Part shown: positions 1-64,000 of the stretch, one piece after another
Numbering within the stretch: the first letter of the stretch is position 1
Layout: every line of letters begins with the position of its first letter
Assembly: GCF_012272855.1 (NCBI RefSeq)
Contig: NZ_JAAXCQ010000006.1
Span: 62,001 to 126,000 of the forward strand
DNA length: 64,000 nt
Direction: 5' to 3'
Source of the DNA: Arenibacter sp. 6A1
GTDB taxonomy: Bacteria > Bacteroidota > Bacteroidia > Flavobacteriales > Flavobacteriaceae
Position numbers and translations under genes: made by a program
Notes under the pieces: model-generated
Databases searched by the model: none
What the model was told of the DNA's origin: nothing
What the model saw: the letters and a program-made list of their open reading frames with translations, nothing else

Positions 1-19
1 TGTCTTAAAGAAAGTAGTG

Positions 20-556
20 CTACTTTCTTTCGTTATCGTAGGTTTGCCAATCTTTTTCTTTGTGGATGTTATCCCCAAAATATTTGGCTATTTTTAAAAA
101 CGGTTCTGGTTTTTGATATCCAGGAACCGGCGATAACATATTCATTTTCTCATCTAAGAAGATCGTCGTTGGGTAGCTCATCCTTCCTTGCATCAATGCT
201 GCTGCAAATTCGTGGTATCCATTTCTTCCCGATGCTATAAATTTAAAGGTCTTGCCTTTAAATTCTATAGGGTCTTTGCCTTCACCGTCGAGCTTAACCA
301 TATAATAGTTTTTGGACATGTATGCGGCTACTTCCGGGTTTTGAAAAGTATCCTTGTCCATTTTTTTGCACCATCCACACCAATCGGTATAGACATCTAC
401 AAAAATTTTCTTCGGATTTTTTTCAGTTTCCGCCAATTTCACAGCTTCTTCCCAACTGAGCCATTTTACTTCTTGGGCATTGGTAGTACCTATGGATAGG
501 ATTGCCATACCCAAGAAAAACATAGCTTTTGTAACAGACCTAATGGCGATTTTCAT
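20..556 (-). CDS. secreted thioredoxin-like protein
   Basis: 178-residue protein with an N-terminal signal peptide (cleavage expected near the TNAQ at 25-28), so a periplasmic location is inferred. The thioredoxin fold is shown by the C60-G-W-C63 redox motif after a hydrophobic strand (IFVDVYTDW), followed by KKMDKDT, and by a likely cis-proline at SYPT (P129). The CGWCKKMD form is typical of DUF255/thioredoxin_7-like proteins in Bacteroidota that reduce or isomerise exported thiols. The substrate cannot be told from sequence. It lies just downstream of lysA on the same strand but has its own minus-7-like element, so it may be transcribed separately. Confidence 0.85.
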   Translation of the reverse strand: MKIAIRSVTKAMFFLGMAILSIGTTNAQEVKWLSWEEAVKLAETEKNPKKIFVDVYTDWCGWCKKMDKDTFQNPEVAAYMSKNYYMVKLDGEGKDPIEFKGKTFKFIASGRNGYHEFAAALMQGRMSYPTTIFLDEKMNMLSPVPGYQKPEPFLKIAKYFGDNIHKEKDWQTYDNERK

Positions 557-591
557 AAACTTTAGTTTTGACTTATGTTGATTAACGACCT

Positions 592-599
592 CAAAACTA
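592..599 (-). promoter_or_regulatory. minus-7 element upstream of thioredoxin-like gene
   Basis: On the minus strand this reads TAGTTTTG, a match to the Bacteroidota minus-7 consensus TAnnTTTG, about 36 bp before the start codon. No TTG minus-33 element is seen at the usual distance, so support is partial. Confidence 0.35.
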
Positions 600-616
600 A
601 CGAAAATTTAGCGGCT

Positions 617-1858
617 TTATTTTGCTGTTACGTTTTCTTTAACAGGAAGGAATAAATCTTTTGTGTCTACTTGGTTCTTAATCAGGTCTTCAAAAGTCTC
701 TCTCTCCCGTATTAAAATAGCTTTTCCTTCGTGCCATAGTACTTCGGCAGGTCTAAATCTGGAGTTGTAGTTGCTAGCCATGGTAAAGCAGTAAGCTCCC
801 GCATTTTTAAAGCACAGGATATCGCCCTCCGAAATTTCAGAAATTCTTCTGTTGCTGGCAAAGGTGTCTGTCTCGCAGATATAACCTACTACTGAATAGT
901 AACGCTCACGCCCTTTAGGGTTGGAGATGTTTTCTATAGTATGGGAGGCCCCGTATAGCATTGGTCTGATTAAATGATTAAATCCAGAGTCGATACTGGC
1001 AAATACCGTAGAAGTAGTTTGTTTTACGACATTTACCTTGGCCAAGAAAAATCCGGCTTCACTAACTAGGAACTTCCCAGGTTCAAAGGCTAGGGTCAAT
1101 TCTCTTCCGTACTCTTTGCAGAAGTCATTGAAACGAGTACTTAGTTTTTTTCCTAATTCCTCGATATTGGTTTCTATGTCCCCCTCTTTGTAAGGAACTT
1201 TAAATCCACTTCCGAAATCAATAAAATCTAAGCTTTCGAAATTCTTAGCGGTTTCAAAAAGAATTTCCGATGCGTAAAGAAAAACATCAATATCTAGAAT
1301 ATCACTCCCTGTATGCATGTGAATTCCGTTGATATTCATATTTGTAAGCTTAACGATGCGCAACAAATGTGGGATTTGATGTATGCTTATACCGAATTTT
1401 GAATCGATGTGGCCTACCGAAATATTAGAATTCCCGCCAGCCATTACGTGGGGGTTAATACGGATACATACCGGGATGTTTGGATGTTTGCTTCCGAATT
1501 GCTCTAAAATAGATAGGTTATCAATGTTGATGCGAACCCCTAATTTGGCAGCTTCTTCAATCTCTTCCAAAGAAACACCGTTGGGTGTAAAAATGATAGA
1601 ACTAGGTTTGAATCCTGCCATAAGGCCTAACTGTACCTCTTGGATAGAAACAGTATCTAGACCACTGCCCAAACTGTTCATTAATTTTAAAATAGTGATA
1701 TTGGATAGGGCCTTGGTAGCGTAATTTAATTGTAATTTCTTTACGCCCTTAAAGGCTTTGGTCAATCGCTGAAATTGAGATATTATTTTCTCAGAATCAT
1801 ATACATAAACCGGATCACCATATGTTTTCGCTATTTTTAATAAGTCAGTTTGTTGCAT
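617..1858 (-). CDS. lysA: diaminopimelate decarboxylase
   Basis: 413 residues, the normal length for LysA. It is a fold-type III PLP enzyme converting meso-diaminopimelate to L-lysine, the last step of lysine synthesis. Visible motifs are the PLP-binding lysine in NYATKA (K49), the HMHTGSD segment of the barrel, FEPGKFLV, and the C-terminal dimer-interface motif GAYCFTMASNYN that carries the conserved tyrosine. dapD, an earlier step of the same pathway, lies 20 kb away. The start ATG is preceded by a well-spaced Bacteroidota promoter. Family assignment is secure. Confidence 0.96.
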   Translation of the reverse strand: MQQTDLLKIAKTYGDPVYVYDSEKIISQFQRLTKAFKGVKKLQLNYATKALSNITILKLMNSLGSGLDTVSIQEVQLGLMAGFKPSSIIFTPNGVSLEEIEEAAKLGVRINIDNLSILEQFGSKHPNIPVCIRINPHVMAGGNSNISVGHIDSKFGISIHQIPHLLRIVKLTNMNINGIHMHTGSDILDIDVFLYASEILFETAKNFESLDFIDFGSGFKVPYKEGDIETNIEELGKKLSTRFNDFCKEYGRELTLAFEPGKFLVSEAGFFLAKVNVVKQTTSTVFASIDSGFNHLIRPMLYGASHTIENISNPKGRERYYSVVGYICETDTFASNRRISEISEGDILCFKNAGAYCFTMASNYNSRFRPAEVLWHEGKAILIRERETFEDLIKNQVDTKDLFLPVKENVTAK

Positions 1859-1876
1859 CTTACTTTAAATTTTAAG

Positions 1877-1907
1877 CAAAGCTAGTTTACTTCAATAAGT
1901 TGAGCAA
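1877..1907 (-). promoter_or_regulatory. lysA promoter (Bacteroidota type)
   Basis: On the minus strand TTG is followed by a 20-nt spacer and TAGCTTTG, close to the flavobacterial consensus TTG-N19-TAnnTTTG. The minus-7 element ends 18 bp before the lysA ATG, giving a short leader. This is one of the two best promoter matches in the window. Confidence 0.6.
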
Positions 1908-2017
1908 AATTTTATGATAAAAATAAACTTATGTAACAAAATGTTTTTTTTGTAACAAATTATAGCAAGAAAAATCCCTTCCATTTTTGAAGTTGTTGTA
2001 ACTTTAAGAAAAAAGCA

Positions 2018-2656
2018 ATGTTATTACCTATGTTCCCGCTTCAATCCGTGTTCTTTCCCAAGGAGGTGGTTGCTTTGCATATTTTTGAAGAACGTTATAA
2101 GCAATTAATCAACGATGTGCGTAAAAATGCCATGCTCTTTGGTGTTCCTGTGTTCATAGATGGGCGGATTTCCTATGGAACAGCATTTAATCTAAAGGAA
2201 ATTGTAAAAACATATAAAGGGGGGGAGATGGATATCATTTGTCATGCTACTGAAGTATTCAAAATTTTGAGTTTTCAAAACCAGTTGGGCGAGAAATTAT
2301 ATGGTGGCGGAACGGTTGAGTTTTTAAATAATATTGATGACAGTGTTTTGTCGTTAAAAGAAGAGGTGTATCGTCTTATTAAAGAGTTGTATAGGTTAAT
2401 GGGGGTGTCTCTTAGCGCAAAGTTAATGGCAGACTTCAATAGTTATTCATTTATTCATAAGATAGGCTTGTCGTTGGATCAGGAATACATGCTATTACAA
2501 ATGGTATTCGAAACTGAACGCTTATTGTATATAAAAGACCATCTATATTCTACGATTCAGGTCCTTAAGGAGGTCAATAGGGCCAAGAAAATCATAAAAA
2601 TGAATGGTCATTTCCGGTATTTTGACCCTATAGATTTTAATAATTTCAATATATAA
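2018..2656 (+). CDS. LON substrate-binding domain protein
   Basis: 212 residues corresponding to the N-terminal substrate-binding domain of Lon protease (LON_substr_bdg) without ATPase or protease domains. The start MLLPMFPLQSVFFP followed by LHIFEERYKQLI is the family hallmark. Stand-alone LON-domain proteins are common in bacteria; their clients are unknown. It sits 77 bp upstream of sucC on the same strand but has no obvious functional link. Confidence 0.85.
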   Translation: MLLPMFPLQSVFFPKEVVALHIFEERYKQLINDVRKNAMLFGVPVFIDGRISYGTAFNLKEIVKTYKGGEMDIICHATEVFKILSFQNQLGEKLYGGGTVEFLNNIDDSVLSLKEEVYRLIKELYRLMGVSLSAKLMADFNSYSFIHKIGLSLDQEYMLLQMVFETERLLYIKDHLYSTIQVLKEVNRAKKIIKMNGHFRYFDPIDFNNFNI

Positions 2657-2699
2657 TGTACACTGCGGTTTTTTATTAGGGTAAATCCCTTGGGTTTCC

Positions 2700-2707
2700 T
2701 ATTTTTG
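2700..2707 (+). promoter_or_regulatory. minus-7 element upstream of sucC
   Basis: TATTTTTG matches TAnnTTTG and lies 26 bp before the sucC ATG. A TTG occurs only 7 bp upstream, too close to serve as the minus-33 element. Confidence 0.4.
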
Positions 2708-2733
2708 CTTCTGAACAAAAAGAAACCTTACTT

Positions 2734-3927
2734 ATGAATCTTCATGAATATCAAGGAAAAGAAATTTTAGCGAGCTTTGGGGTGCGTATCCAACGCGGAA
2801 TTGTAGCGCACAATACCAAGGAAGCTGTAGAGGCTGCCAAACAGTTAACCGAGGAAACTGGTACTGGATGGCACGTAATAAAGGCTCAGGTGCACGCTGG
2901 TGGACGTGGAAAAGGTGGCGGTGTTAAACTTGCCAAGAATCTAAGGGAAGTAGAAGAAATTGCAGGAAGTATTATCGGGATGAACTTAATTACTCCTCAA
3001 ACTTCTGCAGAAGGAAAGAAGGTACATCAAGTATTGGTGGCCGAAGATGTTTACTATCCTGGTGACAGTGAAACTAGTGAATTCTATATCTCTGTTCTTT
3101 TAAACAGGGCTACCGGAAGAAATATGGTGATGTATTCTACCGAGGGTGGAATGGATATTGAAGATGTTGCAGAAAACACGCCTCACTTAATATTTACCGA
3201 AGAAATTAATCCAGCTACAGGTTTATTGCCTTTTCAGGCTAGAAAAATTGCTTTTAACCTTGGACTTTCTGGGGTAGCATTTAAGGAAATGACCAAGTTT
3301 GTGTCAAATCTTTACAAGGCATATGTTGAAAGTGATGCCAATATGTTCGAAATTAACCCTGTTCTTAAGACATCAGATGATAAGATCATGGCTGTTGATG
3401 CCAAGGTTTCGATTGATGATAATGCTTTGTACAGAAGAAAGCAATATGCTGAAATGCGCGATTTACGTGAAGAAAACCCCATTGAAGTAGAAGCTAGAGC
3501 GGTTGGTTTAAATTATGTAGATTTAGATGGTAATGTTGGATGTATGGTAAACGGCGCCGGATTGGCAATGGCAACCATGGATTTAATTAAAATGGCCGGA
3601 GGTGAACCTGCGAATTTCTTGGATGTCGGTGGTACAGCCGATGCTAAGAGGGTAGAGGAAGCCTTTAGGATTATTTTAAAAGACGATAACGTGAAGTGTA
3701 TCCTGATCAATATCTTTGGAGGTATTGTTAGATGTGATAGAGTTGCGCAAGGAGTAGTAGATGCCTATAAGAATATGGGCGATGCTATAAAAGTGCCAAT
3801 TATTGTTCGTTTGCAAGGTACCAATGCAGAACTGGCGAAAGATATTATTGATAATTCTGGTTTAGCAGTACATTCTGCGGTTCAGTTTCAAGAAGCTGCC
3901 GATAAAGTAAAAGAGGTGTTGGCGTAG
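2734..3927 (+). CDS. sucC: succinyl-CoA synthetase beta subunit (ADP-forming)
   Basis: 397 residues, full length for the ATP-grasp beta subunit of succinate-CoA ligase, which makes ATP from succinyl-CoA in the TCA cycle with the alpha subunit SucD. It opens MNLHEYQGKEIL, has a glycine-rich HAGGRGKGGGVKLAK loop, FEINPV, and the C-terminal NIFGGIVRCDRVA motif of the ligase domain. sucD is not adjacent, as is common in this phylum. A strong terminator follows the stop. Confidence 0.97.
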   Translation: MNLHEYQGKEILASFGVRIQRGIVAHNTKEAVEAAKQLTEETGTGWHVIKAQVHAGGRGKGGGVKLAKNLREVEEIAGSIIGMNLITPQTSAEGKKVHQVLVAEDVYYPGDSETSEFYISVLLNRATGRNMVMYSTEGGMDIEDVAENTPHLIFTEEINPATGLLPFQARKIAFNLGLSGVAFKEMTKFVSNLYKAYVESDANMFEINPVLKTSDDKIMAVDAKVSIDDNALYRRKQYAEMRDLREENPIEVEARAVGLNYVDLDGNVGCMVNGAGLAMATMDLIKMAGGEPANFLDVGGTADAKRVEEAFRIILKDDNVKCILINIFGGIVRCDRVAQGVVDAYKNMGDAIKVPIIVRLQGTNAELAKDIIDNSGLAVHSAVQFQEAADKVKEVLA

Positions 3928-3957
3928 TTCGCTTGCCCACCACATATTAGTTTTAAT

Positions 3958-3993
3958 AAAAATGGCAATGTTTTCATAACATTGCCATTTTTT
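3958..3993 (+). terminator. sucC rho-independent terminator
   Basis: Perfect 15-bp stem (3958-3972 with 3978-3992), 5-nt loop TTCAT and a T-rich 3' arm, starting 30 bp after the sucC stop. Confidence 0.85.
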
Positions 3994-4276
3994 GTTTCAT
4001 TCAAACAAAAGGGTGGTTTTCTTTTTGGATGCGTAAAGCAATGGTATTTACGTTTCATTATTTATATTTTTTTTGTCTTTTTGTTGATATATCTTGAGAT
4101 TACTTTTAAAAAGTATATTTCTTGTTGGTGTTTCCTAATTGTTACTGGTTTTAAGTGTGCGTTAAGTCTGTTTATCAGCTTATTAAGTAAGGTTTTTTGA
4201 TATTACATTTGTCCTGTCTCCTAAGAAAAGTATAGAGGAGGAAGCTAAATGTAAAGTCAATTTAAATCGATAAACC
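3994..4276. other. intergenic region before the small exported paralogues
   Basis: About 280 bp of AT-rich DNA after the sucC terminator. Only a TACATTTG minus-7-like element at 4204-4211 stands out, 65 bp upstream of the next start codon. No convincing coding sequence is present. Confidence 0.5.
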
Positions 4277-4612
4277 ATGAAAAAAATCAGTATTTTTTTA
4301 CTTCTCACCCTGTTTTTTGCAATAAGCAACGTACAAGCCAACGACCTAGTAAAACCTCACCCTAAAAAGGAGCTGAACGATAGGATCAGTGAATTATTAC
4401 AGGATCATCAATTAACGATTCAGGGCGAGAGTGTATCGGCCAAGGTGCTTTTTACCTTTAACAAAGAGCAAGAGGTGGTAGTATTGTCCGTAGAAACAAA
4501 TTACGAGCCGATGGAGGCGTTTTTAAAAGACCGTTTAAATTACAGAAAAGTTGATGCCCCCAAAGATATGGGGAGTCAGTTTTATACTGTAAATGTGAAA
4601 TTAGTCCCTTAA
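4277..4612 (+). CDS. small exported protein, paralogue A
   Basis: 111 residues: a signal peptide (ISIFLLLTLFFAISNVQA) then about 90 residues of mixed alpha/beta sequence. Family not recognised. It shares its layout with the next gene: an ISELLQ-type helix, a strand with VLFTFN, VVVLSVET, then F-L-K-D-R-LNYRKV and a final VNVKL strand. The pair are clearly tandem paralogues. The fold resembles small TonB-C-like or energy-transducer-like exported domains of Bacteroidota, but this is inference only. Confidence 0.75.
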   Translation: MKKISIFLLLTLFFAISNVQANDLVKPHPKKELNDRISELLQDHQLTIQGESVSAKVLFTFNKEQEVVVLSVETNYEPMEAFLKDRLNYRKVDAPKDMGSQFYTVNVKLVP

Positions 4613-4737
4613 TAATTGATTTTTAGTACAAAATATTATTTAATATATCAAAAGTTGTAACATTTTTTGTGAACAACCGTCTTTTAAATATATCAATCTA
4701 TTTATTAATCAATTCATCAATCAAAAAACAAAACATC

Positions 4738-5079
4738 ATGAGAAAATTTAGTTTAGTAGTAGTGGCAGCAGTAATGTTATTATCCTTTGGAAATTCATTT
4801 GCTACCGAAAGAGAGAACAGGAATCCTGCTAAAAGTTTGTCGGAGCAAATTGGTCAGCTTTTGGAGGGGAACGATATTAGGGTCAATCAGGGCGAAGATC
4901 TTTTCGCTACAGTGTATTTTACTATCAATAGTGAAATGGAGCTGGTGGTACTTTCTGTAGCTACCGAAGAGGAAGGGCTCGATGCTTTTGTGAAAAACCG
5001 CTTAAATTACAATAAGGTATCGGCAGAGGGATATGAAGAGGGAAAGACCTATAAGGTTCCTGTGCGCTTAAAAAGCTAA
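4738..5079 (+). CDS. small exported protein, paralogue B
   Basis: 113 residues from the ATG at 4738. An in-frame upstream extension exists from 4669, but the chosen start gives a clean signal peptide (MRKFSLVVVAAVMLLSFGNS). It is a tandem paralogue of the preceding gene: ISEQIGQLL, VYFTIN, ELVVLSVAT, FVKNRLNYNKV and VPVRLKS match in order. The 125-bp gap between the genes is AT-rich. A bidirectional terminator follows. Function unknown; export of a small beta-rich domain is all the sequence supports. Confidence 0.75.
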   Translation: MRKFSLVVVAAVMLLSFGNSFATERENRNPAKSLSEQIGQLLEGNDIRVNQGEDLFATVYFTINSEMELVVLSVATEEEGLDAFVKNRLNYNKVSAEGYEEGKTYKVPVRLKS

Positions 5080-5101
5080 GGAGAGAATCCTTTAAAGCAA
5101 A

Positions 5102-5132
5102 AATCCTGAGGGTAAGCTCAGGATTTTTTTTT
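5102..5132. terminator. bidirectional terminator between paralogue B and DUF1456 gene
   Basis: 9-bp perfect stem AATCCTGAG / CTCAGGATT (5102-5110 with 5117-5125), a T run on the plus side and a shorter T run on the minus side. It overlaps the last codons of the convergent DUF1456 gene. Confidence 0.8.
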
Positions 5133-5486
5133 GTTTTTGTATTTCACCGGACTAATATCTTTGTCCATGTTGCTTTTTTGTTTGCTTTTAAAAGATGGTC
5201 GGCGAGCTGGTTTTTCAGCTATATCTTTTTTGGGTTTTGGTAAAGTGAGGTTTACATCCTTCGGTTTTTCTTTGGTTCCTCGATAATGAATAACCAGTCC
5301 ATTTAAGAAATTACGTAAGATCTGATCTCCACATTCCATATAGTTAGGGTGGTCGTCTTTTCTGAAAAAAGCGCCAATTTCACTCTTGGTAATATTAAAA
5401 TCAACCAATTTTAAAATATCTACAATTTCATCGTCTCTTAGTTTTAAGGCTACCCTTAACTTTTTTAGAACATCATTATTGGTCAT
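5118..5486 (-). CDS. DUF1456 family protein
   Basis: 122 residues from the ATG at 5486 (MTNNDVLKKLRVAL); an upstream in-frame ATG adding six residues is less likely. DUF1456 (YehS-like) proteins carry a duplicated small helical unit, seen here as NDVLKKLRVALKLRDDEI and, further on, EIGAFFRKDDHPNYMECGDQ. The C-terminal 40 residues are basic and low complexity (KPKKDIAEKPARRPS, KSKQKS). Function unknown; the basic tail might bind nucleic acid, which is inference. Confidence 0.8.
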   Translation of the reverse strand: MTNNDVLKKLRVALKLRDDEIVDILKLVDFNITKSEIGAFFRKDDHPNYMECGDQILRNFLNGLVIHYRGTKEKPKDVNLTLPKPKKDIAEKPARRPSFKSKQKSNMDKDISPVKYKNKKKS

Positions 5487-5511
5487 ACTGAAATTTTTTT
5501 GCAAGGTATTA

Positions 5512-5519
5512 CAAAATTA
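5512..5519 (-). promoter_or_regulatory. minus-7 element of DUF1456 gene
   Basis: Minus-strand TAATTTTG matches TAnnTTTG and lies 25 bp upstream of the chosen ATG, which supports the shorter start. No TTG is found at the expected minus-33 position. Confidence 0.4.
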
Positions 5520-5598
5520 GCTTTGGTAAGGCTTCTTTCGTGTTGTTTTAGGAATAAAGAAAGCTTTTTAATGTAACTTAGTGTTAAACTGCTAATTT

Positions 5599-6000
5599 AT
5601 GAGTACGTACAAAGAGAAGTTGAGCATTCTTTCTGAAATGATTTCTTTCGCTAGGGTAAATAATGAAATTAAAAAGTCGGAGTACGATTTTTTACTGGGT
5701 GTAGCCAATCAATTAGAGATCGATCAAAAAACCTTTGATTCCCTATTTCATAGAAAAGTAGAAAAAATGACTCTTAAGTTAGAGAGTGATCGGATTCTAC
5801 AATTCCACCGGATTGTCTTGTTGATGAACGTAGATAGAGAACAAAGTGAGCAGGAAATAGAACGTCTTCACAATATTGGTCTGCGATTGGGCTTGCCGCC
5901 GGCCGCTATTGATCAGGTATTAAAAGTTATGTATAATTATCCCGATATGGTGGTGCCGCCAAAAGTCTTGATCAATATTTTTAAAGCCTATTATAATTAG
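5599..6000 (+). CDS. TerB-like helical protein
   Basis: 133-residue all-helical protein resembling the TerB/DjlA-N fold: an N-terminal helix pair with ILSEMISFARVNNEIKKSE, then LGVANQLEIDQKTFD, and a C-terminal half with RLHNIGLRLGLPPAAIDQVL. Such proteins are common in Flavobacteriaceae and are sometimes mislabelled excinuclease ABC subunit B; it has no helicase motifs and is unrelated to the true uvrB nearby. Cytoplasmic; exact function unknown. Confidence 0.6.
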   Translation: MSTYKEKLSILSEMISFARVNNEIKKSEYDFLLGVANQLEIDQKTFDSLFHRKVEKMTLKLESDRILQFHRIVLLMNVDREQSEQEIERLHNIGLRLGLPPAAIDQVLKVMYNYPDMVVPPKVLINIFKAYYN

Positions 6001-6135
6001 GTTTTTTTTCAATTAGTGTCAAAATGACATTATGTTAAGGTAAAAACAGGACAAAATGGCGCTTAAATTGTGCTGGTATAACATTTGACTATATGTTGGA
6101 AAGAAACAAAAAGTTTAATTAAAAATATATAGATC

Positions 6136-6561
6136 ATGAGTTTAGTAAAAAGAAACAATGTGTTGTTCCCTGCCTTTGTAAATGAAATTTTAAAACCAGA
6201 TTGGCTTGGAGGTATGGAGACAGTGAACCAGCATCTTCCTGCTGTAAATGTTAAAGAAGCGGAGGGTGAGTTTGGCTTAGAATTGTTGGTGCCAGGGAGA
6301 AAGAAAGAAGATTTTAAAATAGAAATCGACAATGAACTGTTGACCGTATCCTCGGAAATTGCCCAAGAGAGCAACGAAAACGAGGAGAAGTATACAAGAC
6401 GAGAATTTTCTTTTTCCTCCTTTAAGCGGGTGTTTACGTTACCTGAATCCGTAGATGCTGCGAAAATTAAGGTGACCTACGAAGATGGAATATTAAAGTT
6501 TGTATTACCTAAAAAGGAAGAGGCAAAACCAAAGCCTAAAAGATTGATAGAAATAGCTTAA
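6136..6561 (+). CDS. Hsp20/alpha-crystallin small heat-shock protein
   Basis: 141 residues. The alpha-crystallin domain spans roughly 35-130: LPAVNVKEAEGEFGLELLVPG, KKEDFKIEIDNELLTVS, then YTRREFSFSSFKRVFTLPE and YEDGILKFVLPK, the GxLxxxLPK-type end motif. The tail carries the short R-L-I-E-I-A segment, equivalent to the I-x-I oligomerisation motif. An ATP-independent holdase. A strong terminator follows. Confidence 0.95.
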   Translation: MSLVKRNNVLFPAFVNEILKPDWLGGMETVNQHLPAVNVKEAEGEFGLELLVPGRKKEDFKIEIDNELLTVSSEIAQESNENEEKYTRREFSFSSFKRVFTLPESVDAAKIKVTYEDGILKFVLPKKEEAKPKPKRLIEIA

Positions 6562-6605
6562 TGAAGGTATATTAGGTAGTTTGATTATTATTAGTTTAGT
6601 TAGTT

Positions 6606-6640
6606 AAAAAAAAGCGCCTTATGTTTTAAGGCGCTTTTTT
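6606..6640 (+). terminator. hsp20 terminator
   Basis: 13-bp stem AAAAAAGCGCCTT / AAGGCGCTTTTTT (6608-6620 with 6628-6640), symmetrical enough to serve both strands between hsp20 and the convergent uvrB. Confidence 0.85.
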
Positions 6641-6692
6641 AGTGTGTTTTAATTATATAGGAGTAAGCTGGTATTGTTTATTAGCGGCCAAG

Positions 6693-8681
6693 CTATTCCT
6701 GTTCTTGGAGTGCTTTTATTTCATCCCTTATTTTAGCCGCTTGCATAAAATCCAGTTCCTTAGCCGCTTTCTCCATCGCCTTTCTTTTGGTTCTGATCAT
6801 TTTCTCTTTTTCATCCGCACTTAGGTACTTCATATCGGGTTCGGCGGCTTTTATACTTTCTTTCTCAAAATGGTAGGTAGAAACCGAATTCTTGGCCAGT
6901 ATGCTGTCCAAACTTTTGTTTAAAGCAGTTGGGGTAATGTTGTTGACGGTGTTGTAATGGATCTGCTTTTCGCGTCTATAGGTGGTTTCATCAATGGTTT
7001 TCTTCATGCTGTTGGTAATCTTGTCAGCATACATGATAGCTTTTCCATTTAGGTGTCTTGCAGCACGACCCACGGTTTGCGTTAAGGACCTGGCGCTTCT
7101 TAAAAAACCTTCCTTGTCCGCATCTAAAATAGCTACCAAGGATACTTCGGGTAAATCCAAGCCTTCTCGTAGTAGGTTGACACCAATGAGAACATCAAAG
7201 ATTCCTTTTCGCAGGTCCTGCATTATTTCAACACGCTCCAAAGTATCTACATCACTGTGTATATAGCGACATCGTATATTGATTCTCGTTAAATATTTTG
7301 CGAGTTCTTCTGCCATACGCTTGGTTAAGGTTGTCACCAAGCAACGTTCATCTTTTTCTACCCGTTGTTGTATTTCCTCAATTAAATCATCGATCTGGTT
7401 TAGGCTTGGGCGTACTTCAATAACAGGATCTAAAAGTCCGGTTGGCCTAATAAGCTGTTCCACGTATACTCCTTGGCTTAATTCCAGTTCGTAGTCCGCT
7501 GGGGTTGCACTCACATAAATAACCTGATTTTGCAGGGCTTCAAATTCCTCAAATTTCAGGGGTCGGTTATCCATGGCTGCTGGGAGCCTGAAGCCATAGT
7601 CTACAAGGTTTTCTTTCCTAGAACGATCGCCTCCGTACATGGCATGAACCTGGGGAATGGTAACGTGACTTTCATCGACCACCATTAAATAGTCATCAGG
7701 GAAGTAATCCAACAAACAGAAAGGTCTCGTACCCGGTTCCCTGCCGTCTAGGTAGCGAGAGTAATTCTCGATCCCGGAACAATAGCCGAGTTCCCGTATC
7801 ATTTCTAAATCAAAATTGGTGCGTTCTTCCAAACGTTTTGCTTCCAAAGGTTTGCCGATCTGTTTAAAAAAAGCCACCTGCTTTACCATATCCTCCTGAA
7901 TCTGATGAATAGCATTTTGCAAAATGTCGGGAGAGGTTACGAACATATTGGCAGGATAAATGTTGACCTGTTCGTATTTTTCCAAGGTTTTATTTTTGTA
8001 GGGGTCAAAAGCTTCTATTTCCTCAATTTCATCCCCGAAAAAGTGAACTCTAAAAGCATGGTCGGCATAGCTGGGAAAAACATCGACCACGTCGCCTTTT
8101 ACCCTGAAATTTCCATTCTTAAAATCTGCCGTGGTCCTAGAGTATAGACTTTGTACTAATTGATGTAAAAATTTAGTCCTAGGAATAACTTGGTCCTTGT
8201 GGATATGGACAACGTTTTTCTGAAATTCCACCGGGTTTCCTATACCGTACAGACAAGAAACCGAAGCCACGACCAATATATCCCTTCTTCCCGAAAGTAG
8301 GGAGGAAGTGGCGCTTAATCTTAGCTTTTCTAAATCTTCATTGATGGATAGATCTTTTTCTATATAGGTGCCGCTGGCGGGGATATAAGCTTCTGGTTGG
8401 TAATAGTCGTAATAAGACACAAAGTATTCCACCGCATTCTCCGGGAAAAACTGTTTAAATTCTGAATATAACTGGGCCGCTAAGGTTTTGTTATGTGCTA
8501 AAACCAAGGTAGGGCGCTGAACGCTTTCTACTACATTGGCCACGGTAAAAGTTTTACCCGATCCCGTGACCCCTAAAAGCGTTTGGTAACGTTCATTGCT
8601 TTCTAAGCCTTCTTTCAATTGTTTAATGGCAGAAGGTTGATCCCCAGTGGGTTTGAATTCTGAAACGACTTTAAATTTCAT
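6693..8681 (-). CDS. uvrB: excinuclease ABC subunit B
   Basis: 662 residues, normal for UvrB, the damage-verifying helicase-like subunit of nucleotide excision repair. Walker A GVTGSGKT is at 37-44, the DNA-engaging beta-hairpin YYDYYQPEAYIP near 95, the DESH box in VVDESHVT, and helicase motif VI in QTVGRAARH. The C-terminal UVR motif (KAMEKAAKELDFMQAAKIRD) that contacts UvrC is intact. uvrA and uvrC are not in the window. Confidence 0.97.
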   Translation of the reverse strand: MKFKVVSEFKPTGDQPSAIKQLKEGLESNERYQTLLGVTGSGKTFTVANVVESVQRPTLVLAHNKTLAAQLYSEFKQFFPENAVEYFVSYYDYYQPEAYIPASGTYIEKDLSINEDLEKLRLSATSSLLSGRRDILVVASVSCLYGIGNPVEFQKNVVHIHKDQVIPRTKFLHQLVQSLYSRTTADFKNGNFRVKGDVVDVFPSYADHAFRVHFFGDEIEEIEAFDPYKNKTLEKYEQVNIYPANMFVTSPDILQNAIHQIQEDMVKQVAFFKQIGKPLEAKRLEERTNFDLEMIRELGYCSGIENYSRYLDGREPGTRPFCLLDYFPDDYLMVVDESHVTIPQVHAMYGGDRSRKENLVDYGFRLPAAMDNRPLKFEEFEALQNQVIYVSATPADYELELSQGVYVEQLIRPTGLLDPVIEVRPSLNQIDDLIEEIQQRVEKDERCLVTTLTKRMAEELAKYLTRINIRCRYIHSDVDTLERVEIMQDLRKGIFDVLIGVNLLREGLDLPEVSLVAILDADKEGFLRSARSLTQTVGRAARHLNGKAIMYADKITNSMKKTIDETTYRREKQIHYNTVNNITPTALNKSLDSILAKNSVSTYHFEKESIKAAEPDMKYLSADEKEKMIRTKRKAMEKAAKELDFMQAAKIRDEIKALQEQE

Positions 8682-8685
8682 CCAC

Positions 8686-8693
8686 CAAAAGTA
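8686..8693 (-). promoter_or_regulatory. minus-7-like element abutting the uvrB start
   Basis: Minus-strand TACTTTTG matches TAnnTTTG but ends only 4 bp before the ATG. If used, the transcript would be essentially leaderless. No minus-33 TTG is spaced correctly, so this may be chance. Confidence 0.25.
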
Positions 8694-8935
8694 CTAAATC
8701 ATAGGGTATAAGTCCATCGGTTTTGGGACAAATTCTTCGATTTAACATGCATTTATCAGATAAGTCAATACTGTCTTTGAGTTTGCTGTACTTAAGGAAA
8801 ACCAAGATATCTAAAGCTGTTTTTGTGTATTCTTAGATAAATAATAAGGCTGTATTACCTATGAGAAGCCAAAGTCTAAATGGCTCCTAGCAGTTAAGGT
8901 CATAACATTTATCACAAATATAAAGGGTGTAGAAA

Positions 8936-9769
8936 TTATAAATCCCGCCTTTTTAAAAGCGCATAGGATAAATAGATAAAAATGCCTGTCCAGCTCCCTA
9001 CGATCAACAATTCGTAAAAATGAACGGCGTAGTCCTTATTCATTACTTCTCCTACCTGGGCTACCATACTTTGTACCGCCTTAAACCTGGATATAGGTTC
9101 TTTAATAAGGTTGCTCATAGATTCTAGTGGTAAAAATCTCATGACGTTTTCCGAAGCTCCTTTTCCGACCAACCACCAGACCAAAAATCGAATGGCAATA
9201 TTTTCCATGGCAAACCATAGGATCAAAAAACCTAGGGCAAAGGCAGAGCGTTTTACCAGAATTCCTAAGAACAGACAAAACGAAAAGAAGCCCATTAGTT
9301 TTACGAAATAAGCCAGTAAGTATTTTAGATCTGAAAAAATAATGCTTATTTCTGTAAAATCCGAATAGCATAAACCTAATACAAGCGAGAGTAGAAAAAC
9401 AAAGAGGGTTGAAACCAGGGAAAAAGAAAATACGGTTAAAAACTTAGAGGCAATAAATTCCTTTTTGCTTAGCCCGTCGATCAGGTTTTGTTTTAAAGTT
9501 TTATGACTGTATTCATTGGCCATCATAGAGACAATAATAATGGCAAAAAAGAGTTTAAGGCCACTGGCTATCCAAGTATTTAGGTGCCATATATAAGGGA
9601 AATTAAAAACTCCCTGATCGGCAACATGAAATTCGATGGGGCCGATATCAAACTTAATGGCGGCAATGAGGGCCATACAAAGAATGAGGGCAAAGTAGGA
9701 TATAATAAGCAGCTTGCTGGCTGTATTGTTCCATAATTTTATAAATTCTATCTGTAATAATCGAAACAT
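8936..9769 (-). CDS. ABC-2 type transporter permease
   Basis: 277 residues with about six hydrophobic membrane segments and the N-terminal amphipathic start FRLLQIEFIKLWNN common to ABC-2 exporters. KTLKQNLIDGLSKKEFIASK is the conserved cytosolic region before the second helix in this family. It is 21 bp downstream of the ATPase gene, so the pair forms an exporter. The substrate is not predictable; similar pairs act in peptide self-protection or lipid export. Confidence 0.85.
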   Translation of the reverse strand: MFRLLQIEFIKLWNNTASKLLIISYFALILCMALIAAIKFDIGPIEFHVADQGVFNFPYIWHLNTWIASGLKLFFAIIIVSMMANEYSHKTLKQNLIDGLSKKEFIASKFLTVFSFSLVSTLFVFLLSLVLGLCYSDFTEISIIFSDLKYLLAYFVKLMGFFSFCLFLGILVKRSAFALGFLILWFAMENIAIRFLVWWLVGKGASENVMRFLPLESMSNLIKEPISRFKAVQSMVAQVGEVMNKDYAVHFYELLIVGSWTGIFIYLSYALLKRRDL

Positions 9770-9790
9770 AAAGCAAGCTGTTTTTAAATC

Positions 9791-10699
9791 TTATTGTTGG
9801 TTGGTGGTGTTGTTGGTCAGTGTCAGGAACTGTTCTTCTAAACTTTCTTTGCGTTTTACCAAATGAGAAAGCACTATCCCTTTTTGAAATAAATATTGGT
9901 TAAGAGACAAAGCATCGAGTTCTTCCTTTAAAAAAGCAGTAATAAGGCCGTTTTCCTGGTTTATTTTTCCAAAACTGGCGTGGTTGTTTAAAAGAATGGC
10001 GAGCGCATTGAGGTCAGTGGTCTTTAGTTCAAAGAAACCATGGGTGGCCAACATATCTTCTACCTTTCCTGCATACAGTTTTTTTCCTTTTCTAAGGATG
10101 ATGACATGACTGCAAACTTTTTCAACTTCGTCCAATAGATGTGAGGCCAACAGAATAGTGGTGCCCATAGATGCTACCTTTTTGATGATTTCCCGTATTT
10201 GATGGATTCCTTGGGGATCTAAGCCATTGGTAGGTTCGTCCAAAATTAATATTTCAGGGTCGTTCAACAGGGCAGAGGCAATGGCCAACCGTTGTTTCAT
10301 TCCTAAGGAAAAGGTGCTGAACTTACTATTTCTTCGTTCTTGGAGTCCAACTAAGGCCAACTTTTCTTCTATTTTATCCTCCCCTACATCTTTTATTTTG
10401 CACACCAATTTTAGGTTTTGCAAAGCGGTCATATAAGGGTAAAAATTTGGGCGTTCAATAATGGCCCCTACTTTTTTTAAAGCGGTATGAGTTGAGGTTG
10501 TTCCGCCAAACCAGGAGAATTCACCGCTTGTTTGGTTAACTACATTCAAGATTATACCCAAAGTGGTAGATTTTCCGCTCCCGTTAGGACCTAAAATGCC
10601 ATAAACATTTCCCTTTTCAATGGTAAAGGAGAGGTCTTTTACGGCGGTGAGAAAGCCAAATTTTTTGGTGAGGTTGCTGACAGTTAATATCGATTCCAA
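9791..10699 (-). CDS. ABC transporter ATP-binding protein
   Basis: 302 residues. Walker A GPNGSGKST is at 37-45, the signature SLGMKQR near 131 and Walker B LILDEPTNGLDP near 151, followed by an H-loop (LASHLLDEVE). The 80-residue C-terminal extension is typical of ABC-2 exporter ATPases. The only start fitting the family (MESILTVSNL) is a TTG. It is the first gene of a two-gene exporter operon with the permease. Confidence 0.9.
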   Translation of the reverse strand: MESILTVSNLTKKFGFLTAVKDLSFTIEKGNVYGILGPNGSGKSTTLGIILNVVNQTSGEFSWFGGTTSTHTALKKVGAIIERPNFYPYMTALQNLKLVCKIKDVGEDKIEEKLALVGLQERRNSKFSTFSLGMKQRLAIASALLNDPEILILDEPTNGLDPQGIHQIREIIKKVASMGTTILLASHLLDEVEKVCSHVIILRKGKKLYAGKVEDMLATHGFFELKTTDLNALAILLNNHASFGKINQENGLITAFLKEELDALSLNQYLFQKGIVLSHLVKRKESLEEQFLTLTNNTTNQQ

Positions 10700-11203
10700 A
10701 ATGGGTTTATTTTTTCAGTTCTTCGTGCCTACTTGACGCGAAACTTCTTGTTTTGTTACAATATAGGGTAATAATATTCTTTTTTCTTCTATGGGGTCTC
10801 CCTAAAAATAATTATCCGGATGAGGTTTGCATTTTAAAGTTTTTTCAATTGAGTATAAGTAGGTTGGTTGTTGGTTAGGTGCTGTTTTCAGACTCTAAAA
10901 AACAAAGGAAAGCAGAATAGCACCACTAGTAGAACACCTGTAGTATTTCGGATTAGCAATAAAATAGAAATTCCTAGCTCACACAGTTTCTAAGTACTGC
11001 AATAGGGGCCTTTAATTGGTTTTTAAGAAGTGCTGATTTTATACAAATACGATGAAACAATAGACAGCGACAGGGGTATTCACGGGAATTTTTTGGGCTT
11101 TGGGTATGCAGAATTGCTTTTTACCCCTGAAGAATAAAAAAACAAGTCTTAAAATCGATTTTCTTGGTTGCAAAGTTTTAAATTGTATCCAAATACCAAA
11201 AAT
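10700..11203. other. intergenic region, no gene seen
   Basis: About 500 bp separating the divergent exporter operon and the kinase-like gene. AT-rich, no ORF of credible composition on either strand, no strong hairpin and no repeat. It may hold the two divergent promoters, but no element with both minus-33 and minus-7 matches was found. Confidence 0.5.
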
Positions 11204-12286
11204 ATGTCTGAAGAAAGATTAATGTCCAAGAAAAAGCCGGCATATCCTATTAGTAAAAAATTGGATGCTTATTTAGAGCATTACAGCCGAAAAATAGAAA
11301 TCCCTATTTTTTATGAAGATCTCTTGCGATTTTCGGGTTCCATCGTAGTATATGATTCCAATGATGAAGATACCCTTTGGGTACGTGTTTATTACAATGA
11401 ATATGAGCGAGTTGAAATAGATTTAAGTCTAAAAAGAGTATATTCTATTCTTCATTCGGATGGTGGAGAAAGTATTTTTCCCTTTCTGAATGTAGATGCC
11501 GTTGACTATTGCACCTTTGGGAATTCTAAACCTTTTCGGATTAAGGTCAGGAATATTCTAAATGATAACTTCACTTACTTTTATGTGAAGAGAACAGATG
11601 CTTCTAGGGTTTACGGGTTAGAATTGGAGCATATGCTGTCGCCTTATAACCTTAACTTTTTAGTCTATAAGGATACGCTCATAGAAGAACATATTGCGGG
11701 GATTCCCGGGGATGTTTTTATAAAGGATTTTTTGCCCAAATGTTCCGAATCCGAAAAATCACAATTGGCAAAAGAATTTGTGAAATTCAATGAACGTTGT
11801 ATGATACGATTGTTGGGAGATATGAGGTCTTATAATTATGTTATTGTACCTACTCACGATTTCGATCATGTAGTATATAAAATTAGGGCCATAGATTTTG
11901 ATCAACAATGTTTCGAAGGCAAACTAAAAGTATATAGGCCTCAATTTTTTAAGGAAAACTACCGAATGGTAATGTTGGTGAAAGAAAAGTTACAACGCGA
12001 TTCTGTAGATCAATACAAGATAGAAGAACGTTCTATTGTGGCTAAAAGAATTTTGAGTTCTGGTAATAGGATTAAGAGGTTGATTTCTATCAGTAAAACG
12101 GATTATATATCGACAGATGAAAATATAGCTACTTTGGCGCATCACATCCATGACCTGACAGGAGATATAGATTTTAAAAAGTGTAAATCGATGGGCGATG
12201 TCCTAGCTTTGGCGCTCGATTTTGTAAAAAGAAATTATCAGGATGTAAGTATGAAGCAAATTATAGAAAACAAGATTAAAATTTAA
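11204..12286 (+). CDS. uncharacterised protein with protein-kinase-like motif set
   Basis: 360 residues from the ATG at 11204; an in-frame TTG 36 bp upstream is less likely. I do not recognise a named family. The middle resembles the aminoglycoside-phosphotransferase/protein-kinase-like fold: a possible beta3 lysine in YFYVKRTDASR (K129), a following helix GLELEHML with candidate glutamates, a hinge-like segment LIEEHIAGIPGD, a catalytic-loop-like LLGDMRSYN with D206 and N211 at the D-x4-N spacing, and a metal-binding-like AIDFDQQ (D231). The first 90 and last 110 residues are not assigned. Single gene with its own terminator. The kinase fold is inference from motif order and spacing only. 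Confidence 0.55.
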   Translation: MSEERLMSKKKPAYPISKKLDAYLEHYSRKIEIPIFYEDLLRFSGSIVVYDSNDEDTLWVRVYYNEYERVEIDLSLKRVYSILHSDGGESIFPFLNVDAVDYCTFGNSKPFRIKVRNILNDNFTYFYVKRTDASRVYGLELEHMLSPYNLNFLVYKDTLIEEHIAGIPGDVFIKDFLPKCSESEKSQLAKEFVKFNERCMIRLLGDMRSYNYVIVPTHDFDHVVYKIRAIDFDQQCFEGKLKVYRPQFFKENYRMVMLVKEKLQRDSVDQYKIEERSIVAKRILSSGNRIKRLISISKTDYISTDENIATLAHHIHDLTGDIDFKKCKSMGDVLALALDFVKRNYQDVSMKQIIENKIKI

Positions 12287-12289
12287 ATC

Positions 12290-12332
12290 AAAAAGCAACG
12301 ATCAGTTATTATGTTACTGCTCGTTGCTTTTT
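12290..12332. terminator. terminator after kinase-like gene
   Basis: Stem AAAAGCAACGA / TCGTTGCTTTT extended by an inner CAGT/ACTG pairing, with T-rich flanks on both strands. It lies between convergent genes and can serve both. Confidence 0.8.
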
Positions 12333-12343
12333 AGATCACTGTC

Positions 12344-13402
12344 TTAATTCTTTTCTTCCTTGTTGAAATAAAGAAGGTAATAGTACATTTGTCGTTCTTC
12401 GTCCCAACCTTTTTCTACGAATTTTTCTGCAGATTCAGGGTTGATGAAGTCTAGTTTAATCGTGATATTGGTATCCAGATTAATGACGTTTTTCATTTTC
12501 TTTCGGGCATCAGAAACCGCTTTGTTGGCAATATCGAAATTAGATACATCCTCGATACTGTATTTAGGGCCTTTTTCTACCTTGTAGTGTTTGAATTCTG
12601 GGATCAGCTCAGGGTTTTCCATGACCTCATTTAAAAATTCGGACTCTTCAAAGGTGTCATTTTTGGCAAAGTGATTCACTGCCCTGTTCATGAACAACAC
12701 TTCTTGTTGTTTGTCCTCGGCAGGTAATACCACGTCTTTGGCAAAATTCTGACACATTTTTAGATAATTTTTTGTTTTAAAATTATCATCGGCCAAAGGT
12801 TCTGCGCCCAAGAAGTTTTCCAACCAATATTTGGCATCGTATCGGTTACTGTCAACCGAGAGTATTTTATAGCCCTCCTCTTTATCGGTGTTAAAGATAA
12901 GACAGCCCTTGTCCAATTTATTAATATTAATTCCCTGTTGTACTAAAATGTCGAGGCTATTTCCTTTTTCTTGGAATTGAAGGAAGTCGTGTTTAAGCTC
13001 GCTTTTAAATACACCAACGGCATTTACCTTTACATTGTCTAGCATCAGGTCTGTAAGGTAGGCAATATACACTTCGCCACTTTTAATGTGTGGGTGATTG
13101 GACTGATCAAAAAGCAGGTTTGCTATTTTCTTTGAATTCTCGTGTAAGGAGTTTGGGTTTTCAAAAATAGCCGTAGCTATTTTATACATTTCATTAAATG
13201 TTACATCAACCTCATTGTCAAATTTAAAATAGTTTTCTTCTTTTTCCCTGAAAGGTTTAAAAAAGTATTCCTTTAAAAGACCAGTAGTTTCATCGTTTAA
13301 GGAAAATGGTTCTTCGGAAAGAAAAACACCTTCACCCTTATTTTTATTCCCCACCCTATGGAGGGAAATAGTTTCAATTTGAGTAGGATATAAATTGATC
13401 AT
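12344..13402 (-). CDS. nucleoid-associated protein, NA37/NdpA family
   Basis: 352 residues matching the 37-kDa nucleoid-associated protein family (E. coli YejK). It opens MINLYPTQIETISLHRVGNK, and the middle segments (HPHIKSGEVYIAYLTDLMLD, VNAVGVFKSE) and the end (NITIKLDFINPE) follow that family's pattern. Expected to bind DNA in the nucleoid; its role in Bacteroidota is unstudied. It is not clearly in an operon, with about 350 bp to the nearest upstream same-strand start. Confidence 0.75.
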   Translation of the reverse strand: MINLYPTQIETISLHRVGNKNKGEGVFLSEEPFSLNDETTGLLKEYFFKPFREKEENYFKFDNEVDVTFNEMYKIATAIFENPNSLHENSKKIANLLFDQSNHPHIKSGEVYIAYLTDLMLDNVKVNAVGVFKSELKHDFLQFQEKGNSLDILVQQGININKLDKGCLIFNTDKEEGYKILSVDSNRYDAKYWLENFLGAEPLADDNFKTKNYLKMCQNFAKDVVLPAEDKQQEVLFMNRAVNHFAKNDTFEESEFLNEVMENPELIPEFKHYKVEKGPKYSIEDVSNFDIANKAVSDARKKMKNVINLDTNITIKLDFINPESAEKFVEKGWDEERQMYYYLLYFNKEEKN

Positions 13403-13498
13403 TTTGGTATGTTAAATCGTTAACTGATAAGTGTGGACTGTAACCTTTGTAAAAACCGGTATATGTAGTCCCGAACAATTTTTAGGGTTCAAATTGGT

Positions 13499-13996
13499 TT
13501 AGTTCCAATTCTCGTCAAAACCCATGTCTTCGTAATTGTCTAGGGTATGATCTAAATCGAAGTCTGTTTCTTCTGCTTTAAACGATTTTTCTGGAGGGAA
13601 TTCTGGTACCTCTCCAAAACTGAAAAGTGTATTAGGGTATGAACGTCCATCTTCTTTTTCAGTAATATCTGCTAATTCGACAAAGAAGGTCCACATGCTT
13701 AAAAAGTCATAAACATAGATAAGTTTAGGGGTATTCTGCGTTAAAACATCTGTCAAAATAGTTTCGTTCATTAAACGCACATCGGTACCGCTCTCACTTA
13801 AGTCAAACAGCGCAATCTCCTCGTCCTGTACCCACTCCTCATCACAAGTGTAAAAAGAAGCCATTTCATTACCTAGAAATCCAAATGCTTGAGTGATAGC
13901 ATTATGGAAGTCTTCCATGGTATTATGGTCCTCTATTTCAATATCTCTAAAGATATCTTCCTTGGCATCAAGGATAATCCTTATTTTATATATCAT
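13499..13996 (-). CDS. plasmid pRiA4b ORF-3-like family protein
   Basis: 165 residues from the ATG giving MIYKIRIILDAKEDIFRDIE; an eight-residue longer start is possible but unlike the family. Proteins of this family contain strand-rich segments such as DIEIEDHNTMEDFHNAITQAF, D-x-R-L-like turns and a C-terminal acidic tail, all visible here (TEKEDGRSYP, DYEDMGFDENWN). Despite the plasmid-derived name the family is widespread on chromosomes. There is no transposase or att-like sequence nearby. Function unknown. Confidence 0.7.
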   Translation of the reverse strand: MIYKIRIILDAKEDIFRDIEIEDHNTMEDFHNAITQAFGFLGNEMASFYTCDEEWVQDEEIALFDLSESGTDVRLMNETILTDVLTQNTPKLIYVYDFLSMWTFFVELADITEKEDGRSYPNTLFSFGEVPEFPPEKSFKAEETDFDLDHTLDNYEDMGFDENWN

Positions 13997-14022
13997 TCGA
14001 TCCTTTATTTTGTGGTGCAAAG

Positions 14023-15057
14023 TTACAAAGTTTTCACGGTATTGGAAGAGTTTATAGCTTCCAATACCAAATAGAATTGAACACCAAAGAGAATGGCCGC
14101 TAGGACTAGGTGTAGTGCCTGTGTGCTAAATGGGAAATCAAAATAATACATACTCATACCCGTAATTATTTCGAGGAGTAACAAAATCAAAACCCAGTTA
14201 ATCTTCTTGAAGTCGAGTTTATTTATATAAATTTTATAGGCTAAAAAGACATTGAGCAAAACGATCGCGATCGATAAGGATCGGTGAATATAAAATGAAA
14301 TGGGGGGGTTGGCGAGCCATAGATGGCTGGCATCATCTCCTACTAATGCACTTTGTTCATCTATGAACTGCCTTACCTGTGTCCCAAAAACGACCTGGAT
14401 CAGGGTTAGTGCCAGTGCGGTGATCAGTAAAAACCTTATAGGGGTATTTGTCCTGATTGTTTTTGCGGTTGGTTTGCTAATATAAATCACATAAAGGATA
14501 AGGGCCACAATGACCAAAGCCATGACCATGTGAACCGTGATTTTTGCCGGGGCTAAAACCGAAAATACGACTGTTGCTCCTAGCCAAGCTTGGAAGCCCA
14601 TAGCAAATACAATGAGCCATGAAATAATAGTAATCGATTTTTGTTTCTTCCAAAACCCTAGTGCGGCGATAGCCATCACCAAGGTACCCAGACCGGCCAA
14701 GGCGCCAAAAAGTCTATTTATAAATTCGGTCCAAGTATGCAAGGGATTAAATACGGCATAGTCGTGTTTGGTATAGGGAGTCCAGTTGTCTGCCTCGTAA
14801 CTGCTGCCGGTAATAAAATCTTTCCGTGCTACTTGTAACGATTCGTTTACGATAATTACCTGGCCTTTTTTAAAATCCCTGTTGGCATCCCATTGGAGTT
14901 CTGAAATATCAGTGGGAGGTATGTAATAGCCAAAACACTTGGGCCAATCAGGACATCCCATGCCACTGCCAGTCATTCTTACTACTGCTCCTGCTACAAT
15001 GACCAAGTATACAAGGATCAAAGATATTTTAGCGATTTTTGTAAAATTTTTATGCAT
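14023..15057 (-). CDS. heme A synthase, COX15/CtaA family
   Basis: 344 residues from the ATG at 15057 (MHKNFTKIAK); a longer in-frame reading to 15216 lacks family similarity and would hide the first membrane helix. The family start VVRMTGSGMGCPDWPKCFG is present, as are about eight membrane segments with the conserved histidine regions LHTWTEFINR, VHMVMA, IHRSLS and LHLVLA. It converts heme O to heme A for cytochrome c oxidase at the inner membrane. Cytochrome oxidase genes are not in the window. Confidence 0.92.
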   Translation of the reverse strand: MHKNFTKIAKISLILVYLVIVAGAVVRMTGSGMGCPDWPKCFGYYIPPTDISELQWDANRDFKKGQVIIVNESLQVARKDFITGSSYEADNWTPYTKHDYAVFNPLHTWTEFINRLFGALAGLGTLVMAIAALGFWKKQKSITIISWLIVFAMGFQAWLGATVVFSVLAPAKITVHMVMALVIVALILYVIYISKPTAKTIRTNTPIRFLLITALALTLIQVVFGTQVRQFIDEQSALVGDDASHLWLANPPISFYIHRSLSIAIVLLNVFLAYKIYINKLDFKKINWVLILLLLEIITGMSMYYFDFPFSTQALHLVLAAILFGVQFYLVLEAINSSNTVKTL

Positions 15058-15237
15058 TTGTTTCAAGTAAAAAGATATTGCGAAATTACCATTCTTTTGT
15101 TGAATAATCTCTGTTGTCCAAGTCGAATTCTTTAGGTTTATAAAAAGGGCAAGACCGGAATACTGGCGACAAATACGAATGAAGATATTCGAATTACATA
15201 TAACCTTAAAAAACAATAATCATTTATGTATAAAAAC

Positions 15238-15267
15238 AAAAAGAGAAGGAAGGCCTTCTCTTTTTTT
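15238..15267 (-). terminator. terminator of the CCA-adding enzyme operon
   Basis: Stem GAGAAGG / CCTTCTC (15243-15249 with 15254-15260) flanked by A and T runs, 55 bp beyond the stop of the minus-strand operon ending at 15322. Confidence 0.8.
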
Positions 15268-15321
15268 GATGGTACTTTCCAATCGGCATAGGTCGATTAG
15301 GGAGGTATCATGTTGATTGTT

Positions 15322-16746
15322 TTATTTGGACGAAAGCCCTAATTCTTTTCCTTTTTGTAACATAAAGAGGTGTGCTGCTTCATATTCGTTCGGAATGTCT
15401 CCTTCAAGAATTGCTTCCTTGATCGCATCTTTGATAATTCCGATTTCCTTGGAAGGCTTTAGGTTAAAAGTACTCATGATTTCCTCGCCACTCACAGGGG
15501 GTTGAAAATTTCTTACATGATCGCGTTCTTCTACCTCTTCTATTTTTTGGCGAACAATAAGGAAATTATTTTTATATTTTTTCTGCCTTTTTGGATTTTT
15601 TGTGGTGATATCGGCCTCGCATAAGGTCATTAGGTCCTCTACGTGATCTCCGGCATCAAAAACCAACCTTCTTACTGCAGAATCGGTAATGTATTTTTGG
15701 GATAGCACTATAGGTCTAGAGCTCATGAGTACCATTTTTTGGACAAATTTCATCTTGTCATTAAGCGGTAATCGCAAGCGTTTAAACAGTTTGTACACCA
15801 TTTTGGCGCCTAAAAACTCATGTCCATGGAAGGTCCACCCTACCTTTTTGTCGAACCTTTTGGTCGGGGCTTTGCCAATATCGTGTAATAAGGCGGCCCA
15901 TCGAAGCCATAGGTTATCGGTGTTTTCAGCAATATTATCGACGACTTCCAAAGTATGCCAAAAATTATCCTTGTGACTTTGACCTTCAATTTCTTCAATT
16001 CCTTCCAAAGCAACCAATTCGGGCATTATATAGGATAATAGCCCCGTAGTGTGAAGCAAAGAAAAACCAACAGATGGCTTTGGACTGGAAAGAATCTTAT
16101 TTAATTCGTCAACAATACGTTCGTTGGAGATAATTTTTATCCTGTCCTTATTGTCGGCAATAGCCTGAAGGGAGCTTGGGTGAATGATAAAGTTTAACTG
16201 AGTAGCAAATCTTATTGCCCGCATCATTCTCAATGGATCATCAGAATAGGTGATGCCTGGCTCTAAGGGGGTGCGTATTATTTGCTTGGAAAGATCCGAA
16301 AGGCCATCGAATGGGTCTAGTAAAGTGCCGTAGTCGTTTTTGTTAAGGGAGATAGCCAATGCATTGATGGTAAAATCACGGCGTTTTTGGTCATCGTCCA
16401 AACTTCCGTTTTCAACGACAGGTTTTCTACTGTCACGGTGATAACTTTCTTTTCGTGCACCAACAAATTCAATTTCAATTTCATGGTACCTGACCATAGC
16501 GGTCCCAAAATTCTTAAAAACCGATACTTCGGAACTGCCAGGCAAATTTTTAGCCACTTTTTTAGCCAGTTCTATACCGCTGCCGATAGCAACAATATCG
16601 ATATCTTTGGGCGTGCCTCTTTGTAATAAATAATCCCGGACAAAACCTCCAATCACATAAGCATCTACAGAGAGTTCTTGGGCTGCTTTGGAGATAATAT
16701 CGAAAATGGGGTTCTTTAAGGCTTCTATATGGTTTGTCTGCATCAT
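15322..16746 (-). CDS. CCA-adding tRNA nucleotidyltransferase with HD domain
   Basis: 474 residues. The class II polymerase-beta head shows GGFVRD at 33-38 and the metal-binding D-I-D pair ([10 protein letters not shown], about 48-50), then [10 protein letters not shown]. An HD phosphohydrolase domain follows ([12 protein letters not shown]), as in many bacterial CCA enzymes. It adds or repairs the 3' CCA of tRNAs. It is the last gene of an operon, 2 bp after the Sua5/YrdC gene, so two tRNA-maturation functions are coupled. Confidence 0.93.
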
Positions 16747-16748
16747 TC

Positions 16749-17318
16749 TTATTCTCGGATCACTTTAACGGTTCCATCATTTTTGAGTAAAATAATAGAA
16801 GAGGGAGCGCTTTTTTCTTTATCGCGATCCAAATTTACTATATAGTCTACACCTTTTAAAATCTCAGTGGATATTTCTTTATAACTAGTAGGGGTCGGAG
16901 CACCGGCCAGATTGGCAGAAGTCGATACAATTGGCTTCTTGAATTTCTGAATCAGCTGCTGGCAAAATTTATCCGTAGCCACTCTAATAGCTAAGGTATT
17001 ATCTGCCGCAATCAGATTCTTTGCCACCCCTTTTGGCGACTCGTAGACAATTGTAGTAGGTTTGGAGGCAAGATCGATAATGTCGAAGGCTAAGTCCGGA
17101 ACCTTGGCTACATGTTGTTCTAACATAAAATCATTGGCTACCAAACATATCATGGTTTTGGTGTTGGCGCGTTGCTTTAAAGCGTATATTTTCTCTACAG
17201 CAGCCTCATTGGTAGCATCACATCCTATGCCCCAAACAGTATCCGTAGGGTATAAAATTAGTCCACCGTTAGACAGTGTTTCCAAACATTGGTTCACTTC
17301 GTTGCGAATATCATCCAT
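16749..17318 (-). CDS. L-threonylcarbamoyladenylate synthase (Sua5/YciO/YrdC)
   Basis: 189 residues covering the YrdC domain alone: [34 protein letters not shown] (substrate-binding KR and K), and [13 protein letters not shown]. It makes threonylcarbamoyl-AMP for the t6A37 modification of ANN-decoding tRNAs. Translation is probably coupled to the CCA enzyme (2-bp gap) and to the upstream glycosyltransferase fusion (2-bp gap). Confidence 0.92.
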
Positions 17319-17320
17319 AA

Positions 17321-19147
17321 TCAGTTCTGTTTTTTATTTCTTAAAAGCCGTAATTCGTTATATCTAGCATATACCCCAAGGGCATTTAGGTAGCAAATTA
17401 TAATTCCTTTTTTCCCGTCTAGAATACCCAGTCTAAGGATATAATGGTTTAAAAACTTATAGATGGGGCGGAATACAAAATGATAGATGTTGGGGTCGTA
17501 ATTTTTTGCCAACTCCTCCTGAGCCTTCATTTGGCCGTATTTTATCATTTTACCTTTATAGTCCTCATAATCCTTATATGAATAATGGATCAATTTGTGC
17601 TTTAGAGTGTCAGATTTTCCATCTACCACTAAAGTTTCGTGTACTATTCTTTCTTGGGTAAAATGTACCTTACTTTTCTTAAATAGTCTATAGTTTTTAT
17701 CACTTTGCCAGCCGCTAAACCTTAAGATTTTGTCTTTGAACATAAAGGTCCTGTAAAAATAATACGCATCGGCCGTTGGCAGGTCCGAGTTGACGGTCTG
17801 TAATATTTCGTTCCTCAAGTGATCGGTCACACGTTCGTCCGCATCCAAAAAAAGCACCCAATCATGGGAAGCTTGGTTCATGGCAAAAGATTTTTGGTCG
17901 GTATAATTAACAAAGGGGCGTAGGATTAACTTAACGTTGGGGAGTTGTTTTATTTTTTCGATGGTCCCATCGGTGCTAATAGAATCTACTACAACAATCT
18001 CATCCACAAATTTTAAATTCTCCAAAACGGCATTGATGTGGATATCCTCGTTATAAGTGATCATAACCGCGGAAATCTTATTTGTTTTTTTACCCTTAAA
18101 TATGTTTTGAACGGGTTTTCCAAATTTAGAGTTTATTTTCAGTCTCCTTAAAAGGGATAATTTTCTTTTTTCGGGGACTCCTTTGGTCTCAATATAATTT
18201 TGAACAGCAGCTACCATTCTTTGGGCAGATTTCCCGTCTTGATATGGATGGAACTGTTCATTGATATATGCTCTTTCTGGCGCAAAGGGATCCTGTTCCA
18301 AGTTTTTAATAACCTTATCTGTAAGTCCGTTGTAATTATTGGCGTTGTCCCATAGATTTAAATCTGAAATGTTCTTAAAGGAAATGACAGGTTTGTTTAA
18401 AAGGATAAATTCATAGATAACGGATGAGGTGTCGCTGATCAGGATATCGGCCTGTAGTAGGTATTTTATAATGTTCTTATCCGTTCTATAAAGGATGTTT
18501 GGAATGTTTTCTGCCAGTTTTTTGTATTCCTTAATCCATTTTGGGTTCATAAGGTCGTGAAACTTTATGCACACTACGTATCCGGTTGTTTCCGCTAAGT
18601 CTTGTATTTCCTTGATCAAATAGGGGGCTGAGGTTAGACTAGGGGAAAAAGTTGGTGCGTATAATATTATTTTATCCGTATTGTATTGTTCCAATAAGGA
18701 TGTTTTTTCAACATCGTATTTGGATTTTTCGGTACTGTATACATCTAGTTTTGGCCATCCTGTTTCGATGACCTCAAAATCGCGATGTATATTTTTTAAT
18801 TGATTAAATTTTTCGGTGAAATAAGGGCCTTGAGTCAAATAGAGATCAAAGTAATGTCGAATCCTAAAATGTCCTTTTTTTTCGCCTGCCAAGCCGTGAA
18901 ATACCTGTACTTTCAGGCCCCTTAAGTAATGAGGCACCTCATTTCCTGGAACAAAAATAGCATCGCTCTCAAAACATTGGAGGTCTAGCATACTTACTGT
19001 ATAGGGTTCTTCCTTAAACGGAAAATCGTTTAATAGTTTATCCGATATATACCAGAGGTAAGAATGGTTTTGTTGCTGTAAGATATTGCGGATGGGTGAT
19101 AGAATCCCAAAGGCATAGGCGTTTTGACAAAATAGGATTACCCTCAT
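17321..19147 (-). CDS. CDP-glycerol glycerophosphotransferase-like / GT2 fusion
   Basis: 608 residues with two enzyme-like halves. Residues 1-340 resemble the TagB/TagF GT-B domain: HG at 84-85 (QVFHGLAGEKKG), ILYAPTFSPS at 161-170, and ILISDTSSVIYEF with SDTSS at 238-242, then NKPVISF. Residues 357-608 are a GT-A family 2 domain of the WaaE/KdtX-like type: MITYNE, VVVDSISTDGT, NYTDQKSFA and the DAD metal motif at 435-437. It overlaps the nucleotidyltransferase gene by 4 bp. Likely transfers a polyol-phosphate and a sugar onto a surface glycan, but donor and acceptor are unproven. The C-terminal half has a stand-alone paralogue at 20470-21264. Confidence 0.8.
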   Translation of the reverse strand: MRVILFCQNAYAFGILSPIRNILQQQNHSYLWYISDKLLNDFPFKEEPYTVSMLDLQCFESDAIFVPGNEVPHYLRGLKVQVFHGLAGEKKGHFRIRHYFDLYLTQGPYFTEKFNQLKNIHRDFEVIETGWPKLDVYSTEKSKYDVEKTSLLEQYNTDKIILYAPTFSPSLTSAPYLIKEIQDLAETTGYVVCIKFHDLMNPKWIKEYKKLAENIPNILYRTDKNIIKYLLQADILISDTSSVIYEFILLNKPVISFKNISDLNLWDNANNYNGLTDKVIKNLEQDPFAPERAYINEQFHPYQDGKSAQRMVAAVQNYIETKGVPEKRKLSLLRRLKINSKFGKPVQNIFKGKKTNKISAVMITYNEDIHINAVLENLKFVDEIVVVDSISTDGTIEKIKQLPNVKLILRPFVNYTDQKSFAMNQASHDWVLFLDADERVTDHLRNEILQTVNSDLPTADAYYFYRTFMFKDKILRFSGWQSDKNYRLFKKSKVHFTQERIVHETLVVDGKSDTLKHKLIHYSYKDYEDYKGKMIKYGQMKAQEELAKNYDPNIYHFVFRPIYKFLNHYILRLGILDGKKGIIICYLNALGVYARYNELRLLRNKKQN

Positions 19148-19830
19148 TTTTTAAACATCTTATTGGCATTGTCCAAATCTTCCTTAAAATCTACTTCCAT
19201 GCAGTCGTACTTTGAAATATCTACGGCGGCAATCTTTACTCCGTTCTTTGCTATGCAAAGTTCAAGGCCTCTTTCAAAATAATCTTGGTCGTCGCATTCT
19301 TCAAGACTTTTTATGAAATATTCCATATCCTTAGCGGCTATAAAATTGATCCCTACGGCTTCGCCAAGGCCATTTTTGACCGTTTTGGACAATTGGTCAA
19401 TATATTGGTCTTTTAGGGTGTATTTTACTTCCTCTTCCGCAACTTTGCTGGTGTTTACCGCAACAAAAGATTGGTTTTGGTCTATGTAAGGTTGGAGGAC
19501 CGATAGGAGCTTAGCATCAAATACAACATCCCCGTTTAACCAAAGTACGGAGGTGCTTCGGTTTTTTTTCAACGCCTTCAATAGGCTTTTGGAAGTATTG
19601 GTCTGGTCAAAAAATGGATTATAGACGAAGGTGAGCTCGGGAAAACTTTCCATGATCAGGTTTTTTTTAAACCCGACCACCACATATATATCGTCTATAT
19701 TGAATGCTTGATTAAGGTTGGAAACTTGCATTTCCATGATGGTTTTACCGTTTTTTAGGGGTGTCAGTGGTTTTGGAAATGGGTTTCCAAGTCTTGATCC
19801 AATGCCCGCAGCTAAAATTATGATTTTCAT
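19144..19830 (-). CDS. sugar/polyol-phosphate nucleotidyltransferase
   Basis: 228 residues with the NTP-transferase signature MKIIILAAGIGSRLG and the PKPLTPL substrate loop, plus VLWLNGDVVFD (metal aspartate) and DCMEVDFKEDLDNA near the end. It resembles small LicC-like or other NDP-sugar pyrophosphorylases. First gene of the operon and translationally coupled to the fusion gene (ATGA-type 4-bp overlap), so it may make the activated donor used by it, e.g. a CDP-polyol. That link is inference; the nucleotide and sugar cannot be read from sequence. Confidence 0.85.
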   Translation of the reverse strand: MKIIILAAGIGSRLGNPFPKPLTPLKNGKTIMEMQVSNLNQAFNIDDIYVVVGFKKNLIMESFPELTFVYNPFFDQTNTSKSLLKALKKNRSTSVLWLNGDVVFDAKLLSVLQPYIDQNQSFVAVNTSKVAEEEVKYTLKDQYIDQLSKTVKNGLGEAVGINFIAAKDMEYFIKSLEECDDQDYFERGLELCIAKNGVKIAAVDISKYDCMEVDFKEDLDNANKMFKK

Positions 19831-20469
19831 ATTTTATTAATTGATTATATGGACAGTATTCAACTGTTCCAATTGTATGTTCTTGACCTTATAATAGCTA
19901 TAACGGCCAAGTTGATTACCGATTTATATTGTTGCCATTCTCTGAAAAAAGCCGATTTTTTGAAGGCAAAAATTAAATAATATCATTTCCACAGCTGTCC
20001 TTTTTAAACAGAGAAGATGGCATTGCCACGGTTTGGACAAGTTTACCAGCCAACTACTACTTTTGCAAAGTTAAAAGGGATTGTCAAAACCCAATGTTTT
20101 GTCCAAGGAATGTTTATGAAATTTTTTACCACTAGCGAATCCATCGATTAAGGCGTGGGCAAAGATATGTAATTAAAGGAATATATAGTTTAGAGGGTAA
20201 GGATGCATGTGGTCTTGATGCTATTGGTAAGACCCTATAAAGGGAAGTCCTTAGGGTGGTCAAAGCAATTTGCCCTAACTATAGGGAGTGGACAGCAGCG
20301 TCTTGCCTTTGGGAATAGGGATAATTAAAACTATTTAGAATCGTACCCTTATAGAAGTACCCCTAGGTTGTGTTTTTTATATTTGGAATAAGGTATTAGT
20401 CAATTGTTAAATATGATTTATCAGGAATTCGGAGTTTACATCAAGAATATAATAATGTAATAAAAGCGA
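19831..20469. other. 640-bp non-coding gap inside the glycan locus
   Basis: No credible ORF, repeat or strong hairpin was found. It separates two related glycosyltransferase genes transcribed in the same direction. It may be a decayed gene plus the promoter of the 19.8-15.3 kb operon, but no homologous remnant could be recognised by eye. Confidence 0.5.
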
Positions 20470-21264
20470 TTACCTAATGGATAGGGAATACGCATGTTGT
20501 CGTTTTTTCCATAGGCGTTTAAGCTCCATATATCTTTCACATTCACCAAGGGCGTTTAAATAACATACGATGATCCCCTTTTTGCCATCGAGAAAACCTA
20601 ATCTAATAATGTAATTGTGGAAGAATTTCCACATAGGTTTGATGGTTAAGGGGAAATAGCTGAATTTTTTCTCTTTATGAAAGGCTTCTTTAGCTTTTAG
20701 GCGGCCATATTTTACCATTTTCATTTTGTAGTCAGCGTAGTCTTTATAGCAGTAATGCATTAAATGTTCTCTTAAAACACCCGAGGACCCGTTTACCACG
20801 AGCGTTTCATGTACTATTTTTTTATCGCAAAATTGTACCTCACTCTTTCTAAAGAGTCTATAGTTTTTATCGGTTTGCCAGCCACTAAAATACAAACGAC
20901 GGTTTTGAAACATAAATTTTCTGTAGCACCAATAAGCACTATGTTCGGCATCTCTTGTCGCTTTGGTTTTAATCTCTTCCTTTAACTGATCCGTTATTAC
21001 TTCATCGGCATCCAAAAATACAATCCAGTCATTGGTGGCTTGTTTTAAAGCAAAAGATTTTTGATCCGTATAGTTTACAAAGGGGTTTTGAATAACCTTG
21101 ACTCTAGGGTGATCTAAAAGATACTGGTAGGTGCCATCTGTGCTAAAAGAATCTACCACGATAATTTCATCGGCAAAGGAAACGGAATCAAGACATTTTT
21201 CAATGTATCCCATTTCGTTATAGGTGATGATCAAGGCGGAAATTCTTTCTGTATTATCTAGCAT
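20470..21264 (-). CDS. glycosyltransferase family 2 (WaaE-like)
   Basis: 264 residues, a GT-A enzyme with LIITYNE, VVDSFSTDGT, NYTDQKSFA and the DAD motif at 85-87. It aligns end to end with the C-terminal domain of the fusion at 17321-19147, including the closing GKKGIIVCYLNALGE region, so the two are recent paralogues. The family includes LPS core heptose/glucose transferases. No signal peptide or membrane segment; it likely acts at the cytoplasmic face. Flanked on both sides by about 640 bp without genes. Confidence 0.88.
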   Translation of the reverse strand: MLDNTERISALIITYNEMGYIEKCLDSVSFADEIIVVDSFSTDGTYQYLLDHPRVKVIQNPFVNYTDQKSFALKQATNDWIVFLDADEVITDQLKEEIKTKATRDAEHSAYWCYRKFMFQNRRLYFSGWQTDKNYRLFRKSEVQFCDKKIVHETLVVNGSSGVLREHLMHYCYKDYADYKMKMVKYGRLKAKEAFHKEKKFSYFPLTIKPMWKFFHNYIIRLGFLDGKKGIIVCYLNALGECERYMELKRLWKKRQHAYSLSIR

Positions 21265-21908
21265 GACATTAATTATGGTACTACTGCTTAGATAGGGTAA
21301 GACGAAATAGTTGCGTAAAAATGGTAGAAATTTATTTTCAGCTTTCTTTTCAATATGCGAAAATCTAATAAAGAAAGTATTAGTTGTAATAATAATATTT
21401 CTTATAGTATTAGAAATCAGTGCTGTATATTATGAGTATTGAGGAAATAAATGCTTTCTTATCTGGTAGGGGGCAAATCACTAAAAGAGTATTTGCTTAT
21501 AGATTTAAGGTGTTTTTTTTCCTTGAACGAAATAAAAAAGGAATGGATTACTAGAGAATGAATACTATAAATAGCTGGTAATAAAAGGGACTCAAAGAGA
21601 AAGATAAGGTTCTTTTTCTAGTGCTAAGGTTCTAAATAGGGGAGGTCCGGCTTTTGTTCGGAAGTTCTGATTTTTGCCTTAGGAAACGCATAACCAGAAT
21701 GTTTTACTAATTCTGTATTCCACCTTAAAGAATACGAAATGATCACTGTAGAAGGGTTTGTTACAGGCGGTTCTTTGGTGTTCTTATTGCTCTAAGAATG
21801 ACTTGGTTGTTGGGGATGTTCTTTTTTAGTAGTTTACAGCGCAAAGTGCTATAAAGAACATCCCCATTATTTTTTGTACAACCAGTATTTTATGACGCTA
21901 GGTAACCC
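21265..21908. other. 640-bp intergenic region
   Basis: Lies between the dapD stop and the GT2 start. No credible ORF. It contains one inverted repeat near its left end (21812-21865), probably the dapD terminator. Confidence 0.5.
21812..21865. repeat. inverted repeat downstream of dapD
   Basis: 13-bp arms (21812-21824 and 21853-21865) enclosing a 28-nt loop that can itself fold imperfectly (AGCGC against GTGCT). On the plus strand it is followed by a T-rich stretch. It may terminate dapD or be a small structured RNA; the first is simpler. Confidence 0.55.
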
Positions 21909-22724
21909 TTAAACGGCAACGTTGTATTCTCTTAGTGCGTCGTTTAAAGACGTTTTCTTATCTGTACTTTCTTTTCTAGTACCGATAATCAATGCACAAG
22001 GAACCTGAAATTCACCAGCAGGGAATTTTTTGGTGTAACTTCCTGGGATTACGACAGATCTTGCCGGTACCACCCCTTTTCTTTCGACAGGAGTATCTCC
22101 GGTTACATCAATAATTTTAGTAGAGGCTGTTAATACCACATTGGCACCTAATACAGCTTCTTTTTCTACACGTACTCCTTCTACAACAATACACCTAGAA
22201 CCGATAAAGGCGTTGTCTTCGATGATAACAGGCGCTGCTTGTAGGGGCTCTAATACACCACCAATACCAACACCACCGCTCAAGTGAACGTTTTTTCCAA
22301 TTTGGGCACAACTACCAACAGTAGCCCATGTATCTACCATAGTACCTTCATCTACGTAAGCACCGATATTTACATAACTAGGCATTAATATAGTTCCTGG
22401 AGAAATATAAGCACCATGTCTGGCAACGGCATTTGGCACTACTCGGATTCCTTTTTCCGCATAGCCTCTTTTTAAAGGCATTTTATCGTGGTATTCAAAG
22501 ATACCAGCTTCCAAGGTTTCCATTTTTTGGATAGGGAAATAAAGAACTACGGCTTTTTTTACCCATTCGTTTATTTGCCATCCATCTTCTGTAGGTTCGG
22601 CACAACGCAATTTACCATTATCAATAAGATCTATAATTTGGCGTATTGCTGATTGTGTATCGCTGTCTTTTAGAAGTTCTCGGTTTTCCCAAGCAGCTTC
22701 TATTGTTTTTCTTAATTCCATCAT
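21909..22724 (-). CDS. dapD: tetrahydrodipicolinate N-succinyltransferase
   Basis: 271 residues, full length. A left-handed beta-helix of hexapeptide repeats fills the middle (GAYISPGTILMPSYVNIGAY, VGSCAQIGKNVHLSGGVGIG), and the family-specific ends LRKTIEAAWENRELL and SLNDALREYNVAV are present. It succinylates tetrahydrodipicolinate in the succinylase branch of DAP/lysine synthesis, feeding LysA encoded at 0.6-1.9 kb. Two adjacent ATGs exist; either gives a functional start. Confidence 0.96.
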   Translation of the reverse strand: MMELRKTIEAAWENRELLKDSDTQSAIRQIIDLIDNGKLRCAEPTEDGWQINEWVKKAVVLYFPIQKMETLEAGIFEYHDKMPLKRGYAEKGIRVVPNAVARHGAYISPGTILMPSYVNIGAYVDEGTMVDTWATVGSCAQIGKNVHLSGGVGIGGVLEPLQAAPVIIEDNAFIGSRCIVVEGVRVEKEAVLGANVVLTASTKIIDVTGDTPVERKGVVPARSVVIPGSYTKKFPAGEFQVPCALIIGTRKESTDKKTSLNDALREYNVAV

Positions 22725-22744
22725 CTTTTAGCTACAAATTTTAG

Positions 22745-22752
22745 CAAATATA
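22745..22752 (-). promoter_or_regulatory. dapD minus-7 element
   Basis: Minus-strand TATATTTG matches TAnnTTTG, 20 bp upstream of the dapD ATG pair. The expected minus-33 TTG is absent. Confidence 0.4.
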
Positions 22753-22805
22753 AGGGCTTGCCCGTAATAAACCTTTCCTTTTTACACTTATAACAATTTA
22801 TCGTT

Positions 22806-22813
22806 TATTTTTG
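22806..22813 (+). promoter_or_regulatory. ruvX minus-7 element
   Basis: TATTTTTG, a full TAnnTTTG match, ends 14 bp before the TTG start codon of ruvX. With a transcription start about 7 nt downstream, the leader would be only some 8 nt and could not hold a normal ribosome-binding site. Confidence 0.45.
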
Positions 22814-22827
22814 CAAAAAAAAATATT

Positions 22828-23238
22828 TTGGGAAGGATTGTTGCATTGGATTATGGGAAAGTAAGAACAGGGATTGCGGTTACGGACGAGTTACAGCTAA
22901 TTGCTTCCGGACTTACTACCGTGGCTACAAAAGACTTGCTTAATTTTCTTAGGACCTATGTCGAAAAAGAAAATGTCGAGAAATTTGTGGTCGGCGAGCC
23001 CAAGCAAATGAATAATGAGCCCTCTGAAAGCGAAGCGCTGATAACTCCATTTTTACGGACCCTACATGGCGTTTTTCCTAAAATTCCCGTAGAACGACAA
23101 GATGAGCGTTTTACTTCTAAAATGGCCTTCCAAACTATGATAGATAGTGGCCTAAAGAAACAACAACGAAAAAACAAGGCTTTGGTAGATGAGATTAGCG
23201 CTACCATTATCCTTCAAGCATATTTAAATAGATATTAA
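22828..23238 (+). CDS. ruvX: Holliday junction resolvase-like protein RuvX/YqgF
   Basis: 136 residues with the RNase H-like core: RIVALDYGKVRTGIAV, VVGEPKQMNN, ERQDERFTSKMA and DEISATIILQAYLN with the conserved acidic residues. YqgF proteins act in pre-16S rRNA 5'-end maturation. No ATG is available at the family start; the TTG at 22828 gives M-G-R-I-V-A, exactly where relatives begin. It is 2 bp upstream of def. Confidence 0.93.
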   Translation: MGRIVALDYGKVRTGIAVTDELQLIASGLTTVATKDLLNFLRTYVEKENVEKFVVGEPKQMNNEPSESEALITPFLRTLHGVFPKIPVERQDERFTSKMAFQTMIDSGLKKQQRKNKALVDEISATIILQAYLNRY

Positions 23239-23240
23239 GC

Positions 23241-23831
23241 ATGATATTACCCATTGTAGCTTACGGGGATCCCGTACTTAGAAAAGTAGCAGTAGATATT
23301 GATAAGGAGTATCCAGCATTCAATACATTATTGGAAAATATGTGGGAAACCATGTATAATGCCAGTGGTGTTGGTTTGGCTGCACCACAGATAGGACTTC
23401 CAATCCGTTTGTTTTTGGTAGATACTACCCCCTTTTCTGATGATGAGGACCTTACGGAAGAAGAACAAAAAGCCTTAAATGGATTTAAAAAAGTGTTTAT
23501 CAACGCCTATATAGAAGAAGAAACAGGCGAGGAGTGGGGCTTTAACGAAGGTTGTTTAAGTATTCCTGATATTCGGGAAGATGTTTTTCGTAAAGAAACC
23601 ATTACTATCTCTTACATGGACGAGGAGTTCAATTCCCATAAGGAAACCTATAGTGGCCTTTTGGCAAGGGTTATTCAGCACGAATACGACCATATTGAAG
23701 GGATCTTGTTTACCGATAAATTGTCGTCTTTAAAAAAGCGACTGATTAAGAGTAGGCTGGCCAATATTTCCAAAGGAAAAATAAGGGTCGATTATAGGAT
23801 GCGTTTTCCAAATATGAAAAAAGCGCGTTAA
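23241..23831 (+). CDS. def: peptide deformylase
   Basis: 196 residues with all three metal-site motifs: GVGLAAPQIG at 43-52, EGCLS with zinc/iron ligand C105, and HEYDH with H147, E148 and H151. It removes the N-formyl group from nascent proteins. The acidic insertion between motifs 1 and 2 (SDDEDLTEEEQKALN) is usual for this phylum. Second gene of the ruvX-def-DUF5606 run. Confidence 0.97.
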   Translation: MILPIVAYGDPVLRKVAVDIDKEYPAFNTLLENMWETMYNASGVGLAAPQIGLPIRLFLVDTTPFSDDEDLTEEEQKALNGFKKVFINAYIEEETGEEWGFNEGCLSIPDIREDVFRKETITISYMDEEFNSHKETYSGLLARVIQHEYDHIEGILFTDKLSSLKKRLIKSRLANISKGKIRVDYRMRFPNMKKAR

Positions 23832-23889
23832 AACAATTTCTTTTATAAACAAAAAGTGCAATATTTGCTTTTGAAATTTAAAATTACAG

Positions 23890-24327
23890 ATGGGTTTAAA
23901 CAAAATATTATCCGTAGCAGGAAAACCGGGACTTTATAAGTTATTATCGCAAACACGTTCAGGATTCGTAGCCGAATCATTGTTGGATGGGAAAAAAATC
24001 ACCGTTAGTTTTAAAAACAACGTTAGTGTTTTATCCGAAATTGCCATTTATACTTTGGAGGAAGAAGTTCCTTTAAGAGAGGTTTTTGAGAAAATCAAGG
24101 AAAAAGAAGAGGGTGGTAAAACATCTATAGGTCATAAAGAAGATAAAATTAAATTGGAAGAATATCTTTTTGAGATACTTCCAAATTATGATGAAGATAG
24201 AGTATATGCCAGCGATATCAAAAAGATTATCCAATGGTATAATCTTTTACATGATCACGGTATTACTGATTTCTCAACAGAGGAAGCAGCAGAAGATACT
24301 GTTGCTGAAGAGAAGGAAGCTGAATAA
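23890..24327 (+). CDS. DUF5606 domain protein
   Basis: 145 residues. The N-terminal 75 residues (LNKILSVAGKPGLYKLLSQT, then VAESLLDGKKITVS and NNVSVLSEIAIYT) are the DUF5606 domain, nearly confined to Bacteroidota. The C-terminal part is helical and ends in a glutamate-rich tail (EEAAEDTVAEEKEAE). Function unknown. It follows def by 58 bp and is closed by a terminator, so it is probably co-transcribed with ruvX-def. Confidence 0.88.
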   Translation: MGLNKILSVAGKPGLYKLLSQTRSGFVAESLLDGKKITVSFKNNVSVLSEIAIYTLEEEVPLREVFEKIKEKEEGGKTSIGHKEDKIKLEEYLFEILPNYDEDRVYASDIKKIIQWYNLLHDHGITDFSTEEAAEDTVAEEKEAE

Positions 24328-24355
24328 GCGTCCGGATAAAAAAGTTGTAAATAAG

Positions 24356-24380
24356 GCCTTCGTTCTCGAAGGCTTTTTTT
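24356..24380 (+). terminator. terminator of ruvX-def-DUF5606
   Basis: GCCTTCG / CGAAGGC 7-bp stem with loop TTCT, followed by seven T, 28 bp past the DUF5606 stop. Confidence 0.85.
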
Positions 24381-24430
24381 ATGCCCAAAAGTGTGGTTGG
24401 TACAAGGGTCAATGACTGCCGGAAATTCCT

Positions 24431-24515
24431 TTGCGTTAGGGATCGCAGCGGCATCCCCGCAGCAAGGTAAGGGATAAAGCGAAGAGCCCGCCCGACGTAG
24501 GAGGGAACGCCCAAA
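24431..24515 (+). repeat. 85-bp dispersed repeat, copy A
   Basis: GC-rich 85-bp unit beginning TTGCGTTAGGGATCGCAGCG and ending GAGGGAACGCCCAAA. Two more ungapped copies lie at 41014-41098 (minus) and 59660-59744 (plus). Self-complementary pairs are GCGTT (3-7) with AACGC (76-80), ATCCC (23-27) with GGGAT (41-45), and CCC..CC (57-63) with GG.GGG (70-75), giving a multibranched fold. It lies between two convergent terminators with no coding potential. It may be a structured small RNA or a short mobile repeat. Confidence 0.75.
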
Positions 24516-24612
24516 TTATTCCTTTGAAAATTCTACAACAAATACGGCAGTGATCGGCATTGGGCAATAGTGGTAATTCCTTGAGGGGTGTTTTATGCAA
24601 TAGGGCAAAAAA

Positions 24613-24650
24613 AAAGCAACAACCTTTTTTGTGAATAAGGTTGTTGCTTT
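24613..24650 (-). terminator. terminator of SGNH-GH20 operon
   Basis: 14-bp perfect stem AAAGCAACAACCTT / AAGGTTGTTGCTTT. On the minus strand it is followed by a run of nine T, 20 bp past the GH20 stop. Confidence 0.85.
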
Positions 24651-24671
24651 CTAAGTGTAAATGCTATCGGT

Positions 24672-26255
24672 TTATTTTTTCCAATCGATACGTTTGGAAG
24701 GATAGTATTTTACGTTCATTTTATCTAAATAAGGAGTTTGCTTGGCCAGTCTTTCTTTGTAGCTGTCCCAATTTCTATTTTCCTCAGTACTCCAGCCTAA
24801 TTCGGCATAACCGATCATTCTAGGGAAGGCCAAATATTCTAACTCTTCCATATTGCTAATAGTTTCTGACCAAAGTGGTGCTTCAAGGCCAAGGATGTTT
24901 TCTTTGTTAATACCTTTTACATATTTTTCTGGTGTCCAAATGTAGGCAGTATCCACAGGGATAAGTCCAGCCCAACCTAAGCCATGCTTGGAGTCTTCGT
25001 CATATTTCATATCCAAATAAGCTTTTTTACCAGGAGATAAAATAATCTTTAATCCTTTTTCAACACCTGCAAGGGCATTTTTTTCATTGCTCCAAAACTG
25101 TGCAATTGTTGACGGATTAACATCGGCATGTACGATTTCGTCCCAACCGATCATTTGTTTGCCATACTTTGATACAATCTTATCTACGCGGGCAATAAAA
25201 TAGTTGAAATCTTTTTTCTTGGTAACATGACTTTCGTCTCCACCGATATGGATATACGGTCCAGGAGTCATTTCGGAAATTTCACGGATTACATCATCAA
25301 TAAAATCGTATACGCTTTCCTTGCGGGTATCAAAGGTGCTAAAGCCAACATCTATACCGGTATAAGGCTCTACTTTTTTTCCGTTACCATTAAGGAACGG
25401 GTACGCTAAACTTGCTGCATTGGTATGCCCAGGCATATCTATTTCTGGAATAATCGTAATGTGGTGTTTGGCAGCATAGGCTACAAGATCTTTATATTCC
25501 TCTTGGGTATAAAATCCGCCTTCGCCACCACCAACTTCTGAACGGCCACCAACTTCGGTAAGTTTGGGCCATGATTTTATTTCAATTCTCCAGCCTTGGT
25601 CGTCTGAAAGGTGTAGGTGAAGAATATTAACTTTATAATAAGCTAAGATGTCTATGTACTTTTTAACGTCAGACACGCTAAAGAAATGCCTAGATACATC
25701 TAACATTGAACCTCTGAACCCAAAATTTGGCGTATCGGAAACCTGTCCAGTTGGGATCAGCCACATTTTGGTCTTGGCCAAAGTGTCGTTACTAGTTTGT
25801 GGGATTATCTGTCTAATAGTCTGTACGCCCCAAAATGCGCCTTGGGCAGACTTAGCATTGATGATAATAGAATCTTGGGTAATGTTAAGCTGGTAGGCTT
25901 CCGGGGTCGTAAATGCTACGTCATCGGCTTGGTTAATGTATATGACACGGCCAACATCTGCCTTTTCAGTATTGTTTACCGGAAGGTTTAAGGTCGTTTG
26001 CCATTTTATTTTTTCAGATAAAAATTCGCCTACTTCAGGAAATCCTGTTGCCGTGGTAGAGGTGAAAATATGGGTGTTTTCATCCAGTCCAAAGGCGCTG
26101 TTTGTCGCGATTACCTTTGAAGGCATAGGAATTAATGCTTCCGTGGCAAGATCAGTTTTAGGAAAATTAATAGGTTTTTCTTGTTCCTGACATGATGTCA
26201 AGGCGAAAATAGAGACTAGTAAGCCTAGTCCGCTCAAAAAGGTTGTTTTTCTCAT
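24672..26255 (-). CDS. beta-N-acetylhexosaminidase lipoprotein (GH20)
   Basis: 527 residues. The lipoprotein signal peptide ends in LTSC with lipidated C22. An alpha/beta GH20 N-domain (about 40-170) precedes the TIM barrel, which starts GFRGSMLDVSRHFF and holds HLHLSDDQGWRIEI, IPEIDMPGHTNA and the catalytic pair D340-E341 in HIGGDESH. It releases terminal GlcNAc or GalNAc from chitin oligomers, peptidoglycan or glycans by substrate-assisted catalysis. It is 26 bp after a SGNH hydrolase in the same operon, so the two may act on one acylated amino-sugar glycan. Confidence 0.94.
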   Translation of the reverse strand: MRKTTFLSGLGLLVSIFALTSCQEQEKPINFPKTDLATEALIPMPSKVIATNSAFGLDENTHIFTSTTATGFPEVGEFLSEKIKWQTTLNLPVNNTEKADVGRVIYINQADDVAFTTPEAYQLNITQDSIIINAKSAQGAFWGVQTIRQIIPQTSNDTLAKTKMWLIPTGQVSDTPNFGFRGSMLDVSRHFFSVSDVKKYIDILAYYKVNILHLHLSDDQGWRIEIKSWPKLTEVGGRSEVGGGEGGFYTQEEYKDLVAYAAKHHITIIPEIDMPGHTNAASLAYPFLNGNGKKVEPYTGIDVGFSTFDTRKESVYDFIDDVIREISEMTPGPYIHIGGDESHVTKKKDFNYFIARVDKIVSKYGKQMIGWDEIVHADVNPSTIAQFWSNEKNALAGVEKGLKIILSPGKKAYLDMKYDEDSKHGLGWAGLIPVDTAYIWTPEKYVKGINKENILGLEAPLWSETISNMEELEYLAFPRMIGYAELGWSTEENRNWDSYKERLAKQTPYLDKMNVKYYPSKRIDWKK

Positions 26256-26281
26256 TAGATACTATTTATATATAAGGGTGT

Positions 26282-26938
26282 TTAATTCATTAAAGGATTG
26301 ATGACGGAAAACCACAGGGAATACCCCAAATCGTTCATGTGGAGACCGTCTTTCAGAAAGATATCTTTTCTTAGCTTTTTTCCATCCACCATAGGCGACC
26401 ACACATCGGCATAAAAAACCTTAGGGTCATTCGTGCAAAGCTTCTCGATCTTTTTGTTCAGTCTTAGGTATTTTTTTCTCAAATGCCAACGGGCTATACT
26501 GGGTTTTGTAGAGATTAGTACGATTTGGATATCTTTATTTTCTTCTTTTAATTTTTGTATAATTTGCCGTGTCGTGGTCATGATTTTTTTTATCGATACG
26601 CCACGGGCAATGTCATTGTCCCCTTCGTAGATAAATACTTTCTTTGGGTTGTATCGAAGAATAAGCTCATGGTGATATCCCAATAAATCGAGCGATTCCG
26701 AGCCGCCAAATCCTGAATTTATAATTTGATGGTTTGGAAACATACTTTCTAGGTTTTTCCAGGTCCGGATACTAGAACTTCCGGTAAACACCACTGTTTC
26801 TTTAGAAGAATCCCATAGCGTATCGTATTTTTGCTGTATTGCTAATACTTCATTCCTAAAATCAATATTTTGTTGGGTATAACCAATAAATGCTGATAGA
26901 AAGAGGGATAAATAAAGAATTTTGCTCACTTTTTTCAA
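26282..26938 (-). CDS. exported SGNH/GDSL-family hydrolase
   Basis: 218 residues with a signal peptide (ILYLSLFLSAFIGYTQ). SGNH blocks are visible: block I FTGSSSI with nucleophile Ser55, block II NSGFGG (G76-region), block III EGDND with N108, and block V DGLHMND with D197 and H200. The family covers esterases and carbohydrate acetyl-esterases. The usable start is a TTG (M-K-K-V-S-K). Its position upstream of a GH20 hexosaminidase suggests removal of O- or N-acyl groups from the same substrate. Confidence 0.88.
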   Translation of the reverse strand: MKKVSKILYLSLFLSAFIGYTQQNIDFRNEVLAIQQKYDTLWDSSKETVVFTGSSSIRTWKNLESMFPNHQIINSGFGGSESLDLLGYHHELILRYNPKKVFIYEGDNDIARGVSIKKIMTTTRQIIQKLKEENKDIQIVLISTKPSIARWHLRKKYLRLNKKIEKLCTNDPKVFYADVWSPMVDGKKLRKDIFLKDGLHMNDLGYSLWFSVINPLMN

Positions 26939-27321
26939 TTAAGGGATGAATATAATTCATTTTAAGCAGTCGACAAATTATTTTGTTCTAAGTCTTTTTA
27001 TAAGGGTTTCCTTCTTATAACGCCTTGGGCTGTATGAATGCTCTTACCAGTAAGGCAAGCTTGGTTTTGATACACTTTAATTCTTTTTGATTTTTTATAT
27101 GTCCGACAGACGGTTGGGGGAAAGGTGAAGTAATCAGGAATATAATTCCGTAACAAAAGAAACAATAATACGTTCTAAGCCCTAGCCTAAGCATGTTAGT
27201 ACTAATTAAAATTCTTCTTATCCATATTTCTTCCAGTTTAAACATATAAGCATTTTAAAAATTGCCAATTATCCTTCAAAGGAACGATTTGGTCTTTGTA
27301 TTTTTGTGAAAATTTTTCATC
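26939..27321. other. intergenic region upstream of mazG
   Basis: About 380 bp between divergent genes. A 76-codon open frame at 27015-27245 (minus) has irregular composition and no recognisable domain and is not called. A TATTTTTG minus-7 element for mazG lies at the right end. Confidence 0.5.
27299..27306 (+). promoter_or_regulatory. mazG minus-7 element
   Basis: TATTTTTG matches TAnnTTTG, 15 bp before the mazG ATG; the nearest TTG upstream is not at the consensus spacing. Confidence 0.4.
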
Positions 27322-28095
27322 ATGAACAATAGAGAGGCCCAATTAAAAGCATTTGATCGTTTATTGACTATAATGGACGAGTTGCGTGCGCAATGTCCTT
27401 GGGACAAAAAGCAAACCATGCAATCGTTACGTCATTTGACCATAGAAGAAACGTATGAGTTGGGCGATGCCATCCTGGACAATGATTTGGAAGAAGTTAA
27501 AAAGGAGCTGGGCGATGTCTTATTACATATTGTTTTTTATGCTAAAATAGGAAGTGAAACCAACGATTTTGATATTGCCGATGTCGCTAATGATATTTGT
27601 GAAAAGCTCATTAGTAGACACCCTCATATTTATGGTGATGTAAAGGTAAAGGATGAAGAGGAAGTAAAACAAAATTGGGAACGGTTAAAGTTAAAGGAAG
27701 GGAAAAAAAGTGTTTTAGAAGGGGTGCCTAAAGGGCTTCCGGCCCTAGTAAAGGCCAGTCGCATACAAGATAAGGTGGCCGGCGTAGGCTTCGATTGGGA
27801 AAAACCAGAACAAGTATGGGAAAAGGTCCAGGAAGAATTAGAAGAACTTCAGGAAGAAGTGAAGGATGGAAATACCGATGCCATGGAGGCCGAGTTTGGA
27901 GATGTTTTGTTTTCAATGGTCAATTATGCCCGTTTTTTGAATATTAACCCCGAAGATGCTTTGGAGCGCACGAATAAAAAATTCATTCATCGCTTTCAAT
28001 ATTTGGAATCTAAAGCCAAAGAGAAGGGCAAGGCCTTAAAAGATATGACCCTGTCAGAAATGGATGTTTTTTGGGAAGAGGCCAAAACCTTATAA
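27322..28095 (+). CDS. mazG: nucleoside triphosphate pyrophosphohydrolase MazG
   Basis: 257 residues with two all-alpha NTP-PPase repeats: the first carries CPWDKKQTMQSLRHLTIEET and EEVKKELGDVLLH, the second EKVQEELEELQEEVKDG and MEAEFGDVLFSMVNYARF. The EExxE and ExxD metal-binding sets are intact in the second repeat. It hydrolyses (d)NTPs, including aberrant ones, to the monophosphate. Single-gene unit; length and architecture match E. coli MazG. Confidence 0.95.
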   Translation: MNNREAQLKAFDRLLTIMDELRAQCPWDKKQTMQSLRHLTIEETYELGDAILDNDLEEVKKELGDVLLHIVFYAKIGSETNDFDIADVANDICEKLISRHPHIYGDVKVKDEEEVKQNWERLKLKEGKKSVLEGVPKGLPALVKASRIQDKVAGVGFDWEKPEQVWEKVQEELEELQEEVKDGNTDAMEAEFGDVLFSMVNYARFLNINPEDALERTNKKFIHRFQYLESKAKEKGKALKDMTLSEMDVFWEEAKTL

Positions 28096-28215
28096 TTCCC
28101 TGGTTGTTGGCATTACCTATTTCAAAAAAGGAGTAGCTATAGGCAGCTTGTGGTAAGATGGTTAATTAACGGCTATTTAACCAAAAAAGTGCAGCATATA
28201 AGGCGGGTAAAAACA

Positions 28216-28223
28216 TATCTTTG
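28216..28223 (+). promoter_or_regulatory. minus-7 element of MATE transporter gene
   Basis: TATCTTTG is a full TAnnTTTG match, 20 bp before the TTG start codon. No correctly spaced minus-33 TTG. Confidence 0.4.
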
Positions 28224-28243
28224 CCACCTCAAATAATTGAATT

Positions 28244-29635
28244 TTGTTAGAAAAATACACCAAAGAGTTTCGATATAATCTAATCCTATCCTTTCCTGTG
28301 ATTCTAGGAATGTTGGGGCATTCCTTTGTGGCCTTTGCGGACAATATTATGGTAGGGCAATTGGGAACGGCTGAATTAGCAGCTGTGTCCTTAGGCAATA
28401 GTTTTGTTTTTATAGCCATGTCATTAGGGATCGGGTTTTCTACGGCAATAACCCCACTTGTGGCCGAGGCCGATGGTGCCGGGAATATGCCCAATGCCAA
28501 AAGTGCCTTAAAACACGGCTTGGTATTATGTACTGTATTGGGCCTTGCGCTTTTCGGAATTATTATGATCGGGAAGCCCTTGATGTATATGATGAAACAA
28601 CCGCCAGAAGTGGTTGCCCTTGCGATGCCTTATTTAAATTTGGTCGCTTTCTCCTTAGTTCCATTGATTATATTTCAGGCCTTTAAACAATTTTCAGAAG
28701 GGCTGTCCCAAACCAAATACCCCATGTATGCCAATATAATTGCCAATGTGGTGAATATAGTGCTCAATTACTTGTTTATTTTTGGCTCCTTTGGTTTTCC
28801 AAAAATGGGCATCATAGGCGCGGCCATAGGTACTTTGGTATCCAGGGTTGTAATGGTGATTTTGCTTTGGTATCTTTTAAAGAACAAAAAGAAATTCCAC
28901 GATTATGTAACGGGGTTTAATTTTAAATCCTTGGAGAAAAAGATGATGACAAAAATCATCAATCTAGGTTTTCCATCGGCCTTACAAATGTTTTTCGAGG
29001 TCGCTATTTTTACCTCGGCAGTATGGATAAGCGGGGTGTTGGGTAAAAACTCCCAAGCAGCAAATCAAATAGCCCTAAATTTAAGTAGTATGACTTTTAT
29101 GGTAGGAATGGGGCTTGGAGTAGCGGCAATGATTAGAGTAGGAAACCAGAAGGGATTAAACAATTTTAAAGAGCTCAGACGGATAGCCAAGTCTATTTTC
29201 TTACTTACCTTATTCTTGGAAATACTTTTTGCTACTTTGTTTATCCTTTTCAAAAACTGGTTGCCAAGTATTTATTTAGATGTAAATGAGGCGGCCAATA
29301 TGGCCGATAATATGGAAGTTATTAGTATTGCGGCGCAATTGTTATTGGTAGCTGCGGTCTTTCAGATTTCAGATGGGGTACAAGTGGTAGTACTGGGGGC
29401 TTTACGTGGACTCCAGGATGTTAAAATACCTACTTTGTTGACTTTTATAGCGTATTGGTTGATAGGTTTTCCTATTAGTTTTTATTTGGGTATATATACC
29501 TCCTTGGGAAGTATTGGGATATGGATAGGCTTGTTGGCAGGGCTTACCGCCTCGGCGATATTGTTGTATATTAGGTTTAATTATTTGACCAATAAATTGA
29601 TTAGGTCATCAACTATTCAAGCAACAACAGCATAA
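28244..29635 (+). CDS. MATE family multidrug exporter
   Basis: 463 residues with 12 predicted membrane segments in two six-helix halves (MatE, MatE). GHSFVAFADNIMVGQLGTAELAAVSLGNS is the conserved first-lobe sequence, and the second lobe repeats it as SSMTFMVGMGLGVAAMIRVGN. Such proteins export cationic drugs or metabolites by Na+ or H+ antiport. The start is a TTG giving M-L-E-K-Y-T-K; no ATG lies near the family start. A weak hairpin follows the stop. Confidence 0.93.
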   Translation: MLEKYTKEFRYNLILSFPVILGMLGHSFVAFADNIMVGQLGTAELAAVSLGNSFVFIAMSLGIGFSTAITPLVAEADGAGNMPNAKSALKHGLVLCTVLGLALFGIIMIGKPLMYMMKQPPEVVALAMPYLNLVAFSLVPLIIFQAFKQFSEGLSQTKYPMYANIIANVVNIVLNYLFIFGSFGFPKMGIIGAAIGTLVSRVVMVILLWYLLKNKKKFHDYVTGFNFKSLEKKMMTKIINLGFPSALQMFFEVAIFTSAVWISGVLGKNSQAANQIALNLSSMTFMVGMGLGVAAMIRVGNQKGLNNFKELRRIAKSIFLLTLFLEILFATLFILFKNWLPSIYLDVNEAANMADNMEVISIAAQLLLVAAVFQISDGVQVVVLGALRGLQDVKIPTLLTFIAYWLIGFPISFYLGIYTSLGSIGIWIGLLAGLTASAILLYIRFNYLTNKLIRSSTIQATTA

Positions 29636-29708
29636 TTGTAGAACTGATTAGAGGCTTCGCTCAATACTTTAAAGGCGAAGTTATTTTTATTATAAAAAAG
29701 TGATATAT

Positions 29709-29936
29709 ATGGAATTTCCGAAATTTTTATTAGGTGACAATACTGATTATCCAACAGCTATTTTTGTTGTGCATACAGAGTATCCAAGGTTTATAATAAA
29801 CCTAGAAGATGATGAGGTGGAGTGGCTAGAAGATTTTTCTCAAGAGGATGAAAAAGAGCTGGAGTCAGAAGCCGAAAACCTTATTGAGCAAGCAGTAGCA
29901 TTTTATGATAGGGAAATTTCCCGTTATGACGATTAA
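29709..29936 (+). CDS. small acidic protein, unknown function
   Basis: 75 residues from the ATG at 29709; a GTG three codons earlier is also in frame. Sequence is strand-rich at the N-terminus (FPKFLLGDNTDYPTAIFVVH) then strongly acidic and helical (DEVEWLEDFSQEDEKELESE). No domain recognised; similar short conserved proteins are seen in flavobacteria. It ends 5 bp before the PAP2 gene, so the two are probably one transcript. Confidence 0.7.
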   Translation: MEFPKFLLGDNTDYPTAIFVVHTEYPRFIINLEDDEVEWLEDFSQEDEKELESEAENLIEQAVAFYDREISRYDD

Positions 29937-29941
29937 GTGTT

Positions 29942-30511
29942 ATGTTGGAAGAATTAGTAAAGTACGACAAAGAGTTATTTCTTTTTTTAAATAATTTAGG
30001 AACGTCCCATTGGGATGGTTTTTGGATGTTTATGACCAACAAGTTTAGTGCTATTCCCTTATATGTTTTGCTGGCCTTTCTTGTGTATAGGAGCTATGGC
30101 CTAAAGAGATTAGGAGTTGTGATGGTGACCATAGCTTTGTTGATTTTGGTGACCGATCAGTGTGCTAACTTATTTAAGTATGGGGTACAGCGATTACGAC
30201 CCTGCCACGATATGGAATTAAGTGGATTAATGAGATTGGTAAAGAAAAGCTGCGGAGGACAATTTGGGTACTTTTCTGCCCATGCGGCAAATTCTTTTGC
30301 CGTTGCTTTTTTCTTTACAGCTTTATTAAAGGCTAAATACCGCTATATAGGGGTGTTCTTACTATTGTGGGCCCTTATTGTTGGGTATAGTAGGATATAT
30401 ATAGGAGTTCATTTTCCATTAGATGTACTCACCGGTACCCTAATCGGACTTTTCTTAAGTTGGTTGTTTTATAATTTGTATTTGAAGGCACTGCCAGTTT
30501 TTAAATTATAA
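29942..30511 (+). CDS. PAP2-family membrane phosphatase
   Basis: 189 residues with about five membrane helices and the three lipid-phosphatase motifs: KYGVQRLRP (K-x6-RP), YFSAHAANS (PSGH-equivalent, here with SAH) and SRIYIGVHFPLDV (SR-x5-H). It would dephosphorylate undecaprenyl-PP or phosphatidate-like lipids at the outer face of the inner membrane. The exact substrate is uncertain. It follows a small acidic gene and ends in a terminator. Confidence 0.88.
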   Translation: MLEELVKYDKELFLFLNNLGTSHWDGFWMFMTNKFSAIPLYVLLAFLVYRSYGLKRLGVVMVTIALLILVTDQCANLFKYGVQRLRPCHDMELSGLMRLVKKSCGGQFGYFSAHAANSFAVAFFFTALLKAKYRYIGVFLLLWALIVGYSRIYIGVHFPLDVLTGTLIGLFLSWLFYNLYLKALPVFKL

Positions 30512-30534
30512 AACAACCCAAATTAAGATGCTAG

Positions 30535-30567
30535 GCCCAGAGACTTTATTGTTGCTCTGGGCTTTTT
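30535..30567. terminator. terminator of the PAP2 gene
   Basis: 8-bp stem GCCCAGAG / CTCTGGGC (30535-30542 with 30555-30562) followed by TTTTT on the plus strand. It overlaps the 3' end of the convergent membrane-protein gene. Confidence 0.75.
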
Positions 30568-31232
30568 ATTTTAAAGATACTTTGATTTAAAGGACGTAGG
30601 AATATCATGAAAAAGATAATTCCAAAAGCCAGTTCGTACACTTCCCATGTTCTGTCTGCCGGATTTAAGGCCACTAAAACAGTTGTTAAAAGAAAGGCGA
30701 TGGTATGGTGCCATTTTACAACCGGTACGGCAAAATTGTCGGCCAGATTCTTAAGCCAATTTAATTTCCTATAAAGGATAGGAGTTACGATAAGGTAAAG
30801 GAACATAACGGCAAATAATAGCTGACTGAAAATTATTTTGTTGATTTTCTTTTCGCCAACTACCAAGTTGTGCAGGTTGGTTTCTCCTTGCGCATTATTT
30901 TCTATAAAGAATTCTCCGGACTCAATGCCAAAAATTCGCTGGCCCCATGAAATTTCTTCCCCAGCAGCAAAAAAGAACAAAATGACAAATATAAAAGTAC
31001 CTATTTTCCACAGGACCTTTTTGTGATTCCAAAATCTTTTTAAGCGATAAAGGGACAGTACGGAAATACATAACAACAGAATGGCGGTTCCCCATTCTAC
31101 CGGACCATCTTCTTGGGCGTATTTGGTATCAAAAATCATCTCATTGGTCAAGCCAAGTAAAAGGCCTATCAGGGCTAATAAAGCTAATAAGCCGTAGGCA
31201 GTTTTTTCAAATTTTGTCAGGTTTCGAATCAT
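30546..31232 (-). CDS. polytopic membrane protein, last gene of envelope glycosylation operon
   Basis: 228 residues with about six hydrophobic segments. Conserved-looking loops include DTKYAQEDGPVEWGTA and FFAAGEEISWGQRIFG; the latter is a recurrent motif of an uncharacterised bacterial membrane family. Its start overlaps the ArnT-like gene by 4 bp (ATGA), so it is translationally coupled to it. A role beside the glycosyltransferases is inferred from the operon; the biochemical function is unknown. Confidence 0.75.
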   Translation of the reverse strand: MIRNLTKFEKTAYGLLALLALIGLLLGLTNEMIFDTKYAQEDGPVEWGTAILLLCISVLSLYRLKRFWNHKKVLWKIGTFIFVILFFFAAGEEISWGQRIFGIESGEFFIENNAQGETNLHNLVVGEKKINKIIFSQLLFAVMFLYLIVTPILYRKLNWLKNLADNFAVPVVKWHHTIAFLLTTVLVALNPADRTWEVYELAFGIIFFMIFLRPLNQSIFKIKSPEQQ

Positions 31233-32872
31233 TGTTTTTTAACTAAATATAAATTACTTACTAAGCGGTTTTTATGTCCTTTAGCGCCTGGACTGGCGTT
31301 GTTGTTAAAATCGTAAACGGTTTTTAATTCATAGCTGAATGTAGTATCAAAGATACGTTTAAAATCAGATTCATCGACAGGGGAAACCAAGACATAAAAT
31401 TGACCAGTGTCCGGAATGGTTAACTGTTCCTCGTTGTTAAGGAGGGGAATAGCACTGCCGTATTCCCACAATAACTCAGGGGCAATTTCGCCATAGACAT
31501 ATATTTCCATGTCTTCTGTGGCAATAGTAGATCTAAGGTCCGATATATTATGATAGGCGGGGTTTTTTTGCAATGCCCCTGCAATGGGTAGTGCGAACAC
31601 CTTAATGACAGCAATAAAGGTTATGGTATATAGGAACGCTTTAAATAAGTCTTTATTCTTGAGTTGGATAAAAATTAAAATACCTATGGCAAATAAGGCG
31701 GTAGAGGAGAGGACGTAAAATATCCAAAAATCGCCTAAATTATCGTGTAGGAAAAAATAGGCTACAAAAGGAAAAACAAGACCCAATACCCCTATTAAAC
31801 CAAAATGGAAATAAACAGGGATCTTTTCCCTTGCCGTAAGCCTGTTTTTGAAGCTACGAATCAAATAGTCTATATAAAAACCGGTATTTAATGCTAATGG
31901 AATTAATACCGGAACCAAGTAACGCGCTTTTTTTTCGGGAATAATAGATAGTAGTACCAAGGAAAATACGGTCCATAAGAACGTTAATTGGTAGACTTTT
32001 TTATGGCTCACCTTGTTTTTTAAGTAAGGGTACAGCAAGCCGACAAATGCCGGAATTGTCCACAGGCCACTTTGTACAAAAAAGCTCCAATAATAATAAA
32101 ACGGACGAACATTGTAACTGGTCCAATTAGCAGTTTCTTTTTCCGCAATAGCAAGAAAGGCATGAGGGTCGGCCAAACGCACGTATACAAACCACCATAG
32201 GCCAACCATAGCGGCAACAGTTACAAGCGCCATTAGGTGCAAGTAGTTGTTTCGGATTTTAAATCCCTTGAATTTATAAACGAAAGCATATGCCAATAAA
32301 AAGGGTAGTAGCAAGCCGTAAAAAGATATTGGCCCTTTACTCATAAAAGATAGGCCTATAAAAAAGGCGGCCAAAAGCGCATTCTTCCACTGAAGGCTAT
32401 GCTGTCCAAAAAAGTCATATAAAAAATAAATTGCGGCTAACATAAAGCCGTGGGTATATATGTCCCATGGCGCTTCGATAGTAATGGCAATCACATAAAA
32501 TGAGCTTAACAGGATAAGGGCATTTATAAGGGCTTGCTTTTTGTTCTTTAGTAAGTTTAAGGAGAACAAATACGCAATATACCCCAATGCAATAGCCATT
32601 AGCATAGTAGGTAGGCGTAGGCCTACAATATTGTCCAATCCAAAAATAAAACCAAAAATGGCAGTGATCCAGCTTGGTAAGGGTGGTTTTTCATACCTTG
32701 GAAGTTCGTTCATGGTGGTTAACAACCAACGGCCGTCAGTGACCATTTCCCGAGCCGTTATAAAGTTTCTGGCTTCCATAATGGTTACCGGAATAACGTC
32801 CAAATTGAACAGAAAAATTGAAATTCCAACTAGTAAAATTACTAATTTGGGATTATTTTCCAACCACTTCAT
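31229..32872 (-). CDS. ArnT-like membrane glycosyltransferase (GT39/83 type)
   Basis: 547 residues with an N-terminal PMT-like domain: a first periplasmic loop with MEARNFITAREMVTDGRWLL and PRYEKPPLPSW, typical of polyprenyl-phosphate sugar transferases such as ArnT, then about 12 membrane segments and a soluble C-terminal tail. It would move a sugar from undecaprenyl-phosphate onto lipid A or another envelope acceptor in the periplasm. Overlaps the LAB_N gene by 4 bp and belongs to a four-gene operon. Confidence 0.85.
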   Translation of the reverse strand: MKWLENNPKLVILLVGISIFLFNLDVIPVTIMEARNFITAREMVTDGRWLLTTMNELPRYEKPPLPSWITAIFGFIFGLDNIVGLRLPTMLMAIALGYIAYLFSLNLLKNKKQALINALILLSSFYVIAITIEAPWDIYTHGFMLAAIYFLYDFFGQHSLQWKNALLAAFFIGLSFMSKGPISFYGLLLPFLLAYAFVYKFKGFKIRNNYLHLMALVTVAAMVGLWWFVYVRLADPHAFLAIAEKETANWTSYNVRPFYYYWSFFVQSGLWTIPAFVGLLYPYLKNKVSHKKVYQLTFLWTVFSLVLLSIIPEKKARYLVPVLIPLALNTGFYIDYLIRSFKNRLTAREKIPVYFHFGLIGVLGLVFPFVAYFFLHDNLGDFWIFYVLSSTALFAIGILIFIQLKNKDLFKAFLYTITFIAVIKVFALPIAGALQKNPAYHNISDLRSTIATEDMEIYVYGEIAPELLWEYGSAIPLLNNEEQLTIPDTGQFYVLVSPVDESDFKRIFDTTFSYELKTVYDFNNNASPGAKGHKNRLVSNLYLVKKQ

Positions 32873-33492
32873 ACGACCTGATTTTTTAGAATAAATAAAT
32901 TTCTGATATAAACTACCAGCCCTAGACTATGTCCAAGAAAAAGCACTGGGTCTTTCCTGAAAATTGCGTAGGTAAGTATAAGGGAAGCTCCTATGAGGCT
33001 CAAGAGCCAAAAACCAAAGGGTAGACTGGAAATTTTCTTTTTTTCAGAATACAACCATTGATAGACGAAACGCAAAGTAAAAATAATTTGAGCGATACTT
33101 CCCAAAGCCAGTAACCATAAAGGAATGGCATCGTTATTAAAAATAGCTTCTATATCGTAGGCATTGTTATTATACCCGTACATAATAACTAGGACAGGGA
33201 AAATCCACAAAAAAATGCGAATAGGCTTGGGGAATTTCTCCCATTCTCCCTGCAGTTGAATATTGCGGATATAAATAAAATAAGTCAAGGCCTGACCTAG
33301 CATAATGGCAAAATCGTCCCGTAGCCATCCGTAGACAAACAATAAAAAAGAGGCGAATAAACTAAGCTGCCAAAACAACCTTGGAGTGAGTACTTTCTTG
33401 TTTTTTTCTGATAAGATCCATTGAACCAACATACGGCTTGAAAAAAGAATCTGGGCTAAAAAACCTATGGAATAAATAATCCAATCTGCCAT
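32869..33492 (-). CDS. double LAB_N-domain membrane protein
   Basis: 207 residues containing two tandem copies of the short lipid-A-disaccharide-synthase N-terminal (LAB_N) membrane module. Copy 1 (about 8-75) has GFLAQILFSSRMLVQWILSE, SFLLFVYGWLRDDF and YFIYIRN; copy 2 (about 130-198) has GSIAQIIFTLRFVYQWLYSE, LTYAIFRKDP and LVVYIRN. Each has three membrane helices, giving a pseudo-symmetric six-helix protein. Such proteins sit beside ArnT/GT2 genes and may flip or hand over the lipid-linked sugar, by analogy to small multidrug-type flippases. That role is inference. Confidence 0.85.
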   Translation of the reverse strand: MADWIIYSIGFLAQILFSSRMLVQWILSEKNKKVLTPRLFWQLSLFASFLLFVYGWLRDDFAIMLGQALTYFIYIRNIQLQGEWEKFPKPIRIFLWIFPVLVIMYGYNNNAYDIEAIFNNDAIPLWLLALGSIAQIIFTLRFVYQWLYSEKKKISSLPFGFWLLSLIGASLILTYAIFRKDPVLFLGHSLGLVVYIRNLFILKNQVV

Positions 33493-34206
33493 TTATCCTA
33501 TTTTCTCTACTTCGTAATTAATATACTTCTTCTTCATCCACAAATAAGCAAAACAGTCCATCAATGGACCTAGTAGCCTATTCCATAAGCCAAATTTTGC
33601 CTGTCCGGCCATCCGCGGAAAATGACGGATAGGTATTTGTATCACACTGCCGTTCTGGAGAAGGATCATTGCTGGTAAAAACCGATGCAATCCCTTAAAC
33701 ATGGGGATTCTTTTGGCATAGTCGGTCTTGATCACTTTTAAAGGACAGCCGGTATCATCCATGCCATCATTGGTGAAAGTCCTTCGGATAGTATTGGCGA
33801 TGGAGGAGGAAGCATTTTTTATAAACGAATCTTTTCTGTCGGCTCGTACTCCTGTGACCAAATCATAGGTGCCAATGTGTTCTAAAAGTAAATTAAAATC
33901 TTCTGGTGAGGTTTGTAAATCAGAATCTATATAGCCTACCAAGGGGGTGTCCGTATGGTCAAATCCGGCTTTTATGGCCGCACTTAAGCCTTTGTTTTGT
34001 CTGAATTTAATATAATTAAAAGCCTCATTTCTAAGACAAATAGCCTCGATTAATGCTTGGCTATTATCTTTTGAGCCGTCATTTACGAATAATACCTTGG
34101 TGTTTTTTGTACTGATTTCTATGTAGTGGAGAAGCTCTTTTTCTACACGTTCCAAATTATCTTCTTCATTGTAAACAGGAATAATTATGGTAAATTCGTA
34201 ATTCAT
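33493..34206 (-). CDS. polyprenyl-phosphate glycosyltransferase (GT2, DPM1/ArnC-like)
   Basis: 237 residues, a cytosolic GT-A enzyme: FTIIIPVYNEEDNLE, LFVNDGSKDNSQ, YIDSDLQTSPED (DSD metal motif) and GDxxDTGCPLKV-like MDDTGCPLKV. It lacks the C-terminal membrane helices seen in ArnC, as in short DPM1-type enzymes. It would load a sugar onto undecaprenyl phosphate for the ArnT-like enzyme two genes downstream. First gene of the operon; the next gene starts immediately after its stop. Confidence 0.88.
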   Translation of the reverse strand: MNYEFTIIIPVYNEEDNLERVEKELLHYIEISTKNTKVLFVNDGSKDNSQALIEAICLRNEAFNYIKFRQNKGLSAAIKAGFDHTDTPLVGYIDSDLQTSPEDFNLLLEHIGTYDLVTGVRADRKDSFIKNASSSIANTIRRTFTNDGMDDTGCPLKVIKTDYAKRIPMFKGLHRFLPAMILLQNGSVIQIPIRHFPRMAGQAKFGLWNRLLGPLMDCFAYLWMKKKYINYEVEKIG

Positions 34207-34372
34207 TGTTTTTAATATGATAAGTGCTATTTAGCTTATTTTCAGTGTTTTGTTTCCTTTTTTCTTGTGTTAAAAACCTAAAGAAGCTAAAGGAAGGCGT
34301 AAAGATAAAGAACTTTCCCAAGCCAGCTTATAATAATAATGCAGGAAAACTATAATAACGACTGCCCCTTAG

Positions 34373-35413
34373 CTACTTTTCCTTGGAAAGTTGTATTAAC
34401 TTGTCAGCAGCAGAAAAAGGCGATATCTTACCGTCAATTACCTCTTGTATCATTTGCTCTATAGTGTGTTTCACCTTATTGTTTTGGTAAAACTGACGTT
34501 GTAAATGTTCCTCGATTGTTTGTAAAAGCCAATATTTGTTTTGTGATTTTCTATGGGTATAGAAATACGAGCTTTCTTGATTGTCAGTAATATAGTGCTG
34601 TATCATTTCCCAAATTTCAGTAATGCCATCATGGGTTAGAGAAGAGCAGCTGATTACAGGTGGCACCCAATTATTTTCTTTGGGCGGATAAAGGTGAAGG
34701 GCTTTTGTAAAAACTAATCTAGCTAAATCTACCTGTTTTATGTTTTGACCATCGGCCTTATTGATTACAATGGCGTCGGCCATTTCCATAATGCCTCTTT
34801 TTATACCTTGTAGCTCGTCTCCGGCACCTGTAATTTTTAATAGCAAAAAAAAGTCAACCATACTATGGACCGCCGTTTCGCTTTGTCCTACGCCTACGGT
34901 CTCTATTAAAATAGTATCATAACCGGCCGCTTCACAGAGAATTATAGATTCTCGGGTCTTTCTGGCCACTCCCCCCAAGGAGGAACTCGATGGGGAGGGC
35001 CTAATAAAAGCATTGTCGTTTTTTACTAGTTCAGGCATCCGTGTTTTGTCGCCTAAAATACTTCCCTTGCTTACCGTACTGGAAGGGTCAACAGCTAAAA
35101 CGGCGACTTTTTTGCCTAAGGAGGTCAGTCGGGTGCCTAACGCCTCTATAAAGGTGCTTTTTCCCACCCCAGGAACCCCAGTGATACCTAAGCGGATGCT
35201 TTTGCCACTATGGGGCAAACAGGCCTCGATGATTTCATTGGAAATACTTAAATGTTTGGGATTCGTACTTTCGACCATGGTAATGGCCCTGGCCAAAGAC
35301 GAGCGGTTACCCGTCAAAATTCCTTGAATCAATGCTGCCGAGGAAGGTATTGTCCTTCGGAAGGACTTGATTTTCGAAATATTTTCTGGGCCTATATTTT
35401 TAGAATTGGTCAA
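34373..35413 (-). CDS. meaB: methylmalonyl-CoA mutase-associated GTPase MeaB
   Basis: 346 residues of the MeaB/ArgK G3E family. Walker A GVPGVGKS at 79-86, switch regions with AVDPSSTVSKGSILGDKTRM, ETVGVGQSE and the NKAD nucleotide motif. It chaperones adenosylcobalamin delivery to, and protection of, methylmalonyl-CoA mutase. The mutase is not in the window, but a PduO-type cobalamin adenosyltransferase is at 45.8-46.4 kb. It follows DUF2911 by 2 bp, a pairing with no obvious metabolic logic. Confidence 0.94.
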   Translation of the reverse strand: MTNSKNIGPENISKIKSFRRTIPSSAALIQGILTGNRSSLARAITMVESTNPKHLSISNEIIEACLPHSGKSIRLGITGVPGVGKSTFIEALGTRLTSLGKKVAVLAVDPSSTVSKGSILGDKTRMPELVKNDNAFIRPSPSSSSLGGVARKTRESIILCEAAGYDTILIETVGVGQSETAVHSMVDFFLLLKITGAGDELQGIKRGIMEMADAIVINKADGQNIKQVDLARLVFTKALHLYPPKENNWVPPVISCSSLTHDGITEIWEMIQHYITDNQESSYFYTHRKSQNKYWLLQTIEEHLQRQFYQNNKVKHTIEQMIQEVIDGKISPFSAADKLIQLSKEK

Positions 35414-35415
35414 AT

Positions 35416-35976
35416 TTATTTGTTAATAGGGACGCTAACCTTGGTTTGGTCCCAGATGATATTAAAATAAAGTGTTCCATTATCCTCAAAGTCCATGGAT
35501 AGATTTTCCACGGGTTCCGAAATGGTTTCCGCACTAAGGGTTAGTTTAAGGACATCGGTAGCCGGATTTCTAGTGGTTTTCTTGCCCCCGCTAAGAATGG
35601 TAACACCCCAATCTGGGATTTCGCTGTTAAATAGTATTTTCCAGTTGTTTTTTCCCGGGATGGTCCATAGTGAGTAGGTTCCAGCAGCTAAGTCTTTGCC
35701 GTGTACCTTTATGTCCGTAGCAGTCGTAAAAGTGGTCGGTTCATTGGCGCCAGTTCTCCAAACCATATCGTAGGGGACCAGTTCCCCAAAAATAACCCTT
35801 CCCTTTTTGGAAGGACTGCTGTAGTGAACTTTTAAATCCAATTCGCCGTGGGTATAAGTAGACGTTTGTTCTGGGCTGTTCTTTTTAGTTTGCTTCTTTA
35901 AAAAAGATTTTCCTCCCATAAAGAAGGCTAAAAGAAGGATAACTAAAAGGCCAATAATCCATTTTAGAATTTTCAT
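35416..35976 (-). CDS. DUF2911 domain protein, membrane-anchored
   Basis: 186 residues: an N-terminal membrane anchor (WIIGLLVILLLAFFMGG) then the DUF2911 beta-sandwich with VHYSSPSKKGRVIFGELVPY, VWRTGANEPTTF and AGTYSLWTIPGKNNW, all diagnostic of the family. It faces the periplasm. Function unknown; DUF2911 proteins are abundant in Bacteroidota. It sits 31 bp after galM and 2 bp before meaB. Confidence 0.9.
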   Translation of the reverse strand: MKILKWIIGLLVILLLAFFMGGKSFLKKQTKKNSPEQTSTYTHGELDLKVHYSSPSKKGRVIFGELVPYDMVWRTGANEPTTFTTATDIKVHGKDLAAGTYSLWTIPGKNNWKILFNSEIPDWGVTILSGGKKTTRNPATDVLKLTLSAETISEPVENLSMDFEDNGTLYFNIIWDQTKVSVPINK

Positions 35977-36007
35977 ATTGATTTGTTTAGTTGGTTTTAT
36001 GGTATTC

Positions 36008-36916
36008 CTAATTTACAAAACCAAATCTAAATATGCTGTTATTCTCATAGGTTTCTCCCGGGTTCAAGATGCTATTTGGAAAATGGGGATGGTTTGGGGC
36101 ATCGGGGAAATTTTGTGTTTCAAAACAGATAGCAGCAAATTCTATGGGTGTATACACCACAATACTGGGCTGATTCGTAGAAACCTCCATGCTTATTCCC
36201 GATTTTGTTGAAGCTATCCATGTTTTCTTATCCAAACTACTATTCAAGACAAAGGGAGTGTCCAGTCGGGTTTTACCGATCTTTTTTGCCGTTAAAAAAT
36301 CGTAGGCTGTGTTTTCAACACTGTTTATCTTCCCACTTGGAACTAAGGCTGCATCCGTATCTAGGTATTGTGAACAAGCCAATTGTAACGAATACTCATC
36401 AATCTGCTCTTCATCATCCAACTTAAAATAGGTGTGGTTGGTAAGGTTTACCGGAGTGGCCTTGTCCGTGGTAGCGCTATGCAATATATGAAGTGCATTG
36501 TTCTCTAGTTTGTAGGTTAGATGTACTTTTAAATTACCGGGATAGCCTTCTTCCATATCCTCACTAAAATAAGATAAGGTGATATATGGATTATCGCCCT
36601 GGTGCACCTGCTCTATATTCCAATATTTTTTCGCAAATCCTTCCCTGCCGCCGTGTAAATGGACGCCGTTATTGGAAAAAAGGGAATACGATTTGTCGTT
36701 TAGCTTAAAGCCACCCTTGGAAATTCTACCGGCATACCTGCCAATGGAAGCACCTAACGATTTGGTGTCCGATAAATAATCCATGGGGTTTTCAAAGCCG
36801 ACAGCAACATTAATGTCTCGACCTTCTTTGTTTTTTACGGTTAATTTTTGGATGATAGCGCCATAATCTAAAACGGTTAGACTAATAAAGCTATTCTTTA
36901 TGGTAATTTGATTCAA
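36008..36916 (-). CDS. aldose 1-epimerase
   Basis: 302 residues. GalM-type beta-sandwich: GASIGRYAGRISKGGF (substrate loop), VNLTNHTYFKLD (catalytic His region) and the C-terminal ICFETQNFPDAPNHPHFP with the catalytic glutamate. It interconverts alpha and beta anomers of aldoses. Shorter than GalM of E. coli (about 346) and without a signal peptide, so cytoplasmic. First gene of a galM-DUF2911-meaB run; no galactose genes are adjacent. Confidence 0.9.
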   Translation of the reverse strand: MNQITIKNSFISLTVLDYGAIIQKLTVKNKEGRDINVAVGFENPMDYLSDTKSLGASIGRYAGRISKGGFKLNDKSYSLFSNNGVHLHGGREGFAKKYWNIEQVHQGDNPYITLSYFSEDMEEGYPGNLKVHLTYKLENNALHILHSATTDKATPVNLTNHTYFKLDDEEQIDEYSLQLACSQYLDTDAALVPSGKINSVENTAYDFLTAKKIGKTRLDTPFVLNSSLDKKTWIASTKSGISMEVSTNQPSIVVYTPIEFAAICFETQNFPDAPNHPHFPNSILNPGETYENNSIFRFGFVN

Positions 36917-37104
36917 GGTATTGCTTTTAATTTTTGTTAAAATTACTCTTTTTTACGGAGTTGGAATTATTGGTTTTTTAGAAAAATAACAATAGCGGTC
37001 TCCTAATGATAGCTCCTTAATACTGTATCCATAGAGTTTTTACATGTATATTAAGGTTCCCAAACAGTTAGGGGTGTTTATCTCCTTCGGTTCCTTAACA
37101 TACA

Positions 37105-37139
37105 GAAGACCGGTATTTTAGATAAAAATACCGGTCTTC
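37105..37139. repeat. 15-bp inverted repeat after the oxidoreductase gene
   Basis: Perfect 15-bp arms GAAGACCGGTATTTT / AAAATACCGGTCTTC with a 5-nt loop, 30 bp beyond the stop of the Gfo/Idh gene on the minus strand. T-rich arm but no T run after it. Probable terminator. Confidence 0.65.
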
Positions 37140-37168
37140 CGTATTGTGTATTAATCAATTGCCAGAAG

Positions 37169-38497
37169 TTATATCTTAGGCTCCCAACCCTTGGCGTATT
37201 CCCTTTTCCAATGGGACATAGCTTCAGCATCGTCCTTAATTTTTCCGGTAACAGGGTCTATATGGATTGTTCTTCCAACGTCTTGGGCAATATTTCCTAA
37301 ATGACAGAGCATGGTAGAAATACTAGCATCTGCTATAGGTGAGTTCTGAATTTTATCCTTTCTAATAGCGTCAAAAAAGTTAAAGACATGGTTCACGTCT
37401 AAACCACCCATCCCCAAAGTATTGGTCGTAGCACTTTCTACACCTTCTTCTACTTTTTTAATGAGCTTACCATCCAAACTGTAAAGCTCATAGGAATTTC
37501 TACTAAGGGTAATCATTCCTTTACTACCGTAAATAGTGGCACCTCTACCAGGTTGCTCCGGTTTAATAAGGCCCCTGCTATGACCTGTCCAGGTAATAAA
37601 TTTATCGCCCCCGTATTTATAAGTTACTTGTTGGTTGTCTACAAATTCCCAATCGTCTTTATAGGCGTATTTACCTCCAAAAGAGGTAACGCTATCGGGT
37701 AAATCTACACCTAGGGCCCATCGACAAATATCAATTTCATGGGTACCGTTGTTGTGGACTTCCCCGGTTCCCCAAGTACGGAACCAATGCCAGTTGTAAG
37801 GGTGTATATTGTCCCTGTAATCTTCTCTGGGCGCCGGTCCTTGCCACAGGTCCCAATCTAAGGTTTTGGGAACGTCTATTTTATTGCCAATCCCTATAGA
37901 GCCCCTGTTATTTGAATAGTAAGCTTCGCCTTTAAAAACTTCACCGATAATACCTTCTTTAATTTCTTGAACGGCCAGCATAGAACTTTGGGCAGATCGT
38001 TGCTGATTCCCCATTTGTACTTTTTTACCGTATTTCTTTTGGGCGGCTACCAATAATTCGTTCTCGTGCGGATTATGGCTACAGGGTTTTTCTACATATA
38101 CGTGCTTGCCGGCTTGTAGGGCCATAATGGCCATCGGGGCATGCCAATGCTCTGGTGTGGCAATAAAAACGGCATCAATGTTTTTGTCGTCCAATATTTT
38201 ACGGAAATCCTTTTCTACTTTGGGGACATAGCCGATATTTTTTTCGCACCAAATATTGTGCTCTTCTATAATCTGATCATCTACATCACAATTGTAGACA
38301 ATTTTTGCTTTCGGATCTTGGTGAATGGCAATAATATGCGCTTTAGCTCTGCTCCTTACACCAATGACAGCCACATGTAACCGGTCATTGGCTCCCAATA
38401 TATTGGCACTTGCCATATTAGGAAGTAGTAACCCCCCCAATGTCATAGCGGCGCTGCCCGCAGCCGTTTTTTTTATAAAGTTTCTTCTGGTCGCCAT
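37169..38497 (-). CDS. Tat-exported Gfo/Idh/MocA family oxidoreductase
   Basis: 442 residues. A Tat signal peptide (TRRNFIKKTAAG, then GGLLLPNMASA) is followed by an N-terminal Rossmann domain (LHVAVIGVRSRA, IDAVFIATPEHWH, KHVYVEKPCSHNPHE with the catalytic E-K-P). The C-terminal beta domain includes NNGTHEIDICRWALG. NAD(P)-dependent sugar or inositol oxidoreductases of this type in Bacteroidota are exported with their cofactor bound. It follows a DUF1080 protein by 3 bp, a recurring pair in 3-ketoglycoside metabolism. Confidence 0.92.
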   Translation of the reverse strand: MATRRNFIKKTAAGSAAMTLGGLLLPNMASANILGANDRLHVAVIGVRSRAKAHIIAIHQDPKAKIVYNCDVDDQIIEEHNIWCEKNIGYVPKVEKDFRKILDDKNIDAVFIATPEHWHAPMAIMALQAGKHVYVEKPCSHNPHENELLVAAQKKYGKKVQMGNQQRSAQSSMLAVQEIKEGIIGEVFKGEAYYSNNRGSIGIGNKIDVPKTLDWDLWQGPAPREDYRDNIHPYNWHWFRTWGTGEVHNNGTHEIDICRWALGVDLPDSVTSFGGKYAYKDDWEFVDNQQVTYKYGGDKFITWTGHSRGLIKPEQPGRGATIYGSKGMITLSRNSYELYSLDGKLIKKVEEGVESATTNTLGMGGLDVNHVFNFFDAIRKDKIQNSPIADASISTMLCHLGNIAQDVGRTIHIDPVTGKIKDDAEAMSHWKREYAKGWEPKI

Positions 38498-38500
38498 AAT

Positions 38501-39883
38501 TTAGTTGTTGGTTATTTTCTTGATCTTGATGTTTTTAAAGGTCACTTTATCTCCGTGGTCCTGCAGAAGAATATACCCTTTGTCGGCCTCGCCAAAATTG
38601 GGCCATTTAGAATATTTACTTTCAGAAACCAGTTGTTTATATTCCGGACTTTTTCGCTCGTATTCAAGAACCTTTGTACCGTTTAACCAATGTTCCACAT
38701 GGTTGTCAATAGATTTTATATAAGCGGTATTCCATTCGTCTACGCCCTTAAAAGGTTTGTTTGTATCGGCCTGTATTAAATCGTAAAGAGAAGCTAAGGT
38801 TCGGCTACCTTCATGGCTGCCTTCCTTCGCGTCCGGATGGCGGCTGTCATCTAAAATTTGATATTCTAAACCAATGGAAGATCCTGGACCTTTATTCAGG
38901 TCAGTATTTACATAATATTTGATGCCACTATTGGCACCTTCGGTAATTTTGAAATCTACTTGCAGCTCAAAATCGCCATAGAGTTCGGTGGTCACAATAT
39001 CACCACCCGCTGCCGACTCTGCTCCTTCAGAAGCTAGGACTGTTAGTTCGCCATTGTTTATTTCCCATCCCTTTTCAGGAAACTCCTCCAAACGGGCTCC
39101 CCGCCATCCCTTGGTGGTTTCGCCGTCCCATAACAGTTCCCAGCCGTTCTTTTTTTCGTCAATGGTTAGCTGGTTTTTAGTCCTGATAGGGGATAAGGGC
39201 GTCTTTCTAGAATATTGGTCTAGGTTCTCCGTTAAAATATGAACGTTTCTCCACATAATAGGAGTGCCTTCTTTTTTGTCCTTTCCAATGCTGTGCACCT
39301 GAAGACCTATAAAACCACTGGCCGTTTTATCATCGATTAAAAAGGAAGCAGGAACCTGATTGATCCAGGTTTTTATAGTATCGCCAATCGCCTCAATTCT
39401 ATAATGGTTCCAGTCGTTTTGCTTAAAGGCCTTTTGGGCAGCTACGTTATCGGTCAAAGGATGCAGCCAGCCTCTTCTCCCTTCATCATAAATACCCGCA
39501 CTCCAAGCTCGTTTAGAAGGATCAATCTCTATTTGATATCCGTGCACTTGCCCATTTCTGTACTGAGGAAAGCTATTGCTTCTTATTTGAATGCCAGAAT
39601 TCATAGTAGAATCTACCTTGTATTCCAATTCTAAAATAAAATCGCCATACATTTTATCAGTAGTCATAAAAGAATTGGGAGTGTCGTGGACAGTAGTCCC
39701 AACTAGTATCCCATCTTTAACTTCATAATTGGCATTGCCTCCTTTTTGGTTCCATCCGTTCAGGGTTTTTCCATCAAATAGGGAGACCCAAGGCGTCGTT
39801 TCTTTCTTTGTTTCCGAGCAACCCCAAAAAATAATTAGGGATAGCATAAGGGTCAATGTCTTAGCGTGATTTTTTTTGATCAT
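38501..39883 (-). CDS. two-domain DUF1080 (3-keto-disaccharide hydrolase type) lipoprotein
   Basis: 460 residues. A lipoprotein signal peptide ends in FWGC (LSLIIFWGC). Two DUF1080 concanavalin-like domains are present: the first (about 32-215) has WVSLFDGKTLNGWNQKGG, LELEYKVDSTMNSGIQIR and YQIEIDPSKRAWSAGIY; the second (about 248-458) has WELLWDGETTKGWRG, DFKITEGANSGIKYYV and LEYQILDDSRHPD. The single-domain relatives hydrolyse 3-keto-glycosides. With the adjacent oxidoreductase it probably oxidises and cleaves a disaccharide or glycoside; the substrate is not known. Confidence 0.88.
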   Translation of the reverse strand: MIKKNHAKTLTLMLSLIIFWGCSETKKETTPWVSLFDGKTLNGWNQKGGNANYEVKDGILVGTTVHDTPNSFMTTDKMYGDFILELEYKVDSTMNSGIQIRSNSFPQYRNGQVHGYQIEIDPSKRAWSAGIYDEGRRGWLHPLTDNVAAQKAFKQNDWNHYRIEAIGDTIKTWINQVPASFLIDDKTASGFIGLQVHSIGKDKKEGTPIMWRNVHILTENLDQYSRKTPLSPIRTKNQLTIDEKKNGWELLWDGETTKGWRGARLEEFPEKGWEINNGELTVLASEGAESAAGGDIVTTELYGDFELQVDFKITEGANSGIKYYVNTDLNKGPGSSIGLEYQILDDSRHPDAKEGSHEGSRTLASLYDLIQADTNKPFKGVDEWNTAYIKSIDNHVEHWLNGTKVLEYERKSPEYKQLVSESKYSKWPNFGEADKGYILLQDHGDKVTFKNIKIKKITNN

Positions 39884-39967
39884 TTTTAGTATGGTTGATT
39901 AATAGTGTACGCACACGTAAATTGGTGTATAAAAGCTTAAATATAGTATCTAATTCCTACAATAAAA

Positions 39968-39998
39968 AAAAGACGACCTAAAATAAGTCGCCTTTTTT
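39968..39998 (-). terminator. msrA terminator
   Basis: Imperfect stem around GGCGAC / GTCGTC with T runs on the minus strand, 24 bp past the msrA stop. Confidence 0.65.
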
Positions 39999-40021
39999 GA
40001 TAATTAAACAAAGAAGTATCT

Positions 40022-40687
40022 CTAATGTTTATCTTTTTTTAAAAGATCCGGGTAGTTCTTTTGGAATTTTTTTAACCTAGGAACCGATACATTTTTGATA
40101 TATGAATTAGTAGGGTGTAGTTTTTCATAATCTTGGTGGTACTCTTCGGCCTTATAAAACAAAGTGTGCGGTTTTACTTCGGTTACAATAAGGTTTTGGA
40201 AAATCTTGTCTTGGGTTAATTGTCGTATATAATCCTTAATAATGTTCTTTTCTTCCTCATTCTTGTAGAAGGCTATAGAGCGGTAGTGAGGACCACGATC
40301 GGGGCCCTGCTGGTTTAGGGTAGTGGGGTCATGAGATCCAAAAAACACTTTGACCAATGTTTTATAGGAAACAAGCTTTGGGTCATAATAGACTTCTACT
40401 GTTTCGGCATGGCTGGTTTTTCCATAGCTTACAGCTTCATAAGTGGGGTTTTTTTCTGTGCCACCGGCATAGCCCGAGTACACCTCTTGTACGCCTTTTA
40501 CACTTTCAAAGATAGCTTCTACACACCAAAAACAACCACTTGCAAAATAAGCCGTCTCATAGTTTTGAAGTTGTTGTGGTGGTTTTTCCAGATCAGGAAG
40601 GGTTTGTTCAGCTTTTTTGGTGATTGAATTACAATGGGTAACGCTAAAACCAATAATCAGGCACAAAATAATTTTTAAAAGTTTCAT
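40022..40687 (-). CDS. msrA: peptide methionine-(S)-S-oxide reductase, exported
   Basis: 221 residues. A signal sequence (LKIILCLIIGFSVTHC, possibly lipoprotein C19, with an atypical lipobox) precedes the MsrA domain. The active-site motif GCFWCVEAIF has the catalytic C52 (and C55), and the family segments GYAGGTEKNPTYEAVS, HAETVEVYYDP, DPTTLNQQGPD and EYHQDYE are intact. It repairs oxidised methionine in envelope proteins. Single-gene unit. Confidence 0.95.
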   Translation of the reverse strand: MKLLKIILCLIIGFSVTHCNSITKKAEQTLPDLEKPPQQLQNYETAYFASGCFWCVEAIFESVKGVQEVYSGYAGGTEKNPTYEAVSYGKTSHAETVEVYYDPKLVSYKTLVKVFFGSHDPTTLNQQGPDRGPHYRSIAFYKNEEEKNIIKDYIRQLTQDKIFQNLIVTEVKPHTLFYKAEEYHQDYEKLHPTNSYIKNVSVPRLKKFQKNYPDLLKKDKH

Positions 40688-41446
40688 AGTAAATATGCTG
40701 GTTTAATAGTTTTAAGGGGCTGCTTTACGAAAAGGCTCAAAAATCACGCCTTACCTTTCTAAAGGTAGCCCAACAATGTCGTTTTTATGCTTTTCATGGA
40801 GAATATTGTTAGTTCTCCTACTATTTAGTTCTAATTAGCTGTAAATACTTACGATTTTTTTACAATAAAAGTTTTAAAATATTGCTTTTTTAAAGGTGTT
40901 GAGCGTAAGTATGTAGAAAAAATAGAGGAGGAGCAATCTCTTTTAGCCGTTGATAAAATGAATTTTATCGCTTGTAGCTCTAGGATATTTCTGAGCCATA
41001 GTCATCATTTTAATTTGGGCGTTCCCTCCTTCGTCGGTCGGGCCCTTGGCTGTATCCCTTGCGATGCTGCGGGGATGCCGCCGCGGTCCCTAACGCAAAA
41101 AAACAGCTAGCAGGTTTTACTGGCTTGGTATAGCAGTAATTCTAATAAACGCTTAGGATCTAAGGTTGCTGGCACAATAATAATAGTCAGGTGTATTAAG
41201 GAAAGCTATCGAATTGCTAGGTAGGCCGTCAAATTATAGAAGGCTCCCTTCTGAGCGTTCTTTCTAAATGCTCGATGAAAGACCCAATAATTCGATAAGT
41301 TAATATCTGACTGAAAACCATAATCCGATTTATTAAACACTTAATCTATGGAATTGTTAGATACCGAAATATATGGGGTTTTTAGCGATTGGAAGGGTAT
41401 ACTTACATGTAACAGGTGTTATTTTTACAATAGAAACCTACTAGTT
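40688..41446. other. intergenic region with repeat copy B
   Basis: About 760 bp between divergent genes. It holds copy B of the 85-bp repeat (41014-41098). Apart from that I see no credible ORF or strong hairpin. Confidence 0.5.
41014..41098 (-). repeat. 85-bp dispersed repeat, copy B
   Basis: Reverse-complement copy of the unit at 24431-24515, also exactly 85 bp with no indels. It is the most diverged copy: substitutions include T13C, A17G, G51C, A55G and C61A relative to copy A. The GCGTT/AACGC and ATCCC/GGGAT pairings are unchanged. Confidence 0.75.
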
Positions 41447-41689
41447 ATGAAAGCACTTTTTACCTTGATCTTTGTTTTTTTTATCGGATTTTCCGCGCAT
41501 TCACAATGTCCAAAGAACGACCTGAATAAAGTAGACACTATAATGATGGAAGTGGTAAACGTTTCAGAGAAAATGGAGTTTTCTTTAGATAATGAAAAAG
41601 ATATGGCGCGTTTATATATGGATAAAAATTATAGGGTAAAAAAAGCATTGGCCTTCACTACCAAAAGGAACAAAGCTAAACTCGCTTAA
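41447..41689 (+). CDS. small exported protein, unknown
   Basis: 80 residues from the ATG at 41447; a 33-codon upstream extension has poor composition. A signal peptide (LFTLIFVFFIGFSAHSQ) is followed by about 60 residues starting CPKNDLNKVDTI. The mature part is charged and helical; no domain recognised. Alone between two intergenic regions, with a terminator-like hairpin about 160 bp downstream. Confidence 0.65.
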   Translation: MKALFTLIFVFFIGFSAHSQCPKNDLNKVDTIMMEVVNVSEKMEFSLDNEKDMARLYMDKNYRVKKALAFTTKRNKAKLA

Positions 41690-41850
41690 ATGTTTCTACA
41701 ACCACGAATATTAATCTTAGGCTTAGAAAGCTGTAACCAAATACGCTATCCTGCAATAGTTTATAGAATTATCAGACTTTTAAGGAATACGGATAGGAAA
41801 ATACATATGTAATACTATATACATAATTCCAAATTAATAGGGGGTAATAA

Positions 41851-41885
41851 AAAAGCGACAACTAATATAGTTGCCGCTTTTTTTA
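41851..41885. terminator. terminator between small exported gene and secA
   Basis: Stem AAAAGCG-CAACT / AGTTG-CGCTTTT with one mismatch, A and T runs on both sides, so usable from either strand; it lies 46 bp past the secA stop. Confidence 0.75.
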
Positions 41886-41930
41886 TACATATAGTCCCCG
41901 ATTACTTAGGGCTATTGGGTCGTATGTTTT

Positions 41931-44900
41931 TTACTCTTCTACGATTACCCATTCTCCTCGTTCTACTAAGGGTTCGGCTTGTTTAAATTTTAGTGTTTTG
42001 CTTTCCCCAGAGATGACGTTTTTAATAGTAACCTTTTCGTTTCTTCCAATTTTGGCGTGTTCCCTAATAATGGTTTCTGTAACCTGTGGTCTACCGCCTT
42101 GGTTTTGTCCTACAGCTCTGCTCTTGGCAGCCATTTCATCTACATTAGGGATTTCTTCCTTGGTGACCGTTAAATTTTCCTTTGGTCTGCGAATATTGGC
42201 TGCTTCTTGTATTTCATTACTTTGATTAGGAAGCTCTGCTTTGAATAAAAAGGAAACGATTTCTTTATTTACCTTTTCTATCATTCCTTTAAAAAGTTCA
42301 AATGCCTCAAACTTATAAATAAGCAACGGATCTTTTTGTTCGTGTACCGCTAATTGAACCGATTGTTTTAACTCATCCATTTTTCTAAGGTGAGTTTTCC
42401 AAGATTCATCTATAATAGCCAACGAAATATTCTTTTCAAAGTCGGTTACAAGCTGCTTTCCGTTACTTTCGTATGCTTCTTGTAAATTGGTAACAACGTT
42501 CAAGGATTTAATGCCGTCGGTAAAAGGAACTACAATTCTTTCAAACTTGCTGGCATTATCTTCGTAAACCTGTTTAATCACCGGAAAGGCGGTAGCGGCA
42601 TTACGCTCCATTTTATTTACATAGTGCTGGTGGGCTTCCTTGTATATGATGTTGGCCAATTCCTGTACTCCAGTTTTTCCAAATTGCTCTTCGGAAACAG
42701 GAGAGGTTAGGGATAAAAACTTAATAAGTTCAAACTCAAAATTTTTGAAATCATTGGCGCCCTTATTGGTACCTACGATTACTTCACAGGTATCGTAGAT
42801 CATATTAGCGATGTCTACTTTTAGGCGTTCACCTTGCAAGGCATGTCTCCTTCTTTTGTAGACTACTTCCCTTTGGGCGTTCATAACATCATCGTATTCC
42901 AATAATCTTTTACGAACACCAAAGTTGTTTTCTTCTACTTTTTTCTGTGCGCGTTCAATAGATTTGGTCATCATGGAGTGTTGAATAACTTCTCCGTCTT
43001 CCAAGCCCATTTTATCCATCAATTTGGCAACTCTGTCCGATCCGAACAAACGCATTAAGTTATCTTCCAAAGACACGTAGAACTGTGAGCTTCCAGGGTC
43101 TCCTTGTCGTCCTGCTCTACCTCTTAACTGACGGTCTACCCTTCTAGAATCATGTCGCTCTGTACCTATGATGGCTAATCCTCCTGCTTTTTTAACCTCT
43201 GGACTCAATTTAATATCAGTACCACGACCGGCCATGTTGGTGGCTATGGTTACTACTCCAGCATTACCAGCTTCCGCAACGATATCGGCCTCCTTTTTAT
43301 GAAGTTTAGCGTTCAATACATTATGGGCAACCTTTCTGATGGTCAACATTCGAGATAACAATTCGGAAATTTCAACCGAGGTAGTACCTATAAGCACAGG
43401 TCTTCCAGACTGAGAGATTTTGGTTACCTCATCAATGATAGCGTTGTATTTTTCACGTTTTGTCTTATAAATCAAATCTTGTCTGTCATCTCTTGCAATG
43501 GGTCTATTGGTAGGGATTTCCATAACGTCTAGTTTATAGATTTCCATGAATTCCCCAGCTTCGGTAACAGCAGTACCCGTCATCCCCGATAATTTTCGGT
43601 ACATTCTAAAGTAATTCTGTAGGGTTACCGTTGCAAAGGTTTGGGTCAAGGCTTCAATCTTAACATTTTCCTTGGCTTCAATCGCTTGATGAAGTCCGTC
43701 AGAGTAACGACGGCCATCCATGATACGGCCCGTTTGCTCATCAACGATCATAACCTTATTGTCCATTACCACATATTCTACATCCTTTTCAAAAAGAGTG
43801 TAGGCTTTTAATAGCTGGTTCATGGTATGGATACGTTCGCTTTTTATAGCAAAGTCCTTAAATAAAGTTTCTTTTAATTCGGCTTCTTTTGTTATCTCTA
43901 ATTCCTGATTTTCAATTTTGGCAATTTCATTGCCTATATCGGGCATTACAAAGAAGTCCTTGTCGCCATCGCCAGACAGATATTCAACTCCTTTTTCAGT
44001 AAGTTCTATCTGATTGTTTTTTTCATCTATAACAAATAACAGTTCTTCATCTACCTTAGGCATTTCCCTGTTGTTGTCCTGCATATAGAAATTTTCGGTT
44101 TTCTGAAGCAATTGTTTTACTCCTTCCTCACTCAAAAATTTTATTAAGGCCTTATTCTTTGGAAGACCTCTGTAAACCCTAAGCAAAAGGAAGCCACCTT
44201 CTTTGGTATCTCCTTCTTGGATAAGTTTTTTGGCTTCGGCCAAAACCCCTGTCAAATAAGCTCGTTGTTTAGAAACGATATCGCTTACCTTAGGTTTTAA
44301 ATCGTTAAATTCATGTCGGTCTCCTTCAGGTACTGGACCAGAAATAATAAGAGGCGTACGGGCATCATCGACAAGCACGGAATCTACCTCATCCACAATG
44401 GCGTAGTTATGCGGTCTTTGAACCAAATCCTTCGGGGTGTGTGCCATGTTGTCCCTTAGGTAGTCAAAACCAAATTCATTGTTGGTACCGTAGGTAATAT
44501 CGGCGTTATAAGCGGCTCTTCTGCCTTCCGAGTTTGGTTGGTGTTTGTCTATGCAATCTACCGTAAGGCCATGGAATTCGAACAATGGAGCCATCCATGC
44601 GCTATCCCTTTTTGCCAAATAATCATTGACCGTTACTAGGTGGGCACCATTTCCGGTAAGGGCATTTAAATATAAAGGTAGGGAGGCAACCAAAGTTTTA
44701 CCTTCCCCGGTGTGCATTTCAGAAATCTTACCTTGGTGAAGGGCAATTCCACCAATAAGCTGCACATCGTAATGTACCATATCCCAAGTAACCTGCTTTC
44801 CAGCGGCATCCCAAGAATTTTTCCAAATCGCGTCTTCGCCTTCAAGACTTACATAGTCCTTAGTTCCGGACAATAATCTGTCATTTTCCGAAGCCGTTAC

Positions 44901-45290
44901 CTTAATAGTAGTATTGTGGGCAAAACGATTCGCTGTTTCTTTGACTACCGCAAATGCTTCTGGTAAAATGTCATTAAGTGCTTTTTCTGAAATGGTGTAA
45001 ATCTCTCCTTTTAAGGTGTCGATTTCCGCATATATGTCTTCGTTTTTGTCTATATCCGTGGAGGACTTGACTTCTTCTAGAAGTTTTTCAATCTTGAGAT
45101 TGATTTCTTTACAATCTTCTGCAATCTTAGCCTTAAAAGAAACGGTCTTTTCACGAAGTTCATCGTTGCTTAACTGTTCCATTGCGGGACCTAAAGATTT
45201 TATTTTGTCGACTAGGGGTTTAAGTTCCTTGATGTCCTTTTCGGACTTGTCGCCAACAAAAACCTTTAATATCGAATTTATAAAACTCAT
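41931..45290 (-). CDS. secA: preprotein translocase ATPase SecA
   Basis: 1119 residues, longer than the roughly 900 of E. coli, as in other Bacteroidota, because of an N-terminal coiled region (30-110) and an insertion of about 100 residues after the first nucleotide-binding motifs (around 320-470). Walker A MHTGEGKTL, DEVDSVLVDDARTP, the second nucleotide-binding domain (GTTSVEISE, TNMAGRGTDIKL, LRGRAGRQGDPGSS) and the helical scaffold are intact. The C-terminal SecB/zinc-binding CxCxSGxxxxxC motif is absent; it ends in VKERGEWVIVEE-like sequence instead. Drives Sec export at the inner membrane. Confidence 0.96.
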   Translation of the reverse strand: MSFINSILKVFVGDKSEKDIKELKPLVDKIKSLGPAMEQLSNDELREKTVSFKAKIAEDCKEINLKIEKLLEEVKSSTDIDKNEDIYAEIDTLKGEIYTISEKALNDILPEAFAVVKETANRFAHNTTIKVTASENDRLLSGTKDYVSLEGEDAIWKNSWDAAGKQVTWDMVHYDVQLIGGIALHQGKISEMHTGEGKTLVASLPLYLNALTGNGAHLVTVNDYLAKRDSAWMAPLFEFHGLTVDCIDKHQPNSEGRRAAYNADITYGTNNEFGFDYLRDNMAHTPKDLVQRPHNYAIVDEVDSVLVDDARTPLIISGPVPEGDRHEFNDLKPKVSDIVSKQRAYLTGVLAEAKKLIQEGDTKEGGFLLLRVYRGLPKNKALIKFLSEEGVKQLLQKTENFYMQDNNREMPKVDEELLFVIDEKNNQIELTEKGVEYLSGDGDKDFFVMPDIGNEIAKIENQELEITKEAELKETLFKDFAIKSERIHTMNQLLKAYTLFEKDVEYVVMDNKVMIVDEQTGRIMDGRRYSDGLHQAIEAKENVKIEALTQTFATVTLQNYFRMYRKLSGMTGTAVTEAGEFMEIYKLDVMEIPTNRPIARDDRQDLIYKTKREKYNAIIDEVTKISQSGRPVLIGTTSVEISELLSRMLTIRKVAHNVLNAKLHKKEADIVAEAGNAGVVTIATNMAGRGTDIKLSPEVKKAGGLAIIGTERHDSRRVDRQLRGRAGRQGDPGSSQFYVSLEDNLMRLFGSDRVAKLMDKMGLEDGEVIQHSMMTKSIERAQKKVEENNFGVRKRLLEYDDVMNAQREVVYKRRRHALQGERLKVDIANMIYDTCEVIVGTNKGANDFKNFEFELIKFLSLTSPVSEEQFGKTGVQELANIIYKEAHQHYVNKMERNAATAFPVIKQVYEDNASKFERIVVPFTDGIKSLNVVTNLQEAYESNGKQLVTDFEKNISLAIIDESWKTHLRKMDELKQSVQLAVHEQKDPLLIYKFEAFELFKGMIEKVNKEIVSFLFKAELPNQSNEIQEAANIRRPKENLTVTKEEIPNVDEMAAKSRAVGQNQGGRPQVTETIIREHAKIGRNEKVTIKNVISGESKTLKFKQAEPLVERGEWVIVEE

Positions 45291-45425
45291 AATATGTACT
45301 GTTGTTAAAGAAAGGCCTTATAGAGGTCTTTATTATGAAATAGCATAGCTTATTTTATTTAATTTTTAGGGCTATGCGTTCGTTCCTATCCTAAGGTAGG
45401 GTGTGTTGTGATTTCAAAAATACGT

Positions 45426-45454
45426 AAAAAAAAAGCCTCTTATGAGACTTTTTT
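45426..45454 (-). terminator. terminator of DUF2795 gene
   Basis: Short stem AAAAAAG-CTC / GAG-CTTTTTT with a TTAT loop, 20 bp past the stop of the minus-strand DUF2795 gene. Confidence 0.65.
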
Positions 45455-45474
45455 GTTGTAATTCAGTTAATATT

Positions 45475-45699
45475 TTAATACTCGTCTTCGTTCCAAAGAT
45501 AATCTTCTTCTGAAGGGTAGTCTGGCCAGATTTCTTCGATTGACTCATAAATTTCCCCGCCTTCTTCTTCCATAGACTGCAGATTTTCTACAACTTCTAA
45601 AGGAGCTCCGGTTCTAATAGAGTAATCTATTAACTCATCTTTTGTGGCAGGCCAGGGTGCATCACTTAAGTAAGATGCCAATTCTAATGTCCAATACAT
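45475..45699 (-). CDS. DUF2795 family protein
   Basis: 74 residues. LELASYLSDAPWPATKDELIDYS followed by IRTGAPLEVVENLQSM is the DUF2795 domain, a small helical bundle found in many bacteria; here an acidic, tryptophan- and tyrosine-rich tail (EEIWPDYPSEEDYLWNEDEY) follows. Function unknown. It has the best-formed promoter in the window and its own terminator, so it is a well-expressed single gene. Confidence 0.9.
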   Translation of the reverse strand: MYWTLELASYLSDAPWPATKDELIDYSIRTGAPLEVVENLQSMEEEGGEIYESIEEIWPDYPSEEDYLWNEDEY

Positions 45700-45725
45700 T
45701 GTAATAAATTTATTATAATATTTTG

Positions 45726-45755
45726 CAAATGTAATTTTTAAACTGATATAGGCAA
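45726..45755 (-). promoter_or_regulatory. DUF2795 gene promoter (consensus Bacteroidota)
   Basis: Minus strand: TTG, a 19-nt spacer, then TACATTTG, an exact fit to TTG-N19-TAnnTTTG. The minus-7 ends 26 bp before the ATG. Confidence 0.7.
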
Positions 45756-45833
45756 GTTTTTTTTGATAAAATTCAACTTTGTTATAAACAATTTAATCAC
45801 TTTTAATAATTTGATACCGAATCTATAAGCTTA

Positions 45834-46412
45834 TTATTGGTCCTTTTTCTCTGGGATCCATTTTATTTCTTCAGCTCCTAAATCATAGGTCAATTTTCGT
45901 GCCAACACAAATAGAAAATCTGAAAGCCTGTTGAGATAAGACAATAAGCTAGGGTCTAAAGGTTCCATGGCATGAAGCTCTGTAACCAAACGCTCGGCTC
46001 TACGGCATATTGTACGGGCAATATGACAATATGACACTGTTGTATGGCCACCAGGCAATACAAAATGTGTCATAGGAGGTAATACGGTCTCCATTTGGTC
46101 TATTTCCTGTTCCAAAACTTCAATGTCCGCAGTCGTTATTTTAGCGATTTGAAGTCTGTCCTTACCGTTTTTAAGCTTTTCCTTTTTTGGGTCTATCGCT
46201 AAAAGAGCCCCTATGGTAAAAAGTTTATCCTGAATTAGAAGTAGCGTTTCTTTAGATGAATCGGCGATGTCCTGATCCTTGATTAAGCCTACCCACGAGT
46301 TTAGTTCGTCTACAGTGCCGTAACTTTCAATACGCAGATGGTATTTGGGAACCCTTGTGCCTCCATATAGGCCAGTGGTGCCATCGTCACCAGTTTTTGT
46401 GTAAATTTTCAT
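45834..46412 (-). CDS. cob(I)alamin adenosyltransferase, PduO type
   Basis: 192 residues. TKTGDDGTTGLYGGTRVPK is the ATP-binding N-terminus of PduO-type enzymes, and HIARTICRRAERLV and LLSYLNRLSDFLFVLAR are the conserved C-terminal helices. It makes adenosylcobalamin from cob(I)alamin and ATP. In this organism the likely client is methylmalonyl-CoA mutase, whose chaperone MeaB is encoded 11 kb away. No cobalamin riboswitch was seen upstream. Confidence 0.94.
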   Translation of the reverse strand: MKIYTKTGDDGTTGLYGGTRVPKYHLRIESYGTVDELNSWVGLIKDQDIADSSKETLLLIQDKLFTIGALLAIDPKKEKLKNGKDRLQIAKITTADIEVLEQEIDQMETVLPPMTHFVLPGGHTTVSYCHIARTICRRAERLVTELHAMEPLDPSLLSYLNRLSDFLFVLARKLTYDLGAEEIKWIPEKKDQ

Positions 46413-46501
46413 CAGCTGTTAAATGTTTATATGGTTCTCTAAAGAAGGAGTTGAAATTACAAAAAGGAATCTATAAAATGCCCTAATGGTAACGTCAAAT
46501 G

Positions 46502-46669
46502 CTATAAACCTTTCGGTTTTTGGTCATTCTTTTTCTTTTTATCTGCTAGGGTAGAGCCTTCCATAAATTTTCTCGATTTCCTTGACCTCGACTTTCTTTT
46601 ATTGGTAGCTTGTCCTATAAGATAAATGATAACTAAAATACCTAGTACTATGTAAACAATATAATCCAT
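46502..46669 (-). CDS. 55-residue membrane-anchored basic protein
   Basis: Short ORF, start ATG at 46669, stop at 46502. One membrane helix (YIVYIVLGILVIIYLIG) is followed by a very basic cytoplasmic tail (TNKRKSRSRKSRK, then KKKKNDQKPK). No family recognised. It fits the gap between the adenosyltransferase and the methyltransferase-like gene on the same strand, and its composition (clean helix then basic tail) argues for a real small protein. Unconfirmed. Confidence 0.5.
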   Translation of the reverse strand: MDYIVYIVLGILVIIYLIGQATNKRKSRSRKSRKFMEGSTLADKKKKNDQKPKGL

Positions 46670-46715
46670 TAATAATGCTTGTTATAATCTTTGAATCTTG
46701 CTTAAAATTACAAGT

Positions 46716-47231
46716 TTAAAATCGTATTTTAAAATGTTCCTTGGCTTGTTCCTTTCTAAAAAAGACTATTCCACCATAAAACAGGTCTATGGTCACGGTA
46801 ACGATCTCCAAATTTTTTACGGTCTCCCATAGGATCTCCGATTCTTTGGAGTTGTGGATGTTATCAATAAAAAGGATAGACCTAGAATTCAGATACTTGT
46901 TATCCTCGATTTGATGTTTGATGAGTGCTGCACTAGAGTGCTCCCAATACATGAATTCCCCCGAGTCCCCAACAATAGAAATGTTCTTGTTGTGTTTTAA
47001 AATTAGTTCTTTGATCGCCTTGTTTTCAGTGATAAGTTGAGCGCGCTTAATATTAAAAAAAAGAAGGGTTTTTAAGATGATGTTAAAGGACTTGGTTGTT
47101 TTAAAGTTAGGGTTGCTATATAAGCCCTTAGTGACGTATTTAAATATAAAAGGAGAATGTACTCCGTGGTGATTGGTTGAGTTTAAGAGGAACCTTATAT
47201 GGGCTAAAAATCGGAATAGCATTCTCGACAT
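46716..47231 (-). CDS. shortened relative of HGVHSPF-motif methyltransferases, SAM core missing
   Basis: 171 residues. Both ends match a flavobacterial class I methyltransferase family usually near 230-260 residues: the N-terminal STNHHGVHSPFIFKYVTKGL and the C-terminal VTVTIDLFYGGIVFFRKEQ followed by AKEHFKIRF. The middle is short and lacks the glycine-rich SAM-binding loop (E-x-G-T-S-x-G type) expected between them; DDIH at the acidic motif is DNIH here. The frame is open throughout, so it is a deletion form rather than a recent frameshift. Probably catalytically inactive. Confidence 0.65.
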   Translation of the reverse strand: MSRMLFRFLAHIRFLLNSTNHHGVHSPFIFKYVTKGLYSNPNFKTTKSFNIILKTLLFFNIKRAQLITENKAIKELILKHNKNISIVGDSGEFMYWEHSSAALIKHQIEDNKYLNSRSILFIDNIHNSKESEILWETVKNLEIVTVTIDLFYGGIVFFRKEQAKEHFKIRF

Positions 47232-47280
47232 GATTTATTTTTAAATGAGGATGTTTTTGTAGGTCGATCTTAGAAAGAAT

Positions 47281-47326
47281 ATCGGCCTTTGAAGTTCCTT
47301 TTTAAAAAAGAAATTCAAAGGCCGAT
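47281..47326. repeat. 46-bp hairpin after the ABC-F gene
   Basis: 13-bp perfect arms ATCGGCCTTTGAA / TTCAAAGGCCGAT (47281-47293 with 47314-47326), the loop itself containing a complementary CTTTTT/AAAAAAG core, 5 bp beyond the ABC-F stop. Probably the ABC-F terminator though without a trailing T run. Confidence 0.65.
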
Positions 47327-47331
47327 GAAGC

Positions 47332-49212
47332 TTAATTATCCCTGATGTCGGCAAGTTCAAACCAACGTTCAGATTTTAGATCTATAGTATTGCTGATCTC
47401 AGTGAGCTCAATAGATAGTTTTGAGATTTCCTCCCCGCTAAGAGACGGGTCTAGGAACTTATTTTGGAGCGCCGTTTTTTTGGTCTCTAATTTTTGGATG
47501 TCCTTTTCTAATTGCTTGTATTCCTTCTGTTCTTGAAAAGTAAGTTTGTTGCCTGTGTTTTCTTCTTTCCAGGTGTTTTTTTGATTTTTGTTCTCCGTAG
47601 GTTTGTCCTTGGCCGCTCTGTTTTCTTGCTCAGTGCTGTCTTCGTAGGCTCTGAAATCAGAGTAGTTGCCAGGAAAGTCTTCAACTTCTGCATTTCCTCG
47701 GAATACAAATAAATGATCTACGATTTTGTCCATAAAATAACGGTCGTGAGATACCACAAGTAGGCAGCCAGGGAAATCTAACAGGAAGCTTTCCAAAACA
47801 TTTAAGGTTACAATATCCAAATCATTAGTGGGCTCATCCAAAATTAAAAAGTTTGGGTTTTGGATAAGAATGGTACACAAATAAAGACGTTTTCGTTCCC
47901 CTCCACTTAATTTTTCGACAAAATCATATTGTTTTTTACGGTCAAAAAGGAAGCGTTCCAATAGCTGTTGGGCAGAAATTTGACGCCCTTTCATCAAAGG
48001 GATGTAATCTCCGAATTCACGGATGACATCGATGACCTTTTGGCCTTCCTTTATTTTGATCCCCGCTTGGGTGTAATAACCAAATTTAATAGTGTCCCCG
48101 ATAATTACCTTTCCACTGTCAGGTTCGTCTTTTCCGGTTAGGATATTCAGAAAAGTAGATTTACCCGTACCATTCTTTCCAATAATCCCTATACGCTCGC
48201 CTTTTAGAAAATTGTATTCAAACTTGTCTAAAATTGGTTTGTTGGGAAAGGATTTTGATATTTTATGAAGTTCAAGGATTTTACTGCCCATCCGCTCCAT
48301 GTTGATTTCTAATTGTACTTGGTGCTCAGTTCTACGCTTGCTAGCCTTTTCCTTAATATCTTGAAAGTCGTCTATTCTGGATTTTGACTTGGTGGTTCGT
48401 GCCTTGGGCTGTTTCCGCATCCAATCCAATTCCTTTTTAAAGAGTAGTTTGGATTTATGCTGCTCTGTCGCTTCTTGTTCAAGTCTAGCCTCCTTTTTCT
48501 CTAAGTAATAAGAGTAATTGCCTTTGTACGAATACAGCTGGCCATTGTCTAATTCTATAATTTCATTACATACCCTTTCTAGAAAATAACGGTCGTGGGT
48601 AACCATAAACAAGGTGATGTTTTCTTTGGCGAAGTATTGCTCTAACCATTCGATCATTTCTAGGTCCAAATGGTTGGTAGGTTCATCAAGTACCAACAAA
48701 TCGGGCCTATTGATCAGGGCGTTGGCCAAGGCAATACGCTTTTTTTGTCCACCAGACAGTAAGTTTACCTTAAGGTGGATGTCGTCTAGTTTAAGGCGCG
48801 ATAATATTTGCTTGTACTGGGTTTCAAAATCCCAAGCATCAAAGCGCTCCATGGCTTCAAACGCCTTTTGGTAGGCGTCTTCGTCCTCAGGATTGGCCAA
48901 GGCTTTTTCGTAGTTGCGTATAACCTTTAAAACTTCGTTGTCCGAGGCAAAAATGGTTTCTTCAATGGTTAAATTCGGATCTAAATCCGGTTCTTGTTCC
49001 AAAAAAGAAATTCTGATGCCTTTTCGGGAGTTCACCTGCCCGGTGTCTGGGGTGTCTTTTCCCGAAAGGATATTTAATATGGAAGTTTTTCCGCTTCCGT
49101 TTTTGGCGATAAAAGCAATCTTCTGATCTTTGTTAATTCCAAAAGAGATGTCCGAAAAAAGGACCAGTTCGCCAAATGATTTGGATATATTTTCTACAGT
49201 AAGTAGGTTCAT
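47332..49212 (-). CDS. ABC-F family ATPase (Uup-like)
   Basis: 626 residues with two ABC cassettes in one chain and no membrane domain. First: Walker A IAKNGSGKTS (about 36), signature LLSGGQKKR, Walker B LLVLDEPTNHLDLE. Second: Walker A IGKNGTGKST, signature KLSGGERKR, LILDEPTNDLDIV. An inter-domain linker with RKQPKARTTKSKSRI precedes the second cassette, and a C-terminal coiled coil (QEQKEYKQLEKDIQKLETKK) is present as in Uup. ABC-F proteins act on ribosomes; Uup-type members can also affect DNA. Which one applies is not decided by sequence. Confidence 0.92.
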   Translation of the reverse strand: MNLLTVENISKSFGELVLFSDISFGINKDQKIAFIAKNGSGKTSILNILSGKDTPDTGQVNSRKGIRISFLEQEPDLDPNLTIEETIFASDNEVLKVIRNYEKALANPEDEDAYQKAFEAMERFDAWDFETQYKQILSRLKLDDIHLKVNLLSGGQKKRIALANALINRPDLLVLDEPTNHLDLEMIEWLEQYFAKENITLFMVTHDRYFLERVCNEIIELDNGQLYSYKGNYSYYLEKKEARLEQEATEQHKSKLLFKKELDWMRKQPKARTTKSKSRIDDFQDIKEKASKRRTEHQVQLEINMERMGSKILELHKISKSFPNKPILDKFEYNFLKGERIGIIGKNGTGKSTFLNILTGKDEPDSGKVIIGDTIKFGYYTQAGIKIKEGQKVIDVIREFGDYIPLMKGRQISAQQLLERFLFDRKKQYDFVEKLSGGERKRLYLCTILIQNPNFLILDEPTNDLDIVTLNVLESFLLDFPGCLLVVSHDRYFMDKIVDHLFVFRGNAEVEDFPGNYSDFRAYEDSTEQENRAAKDKPTENKNQKNTWKEENTGNKLTFQEQKEYKQLEKDIQKLETKKTALQNKFLDPSLSGEEISKLSIELTEISNTIDLKSERWFELADIRDN

Positions 49213-49219
49213 TTTGTCT

Positions 49220-50404
49220 TTATTTAGTACTGAATTGGTTTTGGAGATGTCTCCATAAAAATAGGTATCTCACCGTAAGCGCAATAATTATAGGGATAAT
49301 TAAAGGAGAGAAGTTCTGAATTTTAAACACTCCTAATAAGATCGTGAAAATAAGTAAGATCAAAAGTATTTTTAGATACTTTAACAGCCAACCAATAGGA
49401 GGATGCTTCTTAATAATGGCAAAGGCCGCAATAATATTAAACGGAAATAGCCATAAAACATTAAGGTTGACGGCCGTAGCTGTGTGGTCTGTGAGGAACC
49501 ATAAAAACAGCAATAGTACGCCTGCTGATCCAGATATAAAAAACAATAGGAAATCGAAAATTCTGGTTCGTTTCTTGTTTTTATAGTCTGTATAAGTAAG
49601 GATAAGTATAGCCGCCAAAAAGGCCGATAACCAAAATAGGGGGGTGGTTAAAAAGGAACTGCTTTTAGGTAGACTTTTTTCTTTTAAAATAGTCCGCTCC
49701 TTGGATACCAGAGGGGTCGAGTTTAAGGAGGTATTGCTCAGTTGGTACATTACATAGTTTGGCAAGAACATATGTTCTTTTGAAGTAGCCTTTTTATCTA
49801 TAACAGCTCCTAAGGCCAAGTCTATGCCAAAACTAGACCAAGAGTTGAGGGGTAGGTTTTGATGGATCAATTCCCTGAACGTGTATCTTGTTTCTAAATG
49901 GTTTTCCTTAAAATGTAGATTTTCTCCCAAGGTTTCTTCTAATACGTCCTTGATTTTTGTCGAACAATTGTTATAGAGAAAATCATACTTGTAATCCCTG
50001 TTTTCGGGAAGGTGATTATTTTCTAAAAACCCGTATAATTCATTTTTCTCCCTGCTGTCTAGATGTAATACCTGTTCTTTTACCCAACGGTTTTCTACCT
50101 GGTAGGCATATAGGAAGTAAGGCATGTCTTGTTTGCTTAGGGAATAAAGCAGCTTGCCTTGCGTAAACTTTAAATAAAAGTTTGGGGTGTCAAAATTAAA
50201 AGTTCCATAATTGTATACTTCGTCTATACCATTCACAGGGTCATAGACTCTAAAAGCACTATGTCCAAAAGTAGAATATAATTCATCACCTGCACCACAG
50301 GTAATGACACTGACTTCGGCCTTGGACGAAAGTGGTTTTAATTGGGCAATTGTAAACAAGGGGAACCCTAGTAGAAATGTAATTAAAAGAATCTTTAAGC
50401 GCAT
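49220..50404 (-). CDS. DUF4105/Lnb-domain membrane protein
   Basis: 394 residues. A signal peptide (LKILLITFLLGFPLFTIAQ) is followed by the DUF4105 domain with FGHSAFRVYD (H48) and FLYNNCSTKIKDVLEE (C147), the His/Cys pair expected of the papain/NlpC-like fold. The C-terminal part from about 245 has several membrane helices. The domain defines Lnb, the N-acyltransferase completing lipoprotein tri-acylation in Bacteroides; many paralogues exist, so whether this one is Lnb itself is unproven. Starts 8 bp upstream of the ABC-F gene. Confidence 0.82.
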   Translation of the reverse strand: MRLKILLITFLLGFPLFTIAQLKPLSSKAEVSVITCGAGDELYSTFGHSAFRVYDPVNGIDEVYNYGTFNFDTPNFYLKFTQGKLLYSLSKQDMPYFLYAYQVENRWVKEQVLHLDSREKNELYGFLENNHLPENRDYKYDFLYNNCSTKIKDVLEETLGENLHFKENHLETRYTFRELIHQNLPLNSWSSFGIDLALGAVIDKKATSKEHMFLPNYVMYQLSNTSLNSTPLVSKERTILKEKSLPKSSSFLTTPLFWLSAFLAAILILTYTDYKNKKRTRIFDFLLFFISGSAGVLLLFLWFLTDHTATAVNLNVLWLFPFNIIAAFAIIKKHPPIGWLLKYLKILLILLIFTILLGVFKIQNFSPLIIPIIIALTVRYLFLWRHLQNQFSTK

Positions 50405-50679
50405 AATATCAATACTGACTACCTTTGAAATAGTTACCGCAAATATCGAATAAATAATAGGATTTAGGAACTATGGGCTATTGTATTATAAAAAAGCAGA
50501 TTTAAATAGACGGCATTTTTTAATTAATGTTATTTTTACCGCTGTGCGGTGCGCGGAAAATAGCGTGTCAAGGGAAATACAGTACTAGCGCTTACACCTC
50601 CCGACCCGCTAATTAATTCAGGTAAACCTAGCCTAAAGAATAAGGGTAGTCAATTAAAATTCAAATAAAAAACAAACAG

Positions 50680-51441
50680 ATGAAACGTCATATTCCTAAT
50701 TTCATTACTTTATTAAACGTACTCTGTGGTTGTATTGCCACAGTATTTGCGGTTTCCAACAAACTAGAAGTAGCCGCGGGCTTCGTTTTTCTGGGTATAT
50801 TTTTCGATTTCTTCGACGGATTGGCTGCGCGGGTACTGAATGTAAAAAGTGAATTGGGGCTGCAATTAGATTCCTTGGCGGATATGATCACTAGCGGGTT
50901 GGTTCCTGGGATTGCAATGTTTCAGTTGTTGAGGATGTCTTACACCGGGGGGTGGAACCTCCATGTTGCCAACGGGGCTACAGAAAGTATGTCTTGGGAG
51001 TTGTTCGAGATGCCGTTACTGCCATTTTTTGGTTTTATAATAACCATGGCCTCCGCATACCGATTGGCGAAATTTAATCTTGATGAAAATCAGGTCTCCT
51101 CTTTTATAGGCTTGCCAACTCCGGCCAATGCCCTGTTGATACTATCCTTTCCCCTAATGTTGATCTACCACAATAACGACTTCTTAAATGAGTTGATTCT
51201 AAATCAATGGTTTTTAATTGGGGTGACCCTTTTTAGTGCCTTTTTACTGAATGCTAAGATTCCTTTATTTGCCTTAAAGTTTAAAAACTGGAGTCTCAGG
51301 GACAATGCAAATCGCTATATCTTTTTAATAGTCAGTGTCGTGTTCTTGTTGACCATGAAATTTATGGCAATTCCGGCTATTCTAGCCTTTTATGTGGGCA
51401 GTTCCGTAGTGAGTAATATTAGTGCTAAAAAAGAGGGGTAA
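50680..51441 (+). CDS. pssA: CDP-diacylglycerol-serine O-phosphatidyltransferase
   Basis: 253 residues, a polytopic CDP-alcohol phosphatidyltransferase. The family motif D-G-x2-A-R-x8-G-x3-D-x3-D is fully present as FFDGLAARVLNVKSE followed by LGLQLDSLADM. It makes phosphatidylserine, the precursor of phosphatidylethanolamine. Single gene converging on lptB; they share a bidirectional terminator. Confidence 0.93.
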   Translation: MKRHIPNFITLLNVLCGCIATVFAVSNKLEVAAGFVFLGIFFDFFDGLAARVLNVKSELGLQLDSLADMITSGLVPGIAMFQLLRMSYTGGWNLHVANGATESMSWELFEMPLLPFFGFIITMASAYRLAKFNLDENQVSSFIGLPTPANALLILSFPLMLIYHNNDFLNELILNQWFLIGVTLFSAFLLNAKIPLFALKFKNWSLRDNANRYIFLIVSVVFLLTMKFMAIPAILAFYVGSSVVSNISAKKEG

Positions 51442-51459
51442 GCCTCAGTGTTATATACC

Positions 51460-51500
51460 AGCAATAAAAAAAGCCGCAAATTGCGGCTTTTTTTATTGCT
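51460..51500. terminator. bidirectional terminator between pssA and lptB
   Basis: Exact 20-bp palindromic arms (51460-51479 and 51481-51500) with A-run and T-run flanks, centred on GCCGCAA/TTGCGGC. It lies between two convergent genes and can stop transcription both ways. Confidence 0.9.
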
Positions 51501-51512
51501 ATTCTTATGGTT

Positions 51513-52253
51513 TTAGAAGTCAAGCTTTTTCTTCCTTAACTCAAAATTTTGTCCTAGATATACTTTACGGACCATTTCATCGGCGGCCAAATCTTCGGGA
51601 ATCCCGGATTTTAAGATTCCACCTTCGAACATTAGATAAGAGCGCTCTGTAATGGCTAAGGTTTCTTGTACGTTATGATCGGTAATAAGGATACCTATGT
51701 TCTTGTCTTTTAATTGAGCAACAATACGCTGAATGTCTTCTACGGCAACCGGGTCTACCCCAGCAAATGGTTCGTCCAAGAGTATAAATTTGGGATCCGT
51801 TGCCAGTGCTCGGGCTATTTCGGTACGTCTTCTTTCGCCCCCCGACAATAAATCGCCACGGTTTTTGCGAATATGCCCCAATCCAAATTCTTCGATGAGC
51901 GATTCCATTTTCATCAACTGCTCTTTTTTACTGAGTTTGGTTAGTTGCAATACGCTCAATATATTTTTCTCGATACTTAATTTTCTAAACACAGAGGCTT
52001 CCTGTGCCAAATAACCAATGCCGTTTTGAGCCCTCTTGTACATGGGGAATTTGGTAATTTCCTTTTGGTCCAAATAAATACTGCCTCCATTTGGTTTGAT
52101 CAATCCTACGATCATATAAAAGGAAGTGGTTTTTCCGGCGCCATTAGGGCCTAATAATCCCACGATTTCACCTTGGTTGACCTCTAAAGAAATTCCCTTT
52201 ACTACCTGTCGTCCTCGGTAGGACTTCATTATATTTTCTGCTCTTAGCTTCAT
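51513..52253 (-). CDS. lptB: LPS export ABC transporter ATPase LptB
   Basis: 246 residues. Walker [10 protein letters not shown], signature [17 protein letters not shown], Walker [14 protein letters not shown] and [10 protein letters not shown] (H-loop) identify LptB, which powers extraction of LPS from the inner membrane through LptFGC to the outer membrane. Last gene of a kdsD-tatC-AhpD-like-lptB set, 69 bp after the AhpD-like gene. Overlap with the LPS step KdsD fits one envelope operon. Confidence 0.95.
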
Positions 52254-52322
52254 AGTATCTTGCTATCCTTCAAAACTAAACTTTATATTTTTCAAGAAGA
52301 ATAAAATGTAGTTTTTTTTAAC

Positions 52323-52667
52323 TTATTGTTTTTCAAGTTCTTCCCAGAACTCGTATGCTCTCCTTAAATGAGGGACCACAATGGTACCTCCAACAAGGGT
52401 TGCAATGCCAAGGGTTTCCATAACCTCTTCCTTGTTGGCACCTTCTTCATAGGAGCGTTCCAAGTGGTATTTTACGCAATCATCACAGCGCAGTACCGCA
52501 GAGGCTACTAATCCTAATAGTTCCTTGGTCTTAACATCTAAGGCGCCTGCAGCATAAGCATTGGTGTCTAGATTAAAAATTCTTTTAATTATTTTATTGT
52601 TGTCGGCTAACAACTTTTCGTTCATTTTTGAACGATAGGCGTTAAATTCTTCAATTTGCTTTGACAT
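52323..52667 (-). CDS. carboxymuconolactone decarboxylase/AhpD-like protein
   Basis: 114 residues, a single CMD domain: LVASAVLRCDDCVKYHLERS carries the C-x2-C redox pair with the H three residues on, the signature of the AhpD-like alkylhydroperoxidase subfamily. Helices before and after fit the family. It overlaps the end of tatC by 17 bp, so it is translationally coupled. Its physiological partner is unknown. Confidence 0.88.
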   Translation of the reverse strand: MSKQIEEFNAYRSKMNEKLLADNNKIIKRIFNLDTNAYAAGALDVKTKELLGLVASAVLRCDDCVKYHLERSYEEGANKEEVMETLGIATLVGGTIVVPHLRRAYEFWEELEKQ

Positions 52668-53490
52668 TTTTTTGCTCTTTTTTAGCTTGTCTTTTTAAAA
52701 CAATTTTGGAAATATAGATACTTATCTGGTATAAAATTAAAATAGGTACTGCTACAATAATCTGGCTGGCAACGTCTGGTGGGGTAATAATGGCAGAAAG
52801 AATCAAAACCACTACCAAGGCCATTTTTCGATACTTGCGCAGTATTTCCGGTGTTACTAGGCCGATTTTTGTTAAAAAATAAATAATAATAGGCAGTTCA
52901 AAGATTAGACCACAAGCTATTACGGCAGCCCTGACAGTTGATATGTACGAACTTAAATCGATCTCACGGACCACGGTTTCACTAATAGAGTAGCTTCCTA
53001 AAAAGTTAATGGATAATGGCGCTACGATATAGTATCCGAACAATACTCCATTGAAAAAAAGAAATGATGCAATGGCAATAAAACCTCTAGCGTTTTGTTT
53101 TTCGTTGTCATATAGCCCTGGGGAAATGAATTTCCACATTTCATATAGAATATAGGGGAATCCAAGGATGAAACCGGCCCATATAGAGGTCCAGATATGA
53201 GCAGAAAACTGCTCTGACATTTGTCTACTCTGAACGGTAAAAGCAGGTTCCGTATTACAGAAAGCTTCATTAAATCCTAATTTTTGCGATAGGCTACAGA
53301 AGATGTCGTAGGTTGGGAATTCTGGATTCATTGGTCCAAAAATGATGGTGCCAAAAACAAAATCTTTCATTAAAAAGGCTACAGTTGCGATGATCACTAT
53401 CGCAAAAACAGATCTTATGATATGCCATCTTAATTCTTCTAAATGGTCTAAGAAAGACATTTCATTCGGGGTCTTCAATTTTTTTGTCAT
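52651..53490 (-). CDS. tatC: Sec-independent translocase subunit TatC
   Basis: 279 residues with six membrane helices. The N-terminal SFLDHLEELRWHIIRS is the Tat signal-peptide recognition site, and the PEFxxP-like FGPMNPEFPTYDIF loop and later FELPIIIYFLTKIG are family segments. It is the receptor of the Tat pathway; its clients here likely include the Tat-signal oxidoreductase at 37.2-38.5 kb and perhaps the S66 carboxypeptidase. Its start overlaps kdsD by 1 bp. Confidence 0.94.
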   Translation of the reverse strand: MTKKLKTPNEMSFLDHLEELRWHIIRSVFAIVIIATVAFLMKDFVFGTIIFGPMNPEFPTYDIFCSLSQKLGFNEAFCNTEPAFTVQSRQMSEQFSAHIWTSIWAGFILGFPYILYEMWKFISPGLYDNEKQNARGFIAIASFLFFNGVLFGYYIVAPLSINFLGSYSISETVVREIDLSSYISTVRAAVIACGLIFELPIIIYFLTKIGLVTPEILRKYRKMALVVVLILSAIITPPDVASQIIVAVPILILYQISIYISKIVLKRQAKKEQKNVKAN

Positions 53491-54455
53491 TATAATATGC
53501 CTTCGTTTATTAGGTTGTGCAAATGTACTATTCCTCTGTAATTATCGCCTTCCACGGCTAGTAATTGTGATATTCCCTTGTCTTGCATTAATTCCAGAGC
53601 CTTAACAGCCAATACATCGGTGGCTACGGTCTTGGGATTAGTGCTCATAATATCTTTAGCGGTCAAGCCGCTGATATTGTCATGTTTGTTCAACATACGA
53701 CGGATATCGCCATCAGTGACCACGCCCACTATTTTATTGTCTTGCAATACCGCAGTAATGCCCAACATTTTTTCGGAAATTTCTACGATGACCGTTTTAA
53801 CATCGGCATCGATATCTACTTGTGGTATCAAATTATTGCTGGCAATATCGGAAACTCTTAAATATAATTTTTTTCCTAAGGCACCACCAGGGTGGTACTT
53901 TGCAAAATCGTTACTGTCAAATCCTTTTAATTCCAATAGGCATATGGCCAAAGCGTCGCCCATTACTAATTGAGCCGTGGTACTCGAGGTAGGGGCCAAA
54001 TTATTGGGGCAGGCTTCTTTTTCCACAAAAGTATTTAAGACAAAATCGGCCTGGTTGGCCAAAAATGATTCGCTATTACCGGTCATCCCTATTAATTTGT
54101 TGCCGCCATTTTTGATGAGGGGGACCAATACCTTGATTTCTGGGGTATTTCCGCTTTTAGAAATGCAGATAACCACATCTTGGTTTTGTATGGTGCCTAA
54201 ATCCCCGTGAATGGCGTCCGCGGCATGCATAAAAATAGCAGGAGTGCCCGTAGAGTTTAGGGTCGCTACGATTTTGGACGCGATGATAGCGCTTTTTCCT
54301 ATCCCAGAGATGATAACACGTCCCTGAGATTGGCGAATACACTCCACAGCACTGGAAAACTCCTCGTTTAAATAAGAAGCCAATTGATGTATTGCATTGG
54401 CCTCCGTTTCAATAGTTTTTTTAGCTGTAGCCAATATAGCTTTGGTGTCGCTCAA
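53490..54455 (-). CDS. kdsD: arabinose-5-phosphate isomerase (KdsD/GutQ/KpsF)
   Basis: 321 residues: an N-terminal SIS domain (about 40-170: GRVIISGIGKSAIIASK, MHAADAIHGDLG, ISKSGNTPEIKVL) and two C-terminal CBS domains (about 205-320: VVTDGDIRRML, DIMSTNPKTVATDVLA). It isomerises ribulose-5-P to arabinose-5-P, the first step of Kdo synthesis for LPS. First gene of a run ending with lptB, joining LPS sugar supply to LPS transport. Confidence 0.93.
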   Translation of the reverse strand: MSDTKAILATAKKTIETEANAIHQLASYLNEEFSSAVECIRQSQGRVIISGIGKSAIIASKIVATLNSTGTPAIFMHAADAIHGDLGTIQNQDVVICISKSGNTPEIKVLVPLIKNGGNKLIGMTGNSESFLANQADFVLNTFVEKEACPNNLAPTSSTTAQLVMGDALAICLLELKGFDSNDFAKYHPGGALGKKLYLRVSDIASNNLIPQVDIDADVKTVIVEISEKMLGITAVLQDNKIVGVVTDGDIRRMLNKHDNISGLTAKDIMSTNPKTVATDVLAVKALELMQDKGISQLLAVEGDNYRGIVHLHNLINEGIL

Positions 54456-54609
54456 AGTAATTTATGATTAATGGTGATTTTTCTTTAAAGAAATCTTATA
54501 TTTAGTGTACAAAATTACATAAACTTAAGTTTATAGAATATTTAAAATTTCAACAAATTTATTTATAATAAAAATTGGAGTTAAAGTTCCAAAACTTATT
54601 AAAGCATCT

Positions 54610-54617
54610 TATTTTTG
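54610..54617 (+). promoter_or_regulatory. recQ minus-7 element
   Basis: TATTTTTG matches TAnnTTTG, 26-41 bp before the two possible recQ start codons. No TTG at the consensus minus-33 distance. Confidence 0.35.
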
Positions 54618-54643
54618 CAGTTGCTGTAACATGAGTTTATAAA

Positions 54644-56860
54644 ATGGTCAAGTACTGTATGGAATTAAATGAAATTGATTTACGTGTCTCTTTGAAAAAG
54701 TATTTTGGGTTCTCCCAATTTAAAGGCTTACAAGAACAGGTCGTTAAAACTATATTACAGGGAGAGAATACCTTTGTGATTATGCCAACCGGTGGAGGAA
54801 AATCGCTCTGTTACCAATTGCCTGCCCTGATGCAGGAAGGAACGGCCATTGTAGTGTCTCCCTTAATAGCCTTGATGAAAAACCAAGTAGATGCCATCCG
54901 TGGGTTGTCTTCGGAAATGGGGGTTGCTCATGTGTTGAACTCATCCTTGACTAAAACAGAGATAAAGCAGGTGAAAAAAGATATTAGTAGTGGCGTCACT
55001 AAGCTGTTGTATGTGGCACCAGAGTCGCTTACAAAGGAAGAGTACGTGGACTTCTTGCAAAAGGAAAAAATTTCTTTCGTAGCGGTAGATGAAGCGCATT
55101 GTATTTCAGAATGGGGTCACGATTTTAGACCCGAATATCGAAATTTAAAAGCGATTGTCAATAGGCTGGGAGATAATATACCCCTAATAGCCCTTACAGC
55201 TACCGCAACGCCAAAAGTTCAAGAAGATATCATTAAAAACTTGGGCATAAACGATGCTAAAATATTTTTAGCAAGTTTTAACAGGCCTAATTTGTACTAT
55301 GAAGTACGACCAAAAACTCAAAATGTCGACAGTGATATTATTCGGTTCGTAAAACAAAATTCGGGGAAATCTGGAATTATTTATTGTTTAAGCAGAAAAC
55401 GGGTCGAGGAGTTGGCACAAGTGTTACAGGTAAACGGGATTAGTGCGGTGCCTTATCATGCCGGTTTTGATGCTAAAACAAGGTCAAAGCACCAGGATAT
55501 GTTCCTAATGGAAGACGTAGATGTCGTTGTAGCTACTATAGCCTTCGGAATGGGGATTGATAAACCCGATGTACGCTTTGTAATCCACCACGATATTCCC
55601 AAGAGTATAGAGAGCTATTATCAAGAAACTGGTAGAGCTGGAAGAGATGGGGGAGAAGGACATTGTTTAGCTTTTTACTCCTATAAGGATGTAGAAAAAC
55701 TAGAGAAGTTCATGTCCGGGAAACCTGTGGCCGAACAAGAAATCGGCAACGCCCTATTGCAAGAAATAGTGGGATATGCCGAAACTTCAATCTCACGTAG
55801 AAAATTTATTTTACATTATTTTGGAGAGGAGTTTGATGAGGTGAATGGTGAAGGCGCCGATATGGATGACAATACCAGAAATCCTAAAGAAAAACACGAG
55901 GCCAAAGACAATGTCGTTAAATTGATCAGTGTCGTTAAAGGTACCAGTGAGAAATTTAAATCGAAAGAAATTGTCAAGGCCTTGACAGGGAAAGTAAACG
56001 CCTTGATTGCTTCCCATAAAACCGATGAAAAAGAATTCTTCGGTATCGGAAAAGATCGGGATAAAGGATATTGGATGGCCCTGATACGCCAAGTCTTGGT
56101 AGCTGGTTTACTTAAAAAAGAAATTGAACAATACGGAATACTACATCTTACGCCCAAAGGGGAAGAGTTTTTAAAAAATCCTACCTCATTTATGATGACC
56201 CGCGATCATGTGTATAACAAAGCGGCAGACGATGCTATCGTTAGTGCAGCAAAAACTGCAGGAGGTGTCGCCGATGATAAGTTGTTGAGGATTCTTAAGG
56301 ATTTAAGAAAAAAGCAAGCGCAAAAATTAGGAGTGCCTCCCTTTGTAATCTTTCAAGATCCTTCCTTGGAAGATATGGCCTTGAAATATCCGATATCTAT
56401 AGAAGAACTAGTGAATATTTATGGAGTAGGGGATGGGAAAGCTAAAAAATATGGTAAACCTTTTGTGGCCGAAATCGCTACCTATGTAGAAGAGAACGAT
56501 ATCCTAAGACCCGATGATTTGGTGGTGAAAAGTACAGGGGCCAATTCTGCCCTTAAACTTTATATCATTCAAAATGTCGATAGGAAATTGCCTTTGGACG
56601 ATATTGCTTCGGCAAAAGGACTAGAATTGAATGAGCTTATAAAAGAAATGGAACAGATCGTTTTTAGTGGAACGAAATTGAATATAGATTATTGGATCGA
56701 AGAAATCTTGGATGAAGATCAGCAAGAAGAGATTCATGACTATTTCTTAGAAGCCACTACAGATGATTTACAGGTGGCCTTAAAAGAGTTCGACGGAGAC
56801 TACGAAGAAGAAGAACTGAGACTATATCGCTTAAAGTTTATTAGCGAGGTAGCCAACTAA
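54644..56860 (+). CDS. recQ: ATP-dependent DNA helicase RecQ
   Basis: 738 residues; the second ATG five codons in (MELNEIDL) is also possible. Helicase motifs: FVIMPTGGGKSLCYQLPA (Walker A), VDEAHCISEWGHDFRPEY (DEAH), LTATATPKVQ, and QETGRAGRDG (VI). A winged-helix/RQC region and an HRDC domain (about 520-600) follow, and the C-terminus adds about 100 residues of acidic helical sequence. Unwinds replication and recombination intermediates. The zinc-binding region of E. coli RecQ is partly replaced here, as common in the phylum. Single gene with a terminator. Confidence 0.95.
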   Translation: MVKYCMELNEIDLRVSLKKYFGFSQFKGLQEQVVKTILQGENTFVIMPTGGGKSLCYQLPALMQEGTAIVVSPLIALMKNQVDAIRGLSSEMGVAHVLNSSLTKTEIKQVKKDISSGVTKLLYVAPESLTKEEYVDFLQKEKISFVAVDEAHCISEWGHDFRPEYRNLKAIVNRLGDNIPLIALTATATPKVQEDIIKNLGINDAKIFLASFNRPNLYYEVRPKTQNVDSDIIRFVKQNSGKSGIIYCLSRKRVEELAQVLQVNGISAVPYHAGFDAKTRSKHQDMFLMEDVDVVVATIAFGMGIDKPDVRFVIHHDIPKSIESYYQETGRAGRDGGEGHCLAFYSYKDVEKLEKFMSGKPVAEQEIGNALLQEIVGYAETSISRRKFILHYFGEEFDEVNGEGADMDDNTRNPKEKHEAKDNVVKLISVVKGTSEKFKSKEIVKALTGKVNALIASHKTDEKEFFGIGKDRDKGYWMALIRQVLVAGLLKKEIEQYGILHLTPKGEEFLKNPTSFMMTRDHVYNKAADDAIVSAAKTAGGVADDKLLRILKDLRKKQAQKLGVPPFVIFQDPSLEDMALKYPISIEELVNIYGVGDGKAKKYGKPFVAEIATYVEENDILRPDDLVVKSTGANSALKLYIIQNVDRKLPLDDIASAKGLELNELIKEMEQIVFSGTKLNIDYWIEEILDEDQQEEIHDYFLEATTDDLQVALKEFDGDYEEEELRLYRLKFISEVAN

Positions 56861-56905
56861 CGGCTACCTTGATTGAAGTGAAGCTTTAATCGTCAAAATA
56901 ATTTT

Positions 56906-56945
56906 AAAACAACCGCTCCTAATCGTAGGGGCGGTTTTGTTTTTA
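56906..56945 (+). terminator. recQ terminator
   Basis: Stem ACCGCTCCT / AGGGGCGGT with loop AATCGT and a T-rich 3' flank (GTTTTT), about 45 bp past the recQ stop. Confidence 0.85.
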
Positions 56946-56997
56946 GGGGGTGTTGTTAAAATGTGTGACAGCTATAAACGCACAAGCCACTATCTTT

Positions 56998-58059
56998 TTA
57001 AGGTAGAACTGGTTTTTCTAATATTTCCAAGTGTATCTTTTCACTGTCCAAGCGAGCCGTTGCCCCAATAGGAAAGGTGAAGTTGTTGTCTATATGGCCA
57101 AAGGTCATGCCGTAAACCGCAGGAATTCCTAATGGTTTAATCCTATCCAAGATTACCTCCTTTAAGGTAAACTTATGGCGGTTTGGTGGGGTATCGCAAC
57201 CGGCAAATACACCCATCACTATCCCAGAGGCCTTATAAAAGGTTTTGCTTTGCATTAATTGGGTCAACATTCGGTCTATGCGGTAGGGGGCTTCTTCTAT
57301 TTCTTCTAGGCATATAATAGTATTGGTAAAATCTATCTCATGTGGGGTTCCCATAAGGGAAGTGACCAGGGTTAGACTTCCTCCTACCAATTTTCCGCTC
57401 GCTATTCCGGGAGTAATAGTATATCGGTCGTACTGCGGATGTCTGTATTTTTTTTCACCGCTCAAGTCCTTATTTTCCAATGCCTGAAATTCCAAAGGGG
57501 CCATGATTGCCTTTTGTAGTTGCGCTATACTGTACTCGTGGTTAAGCGTGCTTCCTACGGGGCCATGGAAAGTAATTAAGCCTGTTTTTTGGTTGATGGC
57601 GTTCAATAAGACTGTAATATCACTAAAGCCAATAAAGGCTTTGGGATTTTGTCTTATATTTTCGTAATCTATCAAATTCATAATCCGAGTGCATCCGTAA
57701 CCTCCTCTGGCACAAAGGATGCCGTCGATATTGGGGTTGGAGAACATTTCATTAAGGTCCTTGATCCTTTCCTCGTCCGTATTGCTAAAATAACCATGAT
57801 TCCCAATAATACGGTCAGTATGATAGGGGATAAACCCCATGCCGATCAGGGTAGCCTTGGCCTCTTCCAAAATCTCCGGCTTAACAGAGTATCCTGGGGC
57901 TACTAGTCCAATAGTATCGCCCTTTTTCAAGGCCTTTGCCCTAACAGGGGCTGTGTCCGGTCGATTTTCGGGGGTGGAAGTAGCGAATATGGTAGAGGGG
58001 AGTAGGCTAGCTACAGAAGCTCCCAAAGCTGTTTTAAAAAACTGTCTCCTTTTTTTCAT
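56998..58059 (-). CDS. LD-carboxypeptidase, S66 family, exported
   Basis: 353 residues. N-terminal signal (KKRRQFFKTALGASVASLLP) is Tat-like with KRRQFF. The S66 catalytic triad is visible: nucleophile S146 in AFIGFSDITV, acid E252 or E253 in LEEIEEAPYRIDR, and base H322 in GHIDNNF. ARGGYGCTRIM matches the oxyanion-side loop. It removes the terminal D-alanine from peptidoglycan tetrapeptides (LdcA role) or acts on related D-/L-peptides such as microcin-like substrates; not decided here. Confidence 0.9.
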   Translation of the reverse strand: MKKRRQFFKTALGASVASLLPSTIFATSTPENRPDTAPVRAKALKKGDTIGLVAPGYSVKPEILEEAKATLIGMGFIPYHTDRIIGNHGYFSNTDEERIKDLNEMFSNPNIDGILCARGGYGCTRIMNLIDYENIRQNPKAFIGFSDITVLLNAINQKTGLITFHGPVGSTLNHEYSIAQLQKAIMAPLEFQALENKDLSGEKKYRHPQYDRYTITPGIASGKLVGGSLTLVTSLMGTPHEIDFTNTIICLEEIEEAPYRIDRMLTQLMQSKTFYKASGIVMGVFAGCDTPPNRHKFTLKEVILDRIKPLGIPAVYGMTFGHIDNNFTFPIGATARLDSEKIHLEILEKPVLP

Positions 58060-58170
58060 GCTTGTAGTGTCAATGGGCTAAATTTACAACATTGCCCATA
58101 AAGATATGACTGTCAATTTAGCAGATTGATATTTACAACCGCGAGAAGGGTAGTTATAGGACGTCCGTTC

Positions 58171-59475
58171 TTATTTGGCGCTAGATTTTTTTAATTGTCT
58201 TTGGATTTTTTTGATGGCAGATTCTATGGATTTTTCTGGTTCAATAATATTGTATTCGCCCCAAAAATCAGGGTCCGAAAATCCAGAAGCCTCATCCGAC
58301 ATAATGATTGATGATTTTAATCGGTTTCTTGCTTTAGGAACTTCACCCGAAGGGTTTTCACTCCAGTCAGTAATAGCCATTTCTGCAGTTAAGGAATAAA
58401 CGGAATTGAATAGCTTATCGTCCCAATTTATCTTAAACTCCAATAGTACATTGCTATAGCCATAATACCATTTTCCGTTTTTTTCGCGATAGTCTACTCT
58501 ATAGGCTACATCGGTGGGCCATACCCTTGCCTTGGCAGGTTTTTTTCGGACAAAGAGTTTGGCCGCTTCGTCTTTGTTGGTAATATTTAATGAATATACG
58601 GCGTTGGTTAGAATTTTGTTTTCCGCGTCTATATATAGTTTTCCTTGATATAATTGGTCTTCAATAGTCTCTTTTTGCTTAAAATTGATAATGAAAATTA
58701 ATTTGTCCTGTACCATGGTAGAACTAGATACCGTAAAATCATAATAGTCCAATGTTTCTTCGGTAAATATATATTGGGGATATTTTACCATGTCTACAAA
58801 TAAGGTATTAAAGGGGCCGCCCTGAAGTTTTAGGGTAAGGGTGTCTAACTTGCTATAATCTGTACTTTTTCTGGACTTATACATTTCAACTACATCCTTG
58901 CGGTCATTAGTATAGGCTGCTTTGTATATAGTGACCACAGCTTCGGACAAGGAAACATTTTTTCTTCTCTTTTTAATCGTTTCCCTATAAAAGGCGGTCA
59001 TAAGAGTTGGCTTGTCAAAATAATGGTCCCCTCTTTTTTTAAGGGTTTCCCGGACGAGGTTCGCGGCATTTTTTGGGATCGCAAGGCTCACTTCTCTAAG
59101 TTCGGTGATGGAGGTCTCTAAAGCTATTTTGTTTTTATCGGAGCTTAACTCTTCTAATGAAAGATGCTTGGTTTTATATCCTAAAAACGATACGATAAGG
59201 TTCTCTTTGGCCAGGGCCTTGGGAACCTTAAGAATAAATTCGCCCTCGGTATTGCTAACCGTGCTGATATTGGTGTTCTCAACGGTTAGGGAAGCAAATA
59301 CTAAGGGTTTATTGGTTTCTCCATCTACGATTTTTCCTCTGTATTGATTGTAAAGGCTTTCTTGTTCCTGTAAATCCTGAACCAAAGGGGCAGCAGATAA
59401 AAAATGTGGAGCACTAATGAACAACAATATAAATATGGCTGTTAGTAAGGTGTTTTTCTTGTAGATATTGATCAT
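58171..59475 (-). CDS. exported CarboxypepD_reg-like domain protein
   Basis: 434 residues from the ATG at 59475 (MINIYKKN); a longer in-frame start is possible. A signal peptide (NTLLTAIFILLFISAPHFLSA) is followed by a CarboxypepD_reg-like beta-barrel (about 50-135: YRGKIVDGETNKPLVFASLTV, NTEGEFILKVP). The rest (about 150-434) is strand-rich, with DRKDVVEMYKSRKSTDYSKLD and RVDYREKNGKWYYGYSNVLL, a type common near TonB-dependent systems. Function not established. Confidence 0.8.
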   Translation of the reverse strand: MINIYKKNTLLTAIFILLFISAPHFLSAAPLVQDLQEQESLYNQYRGKIVDGETNKPLVFASLTVENTNISTVSNTEGEFILKVPKALAKENLIVSFLGYKTKHLSLEELSSDKNKIALETSITELREVSLAIPKNAANLVRETLKKRGDHYFDKPTLMTAFYRETIKKRRKNVSLSEAVVTIYKAAYTNDRKDVVEMYKSRKSTDYSKLDTLTLKLQGGPFNTLFVDMVKYPQYIFTEETLDYYDFTVSSSTMVQDKLIFIINFKQKETIEDQLYQGKLYIDAENKILTNAVYSLNITNKDEAAKLFVRKKPAKARVWPTDVAYRVDYREKNGKWYYGYSNVLLEFKINWDDKLFNSVYSLTAEMAITDWSENPSGEVPKARNRLKSSIIMSDEASGFSDPDFWGEYNIIEPEKSIESAIKKIQRQLKKSSAK

Positions 59476-59898
59476 GATTAGTTCCTTATTATTAATACAA
59501 TTGGTCAATCAGTCAGCTTATTTCTAAGTTAATGATTTATAGGATGATATGCTATTGAATTAACGTTTTTAATTGAAGGGGGAGGCTTATGTGTTTGGTA
59601 GGTTTAACTTGTTAAACAGCATTAAAGGTGTGGCGTTTTTTGATGCATATTTAATTTTTTCGCGTTAGGGATCGCAGCGGCATCCCCGCAGCAGCGCAAG
59701 GGATATAGCGAAGAGCCCGCCCGACGCAGGAGGGAACGCCCTAAGAAAAAGATAAAGGCCACACGAAATTGGACTGCCTACCTAGGAAACAACCTTCCAA
59801 GGGCTTTTAGACTATTGGTTGAAAAATAGCGAAAGGTCCTAAAAAGGGAGGTGTTTTTTTAAATAGTAGGCGAAAATTAGAGAATATGGCTGATAGAT
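59476..59898. other. intergenic region with repeat copy C
   Basis: About 420 bp on one strand's promoter side. Contains the 85-bp repeat copy C at 59660-59744 and otherwise no credible ORF. Confidence 0.5.
59660..59744 (+). repeat. 85-bp dispersed repeat, copy C
   Basis: Ungapped third copy, differing from copy A (24431-24515) at only seven positions (T2C, then three in the hairpin loop, one each after GGGATA and GACG, and one in the tail). The terminal GCGTT/AACGC and the inner ATCCC/GGGAT pairs are conserved. Confidence 0.75.
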
Positions 59899-60471
59899 CT
59901 AGGCTCTAGCGGCTGCTTTTCGCATGCGTTTAGGGCCAAGCCATAACCAAAACCCGGTGGCGGTAAAAAGAAATAGGGAAATGCCCATGATGGTAGAATA
60001 TACAAGTTTAATGAGACCCGTTCCCGTATCTAGGAATTTATCTAGGATGGAGCCGTCGTGTAATTGCTCTATAAAATCGCCACGCCTTCTTTCTATATGT
60101 AGTAGTTTTCCAGTGGCACCATCGAGCTGTATGCCCCAATAGCCCTCCTCAAAAATGAATTTGACCATGCCCTTGTCCTTTTTAACATCTACACGGTCTA
60201 GGGCTAATGAATGGGTGCTGGAAATAGAGTCCTGGAAAATTTTAACGGCATTGGTGTGGAGATCGTCCAAGGGGAGCCAATCCTTAAGATCGGTGGAAAT
60301 TCCCTGACGAGATTTGGACAATATTAAATCGCCACTGTGTTTTTTCCAGCCCAATAGTAAGCCCGAAATGGAGATGATAAAAAAGAAGACAAATAACAGT
60401 GCGCCCGACGTTCTGTGAATTTTTCTGAATGTTCTTAGAATTTTGGCCTGGTTTTGTCTTTTTTTTTGCAC
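59899..60471 (-). CDS. PepSY-domain membrane protein
   Basis: 190 residues with an N-terminal membrane helix (RTSGALLFVFFFIISISGLLLGW) and a C-terminal helix pair ending in ATGFWLWLGPKRMRKA. The middle contains a PepSY-like segment (LALDRVDVKKDKGMVKFIFEEGYWGIQLDGAT, LLHIERRRGD). PepSY_TM proteins occur in iron/siderophore reduction and oxidative contexts in Bacteroidota. Only one PepSY copy here. Function not established. Confidence 0.8.
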   Translation of the reverse strand: MQKKRQNQAKILRTFRKIHRTSGALLFVFFFIISISGLLLGWKKHSGDLILSKSRQGISTDLKDWLPLDDLHTNAVKIFQDSISSTHSLALDRVDVKKDKGMVKFIFEEGYWGIQLDGATGKLLHIERRRGDFIEQLHDGSILDKFLDTGTGLIKLVYSTIMGISLFLFTATGFWLWLGPKRMRKAAARA

Positions 60472-60523
60472 GGTGTATATATGGTTGTTGGCTATTATGA
60501 ATTGGTTTGTTGGGAAATAAAAA

Positions 60524-60555
60524 GGGAATCCAAGTTATAGAACAATTGGATTCCC
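60524..60555 (-). terminator. terminator of GNAT-nitrilase gene
   Basis: 10-bp perfect stem GGGAATCCAA / TTGGATTCCC with a 12-nt loop and, on the minus strand, TTTTTATTT after it, 13 bp past the stop at 60568. Confidence 0.85.
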
Positions 60556-60567
60556 ATAGGTAAGTAC

Positions 60568-62094
60568 TTATTTTTTGCTTAGCTGAAACAGGTCTACTCT
60601 TCTGTCTCTAAGGTTTCGTACGCTTCCAAACTGATTGAGTTGTCTTAGAAGGTCCAAATCTACATCGACAATTAGGATCATTTCAGTATTTGGTGTGGTT
60701 TCTGCTTTCACCCCATTGGAAGGAAAAGCAAAGTCACAGGGGGTAAAAACCATGGATTGGGCATATTGAATATCCATATTATGAACCTTGGGCAAGTTCC
60801 CAACGCTTCCGGCGATGGCTACATAACATTCGTTTTCTATGGCTCTGGCCTGGGCGCAATGTCTAACTCTAGAAAAACCATTTTGAGTATCGGTAAGGAA
60901 GGGGACGAATAAAATATCCATGCCTTCATCTGCCAAAAGTCTGCTTAGTTCCGGAAACTCGGAATCATAACAGATAAGGACGCCTATCTTTCCACAATCG
61001 GTATCGATAATTTTAATCTCGGATCCTCCTTGCAAGCCCCACACTTTAGCCTCGTCCGGGGTGACATGGAGTTTTTCATAGCGTTCCTTGGTTCCGTCAC
61101 GCTTACAGACATACCCTACATTATAGAGCATTCCGTTCTGGATTTCGGGCATGCTTCCGCTAATGATATTGATGTTATAGGAAATGGCCAATTCCGAGAA
61201 CCTTTGTATAATGGTAGCGGTGTGCTTCGCAAGTTCCCGAATGGCATCGGGCTCGGACATATGATTGTTTTCGGCCATCAGAGGCGCATTGAAAAACTCG
61301 GGAAACAAGGCAAAATCCGAACGGTAGCCAGAAACGGCATCTATAAAGTATTCGGCCTGCTGCAATACCTCCTCTAAGTTTTTATACGGGCGCATTTGCC
61401 ACTGTATGAGCCCCAAGCGTACGATCTTTTTGGTCGCCGTGGCATTTTTGTTCTTTTTCTCGTAATAAATATTGTTCCATTCCATCAGAACTGCATAGTC
61501 GTTGGAATCCGAATCTCCTTCCAAATAGTTCTTTAGGATTTTGCTGGGATGGAAATCGTTGGAAATCTGAAAATTTAGCACCGGGTCATGAATTTCCTTG
61601 CGCTTCACTTTTTCTATATAGGCCTTTGGAGACAAGGTGTCCATATATTTGTGATAGTTTGGTATTCTTCCCCCAAAAGCGACTCTTTTAAGGTTTAATC
61701 GTTCACACAATTCCTTTCTGTAATCGTATAATCTACGTCCTAGCCTAAGTCCTCTGAATTCGGGTTTTATAAAAACTTCTATACCATAAAGGGTGTCTCC
61801 GTCTGCAGTATGTGTGTTAAAAGTGTAGTTTCCCGTAATCTGCTCATAGGTGTGGTGGTCATCGAGCTTCTCGTAATCCAAGATAATAGAGAGGGCACAT
61901 CCCGCAATTTGATCGTTTACCTTTATAACGACCTGGCCCTCGGGGAATTCGTTGATCAGAGTTTCAATCTGATTTTCTCTCCAATAAGCATTGGGCATAG
62001 AGCTGTAGGAGGCTATCATGACTTTTTTTAACTCTTGATAGTCGTCTAGACTCAAATAGGTTAATTCAACATTTTCAATATCTTCCATATTCAT
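60568..62094 (-). CDS. GNAT acetyltransferase-carbon-nitrogen hydrolase fusion
   Basis: 508 residues. N-terminal GNAT domain (about 8-150) with the acetyl-CoA loop RGLRLGRRLYDYRK; C-terminal nitrilase/CN-hydrolase domain (about 225-505) with the catalytic triad E266 (LFPEFF), K341 (ERYEKLHV) and C375 (LICYDSEF). This fusion is known from many Bacteroidota and Proteobacteria genomes; it presumably acetylates an amine and hydrolyses an amide on related substrates. No operon partner. Confidence 0.92.
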   Translation of the reverse strand: MNMEDIENVELTYLSLDDYQELKKVMIASYSSMPNAYWRENQIETLINEFPEGQVVIKVNDQIAGCALSIILDYEKLDDHHTYEQITGNYTFNTHTADGDTLYGIEVFIKPEFRGLRLGRRLYDYRKELCERLNLKRVAFGGRIPNYHKYMDTLSPKAYIEKVKRKEIHDPVLNFQISNDFHPSKILKNYLEGDSDSNDYAVLMEWNNIYYEKKNKNATATKKIVRLGLIQWQMRPYKNLEEVLQQAEYFIDAVSGYRSDFALFPEFFNAPLMAENNHMSEPDAIRELAKHTATIIQRFSELAISYNINIISGSMPEIQNGMLYNVGYVCKRDGTKERYEKLHVTPDEAKVWGLQGGSEIKIIDTDCGKIGVLICYDSEFPELSRLLADEGMDILFVPFLTDTQNGFSRVRHCAQARAIENECYVAIAGSVGNLPKVHNMDIQYAQSMVFTPCDFAFPSNGVKAETTPNTEMILIVDVDLDLLRQLNQFGSVRNLRDRRVDLFQLSKK

Positions 62095-62139
62095 GATAAT
62101 AGCCTTTAAAAGGGGGTGTTGCTGGTTGGTATACTGTTA

Positions 62140-62874
62140 TTATTTGTGGTGGGTCTTTTGGGAGTCCGAAATTAAGTCGTCCAGGTCTTTAAGTTCCTTT
62201 TCGGTTAAATCGCGCCACTTTCCTACTGGGACATCCAATTCTATATTCATAATTCTTATCCGCTTTAGGGCCACTACATTATAGTTGAAGTATTCGCACA
62301 TTCTTCGAATTTGGCGGTTTAGCCCTTGTGATAAGATAATTTTAAATTGGTATTTACTTATTTTTTCTAAATGGCATTTTCGAGTAACCCGATCTAAAAT
62401 AGGGACCCCGTTGCTCATTTTTTCCAAAAAATCTTGTGTAATAGGTCTGTCAACCTCTACGATATATTCCTTTTCGTGATTGTTTCTTGCCCTAAGTATT
62501 TTATTGACAATATCGCCATCATTGGTCAAAAGAATAAGGCCTTCACTAGGTTTGTCCAATCGGCCAATAGGGAAAATACGACTGGGATAATTAATGTAAT
62601 CTATAATATTGTCTTTTTCTACCCTTGTATCCGTAGTACAAACAATGCCCAAAGGCTTGTTAAAGGCTATATAAACGCGTTTATCTTTCTCTTCGGAAAT
62701 AAGCTTCCCATCTACCCGGATTTCATCCGCAATGGTGATTTTTGTCCCCATTTCCGGAACCTTTCCATTAATGGTTACACGCCCCTGATCTATGAGTTTG
62801 TCTGCAGCCCTGCGGGAACAATACCCCATTTCGCTTAAAAACTTATTAATTCTTTTGCCCTCCTTCTCTTCCAT
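62140..62874 (-). CDS. RsuA/RluF-family rRNA pseudouridine synthase
   Basis: 244 residues. An N-terminal S4 domain (INKFLSEMGYCSRRAADKLI) is followed by the RluB/E/F-RsuA catalytic domain with GRLDKPSEGLILLTNDGD (catalytic Asp) and LSQGLNRQIRRMCEYFNYN. It best resembles RluF (23S U2604) given GLNRQIRRMCEYF, but the exact target site cannot be set by eye. Confidence 0.9.
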   Translation of the reverse strand: MEEKEGKRINKFLSEMGYCSRRAADKLIDQGRVTINGKVPEMGTKITIADEIRVDGKLISEEKDKRVYIAFNKPLGIVCTTDTRVEKDNIIDYINYPSRIFPIGRLDKPSEGLILLTNDGDIVNKILRARNNHEKEYIVEVDRPITQDFLEKMSNGVPILDRVTRKCHLEKISKYQFKIILSQGLNRQIRRMCEYFNYNVVALKRIRIMNIELDVPVGKWRDLTEKELKDLDDLISDSQKTHHK

Positions 62875-63046
62875 ATTTACACTCCTAATTCTCTATATAT
62901 TGCGTTATCGGTTCTTGAACCTTTTAGCTGAAATGGTTCAGAAACTAATAGCAAATTTATGGCTTTTTTTGATTGGTTACGCTATTAAAAAATTACGGGT
63001 ACGCCTGTAATTATGTCAAAATTATAAAGCCATAGCTGTCATAAAT

Positions 63047-63081
63047 ATCCAACCTAGTTCTTACTAGGAACTAGGTTGGAT
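63047..63081. repeat. inverted repeat after the GH20-like gene
   Basis: 14-bp perfect arms ATCCAACCTAGTTC / GAACTAGGTTGGAT with a 7-nt loop, 10 bp past the stop at 63092. No trailing T run on the minus strand. Probable terminator. Confidence 0.7.
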
Positions 63082-63091
63082 AGAAATGGTT

Positions 63092-64000
63092 TTATTTTTT
63101 TAAAGCATCTGAGTTCTCCATATAAACTTCCTTATTCATCTCCTGATTTAATTTTTCGAAGAACAGTATTTCCGCATAAAATTGCCAGTCAAAATTTAAG
63201 GATTGGTTGGCCAAATGAACGTGATGGTCCTGATCTAAAATATAGTTGTCTGGTTTTGATAAGATACGCGTTTTTCCATAAACCTCCTCTAATTCCCTTC
63301 TCAAGGATGTGAATGTTTTTTGCAATTCTTTTAAATTAGTAGCTGCCAGTGCTAATTGTTCTTGGTTCTCGGCATTGTCGTACGCTTGTAAGGCTAAAAG
63401 GATTTGTGGACTAAATTGGGCCAATTTGTTTACTTGCTCATAGACTTCTAAGTTATAAATGTTTCTTAGGGCTTTGGCTTTAGAGGCTTCAATTTTCTTA
63501 GCGATGCTATCCGTCGTTTGTTTTATTTCGGATGCTTGTTGTAGGCGCTCGGCATATTTTGTGCTCCAGGCACCTTTATTGTTTGGGTCTGGAAAATCTA
63601 TGACTGCCTTCTCCAATGCGTTTTTCATAGAAGGAAGGTAATTGCGCTGATTGCCTTGGAGCAAAGCATTTTTCCAGAAGGCAACAGGTTGTTCAAGCTC
63701 GGTAATAAAACTGTTCTCTTCCCCAGCCATAGTGTAACCATATTGTCTATGTCTAATGGCAGTTTTTAAAGCATCCTTAGATTGTTTGTCTCCAGACCAA
63801 CCGTATTCTGAAAAAGCCAAAATACCACGCATATATAATTCAAAATGTGGGGAATCGTCGTCCCATAAGGTCAATAATAATCCGTCAAGGCCACTTTTAA
63901 TAGAACTCTCGGCAAAGGACCTGATATTTTCTATATTGCCGTCTTCTTGTGGCATGAGTACCCACCTGGTTTGTCCGGCAGTGGCTCCCATAACCTGTAA
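63092..64000 (-). CDS. beta-N-acetylhexosaminidase-like protein, 3' part (truncated by window edge)
   Basis: Only the C-terminal 303 residues are visible; the frame is open to the right edge and the true start lies beyond base 64000. GLLLTLWDDDSPHFELYMRGILAFSEYGWSG resembles the end of the catalytic barrel in Bacteroidota GH20-like enzymes, followed by helical segments (NALEKAVIDFPDPNNKGAWS, TDSIAKKIEASKAKALRNIY). The catalytic Asp-Glu pair would be outside the window. A second GH20 enzyme, unlike it in its C-terminal part, is at 24.7-26.3 kb. Confidence 0.6.
   Translation of the reverse strand, partial: LQVMGATAGQTRWVLMPQEDGNIENIRSFAESSIKSGLDGLLLTLWDDDSPHFELYMRGILAFSEYGWSGDKQSKDALKTAIRHRQYGYTMAGEENSFITELEQPVAFWKNALLQGNQRNYLPSMKNALEKAVIDFPDPNNKGAWSTKYAERLQQASEIKQTTDSIAKKIEASKAKALRNIYNLEVYEQVNKLAQFSPQILLALQAYDNAENQEQLALAATNLKELQKTFTSLRRELEEVYGKTRILSKPDNYILDQDHHVHLANQSLNFDWQFYAEILFFEKLNQEMNKEVYMENSDALKK

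Follow-up and report, generated by a model that had tools for sequence, protein, structure and literature searches.

The 85-bp element found three times in the window (the whole stretch of 64,000 nucleotides from Arenibacter sp. 6A1 analysed here) belongs to a divergent, Arenibacter-expanded subfamily of Flavo-1-type element, designated S1. Flavo-1 is a known kind of repeat; new are the counts of about 200 copies in each of two sister species, the constraint at single sites and the exclusion of a second copy from the same strand nearby. The two genomes are that of the window (G000, 4.67 Mb in 60 contigs) and that of A. nanhaiticus (G009, Arenibacter nanhaiticus CGMCC 1.8863), whose long colinear blocks show 84-92% identity.

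Re-reading of the window places the three copies at the coordinates and on the strands given by an initial annotation. Between copies A and C there are seven substitutions and no indels, and the pairing of GCGTT with AACGC and of ATCCC with GGGAT which it described is possible in the window copies. These also lie in gene-free gaps as stated there, with no ORF of at least 100 amino acids covering any of them. The copies and their stems (P1, P2 and P3) are as follows:

24431..24515, + strand: copy A of S1, folded core 24433-24511, 30.8 bits against Flavo-1, between convergent ORFs at 23890-24327 (+) and 24672-26255 (-)
24433..24437 and 24506-24510, + strand: P1 of copy A, 5′ arm GCGTT and 3′ arm AACGC (columns 1-5/74-78 of alignment A2)
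24439..24489, + strand: P2 of copy A, a long interrupted hairpin with a hypervariable triloop at 24464-24466 (columns 7-57), the portion present in the Rfam Flavo-1 consensus
24492..24504, + strand: P3 of copy A, a hairpin with tandem G.A/A.G and a GNA triloop (columns 60-72)
41014..41098, - strand: copy B of S1, core 41018-41096
Arms of copy B, - strand: P1 41092-41096/41019-41023, P2 41040-41090, P3 41025-41037
59660..59744, + strand: copy C of S1, core 59662-59740
Arms of copy C, + strand: P1 59662-59666/59735-59739, P2 59668-59718, P3 59721-59733

The pattern GGCATCCCN{8,30}GGGATA has 174 matches in G000 (93 on the + strand, 81 on the - strand) and none when reversed, so the family is not a product of chance, with at least one of 100 listed places (C11:293620) not being the element. 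A 21-nt pattern from the 5′ end matches 210 times in G000 and 195 times in A. nanhaiticus. The other 16 Arenibacter genomes have 0-9 copies each by this pattern, and the role of S1 is thus not essential to the genus. Within the Flavobacteriaceae, sampled as one genome per genus, the pattern is present in 82 of 199 genomes, the highest counts being 210 (G000), 50 (G084) and 20 (G203) with the rest at 14 or fewer, while the reversed control gives six matches over all 199. Across the Bacteroidota 13 of 198 genomes have it, those outside the Flavobacteriaceae being G356 (17 copies) and three single-copy genomes. No match to the element was found in plasmids and phages. Two stretches of the viral collection IMG/VR (contigs L255 and L256) match the family's 24-nt 5′ pattern.

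The complete element is a three-way junction, formed by P1, P2 and P3 and supported by covariation. In the alignment of 114 distinct S1 copies (A2), the pairs tested were P1 1-5/74-78, P2 7-25/39-57 and P3 60-64/68-72, with the model of P2 also holding an apical stem (30-31/35-36). Pairing is possible in 96.6% of cells against 94.2% in shuffled alignments, and seven pairs are changed on both sides against 2.2; in neither case did any of 500 shuffles reach the observed value, and versions of the model slid along the alignment pair far less. At pair 12-52 each of the four Watson-Crick types is found. Covariation is also seen in columns scored as unpaired: 15-49 has G-C in 64 copies and A.G in 43, and 10-54 has A.G in 111 and G.A in a single copy. 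Copy C is distinguished from its A. nanhaiticus orthologue by coordinated changes, which affect 11-53 and 15-49. In P3 the tandem G.A/A.G is found in 112 and 110 of the 114 copies, and the P3 triloop is bounded by G and A in 103. The apical triloop varies in sequence, and most copies have A-N-C, A-N-G or G-N-A there. Read on the + strand, deviating pairs are G.U in 10 instances and A.C in 4, and it is therefore the + strand that folds. The selection for fold which the initial annotation had proposed is thereby borne out.

A covariance model of S1 (R1), of the kind advised there, gave full-length alignments for 19 of 20 copies belonging to six further genera and missed L173; these 20 copies had been picked by their 5′ pattern, and only their remaining parts are independent evidence. 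In the joint alignment A3, which was fitted to the model, 46 cells are changed on both sides against 10.1 in shuffles (0 of 500), with P1 varying on one side only. Single copies fold with energies no better than their shuffles (z of 0.06, -0.33 and -0.24 for the + strand and -0.15, -1.45 and 0.36 for the other). RNAalifold, given the first 31 copies, detected no pair changed on both sides and gave other pairings for P1 and P3.

The suggestion that the repeat may correspond to Flavo-1 (RF01705) proved right as to kinship, with S1 itself scoring below the Rfam cut-off. At Rfam cut-offs the window has no match. With relaxed thresholds copy A gives a full-length alignment (1-76) of 30.8 bits, the cut-off being 42; the S1 copies in L007 and L008 reach 29.7 and 34.0 bits, also below it, and for those in L060 and L064 no Flavo-1 match is listed at an E-value of 0.1. 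A further subfamily of G000, S2, begins with GCGTTAG and ends with GGGAACGCCC as S1 does, and has an apical hairpin of a U-stem and an A-stem. Five S2 copies were tested with Infernal, of which three pass (51.1, 45.0 and 42.5 bits) and two fail (40.4 and 38.7). S1 is taken as a divergent Flavo-1 subfamily because S2, with the same ends and in the same genome, passes the cut-off in three of five cases. L058, L060 and L109 contain chimeras, whose front is that of S1 and whose P3 resembles that of S2. S1 and Flavo-1 have in common their occurrence in the Bacteroidota, their dispersal and the P2 layout GGG.UC...GC...AUCC/GGAU...GC...GA.CCC, which S1 follows both in the alignment of copy A and in the P2 covariation of A2 and A3. 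They differ in the apical part, CCCCGCAGCNNNGCAAGGG in S1 and a U-stem in Flavo-1, and in P1 and P3, which are absent from the Rfam consensus and present in S1. Flavo-1 appears as a row in a table of a 2010 survey for the Bacteroidetes (PMC2864571), and the accessible portions of that survey and of a 2021 study (PMC9723704) give it no function.

Comparison of orthologous sites shows that the compared S1 copies are kept one by one by purifying selection and are not debris. The 275-kb contig C57 of G000 is colinear with C80 of A. nanhaiticus, and all 14 S1 copies found on C57 have a C80 counterpart that matches in position and orientation; C80 has one more copy, at a place corresponding to 2 kb of C57 outside the comparison. 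No difference by presence or absence, as recent mobility would leave, was seen among these copies. Gain or loss is detectable in this comparison, since another repeat, R4, does differ by presence (C80:9420 and C80:168669, only in C80). Over the 14 orthologous pairs, 47 of 1133 element sites have changed without gaps, against 198 of 757 and 197 of 817 in the 60-nt flanks. In a set of 27 pairs, some of them well matched on one flank only, 99 of 2183 element sites have changed (4.5%, four gaps) against 541 of 1526 and 428 of 1595 flank sites (27-35%). Selection for length, also claimed from the window, is thus supported at single sites, together with selection for sequence. In the 26 pairs of equal length the triloop has changed at 29 of 78 sites, while columns 16-27 and 38-44 are unchanged in all. 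Frequent conversion of the whole element is disfavoured, since the triloop has diverged about as fast as the flanks in an otherwise nearly frozen element.

The mobile repeat offered as the other guess is matched by the spread of the family, though the fixed and constrained state of the compared copies is unlike transposon debris, and dead debris was rejected on the site sharing and on the constraint of the element relative to its flanks. Only one of the 111 located G000 copies is truncated. MITEs are non-autonomous DNA transposons with terminal inverted repeats and a target-site duplication. The ends of S1 have only the 5-bp P1, and no target duplication was resolved around S1 copies. The site of copy A is element-free in four other Arenibacter, with flanks too diverged to define an empty site.

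With genes assigned by codon score, 40 S1 copies of G000 have usable flanks (eight copies have unusable ones, and A and C were dropped as duplicates). Convergent gaps hold 21 of these and divergent gaps two, and copies in codirectional gaps are sense in 10 cases and antisense in seven; background gaps of 150-1500 bp comprise 20 convergent, 81 codirectional and 37 divergent. None of the counted copies lies inside an ORF. A cis-regulator was rejected, as there is no fixed orientation to genes. It is very improbable that the copies form a family of small structured RNAs, one RNA per copy. Such RNAs would agree with the covariation through G.U intermediates and with Rfam's typing of Flavo-1 as 'Gene; sRNA', but inspection of 96 copies showed no promoter-like conservation upstream, for which the reading was set aside, and it leaves the spacing described below unexplained. 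Flavo-1 matches in F. psychrophilum, moreover, lie sense or antisense to transcribed regions and many lie in none (PMC9723704).

The copies are arranged by strand. Positions are listed for 135 of the 210 G000 copies and 107 of the 195 in A. nanhaiticus, and the counts of adjacency and distance rest on these. Of 114 pairs of adjacent copies in G000, 89 have their members on opposite strands (P 7e-10 at p 0.5), as do 74 of 89 such pairs in A. nanhaiticus; most sites are shared, so that the two genomes are not independent. Among the matches listed, pairs closer than 10 kb are opposite in 34 of 36 and 31 of 31 cases respectively. By distance (0-5, 5-10, 10-20 and 20-30 kb) the opposite listed pairs are 19/21, 15/15, 30/51 and 28/50 in G000 and 15/15, 16/16, 30/46 and 17/36 in A. 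nanhaiticus, the bias being absent beyond 20 kb. Opposite-strand pairs closer than 10 kb number 33 against 30.5 expected at random, and the placement of copies on one strand is independent of that on the other. The 99 same-strand gaps between listed copies have a minimum of 11.2 kb, whereas random placement gives 23 gaps below 10 kb (14 in the lowest of 400 simulations); their coefficient of variation is 0.57, compared with 0.92 at random and 0.70 for a 10-kb hard core. This simulation covered 16 contigs. It omitted the C8 duplicate and the truncated copy on C23, and included one approximate copy (C57:41000) placed from A. nanhaiticus. The two same-strand exceptions, which are included in the counts of adjacent pairs, distance bins and S1-S2 pairs, are a 560-bp segment of C8 duplicated directly 3.77 kb away at 96% identity with one copy in each (L183, G000 C8:60001-80000), and, on C23, a pair of which one copy is truncated. 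Genomes other than those of the two sisters do have neighbours less than 10 kb apart on one strand (nine same-strand pairs against four opposite, counted by eye among the matches listed).

A general avoidance of direct repeats was rejected, as other direct repeats persist: among repeats of at least 85% identity within 10 kb, the elements give one direct and 17 inverted pairs and the others 19 direct and none inverted. R4 is a weak control (about 70% identity by eye); most of its copies on a contig point the same way, and same-strand ones lie 0.6-4.5 kb from each other. S1-S2 pairs are opposite in 11 of 11 cases within 10 kb in each genome, and over both genomes in 20 of 20 cases at up to 2 kb, 18 of them head to head. 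Head-to-head pairs 0.25-1 kb apart are seen in L007, L008, L060, L064, L107 and L126. The spacer sequence TGACTGCAGCCAAGGC...GTGCGGTCCTC, common to at least three of the pairs, suggests a composite S1-S2 unit.

We tentatively prefer, at somewhat less than even confidence, a reading in which each S1 copy would be an oriented chromosomal site. Its folded single strand (ssDNA in replication or repair, or RNA) would be recognised by a host or clade-specific factor acting along that strand over roughly 10 kb, and a second same-strand copy in range, useless or harmful, would not be kept. This is consistent with the covariation and its G.U excess, the copy numbers of 210 and 195 against 0-9, the constraint relative to flanks, and an exclusion that other direct repeats within 10 kb do not share. 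Less easily accommodated are the low counts in relatives, the same-strand neighbours outside the sisters, the folding energies of single copies, and a likeness between neighbours: opposite-strand neighbours within 10 kb are more alike than random pairs (4.1 against 5.6 core differences; permutation 1/2000), which points to recombination between them.

The main rival is that recombination accounts for the spacing by itself, a possible explanation but a rather unlikely one. Copies closer than about 10 kb would recombine, single-strand annealing at a break being one way; direct pairs would delete needed DNA and be lost, and inverted pairs would survive partly homogenised. The spacing would be a by-product and the conserved fold would have a separate role. 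Besides the likeness just given, there are identical or near-identical inverted neighbours (C12:50859/53540 and C34:264595/267302), and at C80:13113/17687 of A. nanhaiticus both copies have A29C and AAC, which the G000 counterparts lack. Against it, the 19 other direct repeats persist within 10 kb although they are longer and equally similar; these have the look of local duplications that could perhaps be deleted without harm. The S1-S2 pairs are too diverged for efficient recombination and are nevertheless all opposite, though 10 of the 11 lie no more than 2 kb apart and may represent one linked unit. Recombination also leaves the constraint unexplained.

A single-strand mobile element, in which a transposase would cut the folded strand and a same-strand pair within reach would be excised with the DNA between, is improbable. 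It would fit the strand specificity of both fold and exclusion, and for the Bacteroidetes it is reported that 'atypical secondary structures', also present at other places in the genome, flank the RAYT genes of subclass 2.6 (PMC6006769). Among 33 best-scoring Y1_Tnp loci, mostly of IS200 type, an element lies within about 1.5 kb only at L031 and L033, with a weak partial match at L150. In a separate set of 20 RAYT-type regions (an ORF with the motif used in 13; Rfam run on 17, the others, L234, L237 and L242, being excluded by size) a copy occurs only in the two from G000, at a distance of about 4.3 kb from the gene in one of them. No Y1_Tnp match was found in G203, G111 or G213, genomes with 14-20 copies, and no gain or loss was seen among the compared C57/C80 copies. 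RAYT or IS200 as mobiliser is thus unsupported by flanks or by many-copy genomes lacking a Y1_Tnp match; no mobiliser was found, Y1 transposase and RAYT genes not being systematically beside copies. In L241 (G000 C58:244500-250500) two RAYT-type genes lie 1.6 kb apart, the second apparently frameshifted, with an element of a third type downstream (25.5 bits against Flavo-1).

Extended to the whole genome, the oriented-site reading would make S1 a strand-specific address system of one Arenibacter lineage, with about 100 oriented sites per strand, each the sole intact same-strand copy within about 10 kb and read through its folded single strand. This is unlikely; if true, it may for example mark or divide the chromosome in each direction. 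Through the fold, the single-copy constraint and the spacing, an orphan motif now poses a question open to test, namely whether it acts as DNA or RNA and what acts over some 10 kb on one strand, and the contrast between the two sister species (about 200 copies each) and the other 16 (0-9) offers a natural experiment. Should the spacing come from recombination alone, the genome would record in a striking way the distance over which repeats interact.

Short non-coding intergenic repeats include BOX and RUP of pneumococcus and the enterobacterial RU. S1 is alike in these respects and differs in having no target duplication or cognate transposase found, in its conservation at orthologous sites and perhaps in its same-strand exclusion. 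IS200/IS605-type transposition recognises hairpins on one strand, which would predict a strand-specific interaction, but no such gene is tied to S1. REP/BIME repeats with their RAYT (TnpA-REP) are likewise extragenic, folded on one strand and present in many copies. REPs are palindromes of 20-40 bp (PMC3733652) and in BIMEs they alternate in orientation (PMC2817692), whereas S1 is an 85-nt three-way junction alternating over kilobases; the REP features of a 20-40 bp palindrome, a conserved foot and a flanking RAYT gene were not found with S1. Nothing recognised as like the S1 arrangement came from a literature search, the scope of which lay mostly outside subscription journals.

Other repeats were seen near or within the elements. 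R4 (92-116 bp, CATATGCAGATATTTATTG...GTCATGCTCATTTCA) occurs in A. nanhaiticus at C80:168669-168782 and C80:9420-9511 and is absent from G000 at the counterparts of both sites, the place in the window being about 35980-35998. Its matches are on the + strand in eight of eight cases on C46 of G000 and on the - strand in seven of nine on C57, and its orientation may follow the direction of replication. Short GC-rich palindromes (e.g., CCTGCCTGCGGAAGGCAGG) lie inside the element near its ends in L076 (2452-2551), L172 and L174. The G084 copies in L163, L164, L166 and L168 have long apical inserts with P1, P2 and P3 kept, and several of these inserts hold what appears to be another repeat (ATTGCTACGTCGC...TCCTCGCAATGACA).
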